In this document: one piece after another, positions 1 through 46,362 of the stretch | How the letters are laid out: each line of letters starts with the position of its first letter | Numbering within the stretch: position 1 is the stretch's first letter | From: Bacteroidaceae bacterium | GTDB taxonomy: Bacteria; Bacteroidota; Bacteroidia; Bacteroidales; Bacteroidaceae | NCBI GenBank assembly: GCA_024697785.1 | Contig: JAILEU010000007.1 | Span: 1 to 46,362 of the forward strand | DNA length: 46,362 nucleotides | Direction of reading: 5' to 3' | Position numbers and translations under genes: made by a program | Notes under the pieces: generated by a model | Told to the model about the DNA's origin: nothing | Database searches by the model: none | What the model saw: only the letters and a program-made list of their open reading frames with translations

Positions 1-1
1 T

Positions 2-2149
2 TGGGGAAGTCCGATGGTGCGGGCAATGTCATGGGAAAAAGACGAGATGTCCCACAATATCAAGCATAACGGCGGGACAAGTATGGTCTTACAGCGCGCT
101 CCTCTTAAAGACCGCCAGAAGATTGACAACCTGACGAAGTACCAGTTCATGTACGGCCCGTATTTCCTCGTTGCTCCCATCTATCAGGACACAAAAATGG
201 ACGCCGACGGCAACGACATCCGCAACGGCATCTATCTGCCGAACTGGAATGATCACATCGGTGGCACCAAATGGTTCGATCCCTACGCTGGGGCCTTTAT
301 CGAAGGAGGCTGCATCCTCAACAGCTACAATGCTCCGCTGGAGCTCATACCGTTCTTTGTTCGCGAAGGTGCCATCATCCCCGTTACTGCGCCTCATAAC
401 CAGCCGCGTGATATAGACTATTCCCTCCGCAGGTATGAGATTGTACCTGGTGATTACGGCAGGTTCGAAGAATATGACGATGACGGCACCACCGATGCTT
501 ATCTCAAGGGTGACTACACAACGACCGAGATAGAGGATGACTTCTGGGTGGCAAAGAATCAGTTGGATATAATCATTCATCCTACCTTTGGAACGTTCGA
601 TGGGTTTGTGCCTGAGAAGCGGACGACGCTTCGCATTCATGCGGGCGCAGAACCTAAAAAACTAATGGTGAGAAGTATGACAGATAAAGATCTCAAAGTA
701 AAACCCGGAAAGCGAATAAAGGCTACGTGGAAATATGAATATGGTGTTCTAACCATAGACGTTCCAACGATGGATGTAAGAAAGGAGGGATTGTATATTG
801 TCTGCAAAGGTTTCACGCTGCCCCCTATGTTGAAGCTTGCCGAGAAGCACGGCGTGCTGGAAGCCCTCAAGGCTACATACACCACGACAGCCTATACTGT
901 CAAGCCTTCGTGGACGTTGCCCGAGAATGCCGACTACGCGGAAATCATGTTTGACGGCATGCGCTACACCACGCTGCGCGAAGGAGAGTACCTGTTTGAG
1001 GAGCTGAAGCCCGAGACGACGTACGACTTCCAGATCCGTAGCGTCAACGCCGACGGCACCTCGGAGTGGGCTTCGCTAAGCGCCACCACCGATGCCAACC
1101 CGCTGGAGTTCGCCATCCACGGCATCAAGGGCACGACGTCGTGTCCCAACCAGCGTGGCGAGGGTATCGGGCACTTCTTCGATTTCGATGAGACCACCGT
1201 TTGGCATACGGCATGGGGCGAGAAGGCCGTGCCCTTCACCATGGACATCGACCTCGGCTGCACCATCCAGCTTGACAAGCTGCTCTACCTGCCGCGTGAG
1301 GACGCCGGCAACGGTACCCTTCAGGAGGGCACCATCAGCTATAGCCTCGACGGGGGGACGTGGAGTGAGCCCGTGCCTTTCCGCTGGTCCACCGATGCCC
1401 AGGCAAAGGAGATGGCCTTCAAGGGCGGCCCCAGCGTGCGCTACTTGCGCCTGGAGGTGACGCGCGGACGCGGCGACTTCGGCTCCGGCCGACAGCTCTA
1501 CGTCTTCCGCCTGCCCGGCTCGGAAGTGCTCATCCCGGGCGATATCAACCGCGACGGACAAGTGGACATGGACGACTTCACCTCGTACATGAACTACAAC
1601 GGTCTCCGCAAGGGCGACCCTGAGTTTGACGGCTACGTGAGCGCCGGCGACATCAACCACGACGGCCGCATCGACGTGAGCGACATCTCCGTGGTGGCTA
1701 CGCAGGTGCGAGGTGGTGCCGAGCAGGAGGTGAGGCGGTTCGCAGGCGCTTTACGGCTTGAGGTCAACAAGTCAACGGGCCAACAAGTCAACAAGTCTGG
1801 AGCCTTAGACCTGAAGGCAGGCGAGACGCTGACGCTGAACGTTGTGGGCGAGGGGCTGAGCGAGGTGAATGCCTTTGGCTTTGCCCTGCCGTACAACGCT
1901 GCCGACCTGGAGTTCGTCGAAGCAAACCCCATCGCCACGAAGGAGATGGAGAACCTGACCACCGACCGCCTGCACACCAACGGCGACAAGCTGCTCTATC
2001 CGACGTTTGTCAACACGGGCGACCGTCCGACGCTCTCCGGCGACGGCACGCTCTGCACGCTGACGTTCCGTGCCCGCCGCGCCTGCCGCGTAACACTCGC
2101 GCCGCAAAACGTCGTCCTGGTCGATAAGATGTTGAATGAGATAAAGTAA
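2..2149 (+). CDS. GH31 glycosidase, C-terminal part, with FN3, F5/8C, dockerin and cohesin-like modules (5' truncated)
   Basis: The reading frame is open from the window edge, so the catalytic core lies mostly upstream; the ATG at 14 is internal. Residues counted from that ATG: the end of a GH31 barrel (YQFMYGPYFLVAPIYQDT, then DIRNGIYLP) and its C-terminal beta-domains to about 290; a fibronectin type III domain at about 294-360; an F5/8 type C (discoidin-like) carbohydrate-binding domain at about 361-503; a dockerin-like pair of calcium loops at about 509-565 (DINRDGQVDMDDF and DINHDGRIDVSDI); and a cohesin-like beta-sandwich at about 598-711. GH31 enzymes are retaining alpha-glucosidases or alpha-xylosidases. 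The substrate cannot be told because the active site is not in the window. Residues encoded by 1763-1797 are an in-frame 8-bp tandem repeat linking dockerin and cohesin-like parts. Confidence 0.88.
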   Translation, partial: WGSPMVRAMSWEKDEMSHNIKHNGGTSMVLQRAPLKDRQKIDNLTKYQFMYGPYFLVAPIYQDTKMDADGNDIRNGIYLPNWNDHIGGTKWFDPYAGAFIEGGCILNSYNAPLELIPFFVREGAIIPVTAPHNQPRDIDYSLRRYEIVPGDYGRFEEYDDDGTTDAYLKGDYTTTEIEDDFWVAKNQLDIIIHPTFGTFDGFVPEKRTTLRIHAGAEPKKLMVRSMTDKDLKVKPGKRIKATWKYEYGVLTIDVPTMDVRKEGLYIVCKGFTLPPMLKLAEKHGVLEALKATYTTTAYTVKPSWTLPENADYAEIMFDGMRYTTLREGEYLFEELKPETTYDFQIRSVNADGTSEWASLSATTDANPLEFAIHGIKGTTSCPNQRGEGIGHFFDFDETTVWHTAWGEKAVPFTMDIDLGCTIQLDKLLYLPREDAGNGTLQEGTISYSLDGGTWSEPVPFRWSTDAQAKEMAFKGGPSVRYLRLEVTRGRGDFGSGRQLYVFRLPGSEVLIPGDINRDGQVDMDDFTSYMNYNGLRKGDPEFDGYVSAGDINHDGRIDVSDISVVATQVRGGAEQEVRRFAGALRLEVNKSTGQQVNKSGALDLKAGETLTLNVVGEGLSEVNAFGFALPYNAADLEFVEANPIATKEMENLTTDRLHTNGDKLLYPTFVNTGDRPTLSGDGTLCTLTFRARRACRVTLAPQNVVLVDKMLNEIK
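1763..1797 (+). repeat. In-frame 8-bp tandem repeat in the GH31 gene
   Basis: Four consecutive 8-bp units (GTCAACAA, GTCAACGG, GCCAACAA, GTCAACAA) followed by GTC. They encode VNKSTGQQVNKS between the dockerin and the cohesin-like domain. The unit resembles the GTCAA-containing intergenic arrays at 17075 and 18474. Confidence 0.8.
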
Positions 2150-2170
2150 CCTTTAGGATAGCCTAAAAGG
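2150..2170. terminator. Hairpin between convergent GH31 and DUF2851 genes
   Basis: CCTTTAGG, a four-base loop, then CCTAAAAGG (one bulged A) starts right after the GH31 stop. It lies between converging genes, so it could end transcription from either side. No long T-run follows. Confidence 0.4.
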
Positions 2171-2188
2171 TCTGAGGATAGTTTTGGG

Positions 2189-3490
2189 TTACCCTTGCTT
2201 CTTCAGATACTGGTAGCCGATGCGGCAGCGCAGGCAGTCCTTCCGCTCGCAGTAGTTGCGCTTCAGGTGGATGAGGGCTTGGCTGTCGGCGGCATTGGCC
2301 ACCGTCAGGCCGCAGTCGCGCCAGCTGCGGATGATGTAGTTTTCTTCAGCAGGGAGCTGTTCCAGCAGGGCGATGGCCTTTTCCTGCAGGGCCTCGTCGC
2401 CGAGGTGACGTCCGTAGGTAAAGAGAAACGGCGCCACGGTGTTGATGAGCAAGAGGGTGAGCGTATTGTTGCCGAGCACCTTCGGACGGGCCACGGTGGG
2501 GGTGCTGCCGAAGGTGAAGTGGGTGTCCCAGTAGGCCGACGTGCCCACGCGCAGCAGCGAGGTGATGTTCTCCTTGTCAGGCAGCTGGGCGAGTGCCGAG
2601 GCGGTGACCGTCTCGTTGTGGTAGAGCATGGCCAGCTGCGCCATACGGACAAAGGGCGAGTTGTCGGGCCGCATGCGGGCGAACTTCCAGAGGGAGGTGT
2701 CGATGGGGCGGAGGCCGAACTTATGGGCGAGGAAGGCGTATTCGCGGCAGAGCTGCTGGTAGTAGGGCTCGCTCGCGGCGGCGTCACGATAGTAGGCGGG
2801 CAACGCCTCAGGGCGCAGCAGCCCCGCCTGACCGAAGAAGATGGCCTCGACCTGAAGAAGGTTGTCGCGGTGCTTATCGACGGCACGGAACGAGAGGGTA
2901 CGCGACCAGGCATCGAAGGCATCGCCGTTGACGCCAAAGCCGAACGCCCGTGCCAGCGTGCAGAAGAGGGCGTCGTTCCAGTTTTTGTCGTGCTGCTCAT
3001 AGCGAGCCACAATCTGTCCCAGCCGCATCTCGAGGCGTTCGCAGAGCAGGGCCGAGAGCCAGCTGTGGATCATCAGCCGCGAGAGGTTGCCCACCGTGCG
3101 GTAGCAAGGCGGGTAGTGGTCTTCGTGGAGCAGGGCCTCGTAACCGCTCCGGATGGCAGCGGGGACGGGCAGCACGAGCTGGGGGATGAGCTGGCCGTCG
3201 GCGCGGTGGATGGTGGCATCGCTCTCGCCCACCACGTGCAGGATGATGGAGTCGTAGCGCTCGTCCTCGTCGTGATGGTGCAGAAACCAGTCGGAGGCCT
3301 TCACGTGGAGCTCCACGTTGCCCGCCCATTTGGTGCCGTCGATGATGACCTTGGCACCAGAGAAGTCCGGACCGGCATTGGGGTTGGAAAGACCGGCATC
3401 GATGACCTCTACGGGCTTGCCGTCGATGGTCTTGAGGCCAGTAAGCGGAAACATCTTGTGTTTCCATACGTAGTGCAGCAGTTCTTCCAT
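2189..3490 (-). CDS. DUF2851 family protein
   Basis: A 433-residue protein that matches the DUF2851 family common in Bacteroidetes; no biochemical function is established. The start is placed at the ATG giving MEELLHYVWKHKMFPL; an in-frame TTG eight codons upstream is less likely. Seen in the sequence: an N-terminal beta-rich part with GPDFSGAKVIIDG and GNVELHVKASDW, a mainly helical middle, and a C-terminal cysteine-containing tail (NYCERKDCLRCRIGYQYLKK) with three spaced cysteines that could bind a metal. It is transcribed away from dapB from a shared intergenic region with back-to-back promoters. No signal peptide or membrane segment is visible, so it is probably cytoplasmic. Confidence 0.85.
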   Translation of the reverse strand: MEELLHYVWKHKMFPLTGLKTIDGKPVEVIDAGLSNPNAGPDFSGAKVIIDGTKWAGNVELHVKASDWFLHHHDEDERYDSIILHVVGESDATIHRADGQLIPQLVLPVPAAIRSGYEALLHEDHYPPCYRTVGNLSRLMIHSWLSALLCERLEMRLGQIVARYEQHDKNWNDALFCTLARAFGFGVNGDAFDAWSRTLSFRAVDKHRDNLLQVEAIFFGQAGLLRPEALPAYYRDAAASEPYYQQLCREYAFLAHKFGLRPIDTSLWKFARMRPDNSPFVRMAQLAMLYHNETVTASALAQLPDKENITSLLRVGTSAYWDTHFTFGSTPTVARPKVLGNNTLTLLLINTVAPFLFTYGRHLGDEALQEKAIALLEQLPAEENYIIRSWRDCGLTVANAADSQALIHLKRNYCERKDCLRCRIGYQYLKKQG

Positions 3491-3511
3491 GGCTTGATGA
3501 AGATATTTGGG

Positions 3512-3519
3512 CAAAAATA
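3512..3519 (-). promoter_or_regulatory. Bacteroidetes -7 box for the DUF2851 gene
   Basis: On the minus strand the sequence reads TATTTTTG, matching TAnnTTTG, 22 bases upstream of the ATG. No clear -33 TTTG is seen. Confidence 0.5.
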
Positions 3520-3542
3520 GTGGTTTTTTGGCGAATTTCCCC

Positions 3543-3550
3543 TAACTTTG
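3543..3550 (+). promoter_or_regulatory. Bacteroidetes -7 box for the dapB operon
   Basis: TAACTTTG lies 22 bases upstream of the dapB ATG and fits TAnnTTTG. It is only 23 bases from the opposing box of the DUF2851 gene. Confidence 0.6.
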
Positions 3551-3572
3551 CGGCGAAAAAATTAATGGGAAC

Positions 3573-4268
3573 ATGAAAATAGCCTTAATTGGATATGGCA
3601 AGATGGGTCATCTGCTGGAAAAGGTGGCTCGCAGCCGCGGTCACGAGGTGGTGTGTGTCATTGATGTGGATAACCGCGCGGACTTCGATAGCGATGCCTT
3701 CCGCAGCGCTGACGTGGCCATCGAGTTCACGATGCCGGCCGTGGCCTACGACAACGTGATGGCTGCCTTTGCGCAGGGCGTGAAGGTGGTGAGCGGCACC
3801 ACCGGCTGGTACAGCCAGCACGAGGCCGAGCTGCGTGAGCTGTGTACGCCCGTCGGGGGTAACACCCTCTTCTGGAGCAGCAACTACAGCGTTGGCGTGG
3901 CGCTGTTCCGTGCGGTAAACCGTCAGCTGGCACGGCTGATGAACGACTACCCCGGCTATAGCGTCCATATGGAGGAGACCCACCACATCCATAAGTTGGA
4001 TGCGCCGAGCGGCACGGCTGTCACCATTGCCGACGACATACGCGCTGAGCTGAAACGCACCAGCGACATTCCCATCACCAGCATCCGCGAAGGCGAGGTG
4101 CCGGGCATCCATACCGTCTGCTACGAAAGCGAGGCGGACGTTATCACGCTGACCCACTCGGCCAAAAACCGCACGGGCTTCGCCCTCGGCGCCGTGCTGG
4201 CTGCCGAGTTCACGGAAAAGCAGGACGGCGGCCTATTCAGCATCGAGGATATGTTCCCATGGCTATAA
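3573..4268 (+). CDS. dapB: 4-hydroxy-tetrahydrodipicolinate reductase
   Basis: Reduces 4-hydroxy-tetrahydrodipicolinate to tetrahydrodipicolinate with NAD(P)H in the diaminopimelate/lysine pathway, feeding peptidoglycan and protein synthesis in the cytoplasm. The N-terminal nucleotide-binding loop is GYGKMG (residues 8-13), and the substrate-binding signature is EETHHIHKLDAPSGTA (about residues 133-148), with the catalytic His-Lys pair. At 231 residues it is slightly shorter than enterobacterial DapB (about 270), as is usual for Bacteroidetes. It is the first gene of a same-strand run with lepB and a WbqC-like gene, an order I know from other Bacteroidales. Confidence 0.95.
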   Translation: MKIALIGYGKMGHLLEKVARSRGHEVVCVIDVDNRADFDSDAFRSADVAIEFTMPAVAYDNVMAAFAQGVKVVSGTTGWYSQHEAELRELCTPVGGNTLFWSSNYSVGVALFRAVNRQLARLMNDYPGYSVHMEETHHIHKLDAPSGTAVTIADDIRAELKRTSDIPITSIREGEVPGIHTVCYESEADVITLTHSAKNRTGFALGAVLAAEFTEKQDGGLFSIEDMFPWL

Positions 4269-4355
4269 CCGTGAACCGTGATTGCTAAAAAAACGTTAAT
4301 ATTGTAACCAACGAATAGGGACGTTACGTCCAACGAAAGGAAAAAGAAAACTGAT

Positions 4356-5867
4356 ATGAAGAAAGCAAGTCGCAAACAACCGATGGAGCAGCGAGAGCAG
4401 AGCGATGCTTGCATCATCTCTGCCGAGTCGCGACAGAGGAAGAGAAAATCTCAATGGATTAAATGTGTTGTCGTCCTGGTGCTCTATCTGGCGTTCCTCT
4501 ATTGGATTAAGAGCTGGTGGGGGCTGGTGGTCGTGCCGTTCATTTTCGATGCCTACATCACGAAGATTATTCCCTGGACATGGTGGAAGGGGCTGAAGAG
4601 CAACTTCTGGCGCGGCGTGATGAGCTGGGTCGATGCCATCGTCTTCGCCCTCGTGGGTGTCTATTTTGCCAATCTCTACTGGTTTCAGAACTACACCATC
4701 CCCTCGTCGTCGCTTGAGAAAAGCCTCCTGGTGGGCGACTACCTCTACGTCAGCAAGGTGGCCTACGGCCCCCGCAAGCCGATGACGCCCCTCACCATGC
4801 CCCTCACGCAGCACACCATGCCGAAGTGGCTGGGCGGCGGCAAGAGCTACCTCGAGAAACCGCAATGGAGCTACAAGCGCGTGAAAGGCTGGGGCACCAT
4901 CAAGCAGAACGACATCGTCGTCTTCAACTACCCCACGGGCGACACCATCGTCACCAATCCCAAGTACGCCGCCAGCGACTTCTATAAGCTGGCGTCGGAC
5001 ATCAGCGAACATATGAACGGGGGCTATCCCGCCACCGACAGTCTCACGGCTTGGGAAGAGCGGCAAGCCTACGAGCAGTTCCTTGCCAAGGGACGCAAGT
5101 ACATCACCGACAACGAGCGGATATTCGGCCGTGTCGCCACCCGTCCCGTTGACCGCCGCGAGAACTACGTGAAACGCTGCGTCGGCCTGCCCGGACAGAC
5201 GCTTGAAATCAGAGACCGCATCATCTACACCGACGGCGTGGCCAACAAGGAGCCCGACAATGTGCAGTATTTCTACCAGGTTGTCACTAGTCGTCCCATC
5301 CCCGAGAAGCTCAGCCACGAACTGGGCATCAGCCAGGAGGACCTGCGAGGCCGTAACGCCACCGGTACGCTCTACTACCTGCCGCTCACCAGTCGCATGG
5401 TGGACGACCTGCGCAGCCGCGACTTCGTTGAGAGCGTCACCCTGATGCCCCAGGAAGCGGGTGGAGGCCTCTACCCGCTGAACAAACACACCGGTTGGAC
5501 CATTGACAACTACGGCCCGCTGTGGATTCCCGCCAAGGGAGCCACCGTACAGCTCACGCTCGACAACCTGCCCTTCTACGAACGTCCCATCCGCGTCTAT
5601 GAAGGCAACGACCTGCGCGTCAGGGACGGCGTCATCTACATCAACGGCGAGGTGGCCACAAGCTACACCTTCCGGATGGACTACTACTGGATGCAGGGCG
5701 ACAACCGCCACAACAGCCTCGACAGCCGCTACTGGGGCTTCGTGCCCGAGGACCACATCGTCGGCAAGCCCCGCTTCATCTGGCTCAGCCTCGACAAGGA
5801 CCGCGGCCTCTTCGATGGCAAAATTCGCTGGAAGCGCCTCTTCTCGGGAGTAAAGAAATACAATTGA
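4356..5867 (+). CDS. lepB: Signal peptidase I
   Basis: Membrane serine protease that removes signal peptides from Sec-exported proteins. Hydrophobic segments lie at about residues 34-72 and 89-111, followed by a periplasmic catalytic domain. The catalytic serine should be S119 in IPSSSLEKS and the general-base lysine K273 in NYVKRCVGLPG; the later box is MQGDNRHNSLDSRYWGFVPE. The distance between Ser and Lys is about 154 residues, against about 55 in the E. coli enzyme, so there is a large insertion, which I believe is typical of Bacteroidales LepB. The gene follows dapB by 87 bases, and its TGA overlaps the next ATG by one base (TGATG), suggesting translational coupling. Confidence 0.93.
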   Translation: MKKASRKQPMEQREQSDACIISAESRQRKRKSQWIKCVVVLVLYLAFLYWIKSWWGLVVVPFIFDAYITKIIPWTWWKGLKSNFWRGVMSWVDAIVFALVGVYFANLYWFQNYTIPSSSLEKSLLVGDYLYVSKVAYGPRKPMTPLTMPLTQHTMPKWLGGGKSYLEKPQWSYKRVKGWGTIKQNDIVVFNYPTGDTIVTNPKYAASDFYKLASDISEHMNGGYPATDSLTAWEERQAYEQFLAKGRKYITDNERIFGRVATRPVDRRENYVKRCVGLPGQTLEIRDRIIYTDGVANKEPDNVQYFYQVVTSRPIPEKLSHELGISQEDLRGRNATGTLYYLPLTSRMVDDLRSRDFVESVTLMPQEAGGGLYPLNKHTGWTIDNYGPLWIPAKGATVQLTLDNLPFYERPIRVYEGNDLRVRDGVIYINGEVATSYTFRMDYYWMQGDNRHNSLDSRYWGFVPEDHIVGKPRFIWLSLDKDRGLFDGKIRWKRLFSGVKKYN

Positions 5868-6556
5868 TGCTGCTCTCCTCGGCCTATCTTCCTCCTGTCT
5901 GGTACTTCACGAAGCTCTATCTGTGCGACGGCAAGGAAGTGCAGCTGGAGCAATGGGACCATTACGTCAAGCAGACCTACCGTAACCGCTGTGTCATCGG
6001 TACGGGCGATGGGCTGCAGGCGCTCACCGTCCCCACGGAGAAGGCCGACAGCCCCAAGAGCTATATGCGCGACGTGCGCATCTCCAGCCACGGCAACTGG
6101 CGCCACCAGCATTGGAATGCCCTCGAGGCTGCCTACGGCCAGACGCCCTTCTTCCTCTACTACGCGGATGACTTCCGGCCCTTCTACGAACGTCCCTTCA
6201 CGTTCCTCTTTGACTTCAACCTCCAGCTCACAGCCCTCTGCTGCCAGCTCATCGACATCCATCCCGTGCTGTGCCCAACGGTGGCATATTCACCTCCTCG
6301 TTGCTCGTCTTCTCCCTCCGGCCTCCCGTCTTCAACAGCCGATTTCCGCGAACTCATTCACCCAAAGCACGACCCTTCCAGCGACCCCACATTTTGTCCC
6401 GTTCCCTACTATCAAGTGTTTGCCAGTCGCTTCGGCTTCCGTCCCAACCTCAGCATTGTTGACCTTCTCTTCAATATGGGCCCCGAAAGCTTCCTTGTCC
6501 TCCAACAATCCACTTTCGCGCCAAAGACGCTGGTGAAGAATGAAAATTGTCGTTGA
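5867..6556 (+). CDS. WbqC-like family protein
   Basis: A 229-residue protein of the WbqC-like family; some members sit in O-antigen or polysaccharide clusters, but the reaction is not established. The motif near the N-terminus is SSAYLPPVWYFTKLY, followed by LEQWDHYVKQTYRNRC, a family hallmark. The start is set at the ATG overlapping the lepB stop rather than the TTG one codon earlier. Its 3' end overlaps pdxB by 17 bases. The stretch around residues 140-175 is proline/serine-rich and looks poorly conserved. Confidence 0.85.
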   Translation: MLLSSAYLPPVWYFTKLYLCDGKEVQLEQWDHYVKQTYRNRCVIGTGDGLQALTVPTEKADSPKSYMRDVRISSHGNWRHQHWNALEAAYGQTPFFLYYADDFRPFYERPFTFLFDFNLQLTALCCQLIDIHPVLCPTVAYSPPRCSSSPSGLPSSTADFRELIHPKHDPSSDPTFCPVPYYQVFASRFGFRPNLSIVDLLFNMGPESFLVLQQSTFAPKTLVKNENCR

Positions 6557-7520
6557 CGAAAATATCCCTTACCTGCAGGAGCCGCTCCGATGTGTGGCCG
6601 AGGTGACGGCACTGCCTGCCGAGGCCATCACAGCCGAGGCTGTCCACGATGCCGATGCCCTCATCGTCCGCACCCGCACCCGCTGCGACGGCACGTTGCT
6701 CGGCGGCAGCCACGTCCGCTTCATCGCCACGGCCACCATCGGTTACGACCATATTGATACCACCTGGTGTGCCGCTCACGGCATCGCCTGGGCCAATGCC
6801 CCCGGCTGCAATGCCTCTTCCGTCTGTCAGTATGTCGAGTGTGCCCTGCGCCTCATGGCAAGCGAAGGTGTCGTCACCCTCTCCCCCGCCACCGCCATCG
6901 GCATCGTCGGTCTCGGCCATGTCGGTACGCTTGTCAAGGCCATGTCCGAGCGCCTCGGCCTCCGCACCCTCTGCTGCGACCCTCCGCTGGCGGATATGAA
7001 GCAGGCGGCTTGTCTTGTTGACCTCAAAACGCTTGCTGCCGAATGCGACATCATCACCTTCCATGTACCGCTGACGAACGACGGGCCTTATCCCACGTGG
7101 CACATGGCCGACGGGGCGTTCTTTGCCTCGCTTCAGCGCCACCCCCTCTTCATCAACACTTCGCGTGGCGCTGTTGCTGATACCCTAGCCCTGCGTGGCG
7201 CGCTTGGCAACGGACAGATCCGTCAGGCCGTCATCGATGTGTGGGAGGGTGAGCCCGACACCCTCGACCGCGACCTTCTCCGTATGGCCCGCCTCACCAC
7301 GCCCCACATCGCCGGCTATAGTGCCGACGGCAAGGCACGTGCCTCCCAGATGGCCCTCAATGCCCTGACCGCTCACTTCGGGCTGCCTCGTGTGGATGCT
7401 GGGACGCCGCCTCCTTCCGTTGCCCCCTACGACATCGATGCCGACAGCCGTCGTCTGAAAGCATCGCCCGACACCTTCGAGTATCAACGAAACCACTATC
7501 CCCTTCGCCGTGAAAGCTAA
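6540..7520 (+). CDS. pdxB: 4-phosphoerythronate dehydrogenase
   Basis: Oxidises 4-phospho-D-erythronate in the DXP-independent branch of pyridoxal 5'-phosphate synthesis. It belongs to the D-2-hydroxyacid dehydrogenase family: the substrate half begins MKIVVDENIPY, the segment FIATATIGYDHID is conserved, and the NAD-binding glycine loop is GIVGLGHVG (about residues 121-129). The arginine segment INTSRGAVAD and the late TPHIAGYSADGK carry the usual catalytic Arg and His. At 326 residues it is shorter than E. coli PdxB (about 380), so the C-terminal dimerisation part is probably reduced. It starts inside the WbqC-like gene and overlaps the next gene by 11 bases. Confidence 0.9.
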   Translation: MKIVVDENIPYLQEPLRCVAEVTALPAEAITAEAVHDADALIVRTRTRCDGTLLGGSHVRFIATATIGYDHIDTTWCAAHGIAWANAPGCNASSVCQYVECALRLMASEGVVTLSPATAIGIVGLGHVGTLVKAMSERLGLRTLCCDPPLADMKQAACLVDLKTLAAECDIITFHVPLTNDGPYPTWHMADGAFFASLQRHPLFINTSRGAVADTLALRGALGNGQIRQAVIDVWEGEPDTLDRDLLRMARLTTPHIAGYSADGKARASQMALNALTAHFGLPRVDAGTPPPSVAPYDIDADSRRLKASPDTFEYQRNHYPLRRES

Positions 7521-8172
7521 ACTCCTCTTTTTATTTCTTTGGTTCAGCTGCCATGCGCTCTATGCCCAGCAGTCTGACCTCAACTCCGAATTCTCAGCCC
7601 AGACCGTCCCCGACAGCGTTTGGACGCTGATGCAGGGCAAGACCTACACCCCCAATCCCCACATCGGACGCGACGACTTGCGCTATGTGAGCGTGCTCCA
7701 CTGGGGTGCCGACAGCCTTGCTCACACGGGCCATCTCGTCTGCAACCGCCTCATCGCCGATACGTTGGTCAGCATCTTCCGCCAGCTCTACGAGGCCCAT
7801 TACCCCATTGAGCGCATGGAGCTGCCCGATGTCTATGAGGCTGACGACGAGCAGCAGATGCGGGCCAACAATACTTCGTGCTTCTGCTACCGCGCAGTGG
7901 CTGGCACCGCCACCCTCTCACTCCATGCCCACGGCCTGGCCATTGACCTCAATCCCCTCTACAACCCCTACGTCAAGGTACGCCCCGACGGCATTCGCGT
8001 CATCCAGCCCGCCACCGCCGAGCCCTACACCCACCGCCGACGCAGCTTCCCCTTCAAGATAGACCGTCACGACCTCGCCTATCGCCTCTTCACCCAGCAC
8101 GGCTTTACCTGGGGAGGCGACTGGCATTCACTCAAGGACTACCAGCACTTCGAATACCACGTCGCTGAGTAG
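7510..8172 (+). CDS. M15 family D-Ala-D-Ala peptidase-like secreted protein
   Basis: A 220-residue exported protein with a signal peptide ending near LYAQ (about residue 20). The zinc-site signature SLHAHGLAID matches SxHxxGxAxD of M15 carboxypeptidases/dipeptidases, and a later GGDWHSLKDYQHFEY supplies the second His region. It probably trims peptidoglycan stem peptides in the periplasm. The only sensible start is GTG at 7510, inside the end of pdxB; the next ATG would remove the signal peptide and part of the domain. It is the last gene of the dapB run. Confidence 0.85.
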   Translation: MKAKLLFLFLWFSCHALYAQQSDLNSEFSAQTVPDSVWTLMQGKTYTPNPHIGRDDLRYVSVLHWGADSLAHTGHLVCNRLIADTLVSIFRQLYEAHYPIERMELPDVYEADDEQQMRANNTSCFCYRAVAGTATLSLHAHGLAIDLNPLYNPYVKVRPDGIRVIQPATAEPYTHRRRSFPFKIDRHDLAYRLFTQHGFTWGGDWHSLKDYQHFEYHVAE

Positions 8173-8177
8173 CCTTG

Positions 8178-8193
8178 CGGAATCTCTGTTCCG
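8178..8193. terminator. Small hairpin after the M15 gene
   Basis: CGGAA, a six-base loop, then TTCCG lies just after the stop, between converging genes. The stem is only 5 bp and no T-run follows, so the assignment is weak. Confidence 0.25.
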
Positions 8194-8248
8194 AGCTAAC
8201 TCCCATCTCACCGTAGTCGGATTTCAAAAAAAGCCGGCAGTAGGGTGG

Positions 8249-9148
8249 CTATTCGAAGGAGAGATAGGGCGCGAGGCGCTGGATGTCGGCGTCGGAGAAC
8301 TCGTCGAGGAAGGAGAGTTGGCGGAGGCTGAGAATGTGGCCGTCGCGATGGCGGAGGTTCATGATAGCCCGCGCACGGTCGTAGCCGATGTAGGGGTGGT
8401 TCTTGAGGGTGGTGAGGGTAGCCGTGTTGACGTTGATGCGCTGCTGTGTGCCGGGCTCGATGGTGACCCAGTCGCCAATGTCGGGCAGATTGGGGATGTC
8501 GTTCAGCTGCGCTACGGCAACGAAACCGCCCAGCTGCCGACGGAGACGTACAATCCGGCTTGCATAGTAAGGACCGATGCCGGGGATGCGGACGAGGTCG
8601 GCGCTGTCGGCCTTGTTGAGGTCAAGGAAGGTGCCGTCGGGGAGCTTGTTTTCCATGTAGGCTTTGTATGGGCTTGGCTCGCGGGGAGGCGGCGGGACGG
8701 CAACGTCGGTGGAAGGGGCTGGTTTGACTGGATTAACTGGATAGACTGGATGGGCTGGAGGGGATGGAGAGGAAATGTCGATATAGGGGCGGAGGCGGGT
8801 GAAGGTGGCGCTGTCCATGCCGTAGATGCGGGCGAGGGCATCGGGAGTGCGGAAACGGCCGCCCGCACGGCGATACTTGACGATGTTGGAGGCAACGAAG
8901 GGCGAAAGGCCAAGGGCGCGTAGCGTGGTCGAGTCGGCGGTGTTAGGGTCGAAGGCAAAGGGAACGGCGTTTTCCCTGTTTTCTGATAATTCGGAATCTG
9001 ATGAGGATGAGGGAGTGAGTGTAGAGAGAGTGGACGACTTTCTCGGCCAAATGCTGAGGGCAATGGCCAAAACCAGAATGACGGCCAGCAGTACGAAAAT
9101 GGCGCGGCGCTCGGCTTTGGAAAAAGTTAGAAGGTCGTGGAGAAACAC
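8249..9148 (-). CDS. ComEA-like helix-hairpin-helix DNA-binding membrane protein
   Basis: A 299-residue protein with one N-terminal membrane helix (about residues 15-34, FVLLAVILVLAIALSIW) and three helix-hairpin-helix segments: DPNTADSTTLRALGLSPFVA, DLNKADSADLVRIPGIGPYY and NVNTATLTTLKNHPYIGYDR. ComEA proteins bind DNA during uptake; Bacteroidetes members of this architecture are not functionally proven. The start is GTG at 9148, as no ATG precedes the membrane segment. The linker between the first and second HhH contains a proline repeat (HPVYPVNPVKP) from an in-frame 9-bp repeat. Confidence 0.82.
   Translation of the reverse strand: MFLHDLLTFSKAERRAIFVLLAVILVLAIALSIWPRKSSTLSTLTPSSSSDSELSENRENAVPFAFDPNTADSTTLRALGLSPFVASNIVKYRRAGGRFRTPDALARIYGMDSATFTRLRPYIDISSPSPPAHPVYPVNPVKPAPSTDVAVPPPPREPSPYKAYMENKLPDGTFLDLNKADSADLVRIPGIGPYYASRIVRLRRQLGGFVAVAQLNDIPNLPDIGDWVTIEPGTQQRINVNTATLTTLKNHPYIGYDRARAIMNLRHRDGHILSLRQLSFLDEFSDADIQRLAPYLSFE
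8719..8768 (-). repeat. In-frame 9-bp degenerate repeat in the ComEA-like gene
   Basis: On the plus strand the units are GACTGGATT, AACTGGATA, GACTGGATG and GGCTGGAGG. The minus strand codes for a Pro/Val-rich linker. Confidence 0.7.
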
Positions 9149-9153
9149 TTTTT

Positions 9154-9256
9154 AATTAGGAATTAGGTATTTATAATATAAGAATATGAATTGGGGATTC
9201 ATGATATTCGGTTCATTATCTTCGGGTGGGTAATTATGAATGGGGAATTGGGGCGA
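9154..9256. repeat. AT-rich degenerate repeats upstream of the ComEA-like gene
   Basis: The 157-base gap 9149-9305 has two exact AATTAGG heptamers at 9154-9167 and later variants (GAATTGGGGATT, AATGGGGAATTGGGG). No gene is seen in it. Confidence 0.5.
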
Positions 9257-9273
9257 AAAAGAAAAAAAGTATG

Positions 9274-9281
9274 TACCTTTG
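9274..9281 (+). promoter_or_regulatory. -7 box for the VanZ gene
   Basis: TACCTTTG matches TAnnTTTG and ends 24 bases before the ATG at 9306. Confidence 0.6.
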
Positions 9282-9305
9282 CAACGGAAATAAAAAACTG
9301 GGAAG

Positions 9306-9692
9306 ATGCGTAACATTTGGACCTTCATAAAAAGATATAAATTCTCGCTGCTTGTGGTGGCGGTCATCTTGTTCCTTTCGTTCTTCAAACCTCCTCATAC
9401 GGAGTTGGACGAGATAACGAATTTCGACAAGATGGTGCATTTCGGCATGTACTTCGTGTTCAGCGGCGTGATTTGGATAGAGTATATGCACAGTCATGCA
9501 CATGCCGACTGGCGCCGGCTTGCGGTGGGGGCTGTAGTGCTGCCCGTCGTGCTGAGCGGAGGGATTGAGCTGGGGCAGGACTGCCTGACGGCCTATCGCG
9601 GCGGCGACTGGTGGGACTTTGCTTCGAACAGCACGGGTGTGCTGGTGGCGGCGGTGACAGGCTATCTCTTCCTGAGACGGCGGCGTGGATAG
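9306..9692 (+). CDS. VanZ family membrane protein
   Basis: A 128-residue membrane protein with about four hydrophobic segments (about residues 13-28, 45-58, 72-88 and 105-122). The VanZ-type pattern is visible: DKMVHFGMYFVFSG, then GIELGQDCLTAYRGGDWWDFASNSTG, which carries the conserved acidic positions. VanZ homologues are linked to teicoplanin resistance in enterococci, but in Bacteroidetes the role is unknown. The gene has its own -7 box. Its 3' end overlaps the convergent acyltransferase gene by 31 bases. Confidence 0.85.
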   Translation: MRNIWTFIKRYKFSLLVVAVILFLSFFKPPHTELDEITNFDKMVHFGMYFVFSGVIWIEYMHSHAHADWRRLAVGAVVLPVVLSGGIELGQDCLTAYRGGDWWDFASNSTGVLVAAVTGYLFLRRRRG

Positions 9693-10660
9693 AAAATCTT
9701 GTTGTTGACAAAACGGTGTTTCCACTCGGGCTTCTCCTTGATGAAGGAGGCGATGTGGCGGATGATTTTGTCTTCGTGCATGGCGTTGACGTCGATGAGG
9801 ATGCCCGTCTCCTCGACGTCGCCGAAGTCGTCGTTGATGGCGGTGCCGAACTCAAGCATGGTGGGCGAGAGGTTCATGTATGCGTTGACGAGGGGCGGAA
9901 TGTTGCAACCGAGCCGGCGCACAGCGGCATTGAGCAGCCGGTAGTCGGCCTTGAAGTCGTCCTCGGTGAGGACGACATCGAGCTCCTCGGCCGGATGCTC
10001 GATGAGCAGCGGGTGGTGGGGCGTGACGAGCTGGCGGCGGTCGCCGAAATGCTTGTCGAGAAAGTGGAGAATGAGGTCGCGGGCGTAGCGGTTGTAAGAG
10101 GGGTACATGGTCATCTTGCCGAAGAAATACTGGGCATCGGGGAGGATGACCATGAGTGCACCGAGACCGTCGAAGAGGTTGTCGAGGGCGAAGAGGCCTT
10201 TGGTGTCGCTGCGTGACGACTGGTACTCGACGGCGACAAACGAGCGGCCCAGCTCGATGGTGCGGGGCAGGTAGGTCTGCTTGAACTCGTCGGAGAAGTG
10301 GAAGAGGTGGCTGGTGGCGAGGATGGGCTGCCCCTCGGCATCGAAACGAATGTCGGGGCCATAGATGTAGCGGTAGCCGCCGATGATCTCCTGTGCGTCG
10401 GGGTTCCAGACGACGAGCTGGCGGCAGGGGTTCTCCATGGTGTCGAAGCTGTCGATGTCGGCGCTGAGGCCTGTGCCTCCGCCGCCTTCACGGAAGGCTA
10501 TCTCGCGCAGGCGGCCAATCTCCTGCATGACGTTGGGGCTGTCGTGGGCGGTGCAGATGTAGAGGATGTTGCCGCCGCGGTTGGTGTTGCGCAGCCGTTT
10601 TTGTTCGGTGAGCTCGCCGATGAGCAGCTCGCGGGGAATGGGGTCGATGATTTTTTCCAT
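9662..10660 (-). CDS. glsB: GNAT-fold N-acyltransferase, probable glycine lipid synthase subunit GlsB
   Basis: A 332-residue OlsB/hemolysin-like acyltransferase. From family knowledge, the Bacteroides homologue GlsB N-acylates glycine with a 3-hydroxy fatty acid, giving a commendamide-type product that GlsA then O-acylates to the glycine lipid. Seen here: an acyltransferase core with REIAFREGGGGTG, QLVVWNPDAQEIIGGYR, ELGRSFVAVEYQ and GLFALDNLFDGL, without signal peptide or membrane helix. It follows the PlsC-type gene by only 6 bases on the same strand, which is the expected pairing. A plain GNAT-family hemolysin-like annotation is the fallback. Confidence 0.75.
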   Translation of the reverse strand: MEKIIDPIPRELLIGELTEQKRLRNTNRGGNILYICTAHDSPNVMQEIGRLREIAFREGGGGTGLSADIDSFDTMENPCRQLVVWNPDAQEIIGGYRYIYGPDIRFDAEGQPILATSHLFHFSDEFKQTYLPRTIELGRSFVAVEYQSSRSDTKGLFALDNLFDGLGALMVILPDAQYFFGKMTMYPSYNRYARDLILHFLDKHFGDRRQLVTPHHPLLIEHPAEELDVVLTEDDFKADYRLLNAAVRRLGCNIPPLVNAYMNLSPTMLEFGTAINDDFGDVEETGILIDVNAMHEDKIIRHIASFIKEKPEWKHRFVNNKIFYPRRRLRKR

Positions 10661-10666
10661 AGGGCG

Positions 10667-11494
10667 TCAGCGGGTGGGGGCGAGGCTATAGACGATATCC
10701 TGCACGAAGGCAGCCCATTCGGCAGGCTTGCGCGACTTGTCGAACGACTGCCAGGGGATGGGCTTGCCGATGTAGATGCGGAAGGTCTTGCCGCGATGGC
10801 GGAAGAGCTCGTCGGCTAGGTAGAGCATGGCGACGTTGAACTTGATGTGGAAGAACTTGCAGAGGTTGGCAATGCGGTAGAAACGGTTTGAGTTGCGCCC
10901 CTCGAAGTAGATGGGCACGACGTCACGCTGGTACTGTATGCTTTTCTGTACGAAGGTCTTCTTCCACGGCAGGTCGCGGATGACGCCCTTTCGTTTGCGT
11001 GAGCACAGTTGGGCGGGGAACATGATGACCTGCTCGTCGCTGCTGAAGATGGCATCGACCTGCTGGGGCATGTTGCGCGCCTGTCCGCCCATCTGGTTAA
11101 CGGGCACGCAGAGGGGCGCGAGCGGGGGCAGGGCCATGAGGAAGCTGTTGACGAGGTAGCGGATGCGGTCGTCGTAGTGGTCAGCAATGATGCGTCCGAT
11201 GGCCACGCCGTCGGGGCCGCCCAGCGGGTGGTTGCTGACGAAGGTGTAGAGACCGCCTTTCGGTGGAAGGTTTTCCTCACCATGCACGTCGAGGGTGATG
11301 TCGAGGTATTCAAGTGTGTTGCGCAGGAAGTCGGCACCCTCCATGCCCGGGTATTTCGAGAAGAAGTCGTTGAAATCGTCTTCGTGGAGTATCTTGCGAA
11401 GGTAGCGCAGCAGCGGAGGCCAGATTTTGGCGTCGCCTATACGGCTGCGGATAATCTTCTCGACGTTGATGACTTTAGGTACATTTTCTGCCAT
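10667..11494 (-). CDS. glsA: PlsC-type acyltransferase, probable glycine lipid synthase subunit GlsA
   Basis: A 275-residue 1-acyl-glycerol-3-phosphate acyltransferase-like protein. The catalytic HX4D box is in SNHPLGGPDG (about residue 97), and the later substrate motif region is VIMFPAQLCSRK. The role by homology is O-acylation of the N-acyl glycine made by the adjacent GlsB. The start is the ATG giving MAENVPKVINVEK; the open frame upstream (about 69 codons) is intergenic-looking and contains the promoter. It is first in a two-gene operon with glsB. Confidence 0.75.
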   Translation of the reverse strand: MAENVPKVINVEKIIRSRIGDAKIWPPLLRYLRKILHEDDFNDFFSKYPGMEGADFLRNTLEYLDITLDVHGEENLPPKGGLYTFVSNHPLGGPDGVAIGRIIADHYDDRIRYLVNSFLMALPPLAPLCVPVNQMGGQARNMPQQVDAIFSSDEQVIMFPAQLCSRKRKGVIRDLPWKKTFVQKSIQYQRDVVPIYFEGRNSNRFYRIANLCKFFHIKFNVAMLYLADELFRHRGKTFRIYIGKPIPWQSFDKSRKPAEWAAFVQDIVYSLAPTR

Positions 11495-11525
11495 AGCTCT
11501 GGTGATACTTTCATGCTTTATTCGG

Positions 11526-11533
11526 CAAAAATA
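11526..11533 (-). promoter_or_regulatory. -7 box for glsA-glsB
   Basis: On the minus strand TATTTTTG lies about 31 bases upstream of the glsA ATG. Confidence 0.55.
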
Positions 11534-11610
11534 GACACAATTTTTAACAAAACGAACGTTTCGTCTTATTTTTCTTGTGAAAAACCGCGATTTTTTATCT
11601 TTACCCCCGT

Positions 11611-11925
11611 TTATTCGAGGTAAAACAGCTCGGGCAGGGGGATGGAGACGGGGCTGTTGTCGGAGTTGACTTCCATGATGTCGGCCATGTAGTCCCACCA
11701 CTTCTGTACGACGGGGTTGTCGCCCTGGTCCTGCGAGCCTTTGTCGCCCTCAACCTTCTGCACGGCAAAGAGCGTACCCGTCTCTTTGTCCCAGAAAATG
11801 CTGTAGTCGCTGACGCCACTTTCCTTCAGAAGGGCTTTCATCTCGGGCCAGAGGGCGGCGTGGCGGCGTTGGTACTCTTCTTCGAAGCCCGGTTTCAGGT
11901 GCATCTTGAATGCTTCTCTTTTCAT
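11611..11925 (-). CDS. rhaM: L-rhamnose mutarotase
   Basis: Interconverts alpha and beta anomers of L-rhamnose so that isomerase can use the released sugar. The 104-residue length is normal. The N-terminal MKREAFKMHLKPG and EEYQRRHAALWPEM match RhaM, with the expected catalytic histidine at position 22. WWDYMADIMEVNSDNSPVSI near the C-terminus is the other family hallmark. It begins 36 bases after the PL11 lyase stop on the same strand, so the two are probably co-transcribed, coupling pectin cleavage to rhamnose use. Confidence 0.93.
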   Translation of the reverse strand: MKREAFKMHLKPGFEEEYQRRHAALWPEMKALLKESGVSDYSIFWDKETGTLFAVQKVEGDKGSQDQGDNPVVQKWWDYMADIMEVNSDNSPVSIPLPELFYLE

Positions 11926-11961
11926 GTGCGTATATATATTTAATAAGGTATGTCGAGGGGG

Positions 11962-13827
11962 TTACTCCATGTCCGGCCCGAAGTAGAAGCCGGGCTGGGT
12001 GGGCTGGTTGTAGGCCACGTTCTGCGTGGCAACGCTGATGCGATAGACGGGGTCGTCCATGAAGGTGACGAAACGGCGGTTGGTGGGGATGGTGGAGACG
12101 TAGAGGCGGAGGGCCTGACTGTCGCGTGTGCGTAGCAGCACCTCCTCGCGCCAGTCGCCCAACAGGTCGGCGGCGAGGCAGGGGTTGGCCTTTGTGCTGT
12201 TGTTGCTGGCCACGCCCTCGGGCTGGAAGATGACGTCGCAGCGTTGCTCGTCCCAGTTGTACTTGGCGATGCGGGTGCCGTCGAGCAGTTCGCGCAGCAA
12301 GTCGCCGTCCCACCATACGGCCATGTTGGTTGATAGGCCGCGGACATGCTCGGCGATGAGCTCGCCGCGGATGTTGCGTATGCCGCCTGTTGATCCGCTC
12401 CACATCTCCACGCCTGGCGAGGTGGGGTCGATGTCGGCGGCCATGCAGCGGCCGATGTCATCGGGGTGGGGGTAGCGGAAGAGTGTCTCGCCTGTTGCGG
12501 CGTCGCGGAACGTGGAGCCGTTGCCACCCGTCTCATGACATTGCCACACCTGCAGTCGTGTCTCGCCGGGGAAGAAGGCGGTGAGGTGAAGGGCGTCACC
12601 GTGGCCGAGACCGGTGGAGTAGAGGCCGGTGCCGTCGTTGTTGATGGTGCACGAGCCGTAGATGATTTCGTCGCAGCCGTCGTTGTCGATGTCGGCCACG
12701 CGCAGGTTGTGGTTGCCCTGTCCGGCATAGGCCTCGCATGCCTCGTCGTTAGAGTCGAACACCCAGCGCTGGCTGAGCGTATGACCGTCCCAGTCGAAGG
12801 CGGCGAGGACGGTGCGGGTGTAATAGCCGCGACACATCACCACGCTGGGGTGCTGTCCGTCCAGATAGGCTATGCAGGCCAGGAAGCGGTCGCTGCGATT
12901 GGCATTGGTGTCACCCCAGCCGGCGAGGTCGCCGCGCGGGGGAATGTAGGGGACGGTGTGGAGCGCTGCGCCCGTCAGGCCGCTGAAGACGGTGAGGTAT
13001 TCGTTGCCCGAGAGGATGCGACCCTGTCGTGGGGGCGTGCGGCGACGGCCCACGGCTACGGTGTCGCCGGCATAGCGGTAGTCGGCATAGGGGTCGCCGA
13101 TGACGGTGCCCTGTCCGTCGATGGTGCCGTCGGACGTACGCATGGTCACCTCTGCTCGTCCGTCACCATCGAGGTCAAAGACCATGAACTGGGTGTAGTG
13201 GGCGCCGGCGCGAATGTTCGGTCCGAGGTCGATGCGCCACAGCCGCTCGCCGCTCAGCCGGTAACCGTCGATGAGCACGTTGCCCGTGTAGCCGTCGTGG
13301 GCATTGTCGTGGGCGTTGGTGGGCTCCCACTTGAGGATGATTTCGTACTCTCCGTCACCATCGACGTCGCTGACTGAGGCGTCGTTGGCTGTGTACTCGT
13401 AGCGGTCGCCTGCAGGGGTGATACCTCCGTCAGGCTTATAGAGGGGAATGTCGATGTAGCCTATGGGGGCATCGGCGGGCAGGGTGTAGATACCCGTCCC
13501 TGTCTCCAGCTCCTTCTTCCTAACGACGGGGCGCACCTCGTAGGTGGCTGCCGAGGTCGAGGCGTTGTCGTGGGTAAGGAAGGTGGCCGCCGTGAGCGGA
13601 CTTTTGGTGAGCAGCTGGCCGTCGCGATAGACGTTGAAGGCCGTCTCCGCCGCATCGGTAGGCAGCAGACGCCAGCTGACAGCCACGTGGCTGCTGTCCT
13701 GACGGATGGCGACAAGCCCGCGCCCGAGCTTCTCCTTCTGCAGGGTGGAGGCATAGTCCGGCTGGGCAAGGGACGGCGCGGGCACAAGCAGGACGCTGAG
13801 GAAGAGAACGAAAAAACGGGCGTTCAT
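11962..13827 (-). CDS. Rhamnogalacturonan lyase, PL11 family
   Basis: A 621-residue secreted lyase that cuts the rhamnose-galacturonate backbone of rhamnogalacturonan I by beta-elimination. The signal peptide MNARFFVLFLSVLLVPAPSLAQ sets the start at 13827; the frame open upstream has no support. After an N-terminal FN3-like domain (SSHVAVSWRLLPTDAAETAFNVY) comes an eight-bladed propeller with repeated calcium-binding loops: DVDGDGEYEI, DLDGDGRAEV and DIDNDGCDEI. Segments such as KWEPTNAHDNAHDGYTGN and GYYTRTVLAAFDWDG are typical of PL11 (YesW/YesX). It lies upstream of rhaM and back-to-back with a GH105 gene. Confidence 0.93.
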   Translation of the reverse strand: MNARFFVLFLSVLLVPAPSLAQPDYASTLQKEKLGRGLVAIRQDSSHVAVSWRLLPTDAAETAFNVYRDGQLLTKSPLTAATFLTHDNASTSAATYEVRPVVRKKELETGTGIYTLPADAPIGYIDIPLYKPDGGITPAGDRYEYTANDASVSDVDGDGEYEIILKWEPTNAHDNAHDGYTGNVLIDGYRLSGERLWRIDLGPNIRAGAHYTQFMVFDLDGDGRAEVTMRTSDGTIDGQGTVIGDPYADYRYAGDTVAVGRRRTPPRQGRILSGNEYLTVFSGLTGAALHTVPYIPPRGDLAGWGDTNANRSDRFLACIAYLDGQHPSVVMCRGYYTRTVLAAFDWDGHTLSQRWVFDSNDEACEAYAGQGNHNLRVADIDNDGCDEIIYGSCTINNDGTGLYSTGLGHGDALHLTAFFPGETRLQVWQCHETGGNGSTFRDAATGETLFRYPHPDDIGRCMAADIDPTSPGVEMWSGSTGGIRNIRGELIAEHVRGLSTNMAVWWDGDLLRELLDGTRIAKYNWDEQRCDVIFQPEGVASNNSTKANPCLAADLLGDWREEVLLRTRDSQALRLYVSTIPTNRRFVTFMDDPVYRISVATQNVAYNQPTQPGFYFGPDME

Positions 13828-13851
13828 AGAGCAAACGGAATTATTTTTGCC

Positions 13852-13859
13852 CAAAAGTA
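13852..13859 (-). promoter_or_regulatory. -7 box for the PL11-rhaM operon
   Basis: On the minus strand TACTTTTG is 25 bases upstream of the PL11 ATG, in the 107-base divergent region shared with the GH105 gene. Confidence 0.5.
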
Positions 13860-13902
13860 GGAATAATCGGGACGATATGCAAGGAAAAAGAGAAAAAAAC
13901 AT

Positions 13903-13910
13903 TATCTTTG
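13903..13910 (+). promoter_or_regulatory. -7 box for the GH105 gene
   Basis: TATCTTTG is 24 bases upstream of the ATG at 13935, a good match to TAnnTTTG. Confidence 0.6.
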
Positions 13911-13934
13911 CCGAAAACATTCCATTGACGACCC

Positions 13935-15101
13935 ATGAAACGAATTCCTCCCCTGCTAATTTTCGGCCTGTTGTGGCTCACCCTCCCTGCGCAGACGCTG
14001 CCCTCGCAGCGCGAGATCCTCGGCAAACTGCTGCTCGTCAACGACTACTTCATGAAGTCTGTGCCCGACCCCGGGGCGCCCACCTTCGGAGGCGGCAAGG
14101 AGCGCACCAGCAACCTCTGGACGCGTGCCGTCTATTACGAAGGCCTAATGGCCCTGCAGGGCATCTATCCCGACGAACGTTTCTTCGACTATACGATGGC
14201 CTGGGGCAATGCCCACCAGTGGCGTCCGCGCGGTACGGACACCACCCATAACGCCGACAACCAGTGTTGCTTCCAGACCTACTTAGACATGTACGAGCTG
14301 ACGCACGATTCGCGCATGATGACGCACGTCAAGCTTACGCTTGATGCCTGCGTCCGCGACCCGCAGGTGCACGACTGGTGGTGGATTGATGCCATCCAGA
14401 TGGCGATGCCCGCCTATGCGAAGATGGGACGCATCACGGGCGACGCCCGTTACTGGGACAAGATGATGGCTTGCTATCGCTACACCCGCAACGTGCACGG
14501 CGGCGCAGGCATGTACAATCAGGAGGACGCCCTCTGGTGGCGCGACCACGATTACGATTCCCCCTACGCCGAACCCAACGGCGAGGACTGCTACTGGAGC
14601 CGCGGCAACGGGTGGGTGATGGCCGCCCTGGTGCGCGTGATGGACGAGCTGCCCGAGAAACACCCTTATTATAAGGAGTGCCTGCGCGATTTCCGCGCCA
14701 TGTGCCGCGCGTTGAAAGACGCTCAGCGCGAGGATGGCTTTTGGAACGCCAGCCTCCACGACCCCACCCACTACGGAGGTAAGGAGACCACCGGCACGTC
14801 GCTTTTCATCTACGGCATGGCGTGGGGCATCCGCAAGGGCTGGCTGAAGGAGAAGGAATATTTGCCTGTCGTCAGCCGCGCGTGGAACGCCATTGTCACC
14901 GATTCCGTGCATGCCAATGGTTTCCTCGGCTACGTCCAGGGTACGGGCAAAGATCCCTCAGCGGGGCAGCCCGTCACCTACGACTCCGTGCCTGACTTCG
15001 AGGACTACGGCACCGGCTGCTTCCTCCTCGCTGGCAGCGAACTCTACCGTCTCCGTGCCGACGTCGTCCCCTTCGAGCAGCTCCCCCGCCACGTGAGGTG
15101 A
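13935..15101 (+). CDS. Unsaturated rhamnogalacturonyl hydrolase, GH105
   Basis: A 388-residue exported enzyme, with the signal peptide cut near LPAQ (about residue 20). GH105 enzymes of the YteR/YesR type hydrolyse the unsaturated uronic acid left at the non-reducing end by rhamnogalacturonan lyases. The (alpha/alpha)6-barrel signatures are clear: SNLWTRAVYYEGLMAL, DNQCCFQTYLDMYEL and DWWWIDAIQMAMPAYAKMG (the Asp being the expected catalytic residue), then GNGWVMAALVRVMDELP and KETTGTSLFIYGMAWGI. It is divergent from the PL11 lyase, its natural upstream partner. Confidence 0.92.
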   Translation: MKRIPPLLIFGLLWLTLPAQTLPSQREILGKLLLVNDYFMKSVPDPGAPTFGGGKERTSNLWTRAVYYEGLMALQGIYPDERFFDYTMAWGNAHQWRPRGTDTTHNADNQCCFQTYLDMYELTHDSRMMTHVKLTLDACVRDPQVHDWWWIDAIQMAMPAYAKMGRITGDARYWDKMMACYRYTRNVHGGAGMYNQEDALWWRDHDYDSPYAEPNGEDCYWSRGNGWVMAALVRVMDELPEKHPYYKECLRDFRAMCRALKDAQREDGFWNASLHDPTHYGGKETTGTSLFIYGMAWGIRKGWLKEKEYLPVVSRAWNAIVTDSVHANGFLGYVQGTGKDPSAGQPVTYDSVPDFEDYGTGCFLLAGSELYRLRADVVPFEQLPRHVR

Positions 15102-15133
15102 CAGCCTTTTCTTTTTCGTGGAATTCAAACGAG

Positions 15134-15204
15134 GTTTATAAACAGGGGCCGCGTTTATATAAACACGGCCCCTGTTTATATAAACGCGGCCCCTGTTTAT
15201 AAAT
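15134..15204. repeat. Interleaved palindromes (GTTTATATAAAC and GGGGCCG/CGGCCCC)
   Basis: Copies of the palindrome GTTTATAAAC or GTTTATATAAAC alternate with AGGGGCCGC, ACGGCCCCT and GCGGCCCCT. The first and second GC blocks are inverted, giving a near-perfect 28-base hairpin with a GTTTATATAAAC core. It lies in the 288-base gap 15102-15389 between converging genes. Confidence 0.8.
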
Positions 15205-15249
15205 ATAGTCAAACGTCGGAAAAACGATGTCTGTTATAGCGAAAGAGAT

Positions 15250-15272
15250 TAAAGCCTAAAGGCCTTTTCTCC
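15250..15272 (+). terminator. Possible terminator downstream of the GH105 gene
   Basis: AAAGCCT, AA, AGGCCTTTT forms a short hairpin with one bulge and a small T-run. It is weak and could equally be part of the repeat-rich spacer. Confidence 0.3.
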
Positions 15273-15374
15273 AAACATTCTTCCAGCGAATGGTGTTTTT
15301 AGTATCTCGGCCTCTTTGCCTGCTGTGTCGTCGCCTTTCAGAAAATGACAGAACCAGGCAGCCTGATTTTATGT

Positions 15375-15390
15375 GCCACCCCTTTGTGGC
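15375..15390 (-). terminator. Possible hairpin at the S41 protease stop
   Basis: GCCAC, a six-base loop, then GTGGC, abutting the stop codon at 15390-15392 on the minus strand. Short, and no strong U-tract follows. Confidence 0.25.
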
Positions 15391-17063
15391 TACTTTTTCT
15401 TCGGTTGGAGGATGGCGCGGTAACGGGCAGGGTCGGCGAGGATGTCGCGGGCGGAACGGAGGTCGTCGTCATCCCTGAGCGTCTGGATGATGGCGCCGCG
15501 CTGGAAGTAGTAGCGGGTGATGATTTCGGTGGCGAGGAGCAGGCGGATGTCCTTCTGAAAATTGTCGAAATCTTTGTCGAGGTTGTGCTGGAGCTTGGCC
15601 TCAAGGGCGTTGAACTCCTCGCGGGCATCGTCCATGTAGCCTTCGAACTCGGCCCATTCCTTGAGGCTCTTGAGGGCTTTCTCGCTGCTGCGGTCGTAGG
15701 TAAAGCCGGAGGCGCGGACGCTGTCGCGGAAGGCGGCGTACATCTCATCCGTCACCACAAACTGCTCGGCAGGGGCGATGGTGGGGTGGGTGAGCCACCA
15801 ATGGGTGGCGAAGTCGAAGAGGCAGTCGTCGTTCGAGAGGTAGTAGAGGAGGTTTGGCACGCGGTCCACCTTGACTTCGATGTCGGGGCTGATGCCGCAG
15901 CCGTCGCGCACCTCGCGACCGGCAGCGGTGTGGAAGACGGTGGTGAGGCTGTCGGGGATGCGCCCGACGTTGCCATCCTCGTCGCGCCTCGCATAGTCGA
16001 TGGCTTGGATGCAGCGGCCAGAGGGGATGTAGTATTTCGAGGTGGTGACCTTTAGGTTGGCACCATAGGGCAGGTCGCGCGGCACTTGCACGAGGCCTTT
16101 GCCGTAGGTGCGGGTGCCGACGATGACGGCACGGTCGAGGTCCTGCAGGGCTCCGGCCACAATCTCGGCGGCTGAGGCTGTCTGGCCGTTGACAAGCACG
16201 GCAAGCGGCATGGTGGGCTGCGTGGCGGCATGGCGCGTCTTGTAGGTGTTGGAGGCTTGCGGCAGACGGCCCTTTGTCGCCACAACCGTCTCGCCCTTCG
16301 GCACGAAGAGGTTGACGATTTCTACGGCCTCGGCCAGTGAACCGCCGCCGTTGCTGCGCAGGTCGAGAACGAGACGTGTGGCACCCCGCTCCACAAGGTC
16401 CACAAGGGCGAGACGGACGTCGCGCGAGCAGTTATCGACGAAACGCTCGAAGAGGATGTAGCCTGTGCTGTCGTCGAGCATGTCGTAATAAGGGAGTACG
16501 GGCAGCTGGATGTTGGCGCGCGTGATGCGGTAGGTCTTGGGCTCGCTGCCGTCGGGCCGCTGGGCAGTGACGGTTACCGTCGTACCCGCCTCGCCGCGCA
16601 GCAGGTTGCTGACGGCCTGTGTGTCCATGCCCTTCACATCGATGCTATCCACACGGAGCAGAATGTCGCCTGCCCGAAGCCCGGCACGGTGGGCGGGCAT
16701 GTCTTCGTAGGGTTCGGAAATGACCACATGGTCACGTTTCTTCTGGTAGCGGATGACGGCACCCACACCCGCGTACTTGCCGGTAATCATCATCTCCAAT
16801 TCCTCCGTGTCGTCGGCAGGGTAATAGACAGTATAGGGGTCGAGGTCTTCCAACATGGCATCGATGGCGGTGTTGACGGAGGTCTCGTAGTCGAAGTCAT
16901 CGACGTAAAGCATCTTCAGCTCGCGAACGACAGAGTTGAAGACGTTGAGGCTCTTGGCAATGGTGAATGCTTTCTTGTCGCCTTTGGCCTTGTCGTCCCT
17001 GGACCAGGCGGAGGGGCAGATTATCGCTCCCATTAAAGCAAGGAGCAGTATGCGGTGTTTCAT
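15390..17063 (-). CDS. S41 family C-terminal processing protease
   Basis: A 557-residue exported serine protease of the tail-specific/CTP type, with an N-terminal signal peptide (MKHRILLLALMGAIICPSAWS). A PDZ domain follows at about residues 95-180 (GVGAVIRYQKKRDHVV, PAHRAGLRAGDILLRVD). The protease core has LDLRSNGGGSLAEAVEI, the nucleophile serine in NGQTASAAEIVAGALQD, and the base lysine in GTRTYGKGLVQV. Such proteases act in the periplasm on C-termini of envelope proteins; the substrate here is unknown. The C-terminal 130 residues are helical and charged, ending in KKK. The next upstream gene on this strand is the PfkB kinase. Confidence 0.92.
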   Translation of the reverse strand: MKHRILLLALMGAIICPSAWSRDDKAKGDKKAFTIAKSLNVFNSVVRELKMLYVDDFDYETSVNTAIDAMLEDLDPYTVYYPADDTEELEMMITGKYAGVGAVIRYQKKRDHVVISEPYEDMPAHRAGLRAGDILLRVDSIDVKGMDTQAVSNLLRGEAGTTVTVTAQRPDGSEPKTYRITRANIQLPVLPYYDMLDDSTGYILFERFVDNCSRDVRLALVDLVERGATRLVLDLRSNGGGSLAEAVEIVNLFVPKGETVVATKGRLPQASNTYKTRHAATQPTMPLAVLVNGQTASAAEIVAGALQDLDRAVIVGTRTYGKGLVQVPRDLPYGANLKVTTSKYYIPSGRCIQAIDYARRDEDGNVGRIPDSLTTVFHTAAGREVRDGCGISPDIEVKVDRVPNLLYYLSNDDCLFDFATHWWLTHPTIAPAEQFVVTDEMYAAFRDSVRASGFTYDRSSEKALKSLKEWAEFEGYMDDAREEFNALEAKLQHNLDKDFDNFQKDIRLLLATEIITRYYFQRGAIIQTLRDDDDLRSARDILADPARYRAILQPKKK

Positions 17064-17074
17064 ACCTTATTCTT

Positions 17075-17141
17075 ATAGTCTATGGTCTGTAGTCTATGGT
17101 CAATAGTCAATGGTCAATAGTCAATGGTCAATAGTCTATGG
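17075..17141. repeat. 7-bp tandem array (TAGTCTA/TGGTCAA type)
   Basis: About ten consecutive heptamers alternating TAGTC(T/A)A and TGGTC(A/T)N fill the gap between the S41 gene and the PfkB kinase. The array runs into the kinase 3' end: the stop codon and the last few codons (YRP, stop) are made of repeat sequence. Confidence 0.85.
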
Positions 17142-18119
17142 TCGATAGCATAGTAGCTTTGTCCTGATCTCTTCCCACGCTTTTTCGGGCAGGGTGGTGC
17201 CGATGACCTGGATGACGTATCCGGCGAGCAGGGAGCCCGCCTTGGCGCAGCGTACCATGTCCCAGCCATTCAGGAGTCCGTACATGACACCTGCGGCGTA
17301 GAAGTCGCCGGCGCCGGTGGTATCGATGACGTTCGCGACAGGCATGCTTTCGACGAAGGTGCGCTCTCCCTGACAGAGGATGGCTGACCCCCGCTTGCCC
17401 ATCTTCACGACGGCAATCTCGCACAGCCTGCCCAAGGATGAAAGCGCTTCCTCGGCCTCTTTGCCGGTGAAGGTACGGGCCTCCTCTTCGTTGGCAAACA
17501 CCACATCGACGGACTCCGTCACCAGCTCGGTGAAGAAGGCATGGTCGGCAGCCACGATGTTGTAGCTGGCGAGGTCGAGACAGACCTTGGCGCCTTTTGC
17601 CTTCGCCAGCTCAATGGCGCGACGGATGAGGGCGTGGTTCTGCACCAGATAGCCTTCTATATAAAGGTAGTCGCAGCCAGAGAACATCGTCTCGTCGAGG
17701 TCGTCGGGCTGCATGTCGCCCGCAGCACCGAGATAGGTGGCAAACGTCCGCTCGCCGTCGGGGGTGATGAAGGTGTGGGCTATGCCCGAGGGCAGCCCGC
17801 TCTGGATGAGAAGGGGGCGGATTCCTTTGCTGACGGCATTGTCGGCATAGAAACGCCCTGTCTCGTCGTCGCCCACCTTGCCGATGAAGGCTGGCGAGGC
17901 ACCCAGATTAGCCAAAGCCAACATGGTGTTTCCTGCCGAGCCACCTGTGGCGCGGCTTATCATCATCTGCTGCATTGCGCGGCGGATGTCAGGTAGGCGG
18001 CTGTCGTCAATCAACTGCATGCTGCCCTTCGGCAGAGCCAGCACGCGCAGTACATTTTCGTCACTCACTTGGGCCAGCACGTCGGTTAGTGCATTCCCTA
18101 TTCCTATGATTTGTTTCAT
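17136..18119 (-). CDS. PfkB family sugar/nucleoside kinase, probably adenosine kinase
   Basis: A 327-residue ribokinase-fold enzyme that transfers phosphate from ATP to a sugar or nucleoside. The two PfkB signatures are present: GGSAGNTMLALANLGA (about residues 57-72), followed by IGKVGDDETGRFY, and near the C-terminus DTTGAGDFYAAGVMYG, with the catalytic Asp and anion hole. The overall pattern (IIGIGNALTDVLAQV at the start) is that of the adenosine kinase group in Bacteroidales. The start is the ATG at 18119; the TTG four codons earlier is unlikely. The last codons lie inside a heptamer array. Confidence 0.85.
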   Translation of the reverse strand: MKQIIGIGNALTDVLAQVSDENVLRVLALPKGSMQLIDDSRLPDIRRAMQQMMISRATGGSAGNTMLALANLGASPAFIGKVGDDETGRFYADNAVSKGIRPLLIQSGLPSGIAHTFITPDGERTFATYLGAAGDMQPDDLDETMFSGCDYLYIEGYLVQNHALIRRAIELAKAKGAKVCLDLASYNIVAADHAFFTELVTESVDVVFANEEEARTFTGKEAEEALSSLGRLCEIAVVKMGKRGSAILCQGERTFVESMPVANVIDTTGAGDFYAAGVMYGLLNGWDMVRCAKAGSLLAGYVIQVIGTTLPEKAWEEIRTKLLCYRP

Positions 18120-18139
18120 ATATCTGTTCAATTACCGGG

Positions 18140-18147
18140 CAAAGGTA
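18140..18147 (-). promoter_or_regulatory. -7 box for the PfkB kinase
   Basis: On the minus strand TACCTTTG is 20 bases upstream of the ATG. Confidence 0.55.
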
Positions 18148-18198
18148 GTGACTTTCCCCCTAAAAAATCGCATAATCTCGAAAAAAAGTACATTTATA

Positions 18199-18230
18199 TT
18201 TGTTTTTTTGTCCAAGTTGCCGTACCTTTG
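18199..18230 (+). promoter_or_regulatory. Promoter of the tRNA-Asn pair
   Basis: TTTG at 18199-18202, a 20-base spacer, then TACCTTTG at 18223-18230: a full Bacteroidetes -33/-7 promoter, 22 bases ahead of the first tRNA. Confidence 0.7.
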
Positions 18231-18252
18231 CCGCGCATTTGAGAGAAATGCT

Positions 18253-18326
18253 GCTTCTTTAGCTCAGTTGGTTAGAGCATCTGACTGTTAATCAGGGGGT
18301 CCAAGGTTCAAGTCCTTGAAGAAGCG
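18253..18326 (+). tRNA. tRNA-Asn (GTT), copy 1
   Basis: A 74-base cloverleaf. The acceptor stem GCTTCTT pairs with AAGAAGC, and the discriminator is G. The D-arm is GCTC/GAGC. The anticodon loop CTGTTAA has GTT in place, and the T-arm is CAAGG-TTCAAGT-CCTTG. The CCA end is not encoded. Confidence 0.97.
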
Positions 18327-18348
18327 CGAAGGAAAAGAAAAGAGAATT

Positions 18349-18422
18349 GCTTCTTTAGCTCAGTTGGTTAGAGCATCTGACTGTTAATCAGGGGGTCCAA
18401 GGTTCAAGTCCTTGAAGAAGCG
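18349..18422 (+). tRNA. tRNA-Asn (GTT), copy 2
   Basis: Identical in all 74 bases to the first copy and separated from it by 22 bases. Probably on the same transcript, since no separate promoter fits in the spacer. Confidence 0.97.
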
Positions 18423-18430
18423 CAGACAAA

Positions 18431-18451
18431 GCCTCGTCGTGATGACGGGGC
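18431..18451 (+). terminator. Terminator of the tRNA-Asn pair
   Basis: GCCTCGTC, a five-base loop, GACGGGGC (one G-T pair), followed by the T-rich TCGTTTGCTTTTA. Confidence 0.6.
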
Positions 18452-18473
18452 TCGTTTGCTTTTAGGGAGGTCA

Positions 18474-18596
18474 ATAGTCTATGGTCTATAGTCTATAGTC
18501 AATAGTCAATAGTCTATAGTCTATAGCTTTGTACGCCCTCTGGGCGTGGCGGCCGCAAGGCCGCGAGAAGCAATAGACTATAGACCATAGACTATA
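18474..18596. repeat. Fold-back element of 7-bp repeats with two hairpins in its loop
   Basis: The left arm (18474-18526) has seven TAGTCTA-type heptamers. The right arm (18573-18596) has three in the opposite orientation. Between them are two hairpins: ACGCCC-tct-GGGCGT (18532-18546) and GCGGCC-GCAA-GGCCGC (18550-18565), the second with a GNRA-type loop. It fills the space between the tRNA terminator and the end of gpmI. Confidence 0.85.
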
Positions 18597-18604
18597 AGCC
18601 TAAA

Positions 18605-20098
18605 TCAAATCAAGCTGTGGCCGGTCATCTCGGCGGGCTGGGGGAGTCCCATAATCTTGAGGATGCTGGGGGCGACGTCGGCGAGGATGCCGTTCTGAAC
18701 GATGGTGTCGCGCTTTTCCGTGACGTAGATGAAGGGCACGGGGTTGAGCGAGTGTGCCGTGTTGGGCGTGCCGTCGGGATTGATGGCGTTGTCGGCGTTG
18801 CCGTGGTCGGCGATGATGATGGCCTCGTAGCCCGTGGCGCGGGCAGCTTCGATGACGCTGTGGACGCAGGCATCGACAGCCGTAACAGCCTTCGCAATGG
18901 CTTCATAAACACCCGTGTGGCCCACCATGTCGCCATTGGCGAAGTTGACGACGATGAAGTCATAGACATCGCTACGGATGGCTTCCACCAGCTTGGCGCA
19001 GACGGTGAAGGCACTCATCTCAGGCTGCAGGTCGTAGGTAGCCACCTTGGGCGAAGGGACAAGAATGCGGTCTTCATTTTTATAAGGTTCCTCACGTCCG
19101 CCATTGAGGAAGAAGGTGACGTGGGCGTACTTCTCCGTCTCGGCGATGTGGAGCTGGCGCAGTCCCTGATTGCTGATGTATTCGCCAAGGGTGTTCTCGA
19201 CGTTCTCCTTGTCGAAGAGGATGTGTACACCGGTAAACGAGGCGTCATAAGGCGTCATGCAGTAGTACTGGAGGCCGGGGATGGTGGTCATGCCGTGCTC
19301 GGGCATATCCTTCTGCGTCAGGGCGATGGTGATTTCCTTGGCGCGGTCGTTGCGGTAGTTGAAGAAGATGACGACATCGCCTTCCTTTATAGTGGCGTCG
19401 TACTTTGTGTTGACGATGGGCTTGATGAACTCGTCGGTGACGCCTTCGTCGTAGCTTTCCAGCATGGCGGCCACCATGTCGTCGCTCTGCTTGCCCTTGC
19501 CGTGGACAAGCTGGTCGTAGCCCACCTTGACGCGTTCCCAGCGCTTGTCGCGGTCCATGGTGTAGAATCGTCCGATGATGCTGGCCACCTTGATGTCCTT
19601 GTCGAGCAGGGTGCGGATGAAGCCGACGCCGCTCTTGGGGTCGGTGTCTCGTCCATCCATCAGGCAATGGACGTAGGTGTTGTCGATGCCGTATTCCCTG
19701 GCGATTTCGCAGAGGGTGATGAGGTGCTCGAGGCTGCTGTGGACGCCGCCGTCGCTGGTGAGGCCCATTAGGTGGACCTTTTTGCCCGTCTCTTTGGCAT
19801 AGGTGAAGGCGCTGACAACCTCCTTGTTCTGACGGATGCTGCCGTCGGCACAGGCGCGGTTGATTTTCACGAGATCCTGATAGACGACACGTCCGGCGCC
19901 GATGTTGAGGTGGCCCACTTCGCTGTTGCCCATCTGTCCGTCGGGGAGTCCGACATTTTCGCCGCTGGCCTGCAGCTGGCTGTGGGGATAGGTGGCGTTG
20001 AGGTAGTCAAGATAGGGAGTGTAGGTGTTGAAGATGACATCACCTTTGCCGTGGGCACCGATGCCCCAGCCGTCAAGAATCATTAATAATGCTTTCAT
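18605..20098 (-). CDS. gpmI: 2,3-bisphosphoglycerate-independent phosphoglycerate mutase
   Basis: Converts 3-phosphoglycerate to 2-phosphoglycerate in glycolysis through a phosphoserine intermediate; manganese-dependent, alkaline phosphatase superfamily. The N-terminal MILDGWGIG gives the first metal ligand, S59 in [14 protein letters not shown] is the nucleophile, and the substrate loop includes [13 protein letters not shown]. The second metal cluster is in [18 protein letters not shown] and [10 protein letters not shown]. At 497 residues it is near full family length. It ends the minus-strand run that begins with iorA, but an 83-base AT-rich gap separates it from rnhB, so it may have its own promoter. 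Confidence 0.95.
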
Positions 20099-20181
20099 AA
20101 ATAATAAATGGTTTATGGGTTTATTTTGACTTTATCAAGGTTTATTTCGGCCTTTGGCCGAGGTTTTTTGGGGTTTAATCT

Positions 20182-20793
20182 TCAATCTTTTCCGAAGCTG
20201 AGCGTGAGCTGTCCGTCGCCAAGGAGGTTGTAGGTCATGCGGTGGTAGGGAGTGGTGCCGTACTGGCGGATGGCATCGCGGTGGGCGCGGGCGGGGTAGC
20301 CTTTGTTGTGGTTCCAGCCATAGGCGGGATACTGCTCGTGCAGACGGTCCATGTAGTCGTCGCGGTAGGTCTTTGCGAGGACGCTGGCTGCGGCGATGTT
20401 CATATACTTGCCGTCGCCCTTGACGATGGTCTTCCACGGCGTGTCGCCGTAGGGGGTGAAGCGGTTGCCATCGACGATGATGAATCCCGGGCGTACCTTC
20501 AGCCCATCGAGGGCGCGGTGCATAGCGAGGATGGAGGCGCGGAGGATGTTGATCTCGTCAATCTCTTGCGGGGTGACGATGCCCAGCGCCCAGCTGACGG
20601 CTGCCTCCTCGATGATGGGACGCAAGGCATAGCGCTGTCGGGCTGTGAGCTGTTTGCTGTCGTTGAGAAGTTCGTTCTGGAAGTCATCGGGCAGGATGAC
20701 GGCAGCGGCGTACACGGCACCCGCCAGGCAGCCACGTCCGGCTTCATCGCAGCCCGCTTCATACAGGCCTCGGTTCAGGCAGCACTCCAGCAT
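20182..20793 (-). CDS. rnhB: Ribonuclease HII
   Basis: Cuts the RNA strand of RNA-DNA hybrids and removes single ribonucleotides from DNA. The signature [18 protein letters not shown] holds the first two acidic ligands (D16, E17). FIIVDGNRF gives the third, and [21 protein letters not shown] is the conserved helix region. The 203-residue length is normal for RNase HII. It lies downstream of the aminotransferase, with a 66-base gap. Confidence 0.95.
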
Positions 20794-20859
20794 GGTTTCT
20801 ATCGTTGGTTTTTTCGTCGTTAATCCGGGAAATCGAGTTTTTGCTGTCGTAGGGACGTT

Positions 20860-22173
20860 CTACACGGGGTTGTTTTGCGCGAAGAGCCGGCAGCGCTGGT
20901 CGAGGAGCGGATAGTGGTGCTCCTGCATGGTGCTGCAGCAGGCGCGGATGCCCTGGCGCGAGCTGCCGGTAGTGCTGAGGACGATGCCGGTGATGCCGTG
21001 ATAGAGAAGCTGGCGCAGCAGGGTGCCGCCCTCCATGTCGTGATAGCCGATGGTGAAGAAGAGACCGTCGGAGACAGGCTCGTCGAGGTCGCGGTCGTAG
21101 GTGATGTTGAATCCGTGGGCAAGCATGATGTCCTTGATGCGGGCGGTGCGGCGGGCATACTCGCGGACGTCGTCGACGAAGGCGTAACGGCCGTCGGTGG
21201 CGGCACGCATCATGGCCGCCAGGGCACACTGGGCGCTGTGGCTGACGCCCGACGACAGGGTGTAGAGCATGTCGTAGGCATAGACGGCGCCGAACCGGCT
21301 GATGCCGTAGCGGGCGGCAAGGGTGGGATAGCTGCGGTGGAAGAGAGTGTCGGAGATGCAGGCGACGGCAATACGCTGACCTGCATAGGAGAACATCTTG
21401 GAGCCGGAAAGCATCAGGATGTAGTTGTCGGTATATCGGCTGACGGTGGGCTGGAAGGGGGGCTGGTAGGGCCGGCCAAGCGGGCGGCGGAAATCCATCG
21501 TCATGTAGGCGAGGTCTTCGATGACAACGACGTCGTATTTCGTGGCAAGCTCGCCGATGACGCGCAGCTCGTCGTCCGTCAGACACATCCACGAGGGGTT
21601 GTTGGGATTGCTGTATATAAGGCAGCAGATGCGGCCGGATGAGAGCATCTGCTCAAGCTTGGCGCGCAGGGCATCGGCGCCGCGATGGTCGGCAACGTCG
21701 AACGAAGCGGTGCGGGCACCGATGACGGCCGCCTGCATCTTTTGGACGGGGAAGCCGGGGTCGAGGTAGAGGATGGTGTCGCGCGATGGGTCGAGCTGGG
21801 TGCAGAGCATGAAGGCCGCAAAGACACCCTGCATGGAACCTGTGGTGGGGATGCAGCCCTTGGGGGCTATGTCGGTGTTGATGAAAGCCTTGACGAAACG
21901 CGAGGCTTCGGTCTTGAGGTCAGCGATGCCCTCGATGTCGGGATACTTGGAGGCTACGCCACGACGCAGGGCGTCGATCTCGGCCTCCACGCCGATGGCG
22001 GAGGGGGGTAGGCCGGGGATGCCCATCTCGAAGTGAATGTACTCTTGGCCGGTCTCCTGCTCCATGGTGCGGGCGATGGCGCCAATCTGACGGATGGAGG
22101 CGTGGTTGAGGTCGTCAATCTCCATGTCGTGGAGAAGCTGGTCGATGCGGGTTTGGCTGAAGGGGGTGGTCAT
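20860..22173 (-). CDS. PLP-dependent aminotransferase, class I/II
   Basis: A 437-residue fold-type I aminotransferase. The PLP-binding lysine lies in LMLSGSKMFSYAGQRIAVAC, and the cofactor Asp/Tyr region is VVVIEDLAYMTMDFR, after NPNNPSWMCLTDDEL. The start is the ATG at 22173; the TTG seven codons earlier falls in the upstream repeat. The substrate is not readable from motifs, but the gene directly follows iorB on the same strand. An aromatic amino acid aminotransferase that supplies or uses the arylpyruvates handled by IorAB is therefore the best inference. Confidence 0.85.
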   Translation of the reverse strand: MTTPFSQTRIDQLLHDMEIDDLNHASIRQIGAIARTMEQETGQEYIHFEMGIPGLPPSAIGVEAEIDALRRGVASKYPDIEGIADLKTEASRFVKAFINTDIAPKGCIPTTGSMQGVFAAFMLCTQLDPSRDTILYLDPGFPVQKMQAAVIGARTASFDVADHRGADALRAKLEQMLSSGRICCLIYSNPNNPSWMCLTDDELRVIGELATKYDVVVIEDLAYMTMDFRRPLGRPYQPPFQPTVSRYTDNYILMLSGSKMFSYAGQRIAVACISDTLFHRSYPTLAARYGISRFGAVYAYDMLYTLSSGVSHSAQCALAAMMRAATDGRYAFVDDVREYARRTARIKDIMLAHGFNITYDRDLDEPVSDGLFFTIGYHDMEGGTLLRQLLYHGITGIVLSTTGSSRQGIRACCSTMQEHHYPLLDQRCRLFAQNNPV

Positions 22174-22178
22174 TGGGG

Positions 22179-22213
22179 AATTGAAAATTGACAATTGATA
22201 ATTGGTAATTATC
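22179..22213. repeat. 7-bp tandem array (AATTGAN type) overlapping the iorB stop
   Basis: Five consecutive heptamers: AATTGAA, AATTGAC, AATTGAT, AATTGGT, AATTATC. The last one includes the iorB stop codon (22209-22211), and the array fills the 35-base gap to the aminotransferase. Confidence 0.85.
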
Positions 22214-22781
22214 CTTTGTTTTCGCGTCCGATGGTGAGGGCTTGGAGGTTCATATCGACGATGGCGTCGCCCTTGGCGGCAAAGACGGTGCGGATGGCCT
22301 GACGAAGCAGTTCGAAATCCATGCCAAGTGCGTCAGCCGCAGCACCAAGCAGTATCATATTGGCCGCCTTGGGCATTTTGTTGGCTTTGGCAAGGCTCTC
22401 GATGTCGATGTGTACGACATGGGGCAGGGAGTCGAGAGCGGCGTTGATGGCTTGGATGTCAGGATAGTTGGGGATATTGACGAAGGGGCTGGTGGCGGTG
22501 ATGACCCAGCCGTCCTTGCCGAGGTAGGGCTGGTAGCGAAGGGCTTCCATCGGCTCCATGGCGATGATAACGTCGGCGGTGCCGAGGGCGATGAGGTCGC
22601 TGTGGATGGGGTTGGACGAGATGCGGAGGTTCGACTGCACGTCGCCGCCGCGCTGGCTCATGCCGTGCACTTCGGCTTGCTTGATGTAGAGTCCCTGGTC
22701 GAGAGCGGCCTGGCCGATGATGGTGGCGATGGAGAGGATGCCCTGGCCTCCTACGCCTGCAAGTATGATGTCGGTTTTCAT
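22209..22781 (-). CDS. iorB: Indolepyruvate oxidoreductase, beta subunit
   Basis: The gamma-domain partner of IorA in the enzyme that oxidatively decarboxylates arylpyruvates to aryl-acetyl-CoA, passing electrons to ferredoxin, or runs in reverse. The 190-residue protein starts MKTDIILAGVGGQGILS, with the nucleotide/CoA-type glycine loop, followed by EVHGMSQRGGDVQSNLRIS, both diagnostic. It lies 16 bases downstream of iorA on the same strand. Its stop codon is within an AATTATC-type heptamer array. Confidence 0.94.
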   Translation of the reverse strand: MKTDIILAGVGGQGILSIATIIGQAALDQGLYIKQAEVHGMSQRGGDVQSNLRISSNPIHSDLIALGTADVIIAMEPMEALRYQPYLGKDGWVITATSPFVNIPNYPDIQAINAALDSLPHVVHIDIESLAKANKMPKAANMILLGAAADALGMDFELLRQAIRTVFAAKGDAIVDMNLQALTIGRENKG

Positions 22782-22797
22782 TGTCTGTGATGGAGTG

Positions 22798-24402
22798 TTA
22801 GGATTGTTGTTTCTTCTGGCGGGTATGACGTGCGAGTGTCTGAATGCACTCGCGGCGGGGGATGATGACAGAGACGCCCTTGTAGGCTATCTCTTCGCGG
22901 ATGATGCGTGTAATCTCGTCCATGTTGGCGGGCAAGGGCACCACGACTTTCAGATGTTCGTCGGCGACGCCGATGCCGCGGCAGATGGCCTCGAACTTGT
23001 TGGTGCCGGCTGAGTCCTGACCTCCCGTCATGCCGGTGGTGAGGTTGTCGGAGATGATGATGGTGATGGGACTGTTCTCGTTGACAGCGTCGAGGAGGCC
23101 CGTCATGCCGCTGTGGGTGAAGGTAGAGTCACCGATGACGGCTATGGCGGGGAAGATGCCGGCATCGGCAGCGCCCTTGGCCATCGTGATGGAGGCGCCC
23201 ATGTCGACGCACGAGTGGAGTGCCTGATAGGGCGGCAGGGCTCCGAGCGTATAGCAGCCGATGTCGCCGAAGACGCGGCTGGAGGGGAAGTCGGCCAGTA
23301 CGCGGTTCAGCGCCTCATAGACGCTGCGATGTCCGCAGCCCTGACAGAGGGCGGGCGGACGTCCGACGACGGTGGCCGAGGGGGCGAAGGTCTGGGCGCT
23401 GGCAAGGCCAAGGGCGGCTTTCACATTGTCGGGGTTCAGCTCGCCTGTGCGGGGGAGCGTACCGTCGAGACGGCCGTGGATGACGGTCTTGATGGGCAAC
23501 AGGCCCAGCAGCTGTTCCTCGATGAAAGGCTGTCCATCCTCGATGACGAGCAGCTCGTCGCTCTGAGAGGCGAGGGCGCGGATGGCATCGACGGGCAGCG
23601 GGTATTGCGACACCTTCAGCACGGGGAAAGGCGCGCCGTCGGGATAGTTCTCCATGAGGTAGTTGTAGCCGATGCCTGCGGCGATAACGGCCTTGCTGGC
23701 CTTAGGTTCCTTGCTGGCCTTGTTAAACGGGCTACCCGCGCTGGCCTCTTGCAGGGTGGGCTGGGCGGCGGTGAGCTCGCTGTACTTGCGGCGGGCGCGG
23801 ACGGGCAGCAGCACCCATCCCGCTGCATCGGCAGGGTCGGAGAGGGCATTCTGTGGGCGGGCGCTGTCGGCGATGTTCACCACGGCACGGCTGTGGGCCA
23901 GGCGGGTGACGATGCGCATCAGCACGGGCAGGCGGAGGCGCTCCGAGAGGTCGAAGGCGTAGGCCATCATGTCGTAGCACTCCTGCTGGTTCGAGGGCTC
24001 GAGGATGGGGATGAGGGCGAACTTGCCGTAGAAGCGGCTGTCCTGTTCGTTCTGCGAGCTGTGCATCGAGGGGTCATCGGCTGCGAGGACGACGAGGCCG
24101 CCGTTCACGCCCGTCACGGCGCTGTTGACGAAGGCGTCGGCGCAGACGTTCATGCCCACGTGCTTCATGCAGACGAGGGCGCGCTTGCCGGCAAAGCTCA
24201 TACCAAGGGCTGCCTCCATAGCCGTCTTTTCGTTGGTGCACCAGCGGTCGTGGACATAGGTGTCGGGGTGGCTGCGGTGCCACAGCTGGATGTATTCGGT
24301 AATCTCGGTGGACGGTGTGCCCGGATAGGCATACACGCCGCTGAGCCCTGCGTCGAGGGCCCCTTGGGCAATGGCCTGGTCGCCAAGTAGGAGTTTTTTC
24401 AT
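22798..24402 (-). CDS. iorA: Indolepyruvate oxidoreductase, alpha subunit, without the C-terminal ferredoxin domain
   Basis: A thiamine-diphosphate enzyme subunit of 534 residues. The N-terminal pyrimidine-binding part shows GVYAYPGTPSTEITEYI and NEKTAMEAALGMSFAGKRAL. The C-terminal TPP-binding part shows CQGCGHRSVYEALNRVL and the GDIGCYTLG and GDSTFTHSG motifs. Archaeal-type IorA (over 600 residues) ends in a cysteine-rich two-cluster ferredoxin domain. This protein stops after RRECIQTLARHTRQKKQQS, with a single cysteine, so that domain is missing. An in-frame repeat (NKASKEPKASKA) lies in the linker. It heads the operon iorA-iorB-aminotransferase. Confidence 0.93.
   Translation of the reverse strand: MKKLLLGDQAIAQGALDAGLSGVYAYPGTPSTEITEYIQLWHRSHPDTYVHDRWCTNEKTAMEAALGMSFAGKRALVCMKHVGMNVCADAFVNSAVTGVNGGLVVLAADDPSMHSSQNEQDSRFYGKFALIPILEPSNQQECYDMMAYAFDLSERLRLPVLMRIVTRLAHSRAVVNIADSARPQNALSDPADAAGWVLLPVRARRKYSELTAAQPTLQEASAGSPFNKASKEPKASKAVIAAGIGYNYLMENYPDGAPFPVLKVSQYPLPVDAIRALASQSDELLVIEDGQPFIEEQLLGLLPIKTVIHGRLDGTLPRTGELNPDNVKAALGLASAQTFAPSATVVGRPPALCQGCGHRSVYEALNRVLADFPSSRVFGDIGCYTLGALPPYQALHSCVDMGASITMAKGAADAGIFPAIAVIGDSTFTHSGMTGLLDAVNENSPITIIISDNLTTGMTGGQDSAGTNKFEAICRGIGVADEHLKVVVPLPANMDEITRIIREEIAYKGVSVIIPRRECIQTLARHTRQKKQQS
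23690..23730 (-). repeat. In-frame direct repeat in iorA
   Basis: CCTTGCTGGCCTT occurs twice, 17 bases apart (plus strand). The minus strand encodes KASKEPKASKA in the interdomain linker. Confidence 0.7.
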
Positions 24403-24427
24403 ATAGCCGATTTTGTGAAAATGCCTG

Positions 24428-24459
24428 CAAAGATAGGGTGAGCCGAGCGAAAAACCAAA
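24428..24459 (-). promoter_or_regulatory. Promoter of the iorA operon
   Basis: On the minus strand TTTG (24456-24459), 20 bases, then TATCTTTG (24428-24435): a full -33/-7 match, 25 bases upstream of the iorA ATG. Confidence 0.7.
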
Positions 24460-24546
24460 TTTATTTGAGTTTTTCCGAGGCGACCCCTATCTAAAAGCCC
24501 CGGAGGGATTAAAGATAAGGAAAACGAAGCGAAAGGCGGTGCGTTT

Positions 24547-24578
24547 TTTGTTTTTTTGCTCGAATGTGCGTATTTTTG
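24547..24578 (+). promoter_or_regulatory. Promoter of the GH43-like lipoprotein
   Basis: TTTG (24547-24550), 20 bases, then TATTTTTG (24571-24578), 33 bases ahead of the ATG at 24612. Confidence 0.7.
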
Positions 24579-24611
24579 CACCGATTTGAAACGAACCAAC
24601 GGAATGAGTGT

Positions 24612-25673
24612 ATGAAAAAGAGCGTTTTCATCGGCGTAACGGCCGCCTTAATGGTACTTCTTGTGGGCTGTGGAAAGACGCGTGTTGACGATAGTTACGG
24701 CTACCTCTATTGTCACATGAGCGATCGCGGCGAGTGGACAGCCTATGCGCTGAGCCGCGACGGCGTCGCATGGCACGACCTCATCGGCGGCGACTCGGTG
24801 TTTAGCGCCCACGAGCTCGCCCGTATCGAGGGGGGCACGAGGGACGCTTTCATCTATCGCCGGCACGACAACCGCGGGTTCCTGATGGTGACCACCGACA
24901 TGAAGGTGGCGGTTTCGCACAAGTGGGACAACTACGGCATCGACCTGCTGACGAGCGACGACCTCATCCACTGGCAGTCGACGACGTTCGACTTCCGCAA
25001 AGGCCCGGGCATCTTCTGCGACCCCTCCTCGCCCGACTTCTTTGCCGACTGGAGCGCCATCAACCGCGTGTGGGCACCGCAGATACATTGGGATGCCGAC
25101 TACCGCTGGCCCGACGGCCGGCGAGGCGGCTACTTCATCTACTACTCCATCTGGAACCGCAGCGAGATGGGCTACGACCGCATGTTCTACAGCTATGCCG
25201 ACGAGACGTTCACCCGTCTCACGAAGCCGCAGCCGCTCTTCGACTGGGGCTATGCCACCATCGACGCCGACATCAACTACGTGCCTGCCGACGGGCTCTA
25301 CCACATGATGATCAAGAAAGAGGGCGGAAAGCCCGGACTGTTTACCGCTACGGCCCCTGCGCTGACAGGCCCCTGGAGCGAGCCCGACGAGGAGGACTAC
25401 GTCAACTTCGAGGGCAACAAGAAGTGCGAGGGCGTCTCGGCCTTCCAACTCTTTGGCGATGAGACGTGGCGCGTGGCCTACATCGAGTATTCGTCGCACC
25501 CGAAGAACTATCGCATCTGCAAGGCCGACAAGTATATGCGCAACTTCCACGAACCCGTGAACATTCAGGGCGTAGCCTCGCCGCAGCACGGCTCGTTCAT
25601 GCGCCTGACGAAAGCGGAGTACGAACGGCTCGAAGCCTGGTCGGCAGCGCAGATGGACGCTCGAGGAGAATAG
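24612..25673 (+). CDS. GH43-like five-bladed propeller lipoprotein
   Basis: A 353-residue secreted lipoprotein: the N-terminus MKKSVFIGVTAALMVLLVGC ends at the lipobox cysteine (residue 20). The rest fits the GH43/arabinosidase propeller: YALSRDGVAWHDL, LLTSDDLIHWQS, VWAPQIHWDADYRWPDG, DADINYVPADGLYHMMIKKE and a likely acid in NKKCEGVSAFQL. The usual GH43 motif WAPE reads WAPQ here. Arabinan or xylan side chains are typical substrates, but specificity cannot be told. It is divergent from iorA, and a 127-base repeat-containing gap follows before paaK, so they may be separate units. Confidence 0.75.
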   Translation: MKKSVFIGVTAALMVLLVGCGKTRVDDSYGYLYCHMSDRGEWTAYALSRDGVAWHDLIGGDSVFSAHELARIEGGTRDAFIYRRHDNRGFLMVTTDMKVAVSHKWDNYGIDLLTSDDLIHWQSTTFDFRKGPGIFCDPSSPDFFADWSAINRVWAPQIHWDADYRWPDGRRGGYFIYYSIWNRSEMGYDRMFYSYADETFTRLTKPQPLFDWGYATIDADINYVPADGLYHMMIKKEGGKPGLFTATAPALTGPWSEPDEEDYVNFEGNKKCEGVSAFQLFGDETWRVAYIEYSSHPKNYRICKADKYMRNFHEPVNIQGVASPQHGSFMRLTKAEYERLEAWSAAQMDARGE

Positions 25674-25721
25674 GATGTTGCCGCTTTATGTCTCATGCTT
25701 TTCAACCTAACGTTCAACGAC

Positions 25722-25784
25722 ATCCTCGAATATCCTCTTTTATCCTCAAAAATTAACTTCTTACATCCTCTAAAAACCCTCAAA
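25722..25784. repeat. ATCCTC repeats between the GH43-like gene and paaK
   Basis: ATCCTC occurs at 25722, 25732, 25742 and 25765, the first three at 10-base spacing, in an AT-rich gap. Confidence 0.6.
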
Positions 25785-25800
25785 ATAATCATAAAGAAAG

Positions 25801-27105
25801 ATGGACGGAAAATACTGGGAACCAGAGATTGAAACCATGCCGCGCACCGAGCTGGAGGCTCTTCAGGTGGAGCGGCTGAGAGATACGGTAACACGCGCTA
25901 TGGCATCGCCCTTCTACGGGCCGCTGTTGAAGGAAAAGGCCATTGCGCCCGACGCGATACGCAGTCTCGACGACTTGCGGCGCATCCCCTTCACTACAAA
26001 GGAGGACCTGCGCAGCCACTATCCCTTCGGGATGTGTGCCGTGCCGTTGGAGAAGATTGTGCGCGTACACTCGTCGAGCGGCACCACGGGCAACCCCACG
26101 GTCGTCTGCCACACGCAGGCCGACCTCGACGCCTGGGCCAACCAGGTGGCACGATGCATGTACATGGTGGGGCTTCGCAACACCGACGTCATACAGAACA
26201 CCAGCGGCTACGGTATGTTCACCGGCGGACTGGGCATCCAGTATGGCGCCGAGCGCCTGGGCGCTATGACCGTTCCTGCTGCTGCCGGCAACAGCAAGCG
26301 CCAGATAAAGTTCATCACCGACTTCGGTTCGACAGCCCTCCACGCCATTCCCTCGTATGCCACCCGCCTGGCAGCCGTGATGCACGAAGAGGGCATCGAC
26401 CCTGCGCGCGACACGAAGCTCACCACCCTCATCATCGGCGCCGAGCCCCACAGCGAGGAGCAGCGCCGCCGTATCGAGGAGCTGCTCGGCGTCAAGGCCT
26501 ACAACTGCTTTGGCATGAGCGAGATGAACGGCCCGGGCGTAGCCTTCGAGTGTCCTGAGCAGAACGGCCTCCACATCTGGGAGGACTACTACATTGCCGA
26601 GATTGTCGATCCCGTCACGCTCGAGCCCGTGCCCGACGGCGAAGTGGGCGAACTGGTGCTGACGACGCTTCGTCGCGAGGGCATGCCGCTGCTGCGCTAT
26701 CGCACCCGCGACCTCACGCGCTTCCTCACCGGCCCGTGCCCCTGTGGACGCACACACCGCCGCATCGACCGCTTCAAAGGCCGCTCGGACGACATGATGA
26801 TTGTGAAGGGTGTCAACATCTTCCCTGTTCAGATCGAGAAGATTCTGCTGGGCTTCCCCGAGCTGGCCAGCGACTACCTGATAACCATCGAAACTGTCGG
26901 CGATAACGACGAGATGACCGTCGAGGTGGAGCTTGCCAGCATCACCGACGACTATGGACGTCTGACAGCCCTGACAAAAGAGATTACCCGCCGGCTGAAG
27001 GACGAAATTCTGCTGACCCCGCGCGTGCGCCTCGTTGCTCCCGGCTCGCTGCCCAAGAGCGACGGTAAGGCCGTCCGTGTCAAAGACATGCGAAAGAACC
27101 ACTAA
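25801..27105 (+). CDS. paaK: Phenylacetate-CoA ligase
   Basis: Activates phenylacetate or another arylacetate to its CoA thioester with ATP. The 434-residue ANL-superfamily protein has the P-loop VHSSSGTTGNPTVV (about residues 90-103), ASC-type motifs NCFGMSEMNGPG and LRYRTRDLTRF, CPCGRTHRRI with paired cysteines, and GRSDDMMIVKGVNIFPVQIE. The C-terminal lid ends SLPKSDGKAVRVKD with the acyl-adenylation lysine. It is near iorAB and an ACT-domain gene, a combination seen in anaerobes that interconvert aryl acids and aromatic amino acids. Confidence 0.95.
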   Translation: MDGKYWEPEIETMPRTELEALQVERLRDTVTRAMASPFYGPLLKEKAIAPDAIRSLDDLRRIPFTTKEDLRSHYPFGMCAVPLEKIVRVHSSSGTTGNPTVVCHTQADLDAWANQVARCMYMVGLRNTDVIQNTSGYGMFTGGLGIQYGAERLGAMTVPAAAGNSKRQIKFITDFGSTALHAIPSYATRLAAVMHEEGIDPARDTKLTTLIIGAEPHSEEQRRRIEELLGVKAYNCFGMSEMNGPGVAFECPEQNGLHIWEDYYIAEIVDPVTLEPVPDGEVGELVLTTLRREGMPLLRYRTRDLTRFLTGPCPCGRTHRRIDRFKGRSDDMMIVKGVNIFPVQIEKILLGFPELASDYLITIETVGDNDEMTVEVELASITDDYGRLTALTKEITRRLKDEILLTPRVRLVAPGSLPKSDGKAVRVKDMRKNH

Positions 27106-27116
27106 CCTCAATTCCT

Positions 27117-27148
27117 AACGTTTATCGTTTAATGTTTAACGTTTAACG
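27117..27148. repeat. 7-bp tandem array (CGTTTAA type) after paaK
   Basis: CGTTTAT, CGTTTAA, TGTTTAA, CGTTTAA follow each other directly, 13 bases after the paaK stop. A GCGCC-AAA-GGCGC hairpin (27187-27199) lies just before the ACT gene. Confidence 0.8.
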
Positions 27149-27206
27149 AACACGTCCTCCGAACTCTTCAATCTTTAATCTCAACTGCGCCAAAGGCGCC
27201 CTTGCC

Positions 27207-27632
27207 ATGACCATTAAACAGATTTCCCTTTTTCTTGAAAACAAGTTCGGCCGTCTCAGCGAACTGCTTGCCATCCTCAGCAAGGCCGACGTGCATATCG
27301 TCAGCGCCTCGATAGCCGACACGAGCGACTATGGCCTGATGCGTCTCATCACCTCCGACCAGCAGAAGGCCTACAACGTGCTGAAGGCGGGCGGCGTGCT
27401 CGTCTCGATGAACGACGTCGTCGCCATTGCCGTCGAGCCCCAGGCTGCCGACTTTGCCCGCGTGGTCGAGCTCTTCACACGCCGTGGCGTCAGCATCGAG
27501 TACATGTACTGCTTCCACCTGCAGCAGAAGCTGGTGCTGGTGATGCGTTGCAATGACCTCGACGCCGTGCGCGAGGTGGTGCGCAACAACAGCCTCACCT
27601 TCGTCAGCGAGACCGACCTGATGAAGGTCTGA
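27207..27632 (+). CDS. Tandem ACT-domain amino acid-binding protein
   Basis: A 141-residue protein made of two ACT domains: ISLFLENKFGRLSELLAILS (about residues 5-24) begins the first, and VVELFTRRGVSIEYMYCF (about 88-105) lies in the second. ACT domains bind amino acids and regulate enzymes or transcription. The family commonly sits next to phenylacetate-CoA ligase in Bacteroidales, so an aromatic amino acid ligand is a reasonable inference but is not shown. It follows paaK by 101 bases and is closed by a clear terminator. Confidence 0.88.
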   Translation: MTIKQISLFLENKFGRLSELLAILSKADVHIVSASIADTSDYGLMRLITSDQQKAYNVLKAGGVLVSMNDVVAIAVEPQAADFARVVELFTRRGVSIEYMYCFHLQQKLVLVMRCNDLDAVREVVRNNSLTFVSETDLMKV

Positions 27633-27671
27633 CAGGCCGCTCCCTCCGACTTATCAGCACACCCGAAAAAA

Positions 27672-27698
27672 AGACAGTCCGCTCGGAACGGGCTGTCT
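27672..27698 (+). terminator. Terminator of the paaK-ACT unit
   Basis: AGACAGTCCG, a seven-base loop, CGGGCTGTCT (one G-T pair), then TTGTCTG; preceded by an A-run, so it may work in both directions. Confidence 0.7.
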
Positions 27699-27805
27699 TT
27701 GTCTGTCCGGCACGAACGTGGTTCCATACGCACGGTTGCGTGGAAGGGGGCGGCGTGAAAAATGGCGAGGAAAGCACAAATGGAACGTTTTTGGAACGCT
27801 ATTTA

Positions 27806-27838
27806 TTTGGAGTATGTACGCAAATGGGCTTATCTTTG
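27806..27838 (+). promoter_or_regulatory. Promoter of the TPR regulator
   Basis: TTTG (27806-27809), 21 bases, then TATCTTTG (27831-27838), 23 bases ahead of the ATG at 27862. Confidence 0.65.
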
Positions 27839-27861
27839 CATCGGAAAAAACGAAAACCGCC

Positions 27862-29535
27862 ATGAGACGATATGCCCAACTCATCCTCTTTGTCGTCCTT
27901 TCAGCCCTCTTCGGCTGCAATGGACAGCAGGCCGTAAATCCCCTGCTCGCCCAGGCGGAATCCCTGCTGACCGACGACCCCCGTGCTGCGCTTGCCCTGC
28001 TGGACAGCATTGCCTACCCCCAGCCCTTCCTTAAAGGGAAGGGAGCCGCGAGCGGAAGTAATCAGTCCCCCCTCCTTCAGGAGGGGAAGGGGGAGGCTGC
28101 CCTCTACGCCCTCCTGCGCACGCAGGCGGAATACAAATGTTACATCACGCCCGAGACGGATTCGCTTATCCGCATCGCTACCGACTACTACGGCACCCCG
28201 CGCCGCAAGAACTACCATGCCGCCCTCGCCTGGTACACGCTGGGCTGCGTCTATAGCGACTGGCACGACGATGCCGCTGCCGTCGAAGCCTACCTCACAG
28301 CCAAGCCCCTCTTCCCCGACACGCTCAACCGCTACTATATCCTCTGCAACCAGAACCTCGGTATCCATTACCTCAACCGACGCATGTACCGTCAGTCGTT
28401 GGTTGCCCTGACAGCCTGCCGGAGTGGCGCCGAGCGCATAGGCGACTCAGCTACTGTAGCCTTTGCCGACTATCACGCGGCTCTGGCCCACCTCTACCGG
28501 CAGGAATACACGCAGGCACAAGCGTTGCTCGAGCGGGTACAAGCCAATCCGAAAGCCACGGCCCTTGCGCAGAACACCGTCTGGCTGCAGCTGGCAAAGA
28601 TTGCCCTCTATCAACATAAGGATTGCACGCGTGCGCGCTACTACCTCCATCTGAACGAGGCAGGCGAGCCCGACAGCACCACCCTCGGCGCCAACTACAG
28701 CCTGCGGGGCGACATCTGCTGCGAGCTCCAGCAGCCCGACTCGGCCTATTATTGGTATCGTCGCTCGCTCGCCTGCCAGAGCGAGCTGTTCACCGAGTGC
28801 TGGAACTACCACCAGCTGGCTGAGCTGGCTCCGCGATTGGGTCTTACGGACTCCGTCCCTGCCTATGTCCGTCGCTACACACTCCTTGCCGACTCCGTCC
28901 GCTATGTCGAACGGCAGAGCGAGGTGAGCGAGGCTTACAGCCGTCAGCAGGTCGAGGAGAGCCGTCGTGCCCTCACCCGCCACAACGTCCGCATCCTGCT
29001 CATCGTCATCGCCCTTGCCCTGTTCTCGGCCCTGCTGGCAGGCATCGGATTCCTGCTGCGCGACCGTCGGCGGAAGACGCAATACCTCCGCTTGCAGGAG
29101 GAGTTGCAGCAGAACCGGCGCGAGTCGCTCAACATTCCTGAAGAAGACCAGGCCGAGCTGCGACGCCGCAAGCTCGACATCTGCTGCCGCATGTTCCGCC
29201 GCACCCCCTCGGCGCGCCTGCTGCTCGGACGTACCGCAACGACAAACACCGCTCTCTCCTTCTCGGCTGCCGAGCGTACACAGATACTCTCCGACATCAC
29301 CACCTCGTTCATCGACATCATGCTCGACGTGAAGAACGAAGTGCCGCAAATCTCCGAACAGGAGCTGTTGCTCTGCGCCTTCAGCGCCCTCCGCAGCCCC
29401 TCGCAGGCCGTAGCCGAATGTCTCATCCTCTCGCCCACCACCCTGCGCACCCGCAAGTTCCGACTGAAGGAGAAACTGCCCGCAGAGCTCTTTGAACTCT
29501 TCTTCGAAGAAACCCCATCGAATATTAACTCATAA
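27862..29535 (+). CDS. TPR lipoprotein with one membrane helix and a C-terminal HTH (regulator-like)
   Basis: A 557-residue protein. The start MRRYAQLILFVVLSALFGC ends at a lipobox cysteine; the frame open upstream is not used because the promoter lies inside it. Residues about 20-370 are TPR-like helices (for example ALAWYTLGCVYSDWHDDAAA and FADYHAALAHLYRQEYTQAQ). A membrane helix (ILLIVIALALFSALLAGIGF) lies at about residues 375-395 and a charged coiled segment follows. The end resembles a LuxR-type HTH (SPSQAVAECLILSPTTLRTR). This fits a Bacteroidales membrane-spanning sensor-regulator, probably controlling the secreted protein gene that begins 14 bases downstream. A palindromic in-frame insert encodes FLKGKG through LLQEGKG. 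Confidence 0.75.
   Translation: MRRYAQLILFVVLSALFGCNGQQAVNPLLAQAESLLTDDPRAALALLDSIAYPQPFLKGKGAASGSNQSPLLQEGKGEAALYALLRTQAEYKCYITPETDSLIRIATDYYGTPRRKNYHAALAWYTLGCVYSDWHDDAAAVEAYLTAKPLFPDTLNRYYILCNQNLGIHYLNRRMYRQSLVALTACRSGAERIGDSATVAFADYHAALAHLYRQEYTQAQALLERVQANPKATALAQNTVWLQLAKIALYQHKDCTRARYYLHLNEAGEPDSTTLGANYSLRGDICCELQQPDSAYYWYRRSLACQSELFTECWNYHQLAELAPRLGLTDSVPAYVRRYTLLADSVRYVERQSEVSEAYSRQQVEESRRALTRHNVRILLIVIALALFSALLAGIGFLLRDRRRKTQYLRLQEELQQNRRESLNIPEEDQAELRRRKLDICCRMFRRTPSARLLLGRTATTNTALSFSAAERTQILSDITTSFIDIMLDVKNEVPQISEQELLLCAFSALRSPSQAVAECLILSPTTLRTRKFRLKEKLPAELFELFFEETPSNINS
28024..28086 (+). repeat. In-frame pair of palindromes in the TPR gene
   Basis: CCCTTCC-ttaaag-GGAAGGG (28024-28043) and CCCCTCC-ttca-GGAGGGG (28069-28086), 25 bases apart. 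They look like an intergenic REP-type element but keep the frame open. Confidence 0.8.
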
Positions 29536-29549
29536 AAAACAATAGCATC

Positions 29550-31142
29550 ATGAAAAAGATTTATTTACTCCTGATTCTTAGCCTGCAAGGCTTGTTCCTC
29601 ACAGCACAGACCGTGAGCATTAACTTGGACGAGCAGAACATCGCCGATGTCCTCACGCCCGAAGTACAGAAGACCGTTACTAAAATCACCCTCAACGGTC
29701 ACATGACGTCGGCGGACTATGCCTTTGTCAACGACTGCTCCAAACTAGAACTACTGGACATGACCGATGTCATCACCGACAGCATTCCCCCATACAGCTT
29801 AATAAAGCAAAAGCCTTTAGCAAACCTTTATCTCCCGAAGATAAAAACTCTTTTTTATGCCAATGCTGTTAAAAATACATATTTAGAAAATTGGGGGCGA
29901 AATGGAGAAGATTTATGGATGGACTTTGACGATGATGTAACCGTTCATGTAACGGGAGATTTTCCTGAAATAGGAATTGGGGAGCGAAACAATAATAGGC
30001 AAGTGCTGTTTACTATTGAAAAGAATAATTCCCGTTATGTCGAAACAGAAGATGGACTCATTTATTCTGCCGATGGCGATACGCTCGTTTATTATGGTCC
30101 GAAAGACTTTTATGATTGGAGAGAATTAGTCGAAAAAGGATTAGACCACTTTAATGTCAAAGTCATTGCCCCGTTTGCGTTTGCTTATCAGCAATTAGAA
30201 GGTGGAATATCATTAACTTTCTCCGACCGGCTTGAAGTAATCAGTCAGCATGCTTTTGAAGGTATAACGTGGCTTTATACTATGGGTAATACATGGGTAA
30301 CCGCAGACCTGGATGTTTATTTAGGTGAAAGACCGCCTCGGGTTGATGGCATTGTTTCTTTGAACACTACTGATTACCAGAGAAAAAATGGTAGCATAAG
30401 ATTTATAGTGCCTAGTATGCGTACTTATTTAGAAAACTCTTGTCTTTGGGCAGAGGCTCCTATAATGGAAGAGAGCTATCTTTGGATGATTGAATATAAT
30501 AGTAACGACAGAAGGAATTATACGTATCGCGATTCGAACAACAACGTCCTCTATTACGAACCTCCTCATGTCATAAAGACCGAATGGTATAGTAAAACAT
30601 ATAATGTGGAAAACATAGAGTTTACAAAAACAACGGAAGGTACCGACTCTATAATCTCAACAGACATAGAAGTAGAATATGGTTCTTATTATATGTTTAT
30701 AATTGCGTGGAAAACAATTGTTGACGAATCCGGAGTTTCCGCAGATTGGAATCCCTGCCATTATGTCGAATATCATGATACCATCTACAGCCCTATTCCC
30801 GATGACGATGAACTGGACTACGACTTTGAAATTTACGACGACGACGGCAATCTGGTATTCTCTTCCCGTCGGAAAGGCGACAAAGGCAGCACAGAACACT
30901 TGAACGGGACATTGACCAACGTGCCAAAGAGCCAGCAGGGCGACCTGAAAAGTCGCACCAGAGGCAGGCGTTTCGGCGAATCGCCTTGGAAGAGCCAGCG
31001 CGTCAACTTCGGCGCCACAGGCATCCGTCCGCTTGATGCCAGCTTCGCAAACAACTCTCTCTACGACCTCACGGGCCGTCCGACGGACGGTACACGGAAG
31101 GGAATCTACATCAAGGAAGGAAAGAAGATCTGGGTGAGGTAA
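29550..31142 (+). CDS. Secreted BspA-like (leucine-rich-repeat type) protein with mosaic composition
   Basis: A 530-residue exported protein of unknown function, with a signal peptide ending LFLTAQ (residue 20). The N-terminal KITLNGHMTSADYAFVNDCS and LELLDMTDV match the cap of Bacteroidales leucine-rich surface proteins, and LEVISQHAFEGITWLYTMG looks like a degenerate BspA repeat. The C-terminal tail (SLYDLTGRPTDGTRKGIYIK) is a common ending of Prevotella exported proteins. The first 230 bases and the last 350 have the GC-rich style of the neighbours, but about 29790-30780 is clearly AT-rich, suggesting that the centre was acquired or exchanged. It begins 14 bases after the TPR regulator. 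Confidence 0.7.
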   Translation: MKKIYLLLILSLQGLFLTAQTVSINLDEQNIADVLTPEVQKTVTKITLNGHMTSADYAFVNDCSKLELLDMTDVITDSIPPYSLIKQKPLANLYLPKIKTLFYANAVKNTYLENWGRNGEDLWMDFDDDVTVHVTGDFPEIGIGERNNNRQVLFTIEKNNSRYVETEDGLIYSADGDTLVYYGPKDFYDWRELVEKGLDHFNVKVIAPFAFAYQQLEGGISLTFSDRLEVISQHAFEGITWLYTMGNTWVTADLDVYLGERPPRVDGIVSLNTTDYQRKNGSIRFIVPSMRTYLENSCLWAEAPIMEESYLWMIEYNSNDRRNYTYRDSNNNVLYYEPPHVIKTEWYSKTYNVENIEFTKTTEGTDSIISTDIEVEYGSYYMFIIAWKTIVDESGVSADWNPCHYVEYHDTIYSPIPDDDELDYDFEIYDDDGNLVFSSRRKGDKGSTEHLNGTLTNVPKSQQGDLKSRTRGRRFGESPWKSQRVNFGATGIRPLDASFANNSLYDLTGRPTDGTRKGIYIKEGKKIWVR

Positions 31143-31230
31143 AAGAGAAAGGAAGATACGGCAGCAAAACACACCAACCAAGAAAAGACTTAACAATTAT
31201 ACCGGTCTTAAAAAGCTTACTTTTTTCAAT

Positions 31231-31264
31231 GCGATGCGGCAGGCGATCAGCTATGCCGCATCGC
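31231..31264. repeat. 11-bp perfect inverted repeat
   Basis: GCGATGCGGCA, a 12-base loop, TGCCGCATCGC. It lies 88 bases after the BspA-like stop; there is no T-run, so it is not an obvious terminator. Confidence 0.75.
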
Positions 31265-31370
31265 CACTTTTTGTCCCTCTCCTCGAAAATCGCTTTTCAA
31301 ATGAATGGCTGTTTCGTTCCTTCGTGGCTATAGGAAACAACAGCAATTTGTCATCAATCTCCACGTCCGC

Positions 31371-31475
31371 AGAGTTAAACGCTGTTCGCTCAGAATCAAA
31401 CGCTGCGAGAATAGAATCAAACGCTACGGAAATAGAATCAAACGCTGCGCGCTCAGAATCAAACGTTGTCATCAC
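31371..31475. repeat. 21-bp tandem repeat, five copies
   Basis: Five 21-bp units starting at 31371, 31392, 31413, 31434 and 31455, with core AGAATCAAACGCTGCG. The length is a multiple of three, so several frames on both strands stay open through it (for example ESNAARI heptads on the plus strand and FDSERAA on the minus). Confidence 0.88.
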
Positions 31476-31542
31476 GGCGTCAAGCGCCAGCCTATACTCT
31501 TTTTCTCGTCTCCATTTTAGAGGTTTTTCGCAAAAAAATGCC

Positions 31543-31998
31543 AACACCTACCTAAACTCTTATAATCAACTATAGTATAATGTATTAACCCAGGTAGGTG
31601 TTTCTCAAACACCTACCTAACACCTACCTAACACCTACCTAACACCTACCCAACACCTACCTAAAGAGCAAACGTTCAAGTTCCGGAAGACATATAATGA
31701 AGCCTGAGTTAAGGCTAAGAAAGGTTGATTCACGACTTGTTTTTGTCACATCTCGCCGCATCTCGGCCAACTGTAGAGACGCGACATGTCGCGTCTTCTT
31801 TTTTGCCCTCTTTTTTCCAAGATTCTTGTCTTGCAAGGACTCTCTATGCCATAAAACCCCGAAAAAAGGTAACTGATGAGGTAGGTGTCAGGTAGGTGTC
31901 AGGTAGGTGTTAGGTAGGTGTTAGGTAGGTGTTTTGCAAACACCTACCTAATCCAACGTCTTGCGGTACAATTTGTTACAAGGATTCAGGTAGGTGTT
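31543..31998. repeat. Large symmetric fold-back element built of 11-bp units
   Basis: The unit is AACACCTACCT or its complement AGGTAGGTGTT. The left array (31592-31662) has one inverted copy, a CTC spacer and five direct copies. The right array (31879-31949) is the mirror image: five copies, a short spacer and one inverted copy. Single outer copies lie at 31543-31553 and 31988-31998, each 38 bases from its array. Everything is symmetric about 31770.5. Similarity continues outward into the flanks (AAAAAATG near the left end, CATTTTTT near the right). It lies in the 998-base gap 31143-32140, in which I see no convincing gene. Confidence 0.9.
31777..31796. repeat. Perfect 20-bp palindrome followed by a T-rich tract
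   Basis: AGACGCGAC and ATGTCGCGTCT form a perfect palindrome near the centre of the fold-back element, followed by TCTTTTTT and another T-run. It resembles a dispersed palindrome (GTAGAGACGCGACATGTCGC type) known to me from other genomes. It could act as a terminator. Confidence 0.7.
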
Positions 31999-32140
31999 GG
32001 CCATTTTTTCAAAAAAACTATATAAATATAAGAACTTCCACAAAGCTCCCGTTCCTTCGGAGGCTTGGATAATGGAAGAGATAGTTGACCTATGTAGATA
32101 AGCTAATGATCTACATAAATCTAAAAAATAGGATTTTGAG

Positions 32141-32629
32141 TTATTTTTCAGCCCAGGTGCAGTAGGGATGGCAGGAGATGAAGCCGTTGTAATAGCGGGG
32201 GTCGCCCGTGACTTCGGTTCCGAGGAAGGGTGGGGCGAGGTATGGCTCGTCGGGCGCAGCCAGCTCTATTTCGGCGAATACGAGACCTTCGTTGCCGTCG
32301 TGGAACTCATCGACCTCGACGGTGTGGCGGCCGTCGGGGGCGGGGACGAGCCAGCGGGTCTTGACGATACGGCCGGGCTGGCAGATGGCGAAAAGCTCAA
32401 GGCCCTCGCCGTAGGGTATCTCGCGCTCCCACTCGTAGCGGCTGATGCCGTCGTCCGAGGGGCCTTTGATGGTGAGGTAGGCTTTCTTTCCGTCGGCGTA
32501 GCTGCGCAGGCGGATGCGGACGGTGCGCCCGTGGCCGCGGCTGATGTAGCCCTGCAGGATGTCGCTGTGGCTGACGGCGAGCTGCTTGTAGCTGTCGTCG
32601 AGGACGAGGAACTTGCGTTCTATTTCCAT
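32141..32629 (-). CDS. CYTH domain protein
   Basis: A 162-residue protein of the CYTH superfamily (class IV adenylate cyclase / thiamine triphosphatase fold), which acts on triphosphate substrates with divalent metals. The signature EIERKFLV is at residues 2-9. Further charged strands follow: RTVRIRLRSYADGKKAYLTI, RYEWEREIPYGEGLEL, RIVKTRWLVP, HTVEVDEFHDGNEGLVFAEI. Single-domain bacterial members often hydrolyse inorganic triphosphate; the substrate here is unknown. The start is the ATG at 32629, just before EIERKF; upstream codons fall in the repeat region. It lies 57 bases downstream of prfB on the same strand. Confidence 0.9.
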   Translation of the reverse strand: MEIERKFLVLDDSYKQLAVSHSDILQGYISRGHGRTVRIRLRSYADGKKAYLTIKGPSDDGISRYEWEREIPYGEGLELFAICQPGRIVKTRWLVPAPDGRHTVEVDEFHDGNEGLVFAEIELAAPDEPYLAPPFLGTEVTGDPRYYNGFISCHPYCTWAEK

Positions 32630-32649
32630 CTTCGTTAACTTCGTTATTA

Positions 32650-32697
32650 GATGTACGATGTACGATGGATAATTTTCAATTATCAATTATCCATTTT
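32650..32697. repeat. 7-bp tandem array (GATGTAC and AATTATC types) overlapping the prfB stop
   Basis: GATGTAC, GATGTAC, GATGGAT, AATTTTC, AATTATC, AATTATC, CATTTT. The prfB stop (32687-32689) and its last codons lie inside it. The AATTATC units match the array at the iorB stop. Confidence 0.85.
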
Positions 32698-33799
32698 CCT
32701 GTGCGCCCATGAGCCAGGCTTTGATGAAGCCGTCTATCTTGCCGTCCATCACGGCGGCGACGTCGCTGGTCTGGTAGCCGGTGCGGTGGTCCTTCACGCG
32801 GCGGTCGTCGAAGACGTAGGAGCGTATCTGCGAGCCCCATTCGATTTTCTTCTTTCCGGCCTCCACCTTCGCCTGCTCCTCCATACGGTGCTGGAGCTCA
32901 CGGTCGTAGAGCTGCGAGCGCAGCAGACGGAGGGCGTTCTCCTTGTTCTTGGGCTGGTCGCGCGTCTCGGTGTTCTCAATGAGGATTTCCTCCTCCTGGC
33001 CCGTGTAAGGGTCTTTATACTGGTATCGCAGGCGCACGCCGCTGGAGACCTTGTTGACGTTCTGTCCGCCTGCGCCACCGCTGCGGAAGTAGTCCCACGA
33101 CAGCTTCGAGTTGTCGATTTCGACCTCGATGCTGTCGTCCACGAGGGGTGTGGCGAAGACGCTGGCGAAGGAGGTCATGCGCTTGCCCTGGGCGTTGTAG
33201 GGGCTGACGCGGACGAGGCGGTGGACGCCGTTCTCGCCCTTCAGGTAGCCGTAGGCATAGGGGCCCTCGACCTGTATGGTGACCGTCTTGATGCCCGCCT
33301 CATCGCCGTCCTGCAGATTCTGGATGGAGGTCTTGTAGCCGTTCTGCTCGGCCCAGCGCAGGTACATGCGCATCAGCATCTGTGCCCAGTCCTGTGCCTC
33401 GGTGCCGCCGGCTCCGCTGTTGATCTTCAGCACGCAGTCCATGTTGTCGGCCTCGTCGCGTAGCATGTTCTTCAGCTCAAGCGCCTCGATGGCACGGATG
33501 GTCTTGTCGTAGGCCTCGTCCACCTCGGCCTCGGTCACCAGATCGTCGCGGTAGAAGTCCATGGACAGCTCCAGCTCGTCGCAGAGCGACTTGACTTCCT
33601 TGTAGCTGTCGATCCATCCCTGCAACGCCTTGACTTTCTTCATCTGTGCCTCGGCCTTCTTGGCATCGTCCCAGAACCCTGGCACCTGTGTGCGCAGCTG
33701 CTCCTCTTCCACCTGGATGAGCTTGTCGTCGATGGCTAGATAGCGGTGGAGCGCCTCCACGCGCTCGCGCGCATCCTTCAGTTGGTCTTGTGTAATCAT
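32687..33799 (-). CDS. prfB: Peptide chain release factor 2
   Basis: Class I release factor for UGA and UAA stops. In 370 residues, the GGQ motif that triggers peptidyl-tRNA hydrolysis is at 244-246 (RSGGAGGQNVNKVSSG). The codon-recognition tripeptide, SPF in E. coli, reads SPY at 199-201 (RVSPYNAQGKR). Many bacterial prfB genes need a +1 frameshift at a UGA near codon 25. Here the corresponding segment, HRYLAIDDK, is read straight through without a stop. The start is the ATG of MITQDQL; a further upstream start would include the promoter. Confidence 0.95.
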   Translation of the reverse strand: MITQDQLKDARERVEALHRYLAIDDKLIQVEEEQLRTQVPGFWDDAKKAEAQMKKVKALQGWIDSYKEVKSLCDELELSMDFYRDDLVTEAEVDEAYDKTIRAIEALELKNMLRDEADNMDCVLKINSGAGGTEAQDWAQMLMRMYLRWAEQNGYKTSIQNLQDGDEAGIKTVTIQVEGPYAYGYLKGENGVHRLVRVSPYNAQGKRMTSFASVFATPLVDDSIEVEIDNSKLSWDYFRSGGAGGQNVNKVSSGVRLRYQYKDPYTGQEEEILIENTETRDQPKNKENALRLLRSQLYDRELQHRMEEQAKVEAGKKKIEWGSQIRSYVFDDRRVKDHRTGYQTSDVAAVMDGKIDGFIKAWLMGAQENG

Positions 33800-33822
33800 T
33801 GTCGTATTTTGGTTTCGAGGTG

Positions 33823-33830
33823 CAAAGATA
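33823..33830 (-). promoter_or_regulatory. -7 box for prfB
   Basis: On the minus strand TATCTTTG is 23 bases upstream of the prfB ATG. Confidence 0.6.
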
Positions 33831-33891
33831 GTCATTCTTTTTGATTTTTCAGGCGTTCGCCGTAGAAATCAGCCGATTTTCATGCTGCTCA

Positions 33892-33975
33892 TCGCGCGCG
33901 CACGCGTACCTTATATTATATTGTGTCCTGTTGTCGGCCTCCAGTCGCGCGCGCATGTGCGTACCTTTATTATTA
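33892..33975. repeat. Duplicated alternating purine-pyrimidine tract
   Basis: Two direct copies of a segment starting TCGCGCGCGCA, then a CG/TG-alternating part and GTACCTT with a TTATTAT-type tail (33892-33920 and 33945-33975). Both copies could adopt Z-form DNA. They lie in the 288-base gap between prfB and the DUF3467 gene. Confidence 0.7.
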
Positions 33976-34028
33976 CCGTGCCCTGCCCCGATAGTGGGTT
34001 GTCCCCGTTCAGAAACACGCGTTTTTCG

Positions 34029-34059
34029 TTGGCAGTTTCGGCGGAAAGCCGTATCTTCG
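34029..34059 (+). promoter_or_regulatory. Probable promoter of the DUF3467 gene
   Basis: TTG (34029-34031), 20 bases, then TATCTTCG (34052-34059), one mismatch from TAnnTTTG, 28 bases before the ATG. Confidence 0.5.
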
Positions 34060-34087
34060 CGCCAGAAATCATTCAACAATATAAACT

Positions 34088-34408
34088 ATGGACAACAAGA
34101 ACCCTAATTCCAATCAGTTCCAGATTGAACTGAAGCCCGAAGTCGCCGAAGGCACCTATGCCAACCTTGCCATTATCTCCCACAGCTCGAGCGAGTTTGT
34201 GGTCGATTTCGTGCGCGTGCTGCCTGGCGTACAGAAAGGCCAGGTCAAGAGCCGTGTCATCCTCACCCCCGAACACGCCAAGCGTCTGCTGCTCGCCCTG
34301 CAGGACAACATCAGCAAATACGAGAACACGTTTGGCCCCATCCGCCTGCCCGAAAACCGCAGCAACACCTTCGTTCCCCCCGCCGGCGCCTTCAAGGGCG
34401 AGGCTTAA
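34088..34408 (+). CDS. DUF3467 family protein
   Basis: A 106-residue protein of the DUF3467 family, small beta-rich cytoplasmic proteins without a known function that are widespread in Bacteroidetes. Family features are EGTYANLAIISHSSSEFVVD, followed by RVLPG and RVILTPEHAKRLLLALQDNI (about residues 56-75). It has no signal peptide. It stands as a single gene between its own promoter and a strong terminator, directly before the ribosomal operon. Confidence 0.88.
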   Translation: MDNKNPNSNQFQIELKPEVAEGTYANLAIISHSSSEFVVDFVRVLPGVQKGQVKSRVILTPEHAKRLLLALQDNISKYENTFGPIRLPENRSNTFVPPAGAFKGEA

Positions 34409-34442
34409 GGAATCCTGCCGCTGAAAGTCACTCCCCCCCTCG

Positions 34443-34490
34443 CTCGGATAGCTCAGACGAAACTGGGCTATCCGAGCCTCCTTTTTTTAA
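34443..34490 (+). terminator. Rho-independent terminator of the DUF3467 gene
   Basis: CTCGGATAGC...GCTATCCGAG is a 10-bp perfect stem (34443-34476) with extra inner pairs, followed by CCTCCTTTTTTT. Confidence 0.9.
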
Positions 34491-34650
34491 GGGTCAACCC
34501 GTCCGAATACCCCAACAGCCTGAGGGGAATCGTCGGCCTGTGTTTGCGCAAATGAGGGAGAGATTCTAGCAAAAAGCCGCCTTTTTTTGCTTTTTTAGGT
34601 TTTTTTTATAAAAAACTCCGCATTTCCATTGCCGGATGAAAAAAAAATCG

Positions 34651-34658
34651 TATCTTTG
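34651..34658 (+). promoter_or_regulatory. -7 box of the str/S10/spc operon
   Basis: TATCTTTG, the consensus -7 box, after an A/T-rich stretch. It leaves a 70-base A-rich leader before rpsL without a Shine-Dalgarno sequence. The 240 bases between the terminator and this box hold no gene. Confidence 0.7.
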
Positions 34659-34728
34659 CACCCCAAAATGAAGAGACTGCACCAAAAGAATACAATTTCA
34701 ATTATATAACTAAAAACAACTTAAAACA

Positions 34729-35115
34729 ATGCCAACCATCGAACAACTTGTGCGCAAAGGTCGCACGGTGCTGAAAGACAAGAGCAAGAGCCCTGCGCTG
34801 GACAGCTGCCCTCAGCGTCGCGGTGTCTGTGTTCGTGTTTACACCACCACCCCCAAGAAGCCTAACTCGGCTATGCGTAAGGTCGCCCGCGTGCGACTCA
34901 CCAATCTCAAGGAAGTCAACAGCTACATTCCTGGCGAGGGCCACAACCTGCAGGAGCATAGCATCGTCCTCGTCCGTGGCGGACGTGTGAAGGATCTTCC
35001 CGGTGTCCGTTACCACATCGTCCGCGGTACGCTCGACACCGCCGGCGTCGCCAACCGTACACAGCGTCGTAGCAAGTATGGTGCCAAACGACCCAAAGCC
35101 GCAAAGAAAAAATAA
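34729..35115 (+). CDS. rpsL: 30S ribosomal protein S12
   Basis: Decoding-centre protein of the small subunit, 128 residues. The loop [13 protein letters not shown] carries K43 and the later [13 protein letters not shown] carries K88 in E. coli numbering; both are wild type, so the usual streptomycin-resistance changes are absent. It is the first gene of the operon, with an A-rich leader (ACTTAAAACA before the ATG). Confidence 0.97.
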
Positions 35116-35198
35116 TTCAACCCCAAAATCATTCAAGGTGGAGTAAACCCGTCCCAGCGGGGACGTGTTGAAGCAACCAGCCAAACAACAAGTAAACA

Positions 35199-35675
35199 AT
35201 GAGAAAAGCAAAACCCAAAAAGCGGGTCATCCTTCCCGACCCCGTCTACGGAGATGTCAAGGTCTCCAAGTTCGTCAATCACCTCATGTATGACGGCAAG
35301 AAGAACACAAGCTACGAAATCTTCTACAACGCCCTCAACATCGTTGGCACCAAGATGGCCGACAATGAGCTCAGCAGTCTTGAAATCTGGAAAAAAGCCC
35401 TCGACAACATCACTCCCCAGGTGGAGGTGAAGAGCCGTCGTATCGGCGGTGCCACGTTCCAGGTTCCTACCGAAATCCGTCCCGACCGTAAGGAAAGCGT
35501 TTCTATGAAGAACATGATCAGCTTCGCCCGCAAACGCGGCGGCAAGACCATGGCCGACAAGCTCGCAGCTGAAATCATGGATGCCTTCAACAACCAGGGC
35601 GGCGCCTTCAAGCGTAAAGAGGATATGCACCGCATGGCCGAGGCCAACCGTGCCTTCGCACACTTCCGCTTCTAA
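35199..35675 (+). CDS. rpsG: 30S ribosomal protein S7
   Basis: A 158-residue head-nucleating protein that binds the 3' domain of 16S r[21 protein letters not shown] at the start, [19 protein letters not shown] in the middle and the C-terminal [13 protein letters not shown] are family hallmarks. It follows rpsL by 83 bases, a longer gap than elsewhere in the operon, with an A/C-rich start region and no Shine-Dalgarno sequence. Confidence 0.97.
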
Positions 35676-35714
35676 TAACCTTCGCGCAGCGAAAATAAAC
35701 CCAACAGTCACTAC

Positions 35715-37832
35715 ATGTCGCACAACGACCTCCATCTCACCCGCAACATCGGCATCATGGCTCACATCGATGCCGGTAAGACCACTACGTCCGAGCGCAT
35801 ACTCTACTACACGGGCCTGACCCATAAGATAGGCGAGGTGCACGACGGCGCAGCCACTATGGACTGGATGGAACAGGAGCAGGAGCGCGGCATTACCATC
35901 ACTTCCGCTGCCACCACAACCCACTGGAACTGGAACGGCCAGCAGTATAAGATCAACCTCATCGACACTCCGGGACACGTGGACTTCACGGCCGAGGTCG
36001 AGCGCTCGCTTCGCGTCCTCGACGGTGCCGTCGCCACCTTCTGCGCCGTAGGAGGCGTGGAACCCCAGAGCGAGACCGTCTGGCGCCAGGCCGACAAGTA
36101 CGGCGTGCCCCGCATCGCCTACGTCAACAAGATGGACCGCTCGGGCGCTGACTTCTACAGCGTCCACAGCCAGATCCGCGACATCCTCCACGCCAACCCC
36201 TGCCCCGTGGCCATACCCATTGGTGCCGAGGATACCTTCAAGGGTGTCGTTGACCTCATCCGCATGAAAGCCATCTACTGGCACGACGAGACCCTCGGAG
36301 CCGACTACAGCGTCGAGGACATCCCCGAGTCCATGATGGCCGAAGCACAGGAGTGGCACGACAAGCTGCTGGACAACGTCGCCGAGTTCGACGACGACAT
36401 CGCCATGAAGTATCTCGACGATCCCTCGTCCCTCACCGAAGAAGAGGTCATCCGCTGCACACGCATCGGTACCCTCAAGATGGCCGTCGTCCCCATGCTC
36501 TGTGGCTCGTCGTTCAAGAACAAGGGCGTCCAGACGCTGCTTGACTACGTATGCGCCTTCCTGCCTTCGCCCCTCGACACAGACCATATCACGGGCACCA
36601 ATCCCCGCACAGGTGCCGAGGTGGAACGCCGTCCCAGCGACGAAGACCATACGGCTGCCCTTGCCTTCAAGATTGCCGTTGACCCCTATGTCGGACGTCT
36701 CATCTACTTCCGCGTCTATAGCGGCAGCATCAGCGCCGGCAGCTACGTCTTCAATCCCCGCTCGGGCAAGAAGGAACGCGTCAGCCGCATCTTCCAGATG
36801 TTCAGCAATAAGCAGAACCCCGTTGAGGAGATTTCCGCTGGCGACATCGGCGCTGCCGTCGGACTGAAGGACATACGCACGGGCGATACCCTCTGCGACG
36901 AGAACGCCCCCATCGTCCTCGAGTCGATGGACTTCCCCGATCCCGTCATCGGCATCGCCGTCGAGCCTAAGAGCCAGAAGGACATCGACAAGCTGTCCAA
37001 CGGACTCGCCAAGCTGGCCGAGGAAGACCCCACCTTCACCGTACGCACCGACGAACAGACCGGACAGACCATCATCTCGGGCATGGGAGAGCTCCATCTC
37101 GACATCATCCTCGACCGTCTGCGCCGCGAGTTCAACGTGGAGTGCAACCAGGGCAAGCCCCAAGTCAGCTACAAGGAGACCATCACCCGCGAGGTGGAGA
37201 TCCGCGAGGTCTACAAGAAACAGTCAGGCGGACGCGGCAAGTTTGCCGATATTATCGTCAAGGTCGGACCCGTCGATGCCGACTGGACACAGGGCGGACT
37301 GCAGTTCGTCAACGAGGTCAAGGGCGGCAACGTCCCCACCGAGTTCATCCCCAGTGTGGAGAAAGGTTTCCAGACCGCCATGCGTAACGGCGTCCTCGGC
37401 GGATTCCCCGTAGACAGCCTCAAGGTCACCCTCCTCGACGGCTCGTCCCACCCTGTCGACTCCGACCAGCTCTCGTTCGAGATCTGCGCCATGATGGCCT
37501 TCCGCAGCGCCTGCCTCAAGGCCGCACCCGTGCTGCTTGAGCCGCTCATGCGCCTCGAGGTGGTGACACCCGAAGAGAATATGGGCGACGTCATCGGCGA
37601 CCTCAACAAACGCCGCGGACAGGTCGAAGGCATGGAGAACAGCCGTTCAGGCGCTCGCGTCATCAAAGCCAAGGTGCCCCTCGCCGAAATGTTCGGCTAC
37701 GTCACGTCCCTCCGCAACATCACCAGCGGACGCGCTACCAGCACAATGACCTATGACCACCACGAACCCGTCAGCAAGCAGATTGCCCGACAGGTGCTCG
37801 AGGCCATGGGAGGAAGAGTGGAGCTGCTCTGA
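35715..37832 (+). CDS. fusA: Elongation factor G
   Basis: Translocation GTPase, 705 residues, full length. GTPase motifs: [15 protein letters not shown] (G1, about residues 16-30), [16 protein letters not shown] (G3), [10 protein letters not shown] (G4) and [11 protein letters not shown] (G5 region). Later domains show [18 protein letters not shown] and the C-terminal [20 protein letters not shown]. No tuf gene follows, unlike the enterobacterial str operon; rpsJ comes next after 128 bases. Confidence 0.97.
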
Positions 37833-37960
37833 GATAGAGAAGATAACGGAAAGCAATAGAACAGCAGTAGCCACAAAACAGAGAAAAGCAACCGCAGCCC
37901 GTTAGCGAATGACTCTTAACGTCGCTGCAAAACAGTAATAAACAGTAATAACAAAAAAAC

Positions 37961-38266
37961 ATGAGTCAAAAAATCAGAATCAAACTGAAGTCTTACGACC
38001 ACAACCTCGTCGACAAGAGCGCCGAGAAGATTGTCAAGACCGTCAAGAGCACAGGTGCAACCGTCAGCGGCCCTATCCCCCTGCCCACGCACAAGCGCAT
38101 CTACACCGTCAACCGTTCCACCTTCGTCAACAAGAAGGCCCGCGAGCAGTTCCAGCTCTCTTCCTATAAGAGGCTGATTGACATTTACGGCTCGACAGCC
38201 AAGACCGTCGATGCCCTGATGAAGCTCGAACTCCCCTCAGGTGTGGAAGTTGAGATCAAAGTCTGA
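37961..38266 (+). CDS. rpsJ: 30S ribosomal protein S10
   Basis: A 101-residue head protein, also known as NusE in transcription antitermination. It starts [18 protein letters not shown], with [20 protein letters not shown] in the loop and [11 protein letters not shown] at the end. The 128-base gap after fusA contains a doubled AACAGTAATAA motif and an A-run before the ATG, so a minor promoter or leader is possible but not clear. Confidence 0.96.
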
Positions 38267-38322
38267 TGAGTAACAGAGAGAGTAATTAATTTTAATTTGT
38301 GATTAACTAAAAATTAACTGAA

Positions 38323-38940
38323 ATGCCAGGATTATTAGGAAAAAAAATCGGAATGACATCCGTTTTCGATGCCGCTGGAAAGAACATTCCATGCACCGTT
38401 ATCGAAGTTGGTCCTTGCTGCGTTACACAGATTAAGAGTGTCGAAAAAGACGGATACGCTGCCGTTCAGGTTGGCTTCGAAGAGGCTAAGGAAAAGAACA
38501 CCAGCGCCCCTCTGATGGGACACTTTAAGAAAGCAGGTGTAACCCCCAAGAGACACTTGGCCGAGTTCAAGGATTTTGAGAAAGAGTACAATCTGGGTGA
38601 CGTCATTACCGTCGACCTGTTTAGTGACAGCGCATTCGTCAATGTCATCGGCACGTCGAAGGGTCACGGCTACCAGGGCGTAGTGAAGAGACATGGCTTC
38701 GGCGGTGTCGGTCAGACAACCCACGGCCAGCACAACCGCCAGCGCAAGCCAGGTTCCATTGGCGCTTGCTCCTACCCCGCAAAGGTGTTCAAGGGAATGC
38801 GCATGGCTGGACAGATGGGCAACGAACGCGTTACCGTCGCCAACTTACAGGTTCTGAAAGTTATCCCCGAGCAGAACGTCCTCGTCATCAAGGGCTCCGT
38901 TCCCGGATACAATGGTTCAATCGTAATTGTTGAGAAATAA
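38323..38940 (+). CDS. rplC: 50S ribosomal protein L3
   Basis: A 205-residue early assembly protein near the peptidyl-transferase centre. It starts [20 protein letters not shown]. The long loop region [15 protein letters not shown] and the [14 protein letters not shown] segment are conserved, with the glutamine that is methylated in E. coli. Its TAA overlaps the rplD ATG by one base (TAATG), which implies coupled translation. Confidence 0.97.
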
Positions 38941-39581
38941 TGGAAGTCAGTGTTTATAACATCAAGGGAGAAGATACGGGTAAGAAAGTCGTCCTGAACG
39001 ACGCCGTCTTCGGGATTGAACCCAACGACCATGCCATATGGCTGGATGTCAAGCAGATTATGGCCAACAAGCGCCAGGGTACCCATAAGTCAAAGCAGAG
39101 AAGCGAAATCGCCGGCTCGACCAAGAAGCTCGGCCGTCAGAAAGGCGGCGGCGGCGCACGTCGTGGCGACATCAAGTCTCCCGTCCTCGTCGGCGGCGGA
39201 CGCGTATTCGGTCCCGTGCCTCGCGACTATGGCTTCAAGCTCAACAAGAAGGTCAAGCAGCTCGCACGCCGCTCAGCCCTCTCATACAAATGCCAGGAAG
39301 GTGCCCTTTTGGTCATCGAAGATTTCAATTTCGATGCTCCGAAGACCAAACAGTTCGTCGAAATGGCAAAGAATCTGAAAGTTTCTGACAAAAAATCACT
39401 TTTTGTTTTGCCAGAAGCAAATTATAATGTATTTTTGTCGGCTCGTAACATTCAGCGCAGCGAACTGGCCATCGCTTCTGACATCAACACCTATCAGGTG
39501 CTCAATGCAGACGTCATGGTCGTGACCGAGAACGCCCTGAATGTCATCGAGGGAGTATTAACCAACAATGTGGAGGCATAA
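38940..39581 (+). CDS. rplD: 50S ribosomal protein L4
   Basis: A 213-residue protein with an exit-tunnel loop: [20 protein letters not shown] followed by [17 protein letters not shown]. In E. coli L4 represses its own S10 operon; nothing in the leader here shows the same mechanism. It starts inside the rplC stop and ends 3 bases before rplW. Confidence 0.97.
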
Positions 39582-39584
39582 GAA

Positions 39585-39875
39585 ATGAGCATTATTGTAA
39601 AACCTCTGGTGACAGAGAAAATGACTTCGATAACGGACAAGTCTAACCGTTACGGCTTTATTGTGTCTCCCAAGGCTAATAAGGTTGAGATTAAGAAGGA
39701 AGTAGAGACAACGTACAACGTGACCGTCGTCAGCGTCAACACCATTAACTACGCCGGCAAGAACACCTCACGTTACACGAAGAAAGGTTTCGTCAAAGGG
39801 CGCAAGAACGCCTTTAAAAAGGCTATCGTAACCCTCAAGGAAGGCGATGCAATTGATTTTTATAGCAACATCTAA
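39585..39875 (+). CDS. rplW: 50S ribosomal protein L23
   Basis: A 96-residue protein at the tunnel exit, the docking site for trigger factor and [15 protein letters not shown] at the start, then [15 protein letters not shown] and [19 protein letters not shown], match the family. The gaps are very short (3 bases before, 5 after). Confidence 0.96.
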
Positions 39876-39880
39876 AAGAA

Positions 39881-40711
39881 ATGGCAGTACGTACATTTAA
39901 GCCCACAACGCCTGGGCAGAGACATAAAATTATTGGCACCTTCGAAGAGATTACTGCATCGGTGCCAGAGAAATCTCTCGTTTGTGGAAAGCGCTCAACG
40001 GGTGGTCGTAACAACACTGGTAAGATGACCATGCGCTACATGGGCGGCGGACACAAGAAGAAATTCCGCTTCATCGATTTCAAGAGAGAAAAAGATGGTG
40101 TTCCCGCTACCGTGAAGACCATCGAGTACGACCCGAACCGCTCGGCCCGCATCGCTCTTCTGTTCTACGCAGACGGCGAGAAGAGGTACATCATCGCCCC
40201 TAACGGCCTTAAGGTTGGCATGACCATCGTCTCCGGAGCCAATGTCGCTCCCGAAGTCGGCAATGCCCTTCCCCTGAAGAATATCCCCGTCGGTACTGTT
40301 ATTCACAACATCGAGCTTCGTCCTGGACAGGGCGCCGTCCTTGTCCGCTCGGCAGGCAACTTCGCTCAGCTGGCTTCCCGCGAGGGTGACTACTGCGTCA
40401 TCAAGCTGCCCTCGGGTGAGCTCCGTAAGATTTTCGGCGACTGCAAGGCTACCATCGGCAGCGTCGGCAACTCCGACCACGGACTGGAAAGTTCCGGTAA
40501 GGCTGGACGCTCACGCTGGCTCGGACGCCGCCCACACAACCGCGGTGTCGTCATGAACCCCGTCGATCACCCCATGGGCGGTGGCGAAGGCCGTGCATCT
40601 GGCGGTCATCCGCGTTCGCGCAAGGGCCTCTATGCAAAGGGCCTCAAGACGCGCGCTCCGAAGAAGCATTCGTCCAAATACATCATTGAGAGAGCCAACA
40701 AGAAGAAGTAA
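39881..40711 (+). CDS. rplB: 50S ribosomal protein L2
   Basis: A 276-residue protein needed for subunit association and near the peptidyl-transferase centre. It starts [16 protein letters not shown]. The C-terminal signature reads [19 protein letters not shown]: the first histidine of the E. coli DHPHGGGEG motif is kept, and the second is replaced by Met, which I believe is common in Bacteroidetes. [18 protein letters not shown] follows. Confidence 0.97.
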
Positions 40712-40733
40712 AATCTTTTAACCCGAGTAAATT

Positions 40734-41003
40734 ATGAGTCGTTCATTAAAAAAAGGTCCGTATATCAACGTTTCACTCGAGAATAAGGTTCTCGCAATGA
40801 ATGAAAGCGGCAAGAAGTCAGTCGTGAAGACTTGGGCTCGCGCATCAGTCATCTCCCCCGATTTCGTGGGACATACGATCGCCGTTCATAACGGAAAGAA
40901 TTTCATTCCTGTTTATGTTACAGAGAATATGGTTGGTCACAAGCTTGGTGAGTTCGCTCCCACACGTACCTTCCGTGGTCATGCAGGTAACCGCAAGAAA
41001 TAA
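40734..41003 (+). CDS. rpsS: 30S ribosomal protein S19
   Basis: An 89-residue head protein contacting the A-site finger. [20 protein letters not shown] at the start and [18 protein letters not shown] at the end are diagnostic. It starts 22 bases after rplB with an A/T-rich pre-start region. Confidence 0.97.
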
Positions 41004-41037
41004 GCAGGGTATTAATAGTCTATAAAAACTGAAAATA

Positions 41038-41448
41038 ATGGGAAATAGAAAACAATTATCGGCTGAAAAGAGAAAAGAAGCCCTTAAGACCCAGTATTTT
41101 GCGAAGCTGAATAACGTCCCTTCGTCTCCCCGTAAGATGCGTCTTGTCTGTGACATGATCCGTGGCATGGAGGTGAATCGTGCGCTTGGTACCCTGAAGT
41201 TCTCCACCAAGGCCGCTGCTGCCGATGTCGAGAAACTGCTGCGTTCTGCTATCGCCAACTGGGAACAGAAGAACGAACGTAAGGCCGAGGCCGGCGAACT
41301 GTTCGTTTCGAAGATTTATGTTGACGGCGGTGCTACACTTAAGCGCATGCGTCCCGCACCGCAGGGTAGAGGCTACCGTATTCGCAAGCGTTCAAATCAT
41401 GTGACTTTGTTCGTGGATACCAAAAGTACTAATGAAAATCAAGACTAA
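41038..41448 (+). CDS. rplV: 50S ribosomal protein L22
   Basis: A 136-residue protein whose beta-hairpin lines the exit tunnel. [20 protein letters not shown] in the N-terminal half and [20 protein letters not shown] for the hairpin are the hallmarks. The length is slightly above E. coli L22 (110) because of an extended N-terminus with [16 protein letters not shown]. Only 2 bases separate it from rpsC. Confidence 0.96.
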
Positions 41449-41450
41449 CA

Positions 41451-42173
41451 ATGGGACAGAAGATTAATCCAATTAGCAACCGTTTAGGAATCATCAGAGG
41501 TTGGGATTCGAGTTGGTACGGACAGTATAGCGACCGTCTGGTGGAAGACACCAAGATCCGCGAATACCTGAACGAGCGCCTGGCAAAGGCCAGCGTATCC
41601 AAGATTGTCATTGAACGCACGCTCAAACTGGTGACCATCACCATTTGCACCGCCCGCCCGGGACTCGTCATCGGCAAAGGCGGACAGGATGTTGAAAAAC
41701 TGAAGGAAGAGTTGAAGAAGATTACCGATAAGGACATTCAGATCAACATCTTCGAGATCAAGAAGCCCGAGCTCGACGCCACTATCGTTGCCACGAACAT
41801 CGCCCGTCAGCTCGAAGGCAAGATTGCCTATCGTCGTGCTATCAAGATGGCTATCGCCAATACCATGCGCATGGGCGCTGAGGGAATCAAGATTCAGATT
41901 TCCGGCCGCCTCAACGGCGCTGAAATTGCCCGCTCCGAGATGTACAAGGAAGGACGCACCCCGCTTCATACCTTCCGTGCTGATATCGACTACTGCCAGG
42001 CAACGGCTGTCACAAAGGTCGGCGCCCTTGGCGTGAAGGTCTGGATCTGCCGCGGCGAGGTTTACGAGAAGAGAGATCTGGCTCCTAACTTCACTCAGCC
42101 TAAGGACAATGGTCGTCCCTCCGGTAGCGGTGCTCCTCGTAAGTTTAACAAGAAGAGAAATAGCAATCGTTAA
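41451..42173 (+). CDS. rpsC: 30S ribosomal protein S3
   Basis: A 240-residue protein at the mRNA entry site with helicase activity. The KH domain loop is in [39 protein letters not shown] is the conserved C-terminal-domain segment. The tail ([20 protein letters not shown]) is basic and low in complexity. Confidence 0.97.
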
Positions 42174-42187
42174 ATCCACGAAAGATT

Positions 42188-42616
42188 ATGTTACAACCTA
42201 AAAGAACAAAATACAGAAGAATGCAGCATCGCGCGCAGAAGAATAATGCGCAGCGAGGCAACCAGCTTGCATTCGGTTCCTTTGGCATCAAGGCCATGGA
42301 TACCATTTGGATTACTGGTCACCAGCTCGAGGCTGCACGTGTGGCAGTCACTCGTTACATGCAGCGTCAGGGCCAGCTTTGGATTCGCGTGTTCCCCGAC
42401 AAGTCTTTCACGAAGAAGCCTGCTGACGTCCGCATGGGTAAAGGTAAAGGTGCCGTCGAAGGATATGTCGCTCCTGTGACCCCTGGCCGTATGCTGATTG
42501 AAATTGATGGCGTTCCTTTCGATGTCGCCAAGGAGGCTCTTCGCCTCGGCGCCCAGAAACTCCCCATCAAGACCAAGTTTGTGGTACGTCGTGACTATGA
42601 CTTCTCCAAGGAATAA
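42188..42616 (+). CDS. rplP: 50S ribosomal protein L16
   Basis: A 142-residue protein close to the A-site t[23 protein letters not shown] at the start, [20 protein letters not shown], and the loop [20 protein letters not shown] are family signatures. Confidence 0.97.
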
Positions 42617-42658
42617 TACGACAAAAAGTGAGTATCAACCCCTAAAAAGAGCTGTATT

Positions 42659-42856
42659 ATGAAAATTGCAGAAGTAAGAGAGTTATCAACGAACGAACTG
42701 GCCGAGCGTCTCGAGACCGAGCAGGCCAATTATAAGAATATGGTGTTGAACCATGCTATCTCTCCGCTGGAGAATCCCTCACAGATCAAGAAATCGCGCA
42801 GGGATATTGCGAGGATCAAGACTGAGTTGCGTCAGAGAGAGCTTAACAACAATTAA
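42659..42856 (+). CDS. rpmC: 50S ribosomal protein L29
   Basis: A 65-residue two-helix protein next to L23 at the tunnel exit. [19 protein letters not shown] and the [21 protein letters not shown]-terminal helix are typical. It is the usual neighbour between rplP and rpsQ. Confidence 0.95.
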
Positions 42857-42870
42857 AACCACCGTTCCTC

Positions 42871-43128
42871 ATGGAAGTTAGAAATTTAAGAAAAGAAAGA
42901 GTGGGCGTCGTCGTCAGCGATAAGATGGACAAGACCATTACCGTTGCTGCAAAGTACAAAGAGAGACACCCGATTTATGGTAAGTTTGTCACCAAGACAA
43001 AGAAGTACCATGCACACGACGAGAAGAACGAGTGCGAAATGGGTGACACCGTCCGCATCATGGAGACTCGTCCGCTGAGCAAGACAAAGAGATGGAGAGT
43101 AGTAGAAATCGTTGAAAAAGCTAAGTAA
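42871..43128 (+). CDS. rpsQ: 30S ribosomal protein S17
   Basis: An 85-residue OB-fold primary 16S-binding protein. [20 protein letters not shown] and [20 protein letters not shown], then [20 protein letters not shown], are the conserved blocks. Its stop lies 2 bases before rplN. Confidence 0.97.
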
Positions 43129-43130
43129 TT

Positions 43131-43496
43131 ATGGTACAGGTAGAATCAAGACTTACAGTGTGTGATAACAGTGGAGCAAAAGAGGCTCTCTGCATCCGTG
43201 TGCTTGGCGGTACAAGACGTCGCTATGCATCCGTGGGCGACGTGATTGTCGTTTCGGTCAAGGACGTGCTCCCCTCCAGCGAACTGAAGAAAGGTACTGT
43301 GTCAAAGGCTCTCATTGTCCGTACCAAGAAAGAGATTCGTCGTGCAGACGGCTCATATATCCGTTTTGATGACAACGCATGCGTCCTCCTGACAAATACA
43401 GGCGAACTCCGTGCCAGTCGTATCTTTGGCCCCGTTGCCCGTGAACTGCGTGCCGTAAATATGAAGGTCGTGTCATTGGCTCCTGAGGTTCTTTAA
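43131..43496 (+). CDS. rplN: 50S ribosomal protein L14
   Basis: A 121-residue subunit-interface protein. [20 protein letters not shown] at the start, [19 protein letters not shown] and the C-terminal [20 protein letters not shown] are near-universal motifs. Its length is like E. coli (123). Confidence 0.97.
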
Positions 43497-43519
43497 TCAA
43501 ATAAAAGCGTAACAACAGT

Positions 43520-43840
43520 ATGAGCAAGTTACATATTAAGAAAGGTGACATGGTCTACGTCAACGCCGGCGAAGACAAAGGCAAGACCGGCCGTGTCTTG
43601 AAAGTAGATATTGAGAAACAGCGTGCCATCGTGGAGGGTGTAAACATGATGTCGAAGAGCGCTAAGCCCAGCGCCAAGCATCCCCAAGGCGGTATTGTCA
43701 AACAGGAAGCGCCCATCCATATCTCCAACCTTAACGTGTTGGATCCCAAGACAAACAAGCCGACCCGTATCGGCCGCCGTCTGGGTGAGAATGGTAAATT
43801 GGTTCGTTTTTCTAAATCATCAGGAGAGGAGATAAAGTAA
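43520..43840 (+). CDS. rplX: 50S ribosomal protein L24
   Basis: A 106-residue assembly initiator with a KOW motif: [20 protein letters not shown] (residues 6-25). [20 protein letters not shown] follows. Its TAA overlaps the rplE ATG by one base (TAATG). Confidence 0.96.
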
Positions 43841-44397
43841 TGGCTAATACAGCAAGTCTTAAAAAAGAATATGCCGAGCGCATTGCTCCGGCTTTGATGA
43901 AGAAGTTCCAGTACTCTTCACCGATGCAGGTTCCTGTATTGAAGAAAATCGTCATCAACGAAGGTCTGGGTATGGCTACTCAGGACAAGAAAATCATAGA
44001 CGTCGCCATTGCCGAGCTGACCGCTATCACCGGCCAGAAAGCCGTTGCAACGGTTTCAAAGAAGGATATCGCCAGTTTCAAACTGCGTAAGAAGATGCCC
44101 GTCGGCGTCATGGTGACCCTTCGCCGTGAACGTATGTACGAGTTCCTTGAGCGTCTCGTCCGCGTGGCCCTGCCCCGTATCCGTGACTTCAAGGGCATCG
44201 AGAGCAAGTTCGATGGTCAGGGCAACTACTCCCTGGGTATTCAAGAACAGATTATCTTCCCTGAAATCAACATCGACAGCATTACCCGCATCCTCGGTAT
44301 GAACATCACGTTCGTTACCACCGCCAAGACCGACGAGGAAGGCTATGCTCTTCTGAAGGAGTTTGGATTACCATTCAAAAATGCTAAAAACGATTAA
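43840..44397 (+). CDS. rplE: 50S ribosomal protein L5
   Basis: A 185-residue protein that contacts 5S rRNA and P-site t[43 protein letters not shown] and [20 protein letters not shown] are diagnostic. A GAGGAG stretch (43826-43831) lies 8 bases before its ATG, inside the rplX coding region, and could act as a Shine-Dalgarno sequence. Confidence 0.97.
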
Positions 44398-44400
44398 GAT

Positions 44401-44700
44401 ATGGCAAAACAGTCAATGGTGGCACGCGAGGTGAAGCGTGCAAAAATGGTCGCCCAATATGCAGAGAAGCGTGCTGCGCTGAAGGAGATCGTCCGCAAGG
44501 GTGAGCCGGCAGAAGCCTACGAAGCTGCCCGCAAACTTCAGAGCATTCCCAAGAACGCCAATCCCATTCGCCTGCACAATCGCTGCAAGCTCACGGGACG
44601 TCCTAAAGGATACATCCGTGAATTCGGACTTTCACGTATCCAATTCCGCGAAATGGCATCCAAGGGCCTCATCCCTGGTGTCAAGAAAGCCAGCTGGTAA
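44401..44700 (+). CDS. rpsN: 30S ribosomal protein S14, zinc-free type
   Basis: A 99-residue head protein. [20 protein letters not shown] is the family core. Only one cysteine is present, so the CxxC zinc ribbon of the C+ form is absent; this is the longer, zinc-independent form. It follows rplE by 3 bases. Confidence 0.96.
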
Positions 44701-44757
44701 AAAAGAGAGTGTTTAAATATTGTCAGGAGAGCCCTGATTAATTTAATTAAAAAAATT

Positions 44758-45153
44758 ATGACAGATCCAATTGCTGATTATTTGACGAGGTTGAGAAATG
44801 CAATCGGTGCAAAGCACAGAGTTGTTGAAATTCCTGCCTCAAACCTCAAGAAGGAAATCACCAAGATCCTTTTTGAGAAAGGTTACATCTTGAACTACAA
44901 GTTCGTGGATGACGGTCCTCAGGGAACCATTAAGGTTGCCTTGAAGTACGACATGGCGACGAAGGAAAGCGCCATCAAGAATTTGGTACGTGTATCTTCT
45001 CCCGGTCTCCGCAAGTACACCGGTTATAAAGATATGCCCAGAGTGATTAATGGATTGGGTATTGCTATTATATCCACTTCCAAAGGTGTTATGACTGACA
45101 AGGAGGCCTCCGCCCAGAAGATTGGTGGAGAAGTTCTCTGCTATGTTTATTAA
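44758..45153 (+). CDS. rpsH: 30S ribosomal protein S8
   Basis: A 131-residue primary 16S-binding protein, the translational repressor of the spc operon in E. coli. MTDPIADYLTRLRNAIGAKH at the start and STSKGVMTDKEASAQKIGGE near the end are conserved. The 57-base AT-rich gap before it contains no clear structure. Confidence 0.97.
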   Translation: MTDPIADYLTRLRNAIGAKHRVVEIPASNLKKEITKILFEKGYILNYKFVDDGPQGTIKVALKYDMATKESAIKNLVRVSSPGLRKYTGYKDMPRVINGLGIAIISTSKGVMTDKEASAQKIGGEVLCYVY

Positions 45154-45156
45154 TTG

Positions 45157-45164
45157 AAGGAGGA
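45157..45164 (+). promoter_or_regulatory. Canonical Shine-Dalgarno sequence of rplF
   Basis: AAGGAGGA ends 6 bases before the ATG. Most other starts in the window lack such a site and are A-rich instead, so this one stands out. Confidence 0.75.
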
Positions 45165-45170
45165 TTTGCT

Positions 45171-45728
45171 ATGTCAAGAATTGGAAAATTGCCTATTTCG
45201 ATTCCCGCAGGTGTAAACGTGAACATCAGCGATGATAACGTCATTACCGTCAAGGGACCTAAGGGTGAGCTTACTCAGAAAGTAGATCCCAGCATTGCCG
45301 TCAAGATGGAGAATGGCGAAATCCAGGTTTCCCGCGGCAGCGATGAAAAGCAGGAGCGTGCCTTCCATGGCCTTTATCGGGCGCTTATTAATAATATGGT
45401 TGTTGGCGTATCCGAGGGATACAAGAAGGAACTGGAACTTGTCGGTGTCGGTTACCGTGTTTCCAATAACGGCAATGTTATGGAATTTGCACTTGGCTAT
45501 ACGCATCCGATCTTCGTCGTTCTTCCTCCTGAAGTGAAGGTTGAGACCAAGACAGAGCGTAATAAAAACCCCCAGATCATTCTCGAGTCATGCGACAAGC
45601 AGCTGCTGGGCATGATTTGCGCAAAGATTCGTTCGTTCCGTAAGCCTGAACCTTATAAGGGCAAGGGTGTCTTGTTCAAGGGCGAGGTTGTACGCCGCAA
45701 GTCCGGTAAGTCTGCCAGTGCCAAGTAA
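45171..45728 (+). CDS. rplF: 50S ribosomal protein L6
   Basis: A 185-residue protein at the factor-binding side of the large subunit. MSRIGKLPISIPAGVNVNIS opens it. ELELVGVGYRVSNNGNVMEF and KPEPYKGKGVLFKGEVVRRK are family marks. The start is decided by a strong Shine-Dalgarno sequence, unusual in this window. Confidence 0.97.
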   Translation: MSRIGKLPISIPAGVNVNISDDNVITVKGPKGELTQKVDPSIAVKMENGEIQVSRGSDEKQERAFHGLYRALINNMVVGVSEGYKKELELVGVGYRVSNNGNVMEFALGYTHPIFVVLPPEVKVETKTERNKNPQIILESCDKQLLGMICAKIRSFRKPEPYKGKGVLFKGEVVRRKSGKSASAK

Positions 45729-45752
45729 ATAATCTTATAAAGTAAAGGAATT

Positions 45753-46094
45753 ATGGTAACGAAACAAGAAAGACGAACAAAGATAAAATACAGAGTACGC
45801 AACAAGATCTCCGGAACCCCTGAACGTCCTCGTATGACGGTCTTCAGAAGCAACAAGCAGATCTATGTTCAGATAATCGAAGATGTTAATGGTCGCACAC
45901 TTGCTGCTGCCTCCTCTCTCGGACTCGAGGCTATGCCTAAAAAAGAACAGGCTGCCAAGGTCGGTGAGCTTATTGCCCAGAAGGCACAGGAAGCCGGCAT
46001 TCAGGCTGTCGTGTTTGACCGTAACGGATATCTGTATCACGGTAGAGTTAAGGAATTGGCAGATGCTGCCCGTAAAGGTGGACTTAAATTTTAA
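45753..46094 (+). CDS. rplR: 50S ribosomal protein L18
   Basis: A 113-residue 5S rRNA-binding protein. [20 protein letters not shown] and the C-terminal [20 protein letters not shown] are conserved. It lies between rplF and rpsE as in other spc operons. Confidence 0.96.
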
Positions 46095-46099
46095 TCATC

Positions 46100-46362
46100 A
46101 TGGCTGTAAATAGAGTTAAAGTAACGAATGACGTTGAGCTGAAAGACAGACTCGTCGCAATCAACCGTGTTACGAAGGTGACAAAGGGTGGTCGTACATT
46201 CACGTTCGCTGCAATCGTTGTGGTTGGCGACGGCAATGGCGTCATCGGTTGTGGCCTTGGTAAGGCTGGTGAAGTAACTGCAGCCATCGCAAAGGGTGTT
46301 GAAGCTGCTAAGAAGAACCTGGTGCGCGTTCCCATCATCAAGGGCACTATTCCCCATGAGGT
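46100..46362 (+). CDS. rpsE: 30S ribosomal protein S5 (3' truncated by the window)
   Basis: The first 87 codons are present and the gene runs off the edge. [20 protein letters not shown] followed by [13 protein letters not shown] is the S5 double-stranded RNA-binding domain signature. The rest of the spc operon (L30, L15, SecY) would be expected downstream. Confidence 0.95.

Follow-up and report, generated by a model that had tools for sequence, protein, structure and literature searches.

The mirror-symmetric element at positions 31514–32027 of the window (the whole stretch of 46,362 nucleotides analysed, from a Bacteroidaceae contig) is probably, at roughly 0.65, a non-autonomous copy of a transposase-less family whose full form is arm–vapE–arm and whose helicase would act on the iterons of the arms. 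At the level of sequence comparison the family, its arms, its single gene and a coupling between the tail of the protein and the repeat unit are established.

Structure of the window element

The unit is the 11-bp AACACCTACCT, copies of which were counted at no more than one mismatch. A computed scan placed 14 units in 31543–31998, and all 14 have a mirror partner about 31770.5, in agreement with the exact symmetry claimed in the initial annotation. The units of the left half start at 31543 (+), 31592 (−), 31608 (+), 31619 (+), 31630 (+), 31641 (+, one mismatch) and 31652 (+), those of the right half at 31879 (−, one mismatch), 31890 (−, one mismatch), 31901 (−), 31912 (−), 31923 (−), 31939 (+) and 31988 (−). 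Each side thus begins with the outer unit; the inverted unit follows after 38 nt and the five tandem units after a further 5 nt, and the halves lie 216 nt apart. The 38-nt outer spacers and the outer flanks matching in inverted orientation were also as claimed; the flank match is a piece of a T-tract/A-tract palindrome that is present at the ends of other copies. The parts of the element are the following.

31514–31542, + strand: left end, T-tract/A-tract palindrome (TTTTTCGCAAAAAAA) plus GCC; end sequence common to 36 elements (72 ends)
31543–31553, + strand: left outer unit (unit scan)
31554–31591, no strand: spacer of 38 bp within the left end module (60 bp); sequence diverged, some columns conserved (alignment of 76 distinct modules)
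31592–31602, − strand: left inverted inner unit, predicted to pair with the first array unit as a hairpin with a 12-bp stem (DNA fold)
31608–31662, + strand: left tandem array of five 11-bp units (unit scan)
31663–31878, no strand: middle, no predicted gene; position of vapE in full-length elements (comparison with other copies)
31879–31933, − strand: right tandem array of five units (unit scan)
31939–31949, + strand: right inverted inner unit (unit scan)
31950–31987, no strand: 38-bp spacer of the right end module (module search and alignment)
31988–31998, − strand: right outer unit (unit scan)
31999–32027, − strand: right end, GGCC-ATTTTTTCAAAAAAAC T/A-tract palindrome (end comparison)

The entire window contains 15 units, against a mean of 0.5 and a maximum of 2 in 20 first-order Markov surrogates. 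A chance origin of the repeat was rejected on this maximum and on genome-wide controls of about zero for unit and module. The 71-nt arms (31592–31662 and 31879–31949) are 92% complementary, and the left arm folded as single-stranded DNA gave a hairpin with a 12-bp stem and a 3-nt loop (z = −4.26; 0 of 200 shuffles equally stable). For the middle, which had been described as unrepeated, no counterpart was found in the other copies compared. The palindrome with a T-tract that had been noted there (AGACGCGACATGTCGCGTCT) lies at 31774–31800; it looks like a separate dispersed repeat because a similar one adjoins the element of locus L051. Directly to the left of the element, at 31371–31486, are five copies of a 21-bp tandem repeat of the AGAATCAAACGCTGCGCGCTC type. 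The element gave two sub-threshold matches only in Rfam (E 0.1 and 0.39).

Dispersed copies and their positions

The host genome (G000; 3.24 Mb in 201 contigs, 84.6% complete) contains 154 exact units (control 0 + 1 = 1) and, with up to three mismatches allowed, the 60-bp end module 31 times (control 0). By position there are 13 two-armed elements of 147–716 bp, intergenic and scattered over the contigs, including one (C129) that has lost its middle and right array; in addition one copy is cut by a contig end (C108) and others are half or partial. A crude gene finder predicted no gene inside the two-armed elements. The units are near-invariant, yet the 38-bp spacers average 50% pairwise identity (32 exact-unit modules from several genomes), and by eye the middles of the copies are unlike one another. 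Outward from the outer unit both ends read G-G-C, T-tract, A-tract, with GGCGTTTTTTTGGAAAAAACC as the majority sequence.

Within the genus the AACACYTACCT module (at most two mismatches) occurs in 6 of 19 genomes, with 31, 31, 25, 23, 18 and 1 modules. The search of relatives that the initial annotation had proposed gave an identical or near unit in 7 of 399 family genomes, the seventh belonging to another genus (G242, unit AACACTTACCC), and genomes without a module match may carry other units. Thirteen named stretches with this geometry come from four assemblies, three of which are labelled rumen Bacteroidaceae or Prevotella. Besides its AACACTTACCC arms G242 holds a further variant unit, AACACTTACTA (L129:4249–4308, contig G242:C40), and L069:3412–6857 (G242:C98) has a one-sided arm at a distance of about 0.2 kb from a sequence that we take to be a CRISPR array, with presumably cas-like genes beyond. 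Arrays of CCTCTCACT were found at 14 matches (control 0) in G237, a single-contig genome. Apart from the vapE element it has two short mirror elements of about 0.45–0.51 kb, located at 1212276 and 3550344 and keeping the same end spacing (49 bp, start to start), and one-sided CCTCTCACT arms at 522 and 3218.

Two findings that would have counted against the interpretation were named at the outset, namely confinement of the symmetry to one strain and an assembly artefact. The first does not hold, as 7 of 399 family genomes have this or a near unit and related vapE elements with other units are present in further genera. The second is very unlikely because the geometry, with diverged spacers, recurs at many loci and in the assemblies of other species. 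The suggested likeness to MITE-like elements with subterminal tandem repeats fits the dispersed copies without a gene. These might be ordinary MITEs, whose ends are recognized by a DDE transposase encoded elsewhere and in some copies of which vapE is captured cargo. Dispersed intergenic copies of this size with terminal inverted repeats and no gene are in favour of this, as is BrickBuilt of Porphyromonas gingivalis, which PMC4596501 presents as a MITE with internal tandem repeats. Against it, a scan of 36 elements for a target-site duplication, which the initial annotation had proposed to look for, revealed only noise, and the gene between the arms was vapE in every long element examined, in two genera. 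Together with the behaviour of the C-terminal domain described below, this makes an ordinary MITE improbable.

A flank match (at least 350 bp, at least 80%) to an element of another genome was observed for 16 of 55 elements, in a comparison of fetched flanks only and with one of the 55 having a misplaced edge. In G000, G001 and G009 the vapE element adjoins a DbpA-like gene; in G003 the DbpA-like gene is without a neighbouring element and the two vapE elements are located elsewhere. The gene next to the window element has orthologues in 18 other genomes, six of which were checked (G003, G017, G001, G009, G014 and G016); no element was found within 1.5 kb downstream of these six, and their further neighbours differ too. 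Occupied positions therefore differ in part between species, and some are common. Host regulatory or nucleoid-organizing sites (terminators, structural hairpins) with which vapE became secondarily associated could account for the common positions, the stable arm hairpin and the absence of a gene predicted by the crude finder. Such sites would not be expected to differ in position, as the absence of an element downstream of the six orthologues shows for the window locus, nor to have units that follow the protein of each element and vary even within a single genome, and we regard this explanation as highly improbable.

A clean empty site, also among the checks proposed by the initial annotation, was looked for at three places (the window locus, the vapE locus linked to DbpA and a short copy of G237) and not obtained; the last comparison is uninformative on the boundary because homology in the relatives ends at about the stop codon of the neighbouring gene. 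A clean insertion or deletion of about 420 bp distinguishes the near-identical loci L063:2507–2928 and L132:2777–2780 of G003 and G017. In G001 and G017 the elements L070, L071, L072, L073 and L131 have about 190–400 bp of flank in common on one side (72–92% identity), which may reflect capture, nesting or a preferred target; L071 and L131 are one orthologous place. We infer that the family is mobile.

Two loci that are 98% identical have the 5-nt loop of their inner hairpin in opposite orientations, CAAGC as against GCTTG (L049:4611–4615 and L053:3675–3679). This points to formation of the hairpin in vivo or during replication. Covariation in the inner stem of the spacers was weak (526 observed against 492 expected at the symmetric register), and it is not claimed because the excess at register −1 was as high (35.8 versus 34.1).

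Full-length elements and the coupling of VapE to the repeat unit

Some of the half elements pair up as the ends of longer elements of 1.63–1.73 kb with one gene between the arms. The same arms enclose this gene in G003:C6 (1658 bp), G003:C76, G009:C49, G001:C29 and the contig-cut G000:C162, and a homologous gene is found between AACACTTACCC arms in G242:C20, from the other genus. The product of about 406 aa is VapE-like (PF05272, E 9e-34) with a C-terminal DUF3874 winged-helix-like domain. Within the genus, close relatives (at least 84%) are confined to G000, G001, G003 (two copies) and G009, all of them readable as 406 uninterrupted codons starting at ATG, with a TAA ahead of this ATG in two; the remaining VapE matches across the 19 genomes have at most 35% identity. 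A close vapE is thus present in four of the six genus genomes with the unit and in none of the 13 without (Fisher p ~0.004). It was not found in G017 (18 sites; assembly 88% complete) or G014 (one site; incomplete assembly). In the vapE elements used for the arm tests below, the right arm begins a median of 7 nt past the gene and the upstream arm lies 120–862 nt upstream.

The elements read encode either vapE alone or vapE and an HU-HIG protein; no transposase or nuclease is encoded, and integrase and phage-packaging genes are absent from these one-gene (1.63–1.73 kb) or two-gene elements. The cognate transposase proposed as one possibility by the initial annotation was not encountered in the elements read, and a candidate for the binding protein that it proposed as the other is VapE. 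In L325–L330 vapE is separated from the left end by a divergent HU-HIG-type gene (PF18291, E 4.4e-12, for L326 only; the others look alike). The vapE element of L317 (G237:C1) is apparently interrupted, within 2.7 kb upstream of vapE, by a three-gene insertion, which we take to be IS66-like and separate. We infer that the vapE elements are the autonomous parents of the copies without a gene. The window element has its arms in common with them and no gene of its own; judged by this it is thus a putative non-autonomous member of a helicase-only, iteron-ended family. An alternative in the initial annotation, paired iterons recognized by a DNA-binding protein, also fits, the full-length version encoding a likely binder in its VapE-type helicase.

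A search of the 399 family genomes for the vapE subfamily (at least 48% identity) gave 58 matches in 33 genomes of six genera. Of these loci 51 were fetched and seven left unfetched; six lacked a flank on one side, which left 45 with usable flanks on both. L161, outside the 45 for want of one flank, nevertheless shows arms. In a motif-free test each upstream flank was compared with the reverse complement of the downstream flank, with mismatched pairs as the null. With 1.26-kb flanks 28 of 45 loci scored above the 99th percentile (51) and 30 above the 95th (31) of 400 mismatched pairs. Wider flanks revealed end pairs in six more (L156, L160, L175, L181, L182 and L146), all above the 95th percentile (29) and three above the 99th (89) of the wider-flank null. 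Matched mirror ends were accordingly present in 36 of 45 loci, a few of which, such as L158, have a terminal hairpin and not a clear array. In the other nine, ends were not found within 5.5 kb upstream (L163, L164, L168, L169, L183 and L187), in a flank cut by the contig (L155) or in short flanks (L165 and L178). Most loci have the same layout with a unit of their own, typical ones being AACACCTATCA, AACCCTCCACT, AACCTGTCACT, AAGACCTAACA, AACATGTACCT, CCTCTCACTC and CCCTACACTCA.

Among 22 more distant VapE loci, intended as negatives, four exceeded 51 and ten exceeded 31. The score alone is not clean, since 10 of 22 pass the 95th percentile. L092 and L101 proved to have other repeats; L083 and L096 (9-bp unit) have true arms and L082 and L084 probably do. 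The design is therefore wider than the subfamily and the distant set no clean negative, because L083 and L096 have true arms. The end repeats of L083, L096, L082 and L084 (VapE 31% identity) are of a CTACAC type, spaced at 9 bp in L083 and L096. This suggests a wider class. In a second, hand-picked and not random, sample from another genus (20 regions fetched, four of which, L303–L306, were regions of neighbour genes without vapE), 14 of 16 vapE loci passed the 95th percentile (66) of a null from 240 mismatched pairs, which is raised by pairs of elements having a unit in common; L297 (42) and L310 (30) fell below it and were accepted by eye. Viral contigs contained no close relative, only 21–35% identical ones, and the best matches in phages and plasmids were all below 60% identity.

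In 29 element proteins mean identity was 70% in the helicase core, 38% in the N-terminal region and 33% in the last ~62 residues. All 29 match VapE (PF05272) and DUF3874 at E ≤ 0.01, member 1 below Pfam's cut-off for DUF3874. A profile search matched the core to PDB 7pds (E = 2.5e-14), an entry titled 'Similar to D. nodosus vapE', which we take to be a SaPI-type Rep. The tail is predicted in the winged-helix order H-E-H-H-E-E with block pLDDT of 73–89, in structure models of low confidence (pLDDT 53 for the whole fragment, in which only the tail is readable, and 67 for the tail alone). Winged-helix DNA-binding proteins (Fur, TubR, forkhead and ArsR types) make up most of the 50 PDB matches listed for it; Foldseek gave none at E ≤ 0.001, all those listed having E ≥ 0.03.

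ParR binds 11-bp repeats of R1 parC, and VapE might bind the arrays for control of its own gene or for anchoring of the DNA, as at a partition or copy-control site and without replication. We consider this unlikely. The 11-bp arrays do flank the gene on both sides, the tail is winged-helix-like and TubR is among its weak structural matches, whereas the protein resembles a helicase and not a known filament-forming motor, and the 13 two-armed copies without a gene scattered in one genome have no evident partition role.

Coupling between protein and unit was tested first with units read by eye and later with the repeated 6-mers of the arms. With eye-read units, C-terminal identity controlled for helicase identity correlated with the unit (r = 0.33, p = 0.0002, n = 29), also without three near-duplicates (r = 0.19, p = 0.002) and without L186 as well (r = 0.14, p = 0.04). 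The 6-mer tests excluded L297, which has no repeated 6-mer, and near-duplicates, L172 among them, were thinned from 44 to 33 loci. For the C-terminal domain r was 0.47 (n = 44) and 0.36 (n = 33), with p = 0.0002 each, and for the N-terminal region 0.17 (p = 0.0002, n = 44) and 0.10 (p = 0.03, n = 33). With the upstream arm only, the C-terminal domain controlled for helicase and N-terminus still gave a partial Mantel r of 0.35 (p = 0.0002, n = 33); the N-terminus controlled for helicase and tail gave r = −0.01 (p = 0.53, n = 33). Physical linkage as the cause was rejected by this test, because the distant arm beyond the other end of the gene still tracks the tail, and this is also unexpected of a passenger in a MITE. 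Concordance between left and right arms was 0.68 versus 0.03, to some extent an effect of the method, which located the ends by their left-right similarity.

Natural tail swaps in two genomes follow this pattern. The three elements of G143 have helicase regions that are 99–100% identical, tails that are 44–52% identical and three different units; their nucleotide identity is 100% over long stretches and drops to 46–61% from about codon 350. The helicases of two elements in G237 are 97% identical, their tails 24%, and their units differ. L159 and L186 have a common tail (92%) and a common unit. Counter-cases are L149 and L172 of G376, with tails 89% identical and units read by eye as different, and L107, whose two sides differ (AACACTTACCT versus AACACCTACCT). 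The C-terminal domain of VapE thus appears to be coupled to the unit of its element, the tail being apparently matched to the repeat sequence.

Proposed mechanism and relation to known systems

In the mechanism that we propose the C-terminal winged-helix domain would bind the 11-bp units as iterons. Tandem units at about one helical turn would load the VapE helicase ring at each end, and the outer unit and the first, inverted one may serve to mark or fold the ends. Mirror-image loading would then unwind the element or the DNA flanking it, in the manner of self-loading Rep helicases at SaPI and SCC origins. Copies without a gene would keep both arms and borrow the helicase in trans. New positions would presumably be reached during replication via host enzymes and without target duplication; our guess is that host replication and repair carry out the cutting and joining. 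Sister elements in one genome may change tail and unit jointly and so escape mutual interference or titration by their copies without a gene; such a joint change would be advantageous because copies with the same unit compete for the helicase, as in plasmid incompatibility. The broader proposal, of a widespread transposase-less mobile class in Bacteroidales in which one self-loading helicase recognizes and mobilizes the element via its iteron arms, and in which tail and arms are swapped together to evade gene-less parasites or each other, is tentative and falls slightly short of an even chance.

Mobile elements normally encode a nuclease or transposase. A helicase-only element with a dozen or more gene-less relatives in one genome would, if true, represent a new way for DNA to move or to replicate selfishly. 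With tail and unit varying in concert, the family would form a natural series of dozens of helicase/iteron pairs for the study of DNA recognition by initiators, and a source of orthogonal origin-recognition parts. A role is also offered for some of the many unexplained VapE genes of gut and rumen Bacteroidales.

R1 parC, with its two sets of short repeats, resembles the arms, and AAV-type terminal repeats likewise combine terminal hairpins, tandem binding elements and a hexameric helicase. This likeness is one of layout, and no nuclease domain was recognized here. VapE proteins of the BT4734/BF3469 family of Bacteroidales are also VapE helicases with a DUF3874-type annotation, but the nearest frames are of ~680–740 aa and 35–41% identical. 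Iteron-reading initiator helicases and MITEs are each known, separately. Features of both are combined in the present elements: as in SaPIs, an AAA+ helicase of the VapE kind (29 of 29 with PF05272) and tandem iterons next to its gene; as in MITEs, dispersed short copies without a gene and with inverted ends, for which the parent with the same ends encodes the helicase.

PF05272 domains are described in PMC5862659 as predicted helicases of mobile-element replication. SaPI Rep and the SCCmec helicase Cch2 are AAA+ helicases related in their core to the present VapE, as the match to 7pds indicates. According to PMC7581432 they are thought to self-load, and their C-terminal domain binds short direct repeats just downstream of the gene, where the right arm is placed here. 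In contrast to SaPI and SCC elements, the element here has the repeats at both of its ends, the elements read lack genes for an integrase, a primase or packaging, derivatives without a gene are dispersed, and unit and tail change between co-resident elements. BrickBuilt is likewise intergenic and without a gene, at 10–20 copies per genome, with inverted ends and internal tandem repeats, but according to PMC4596501 it has one 23-nt array and IS5-type ends, whereas the present elements have mirrored arrays of 11-bp units. They differ from MITEs in that no target duplication was seen in the 36 elements scanned and a helicase-bearing parent is identified. In the open PMC literature no description was found of helicase-only VapE elements bounded by iteron arms. 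The helicase belongs to a known superfamily; the type of element is apparently undescribed.
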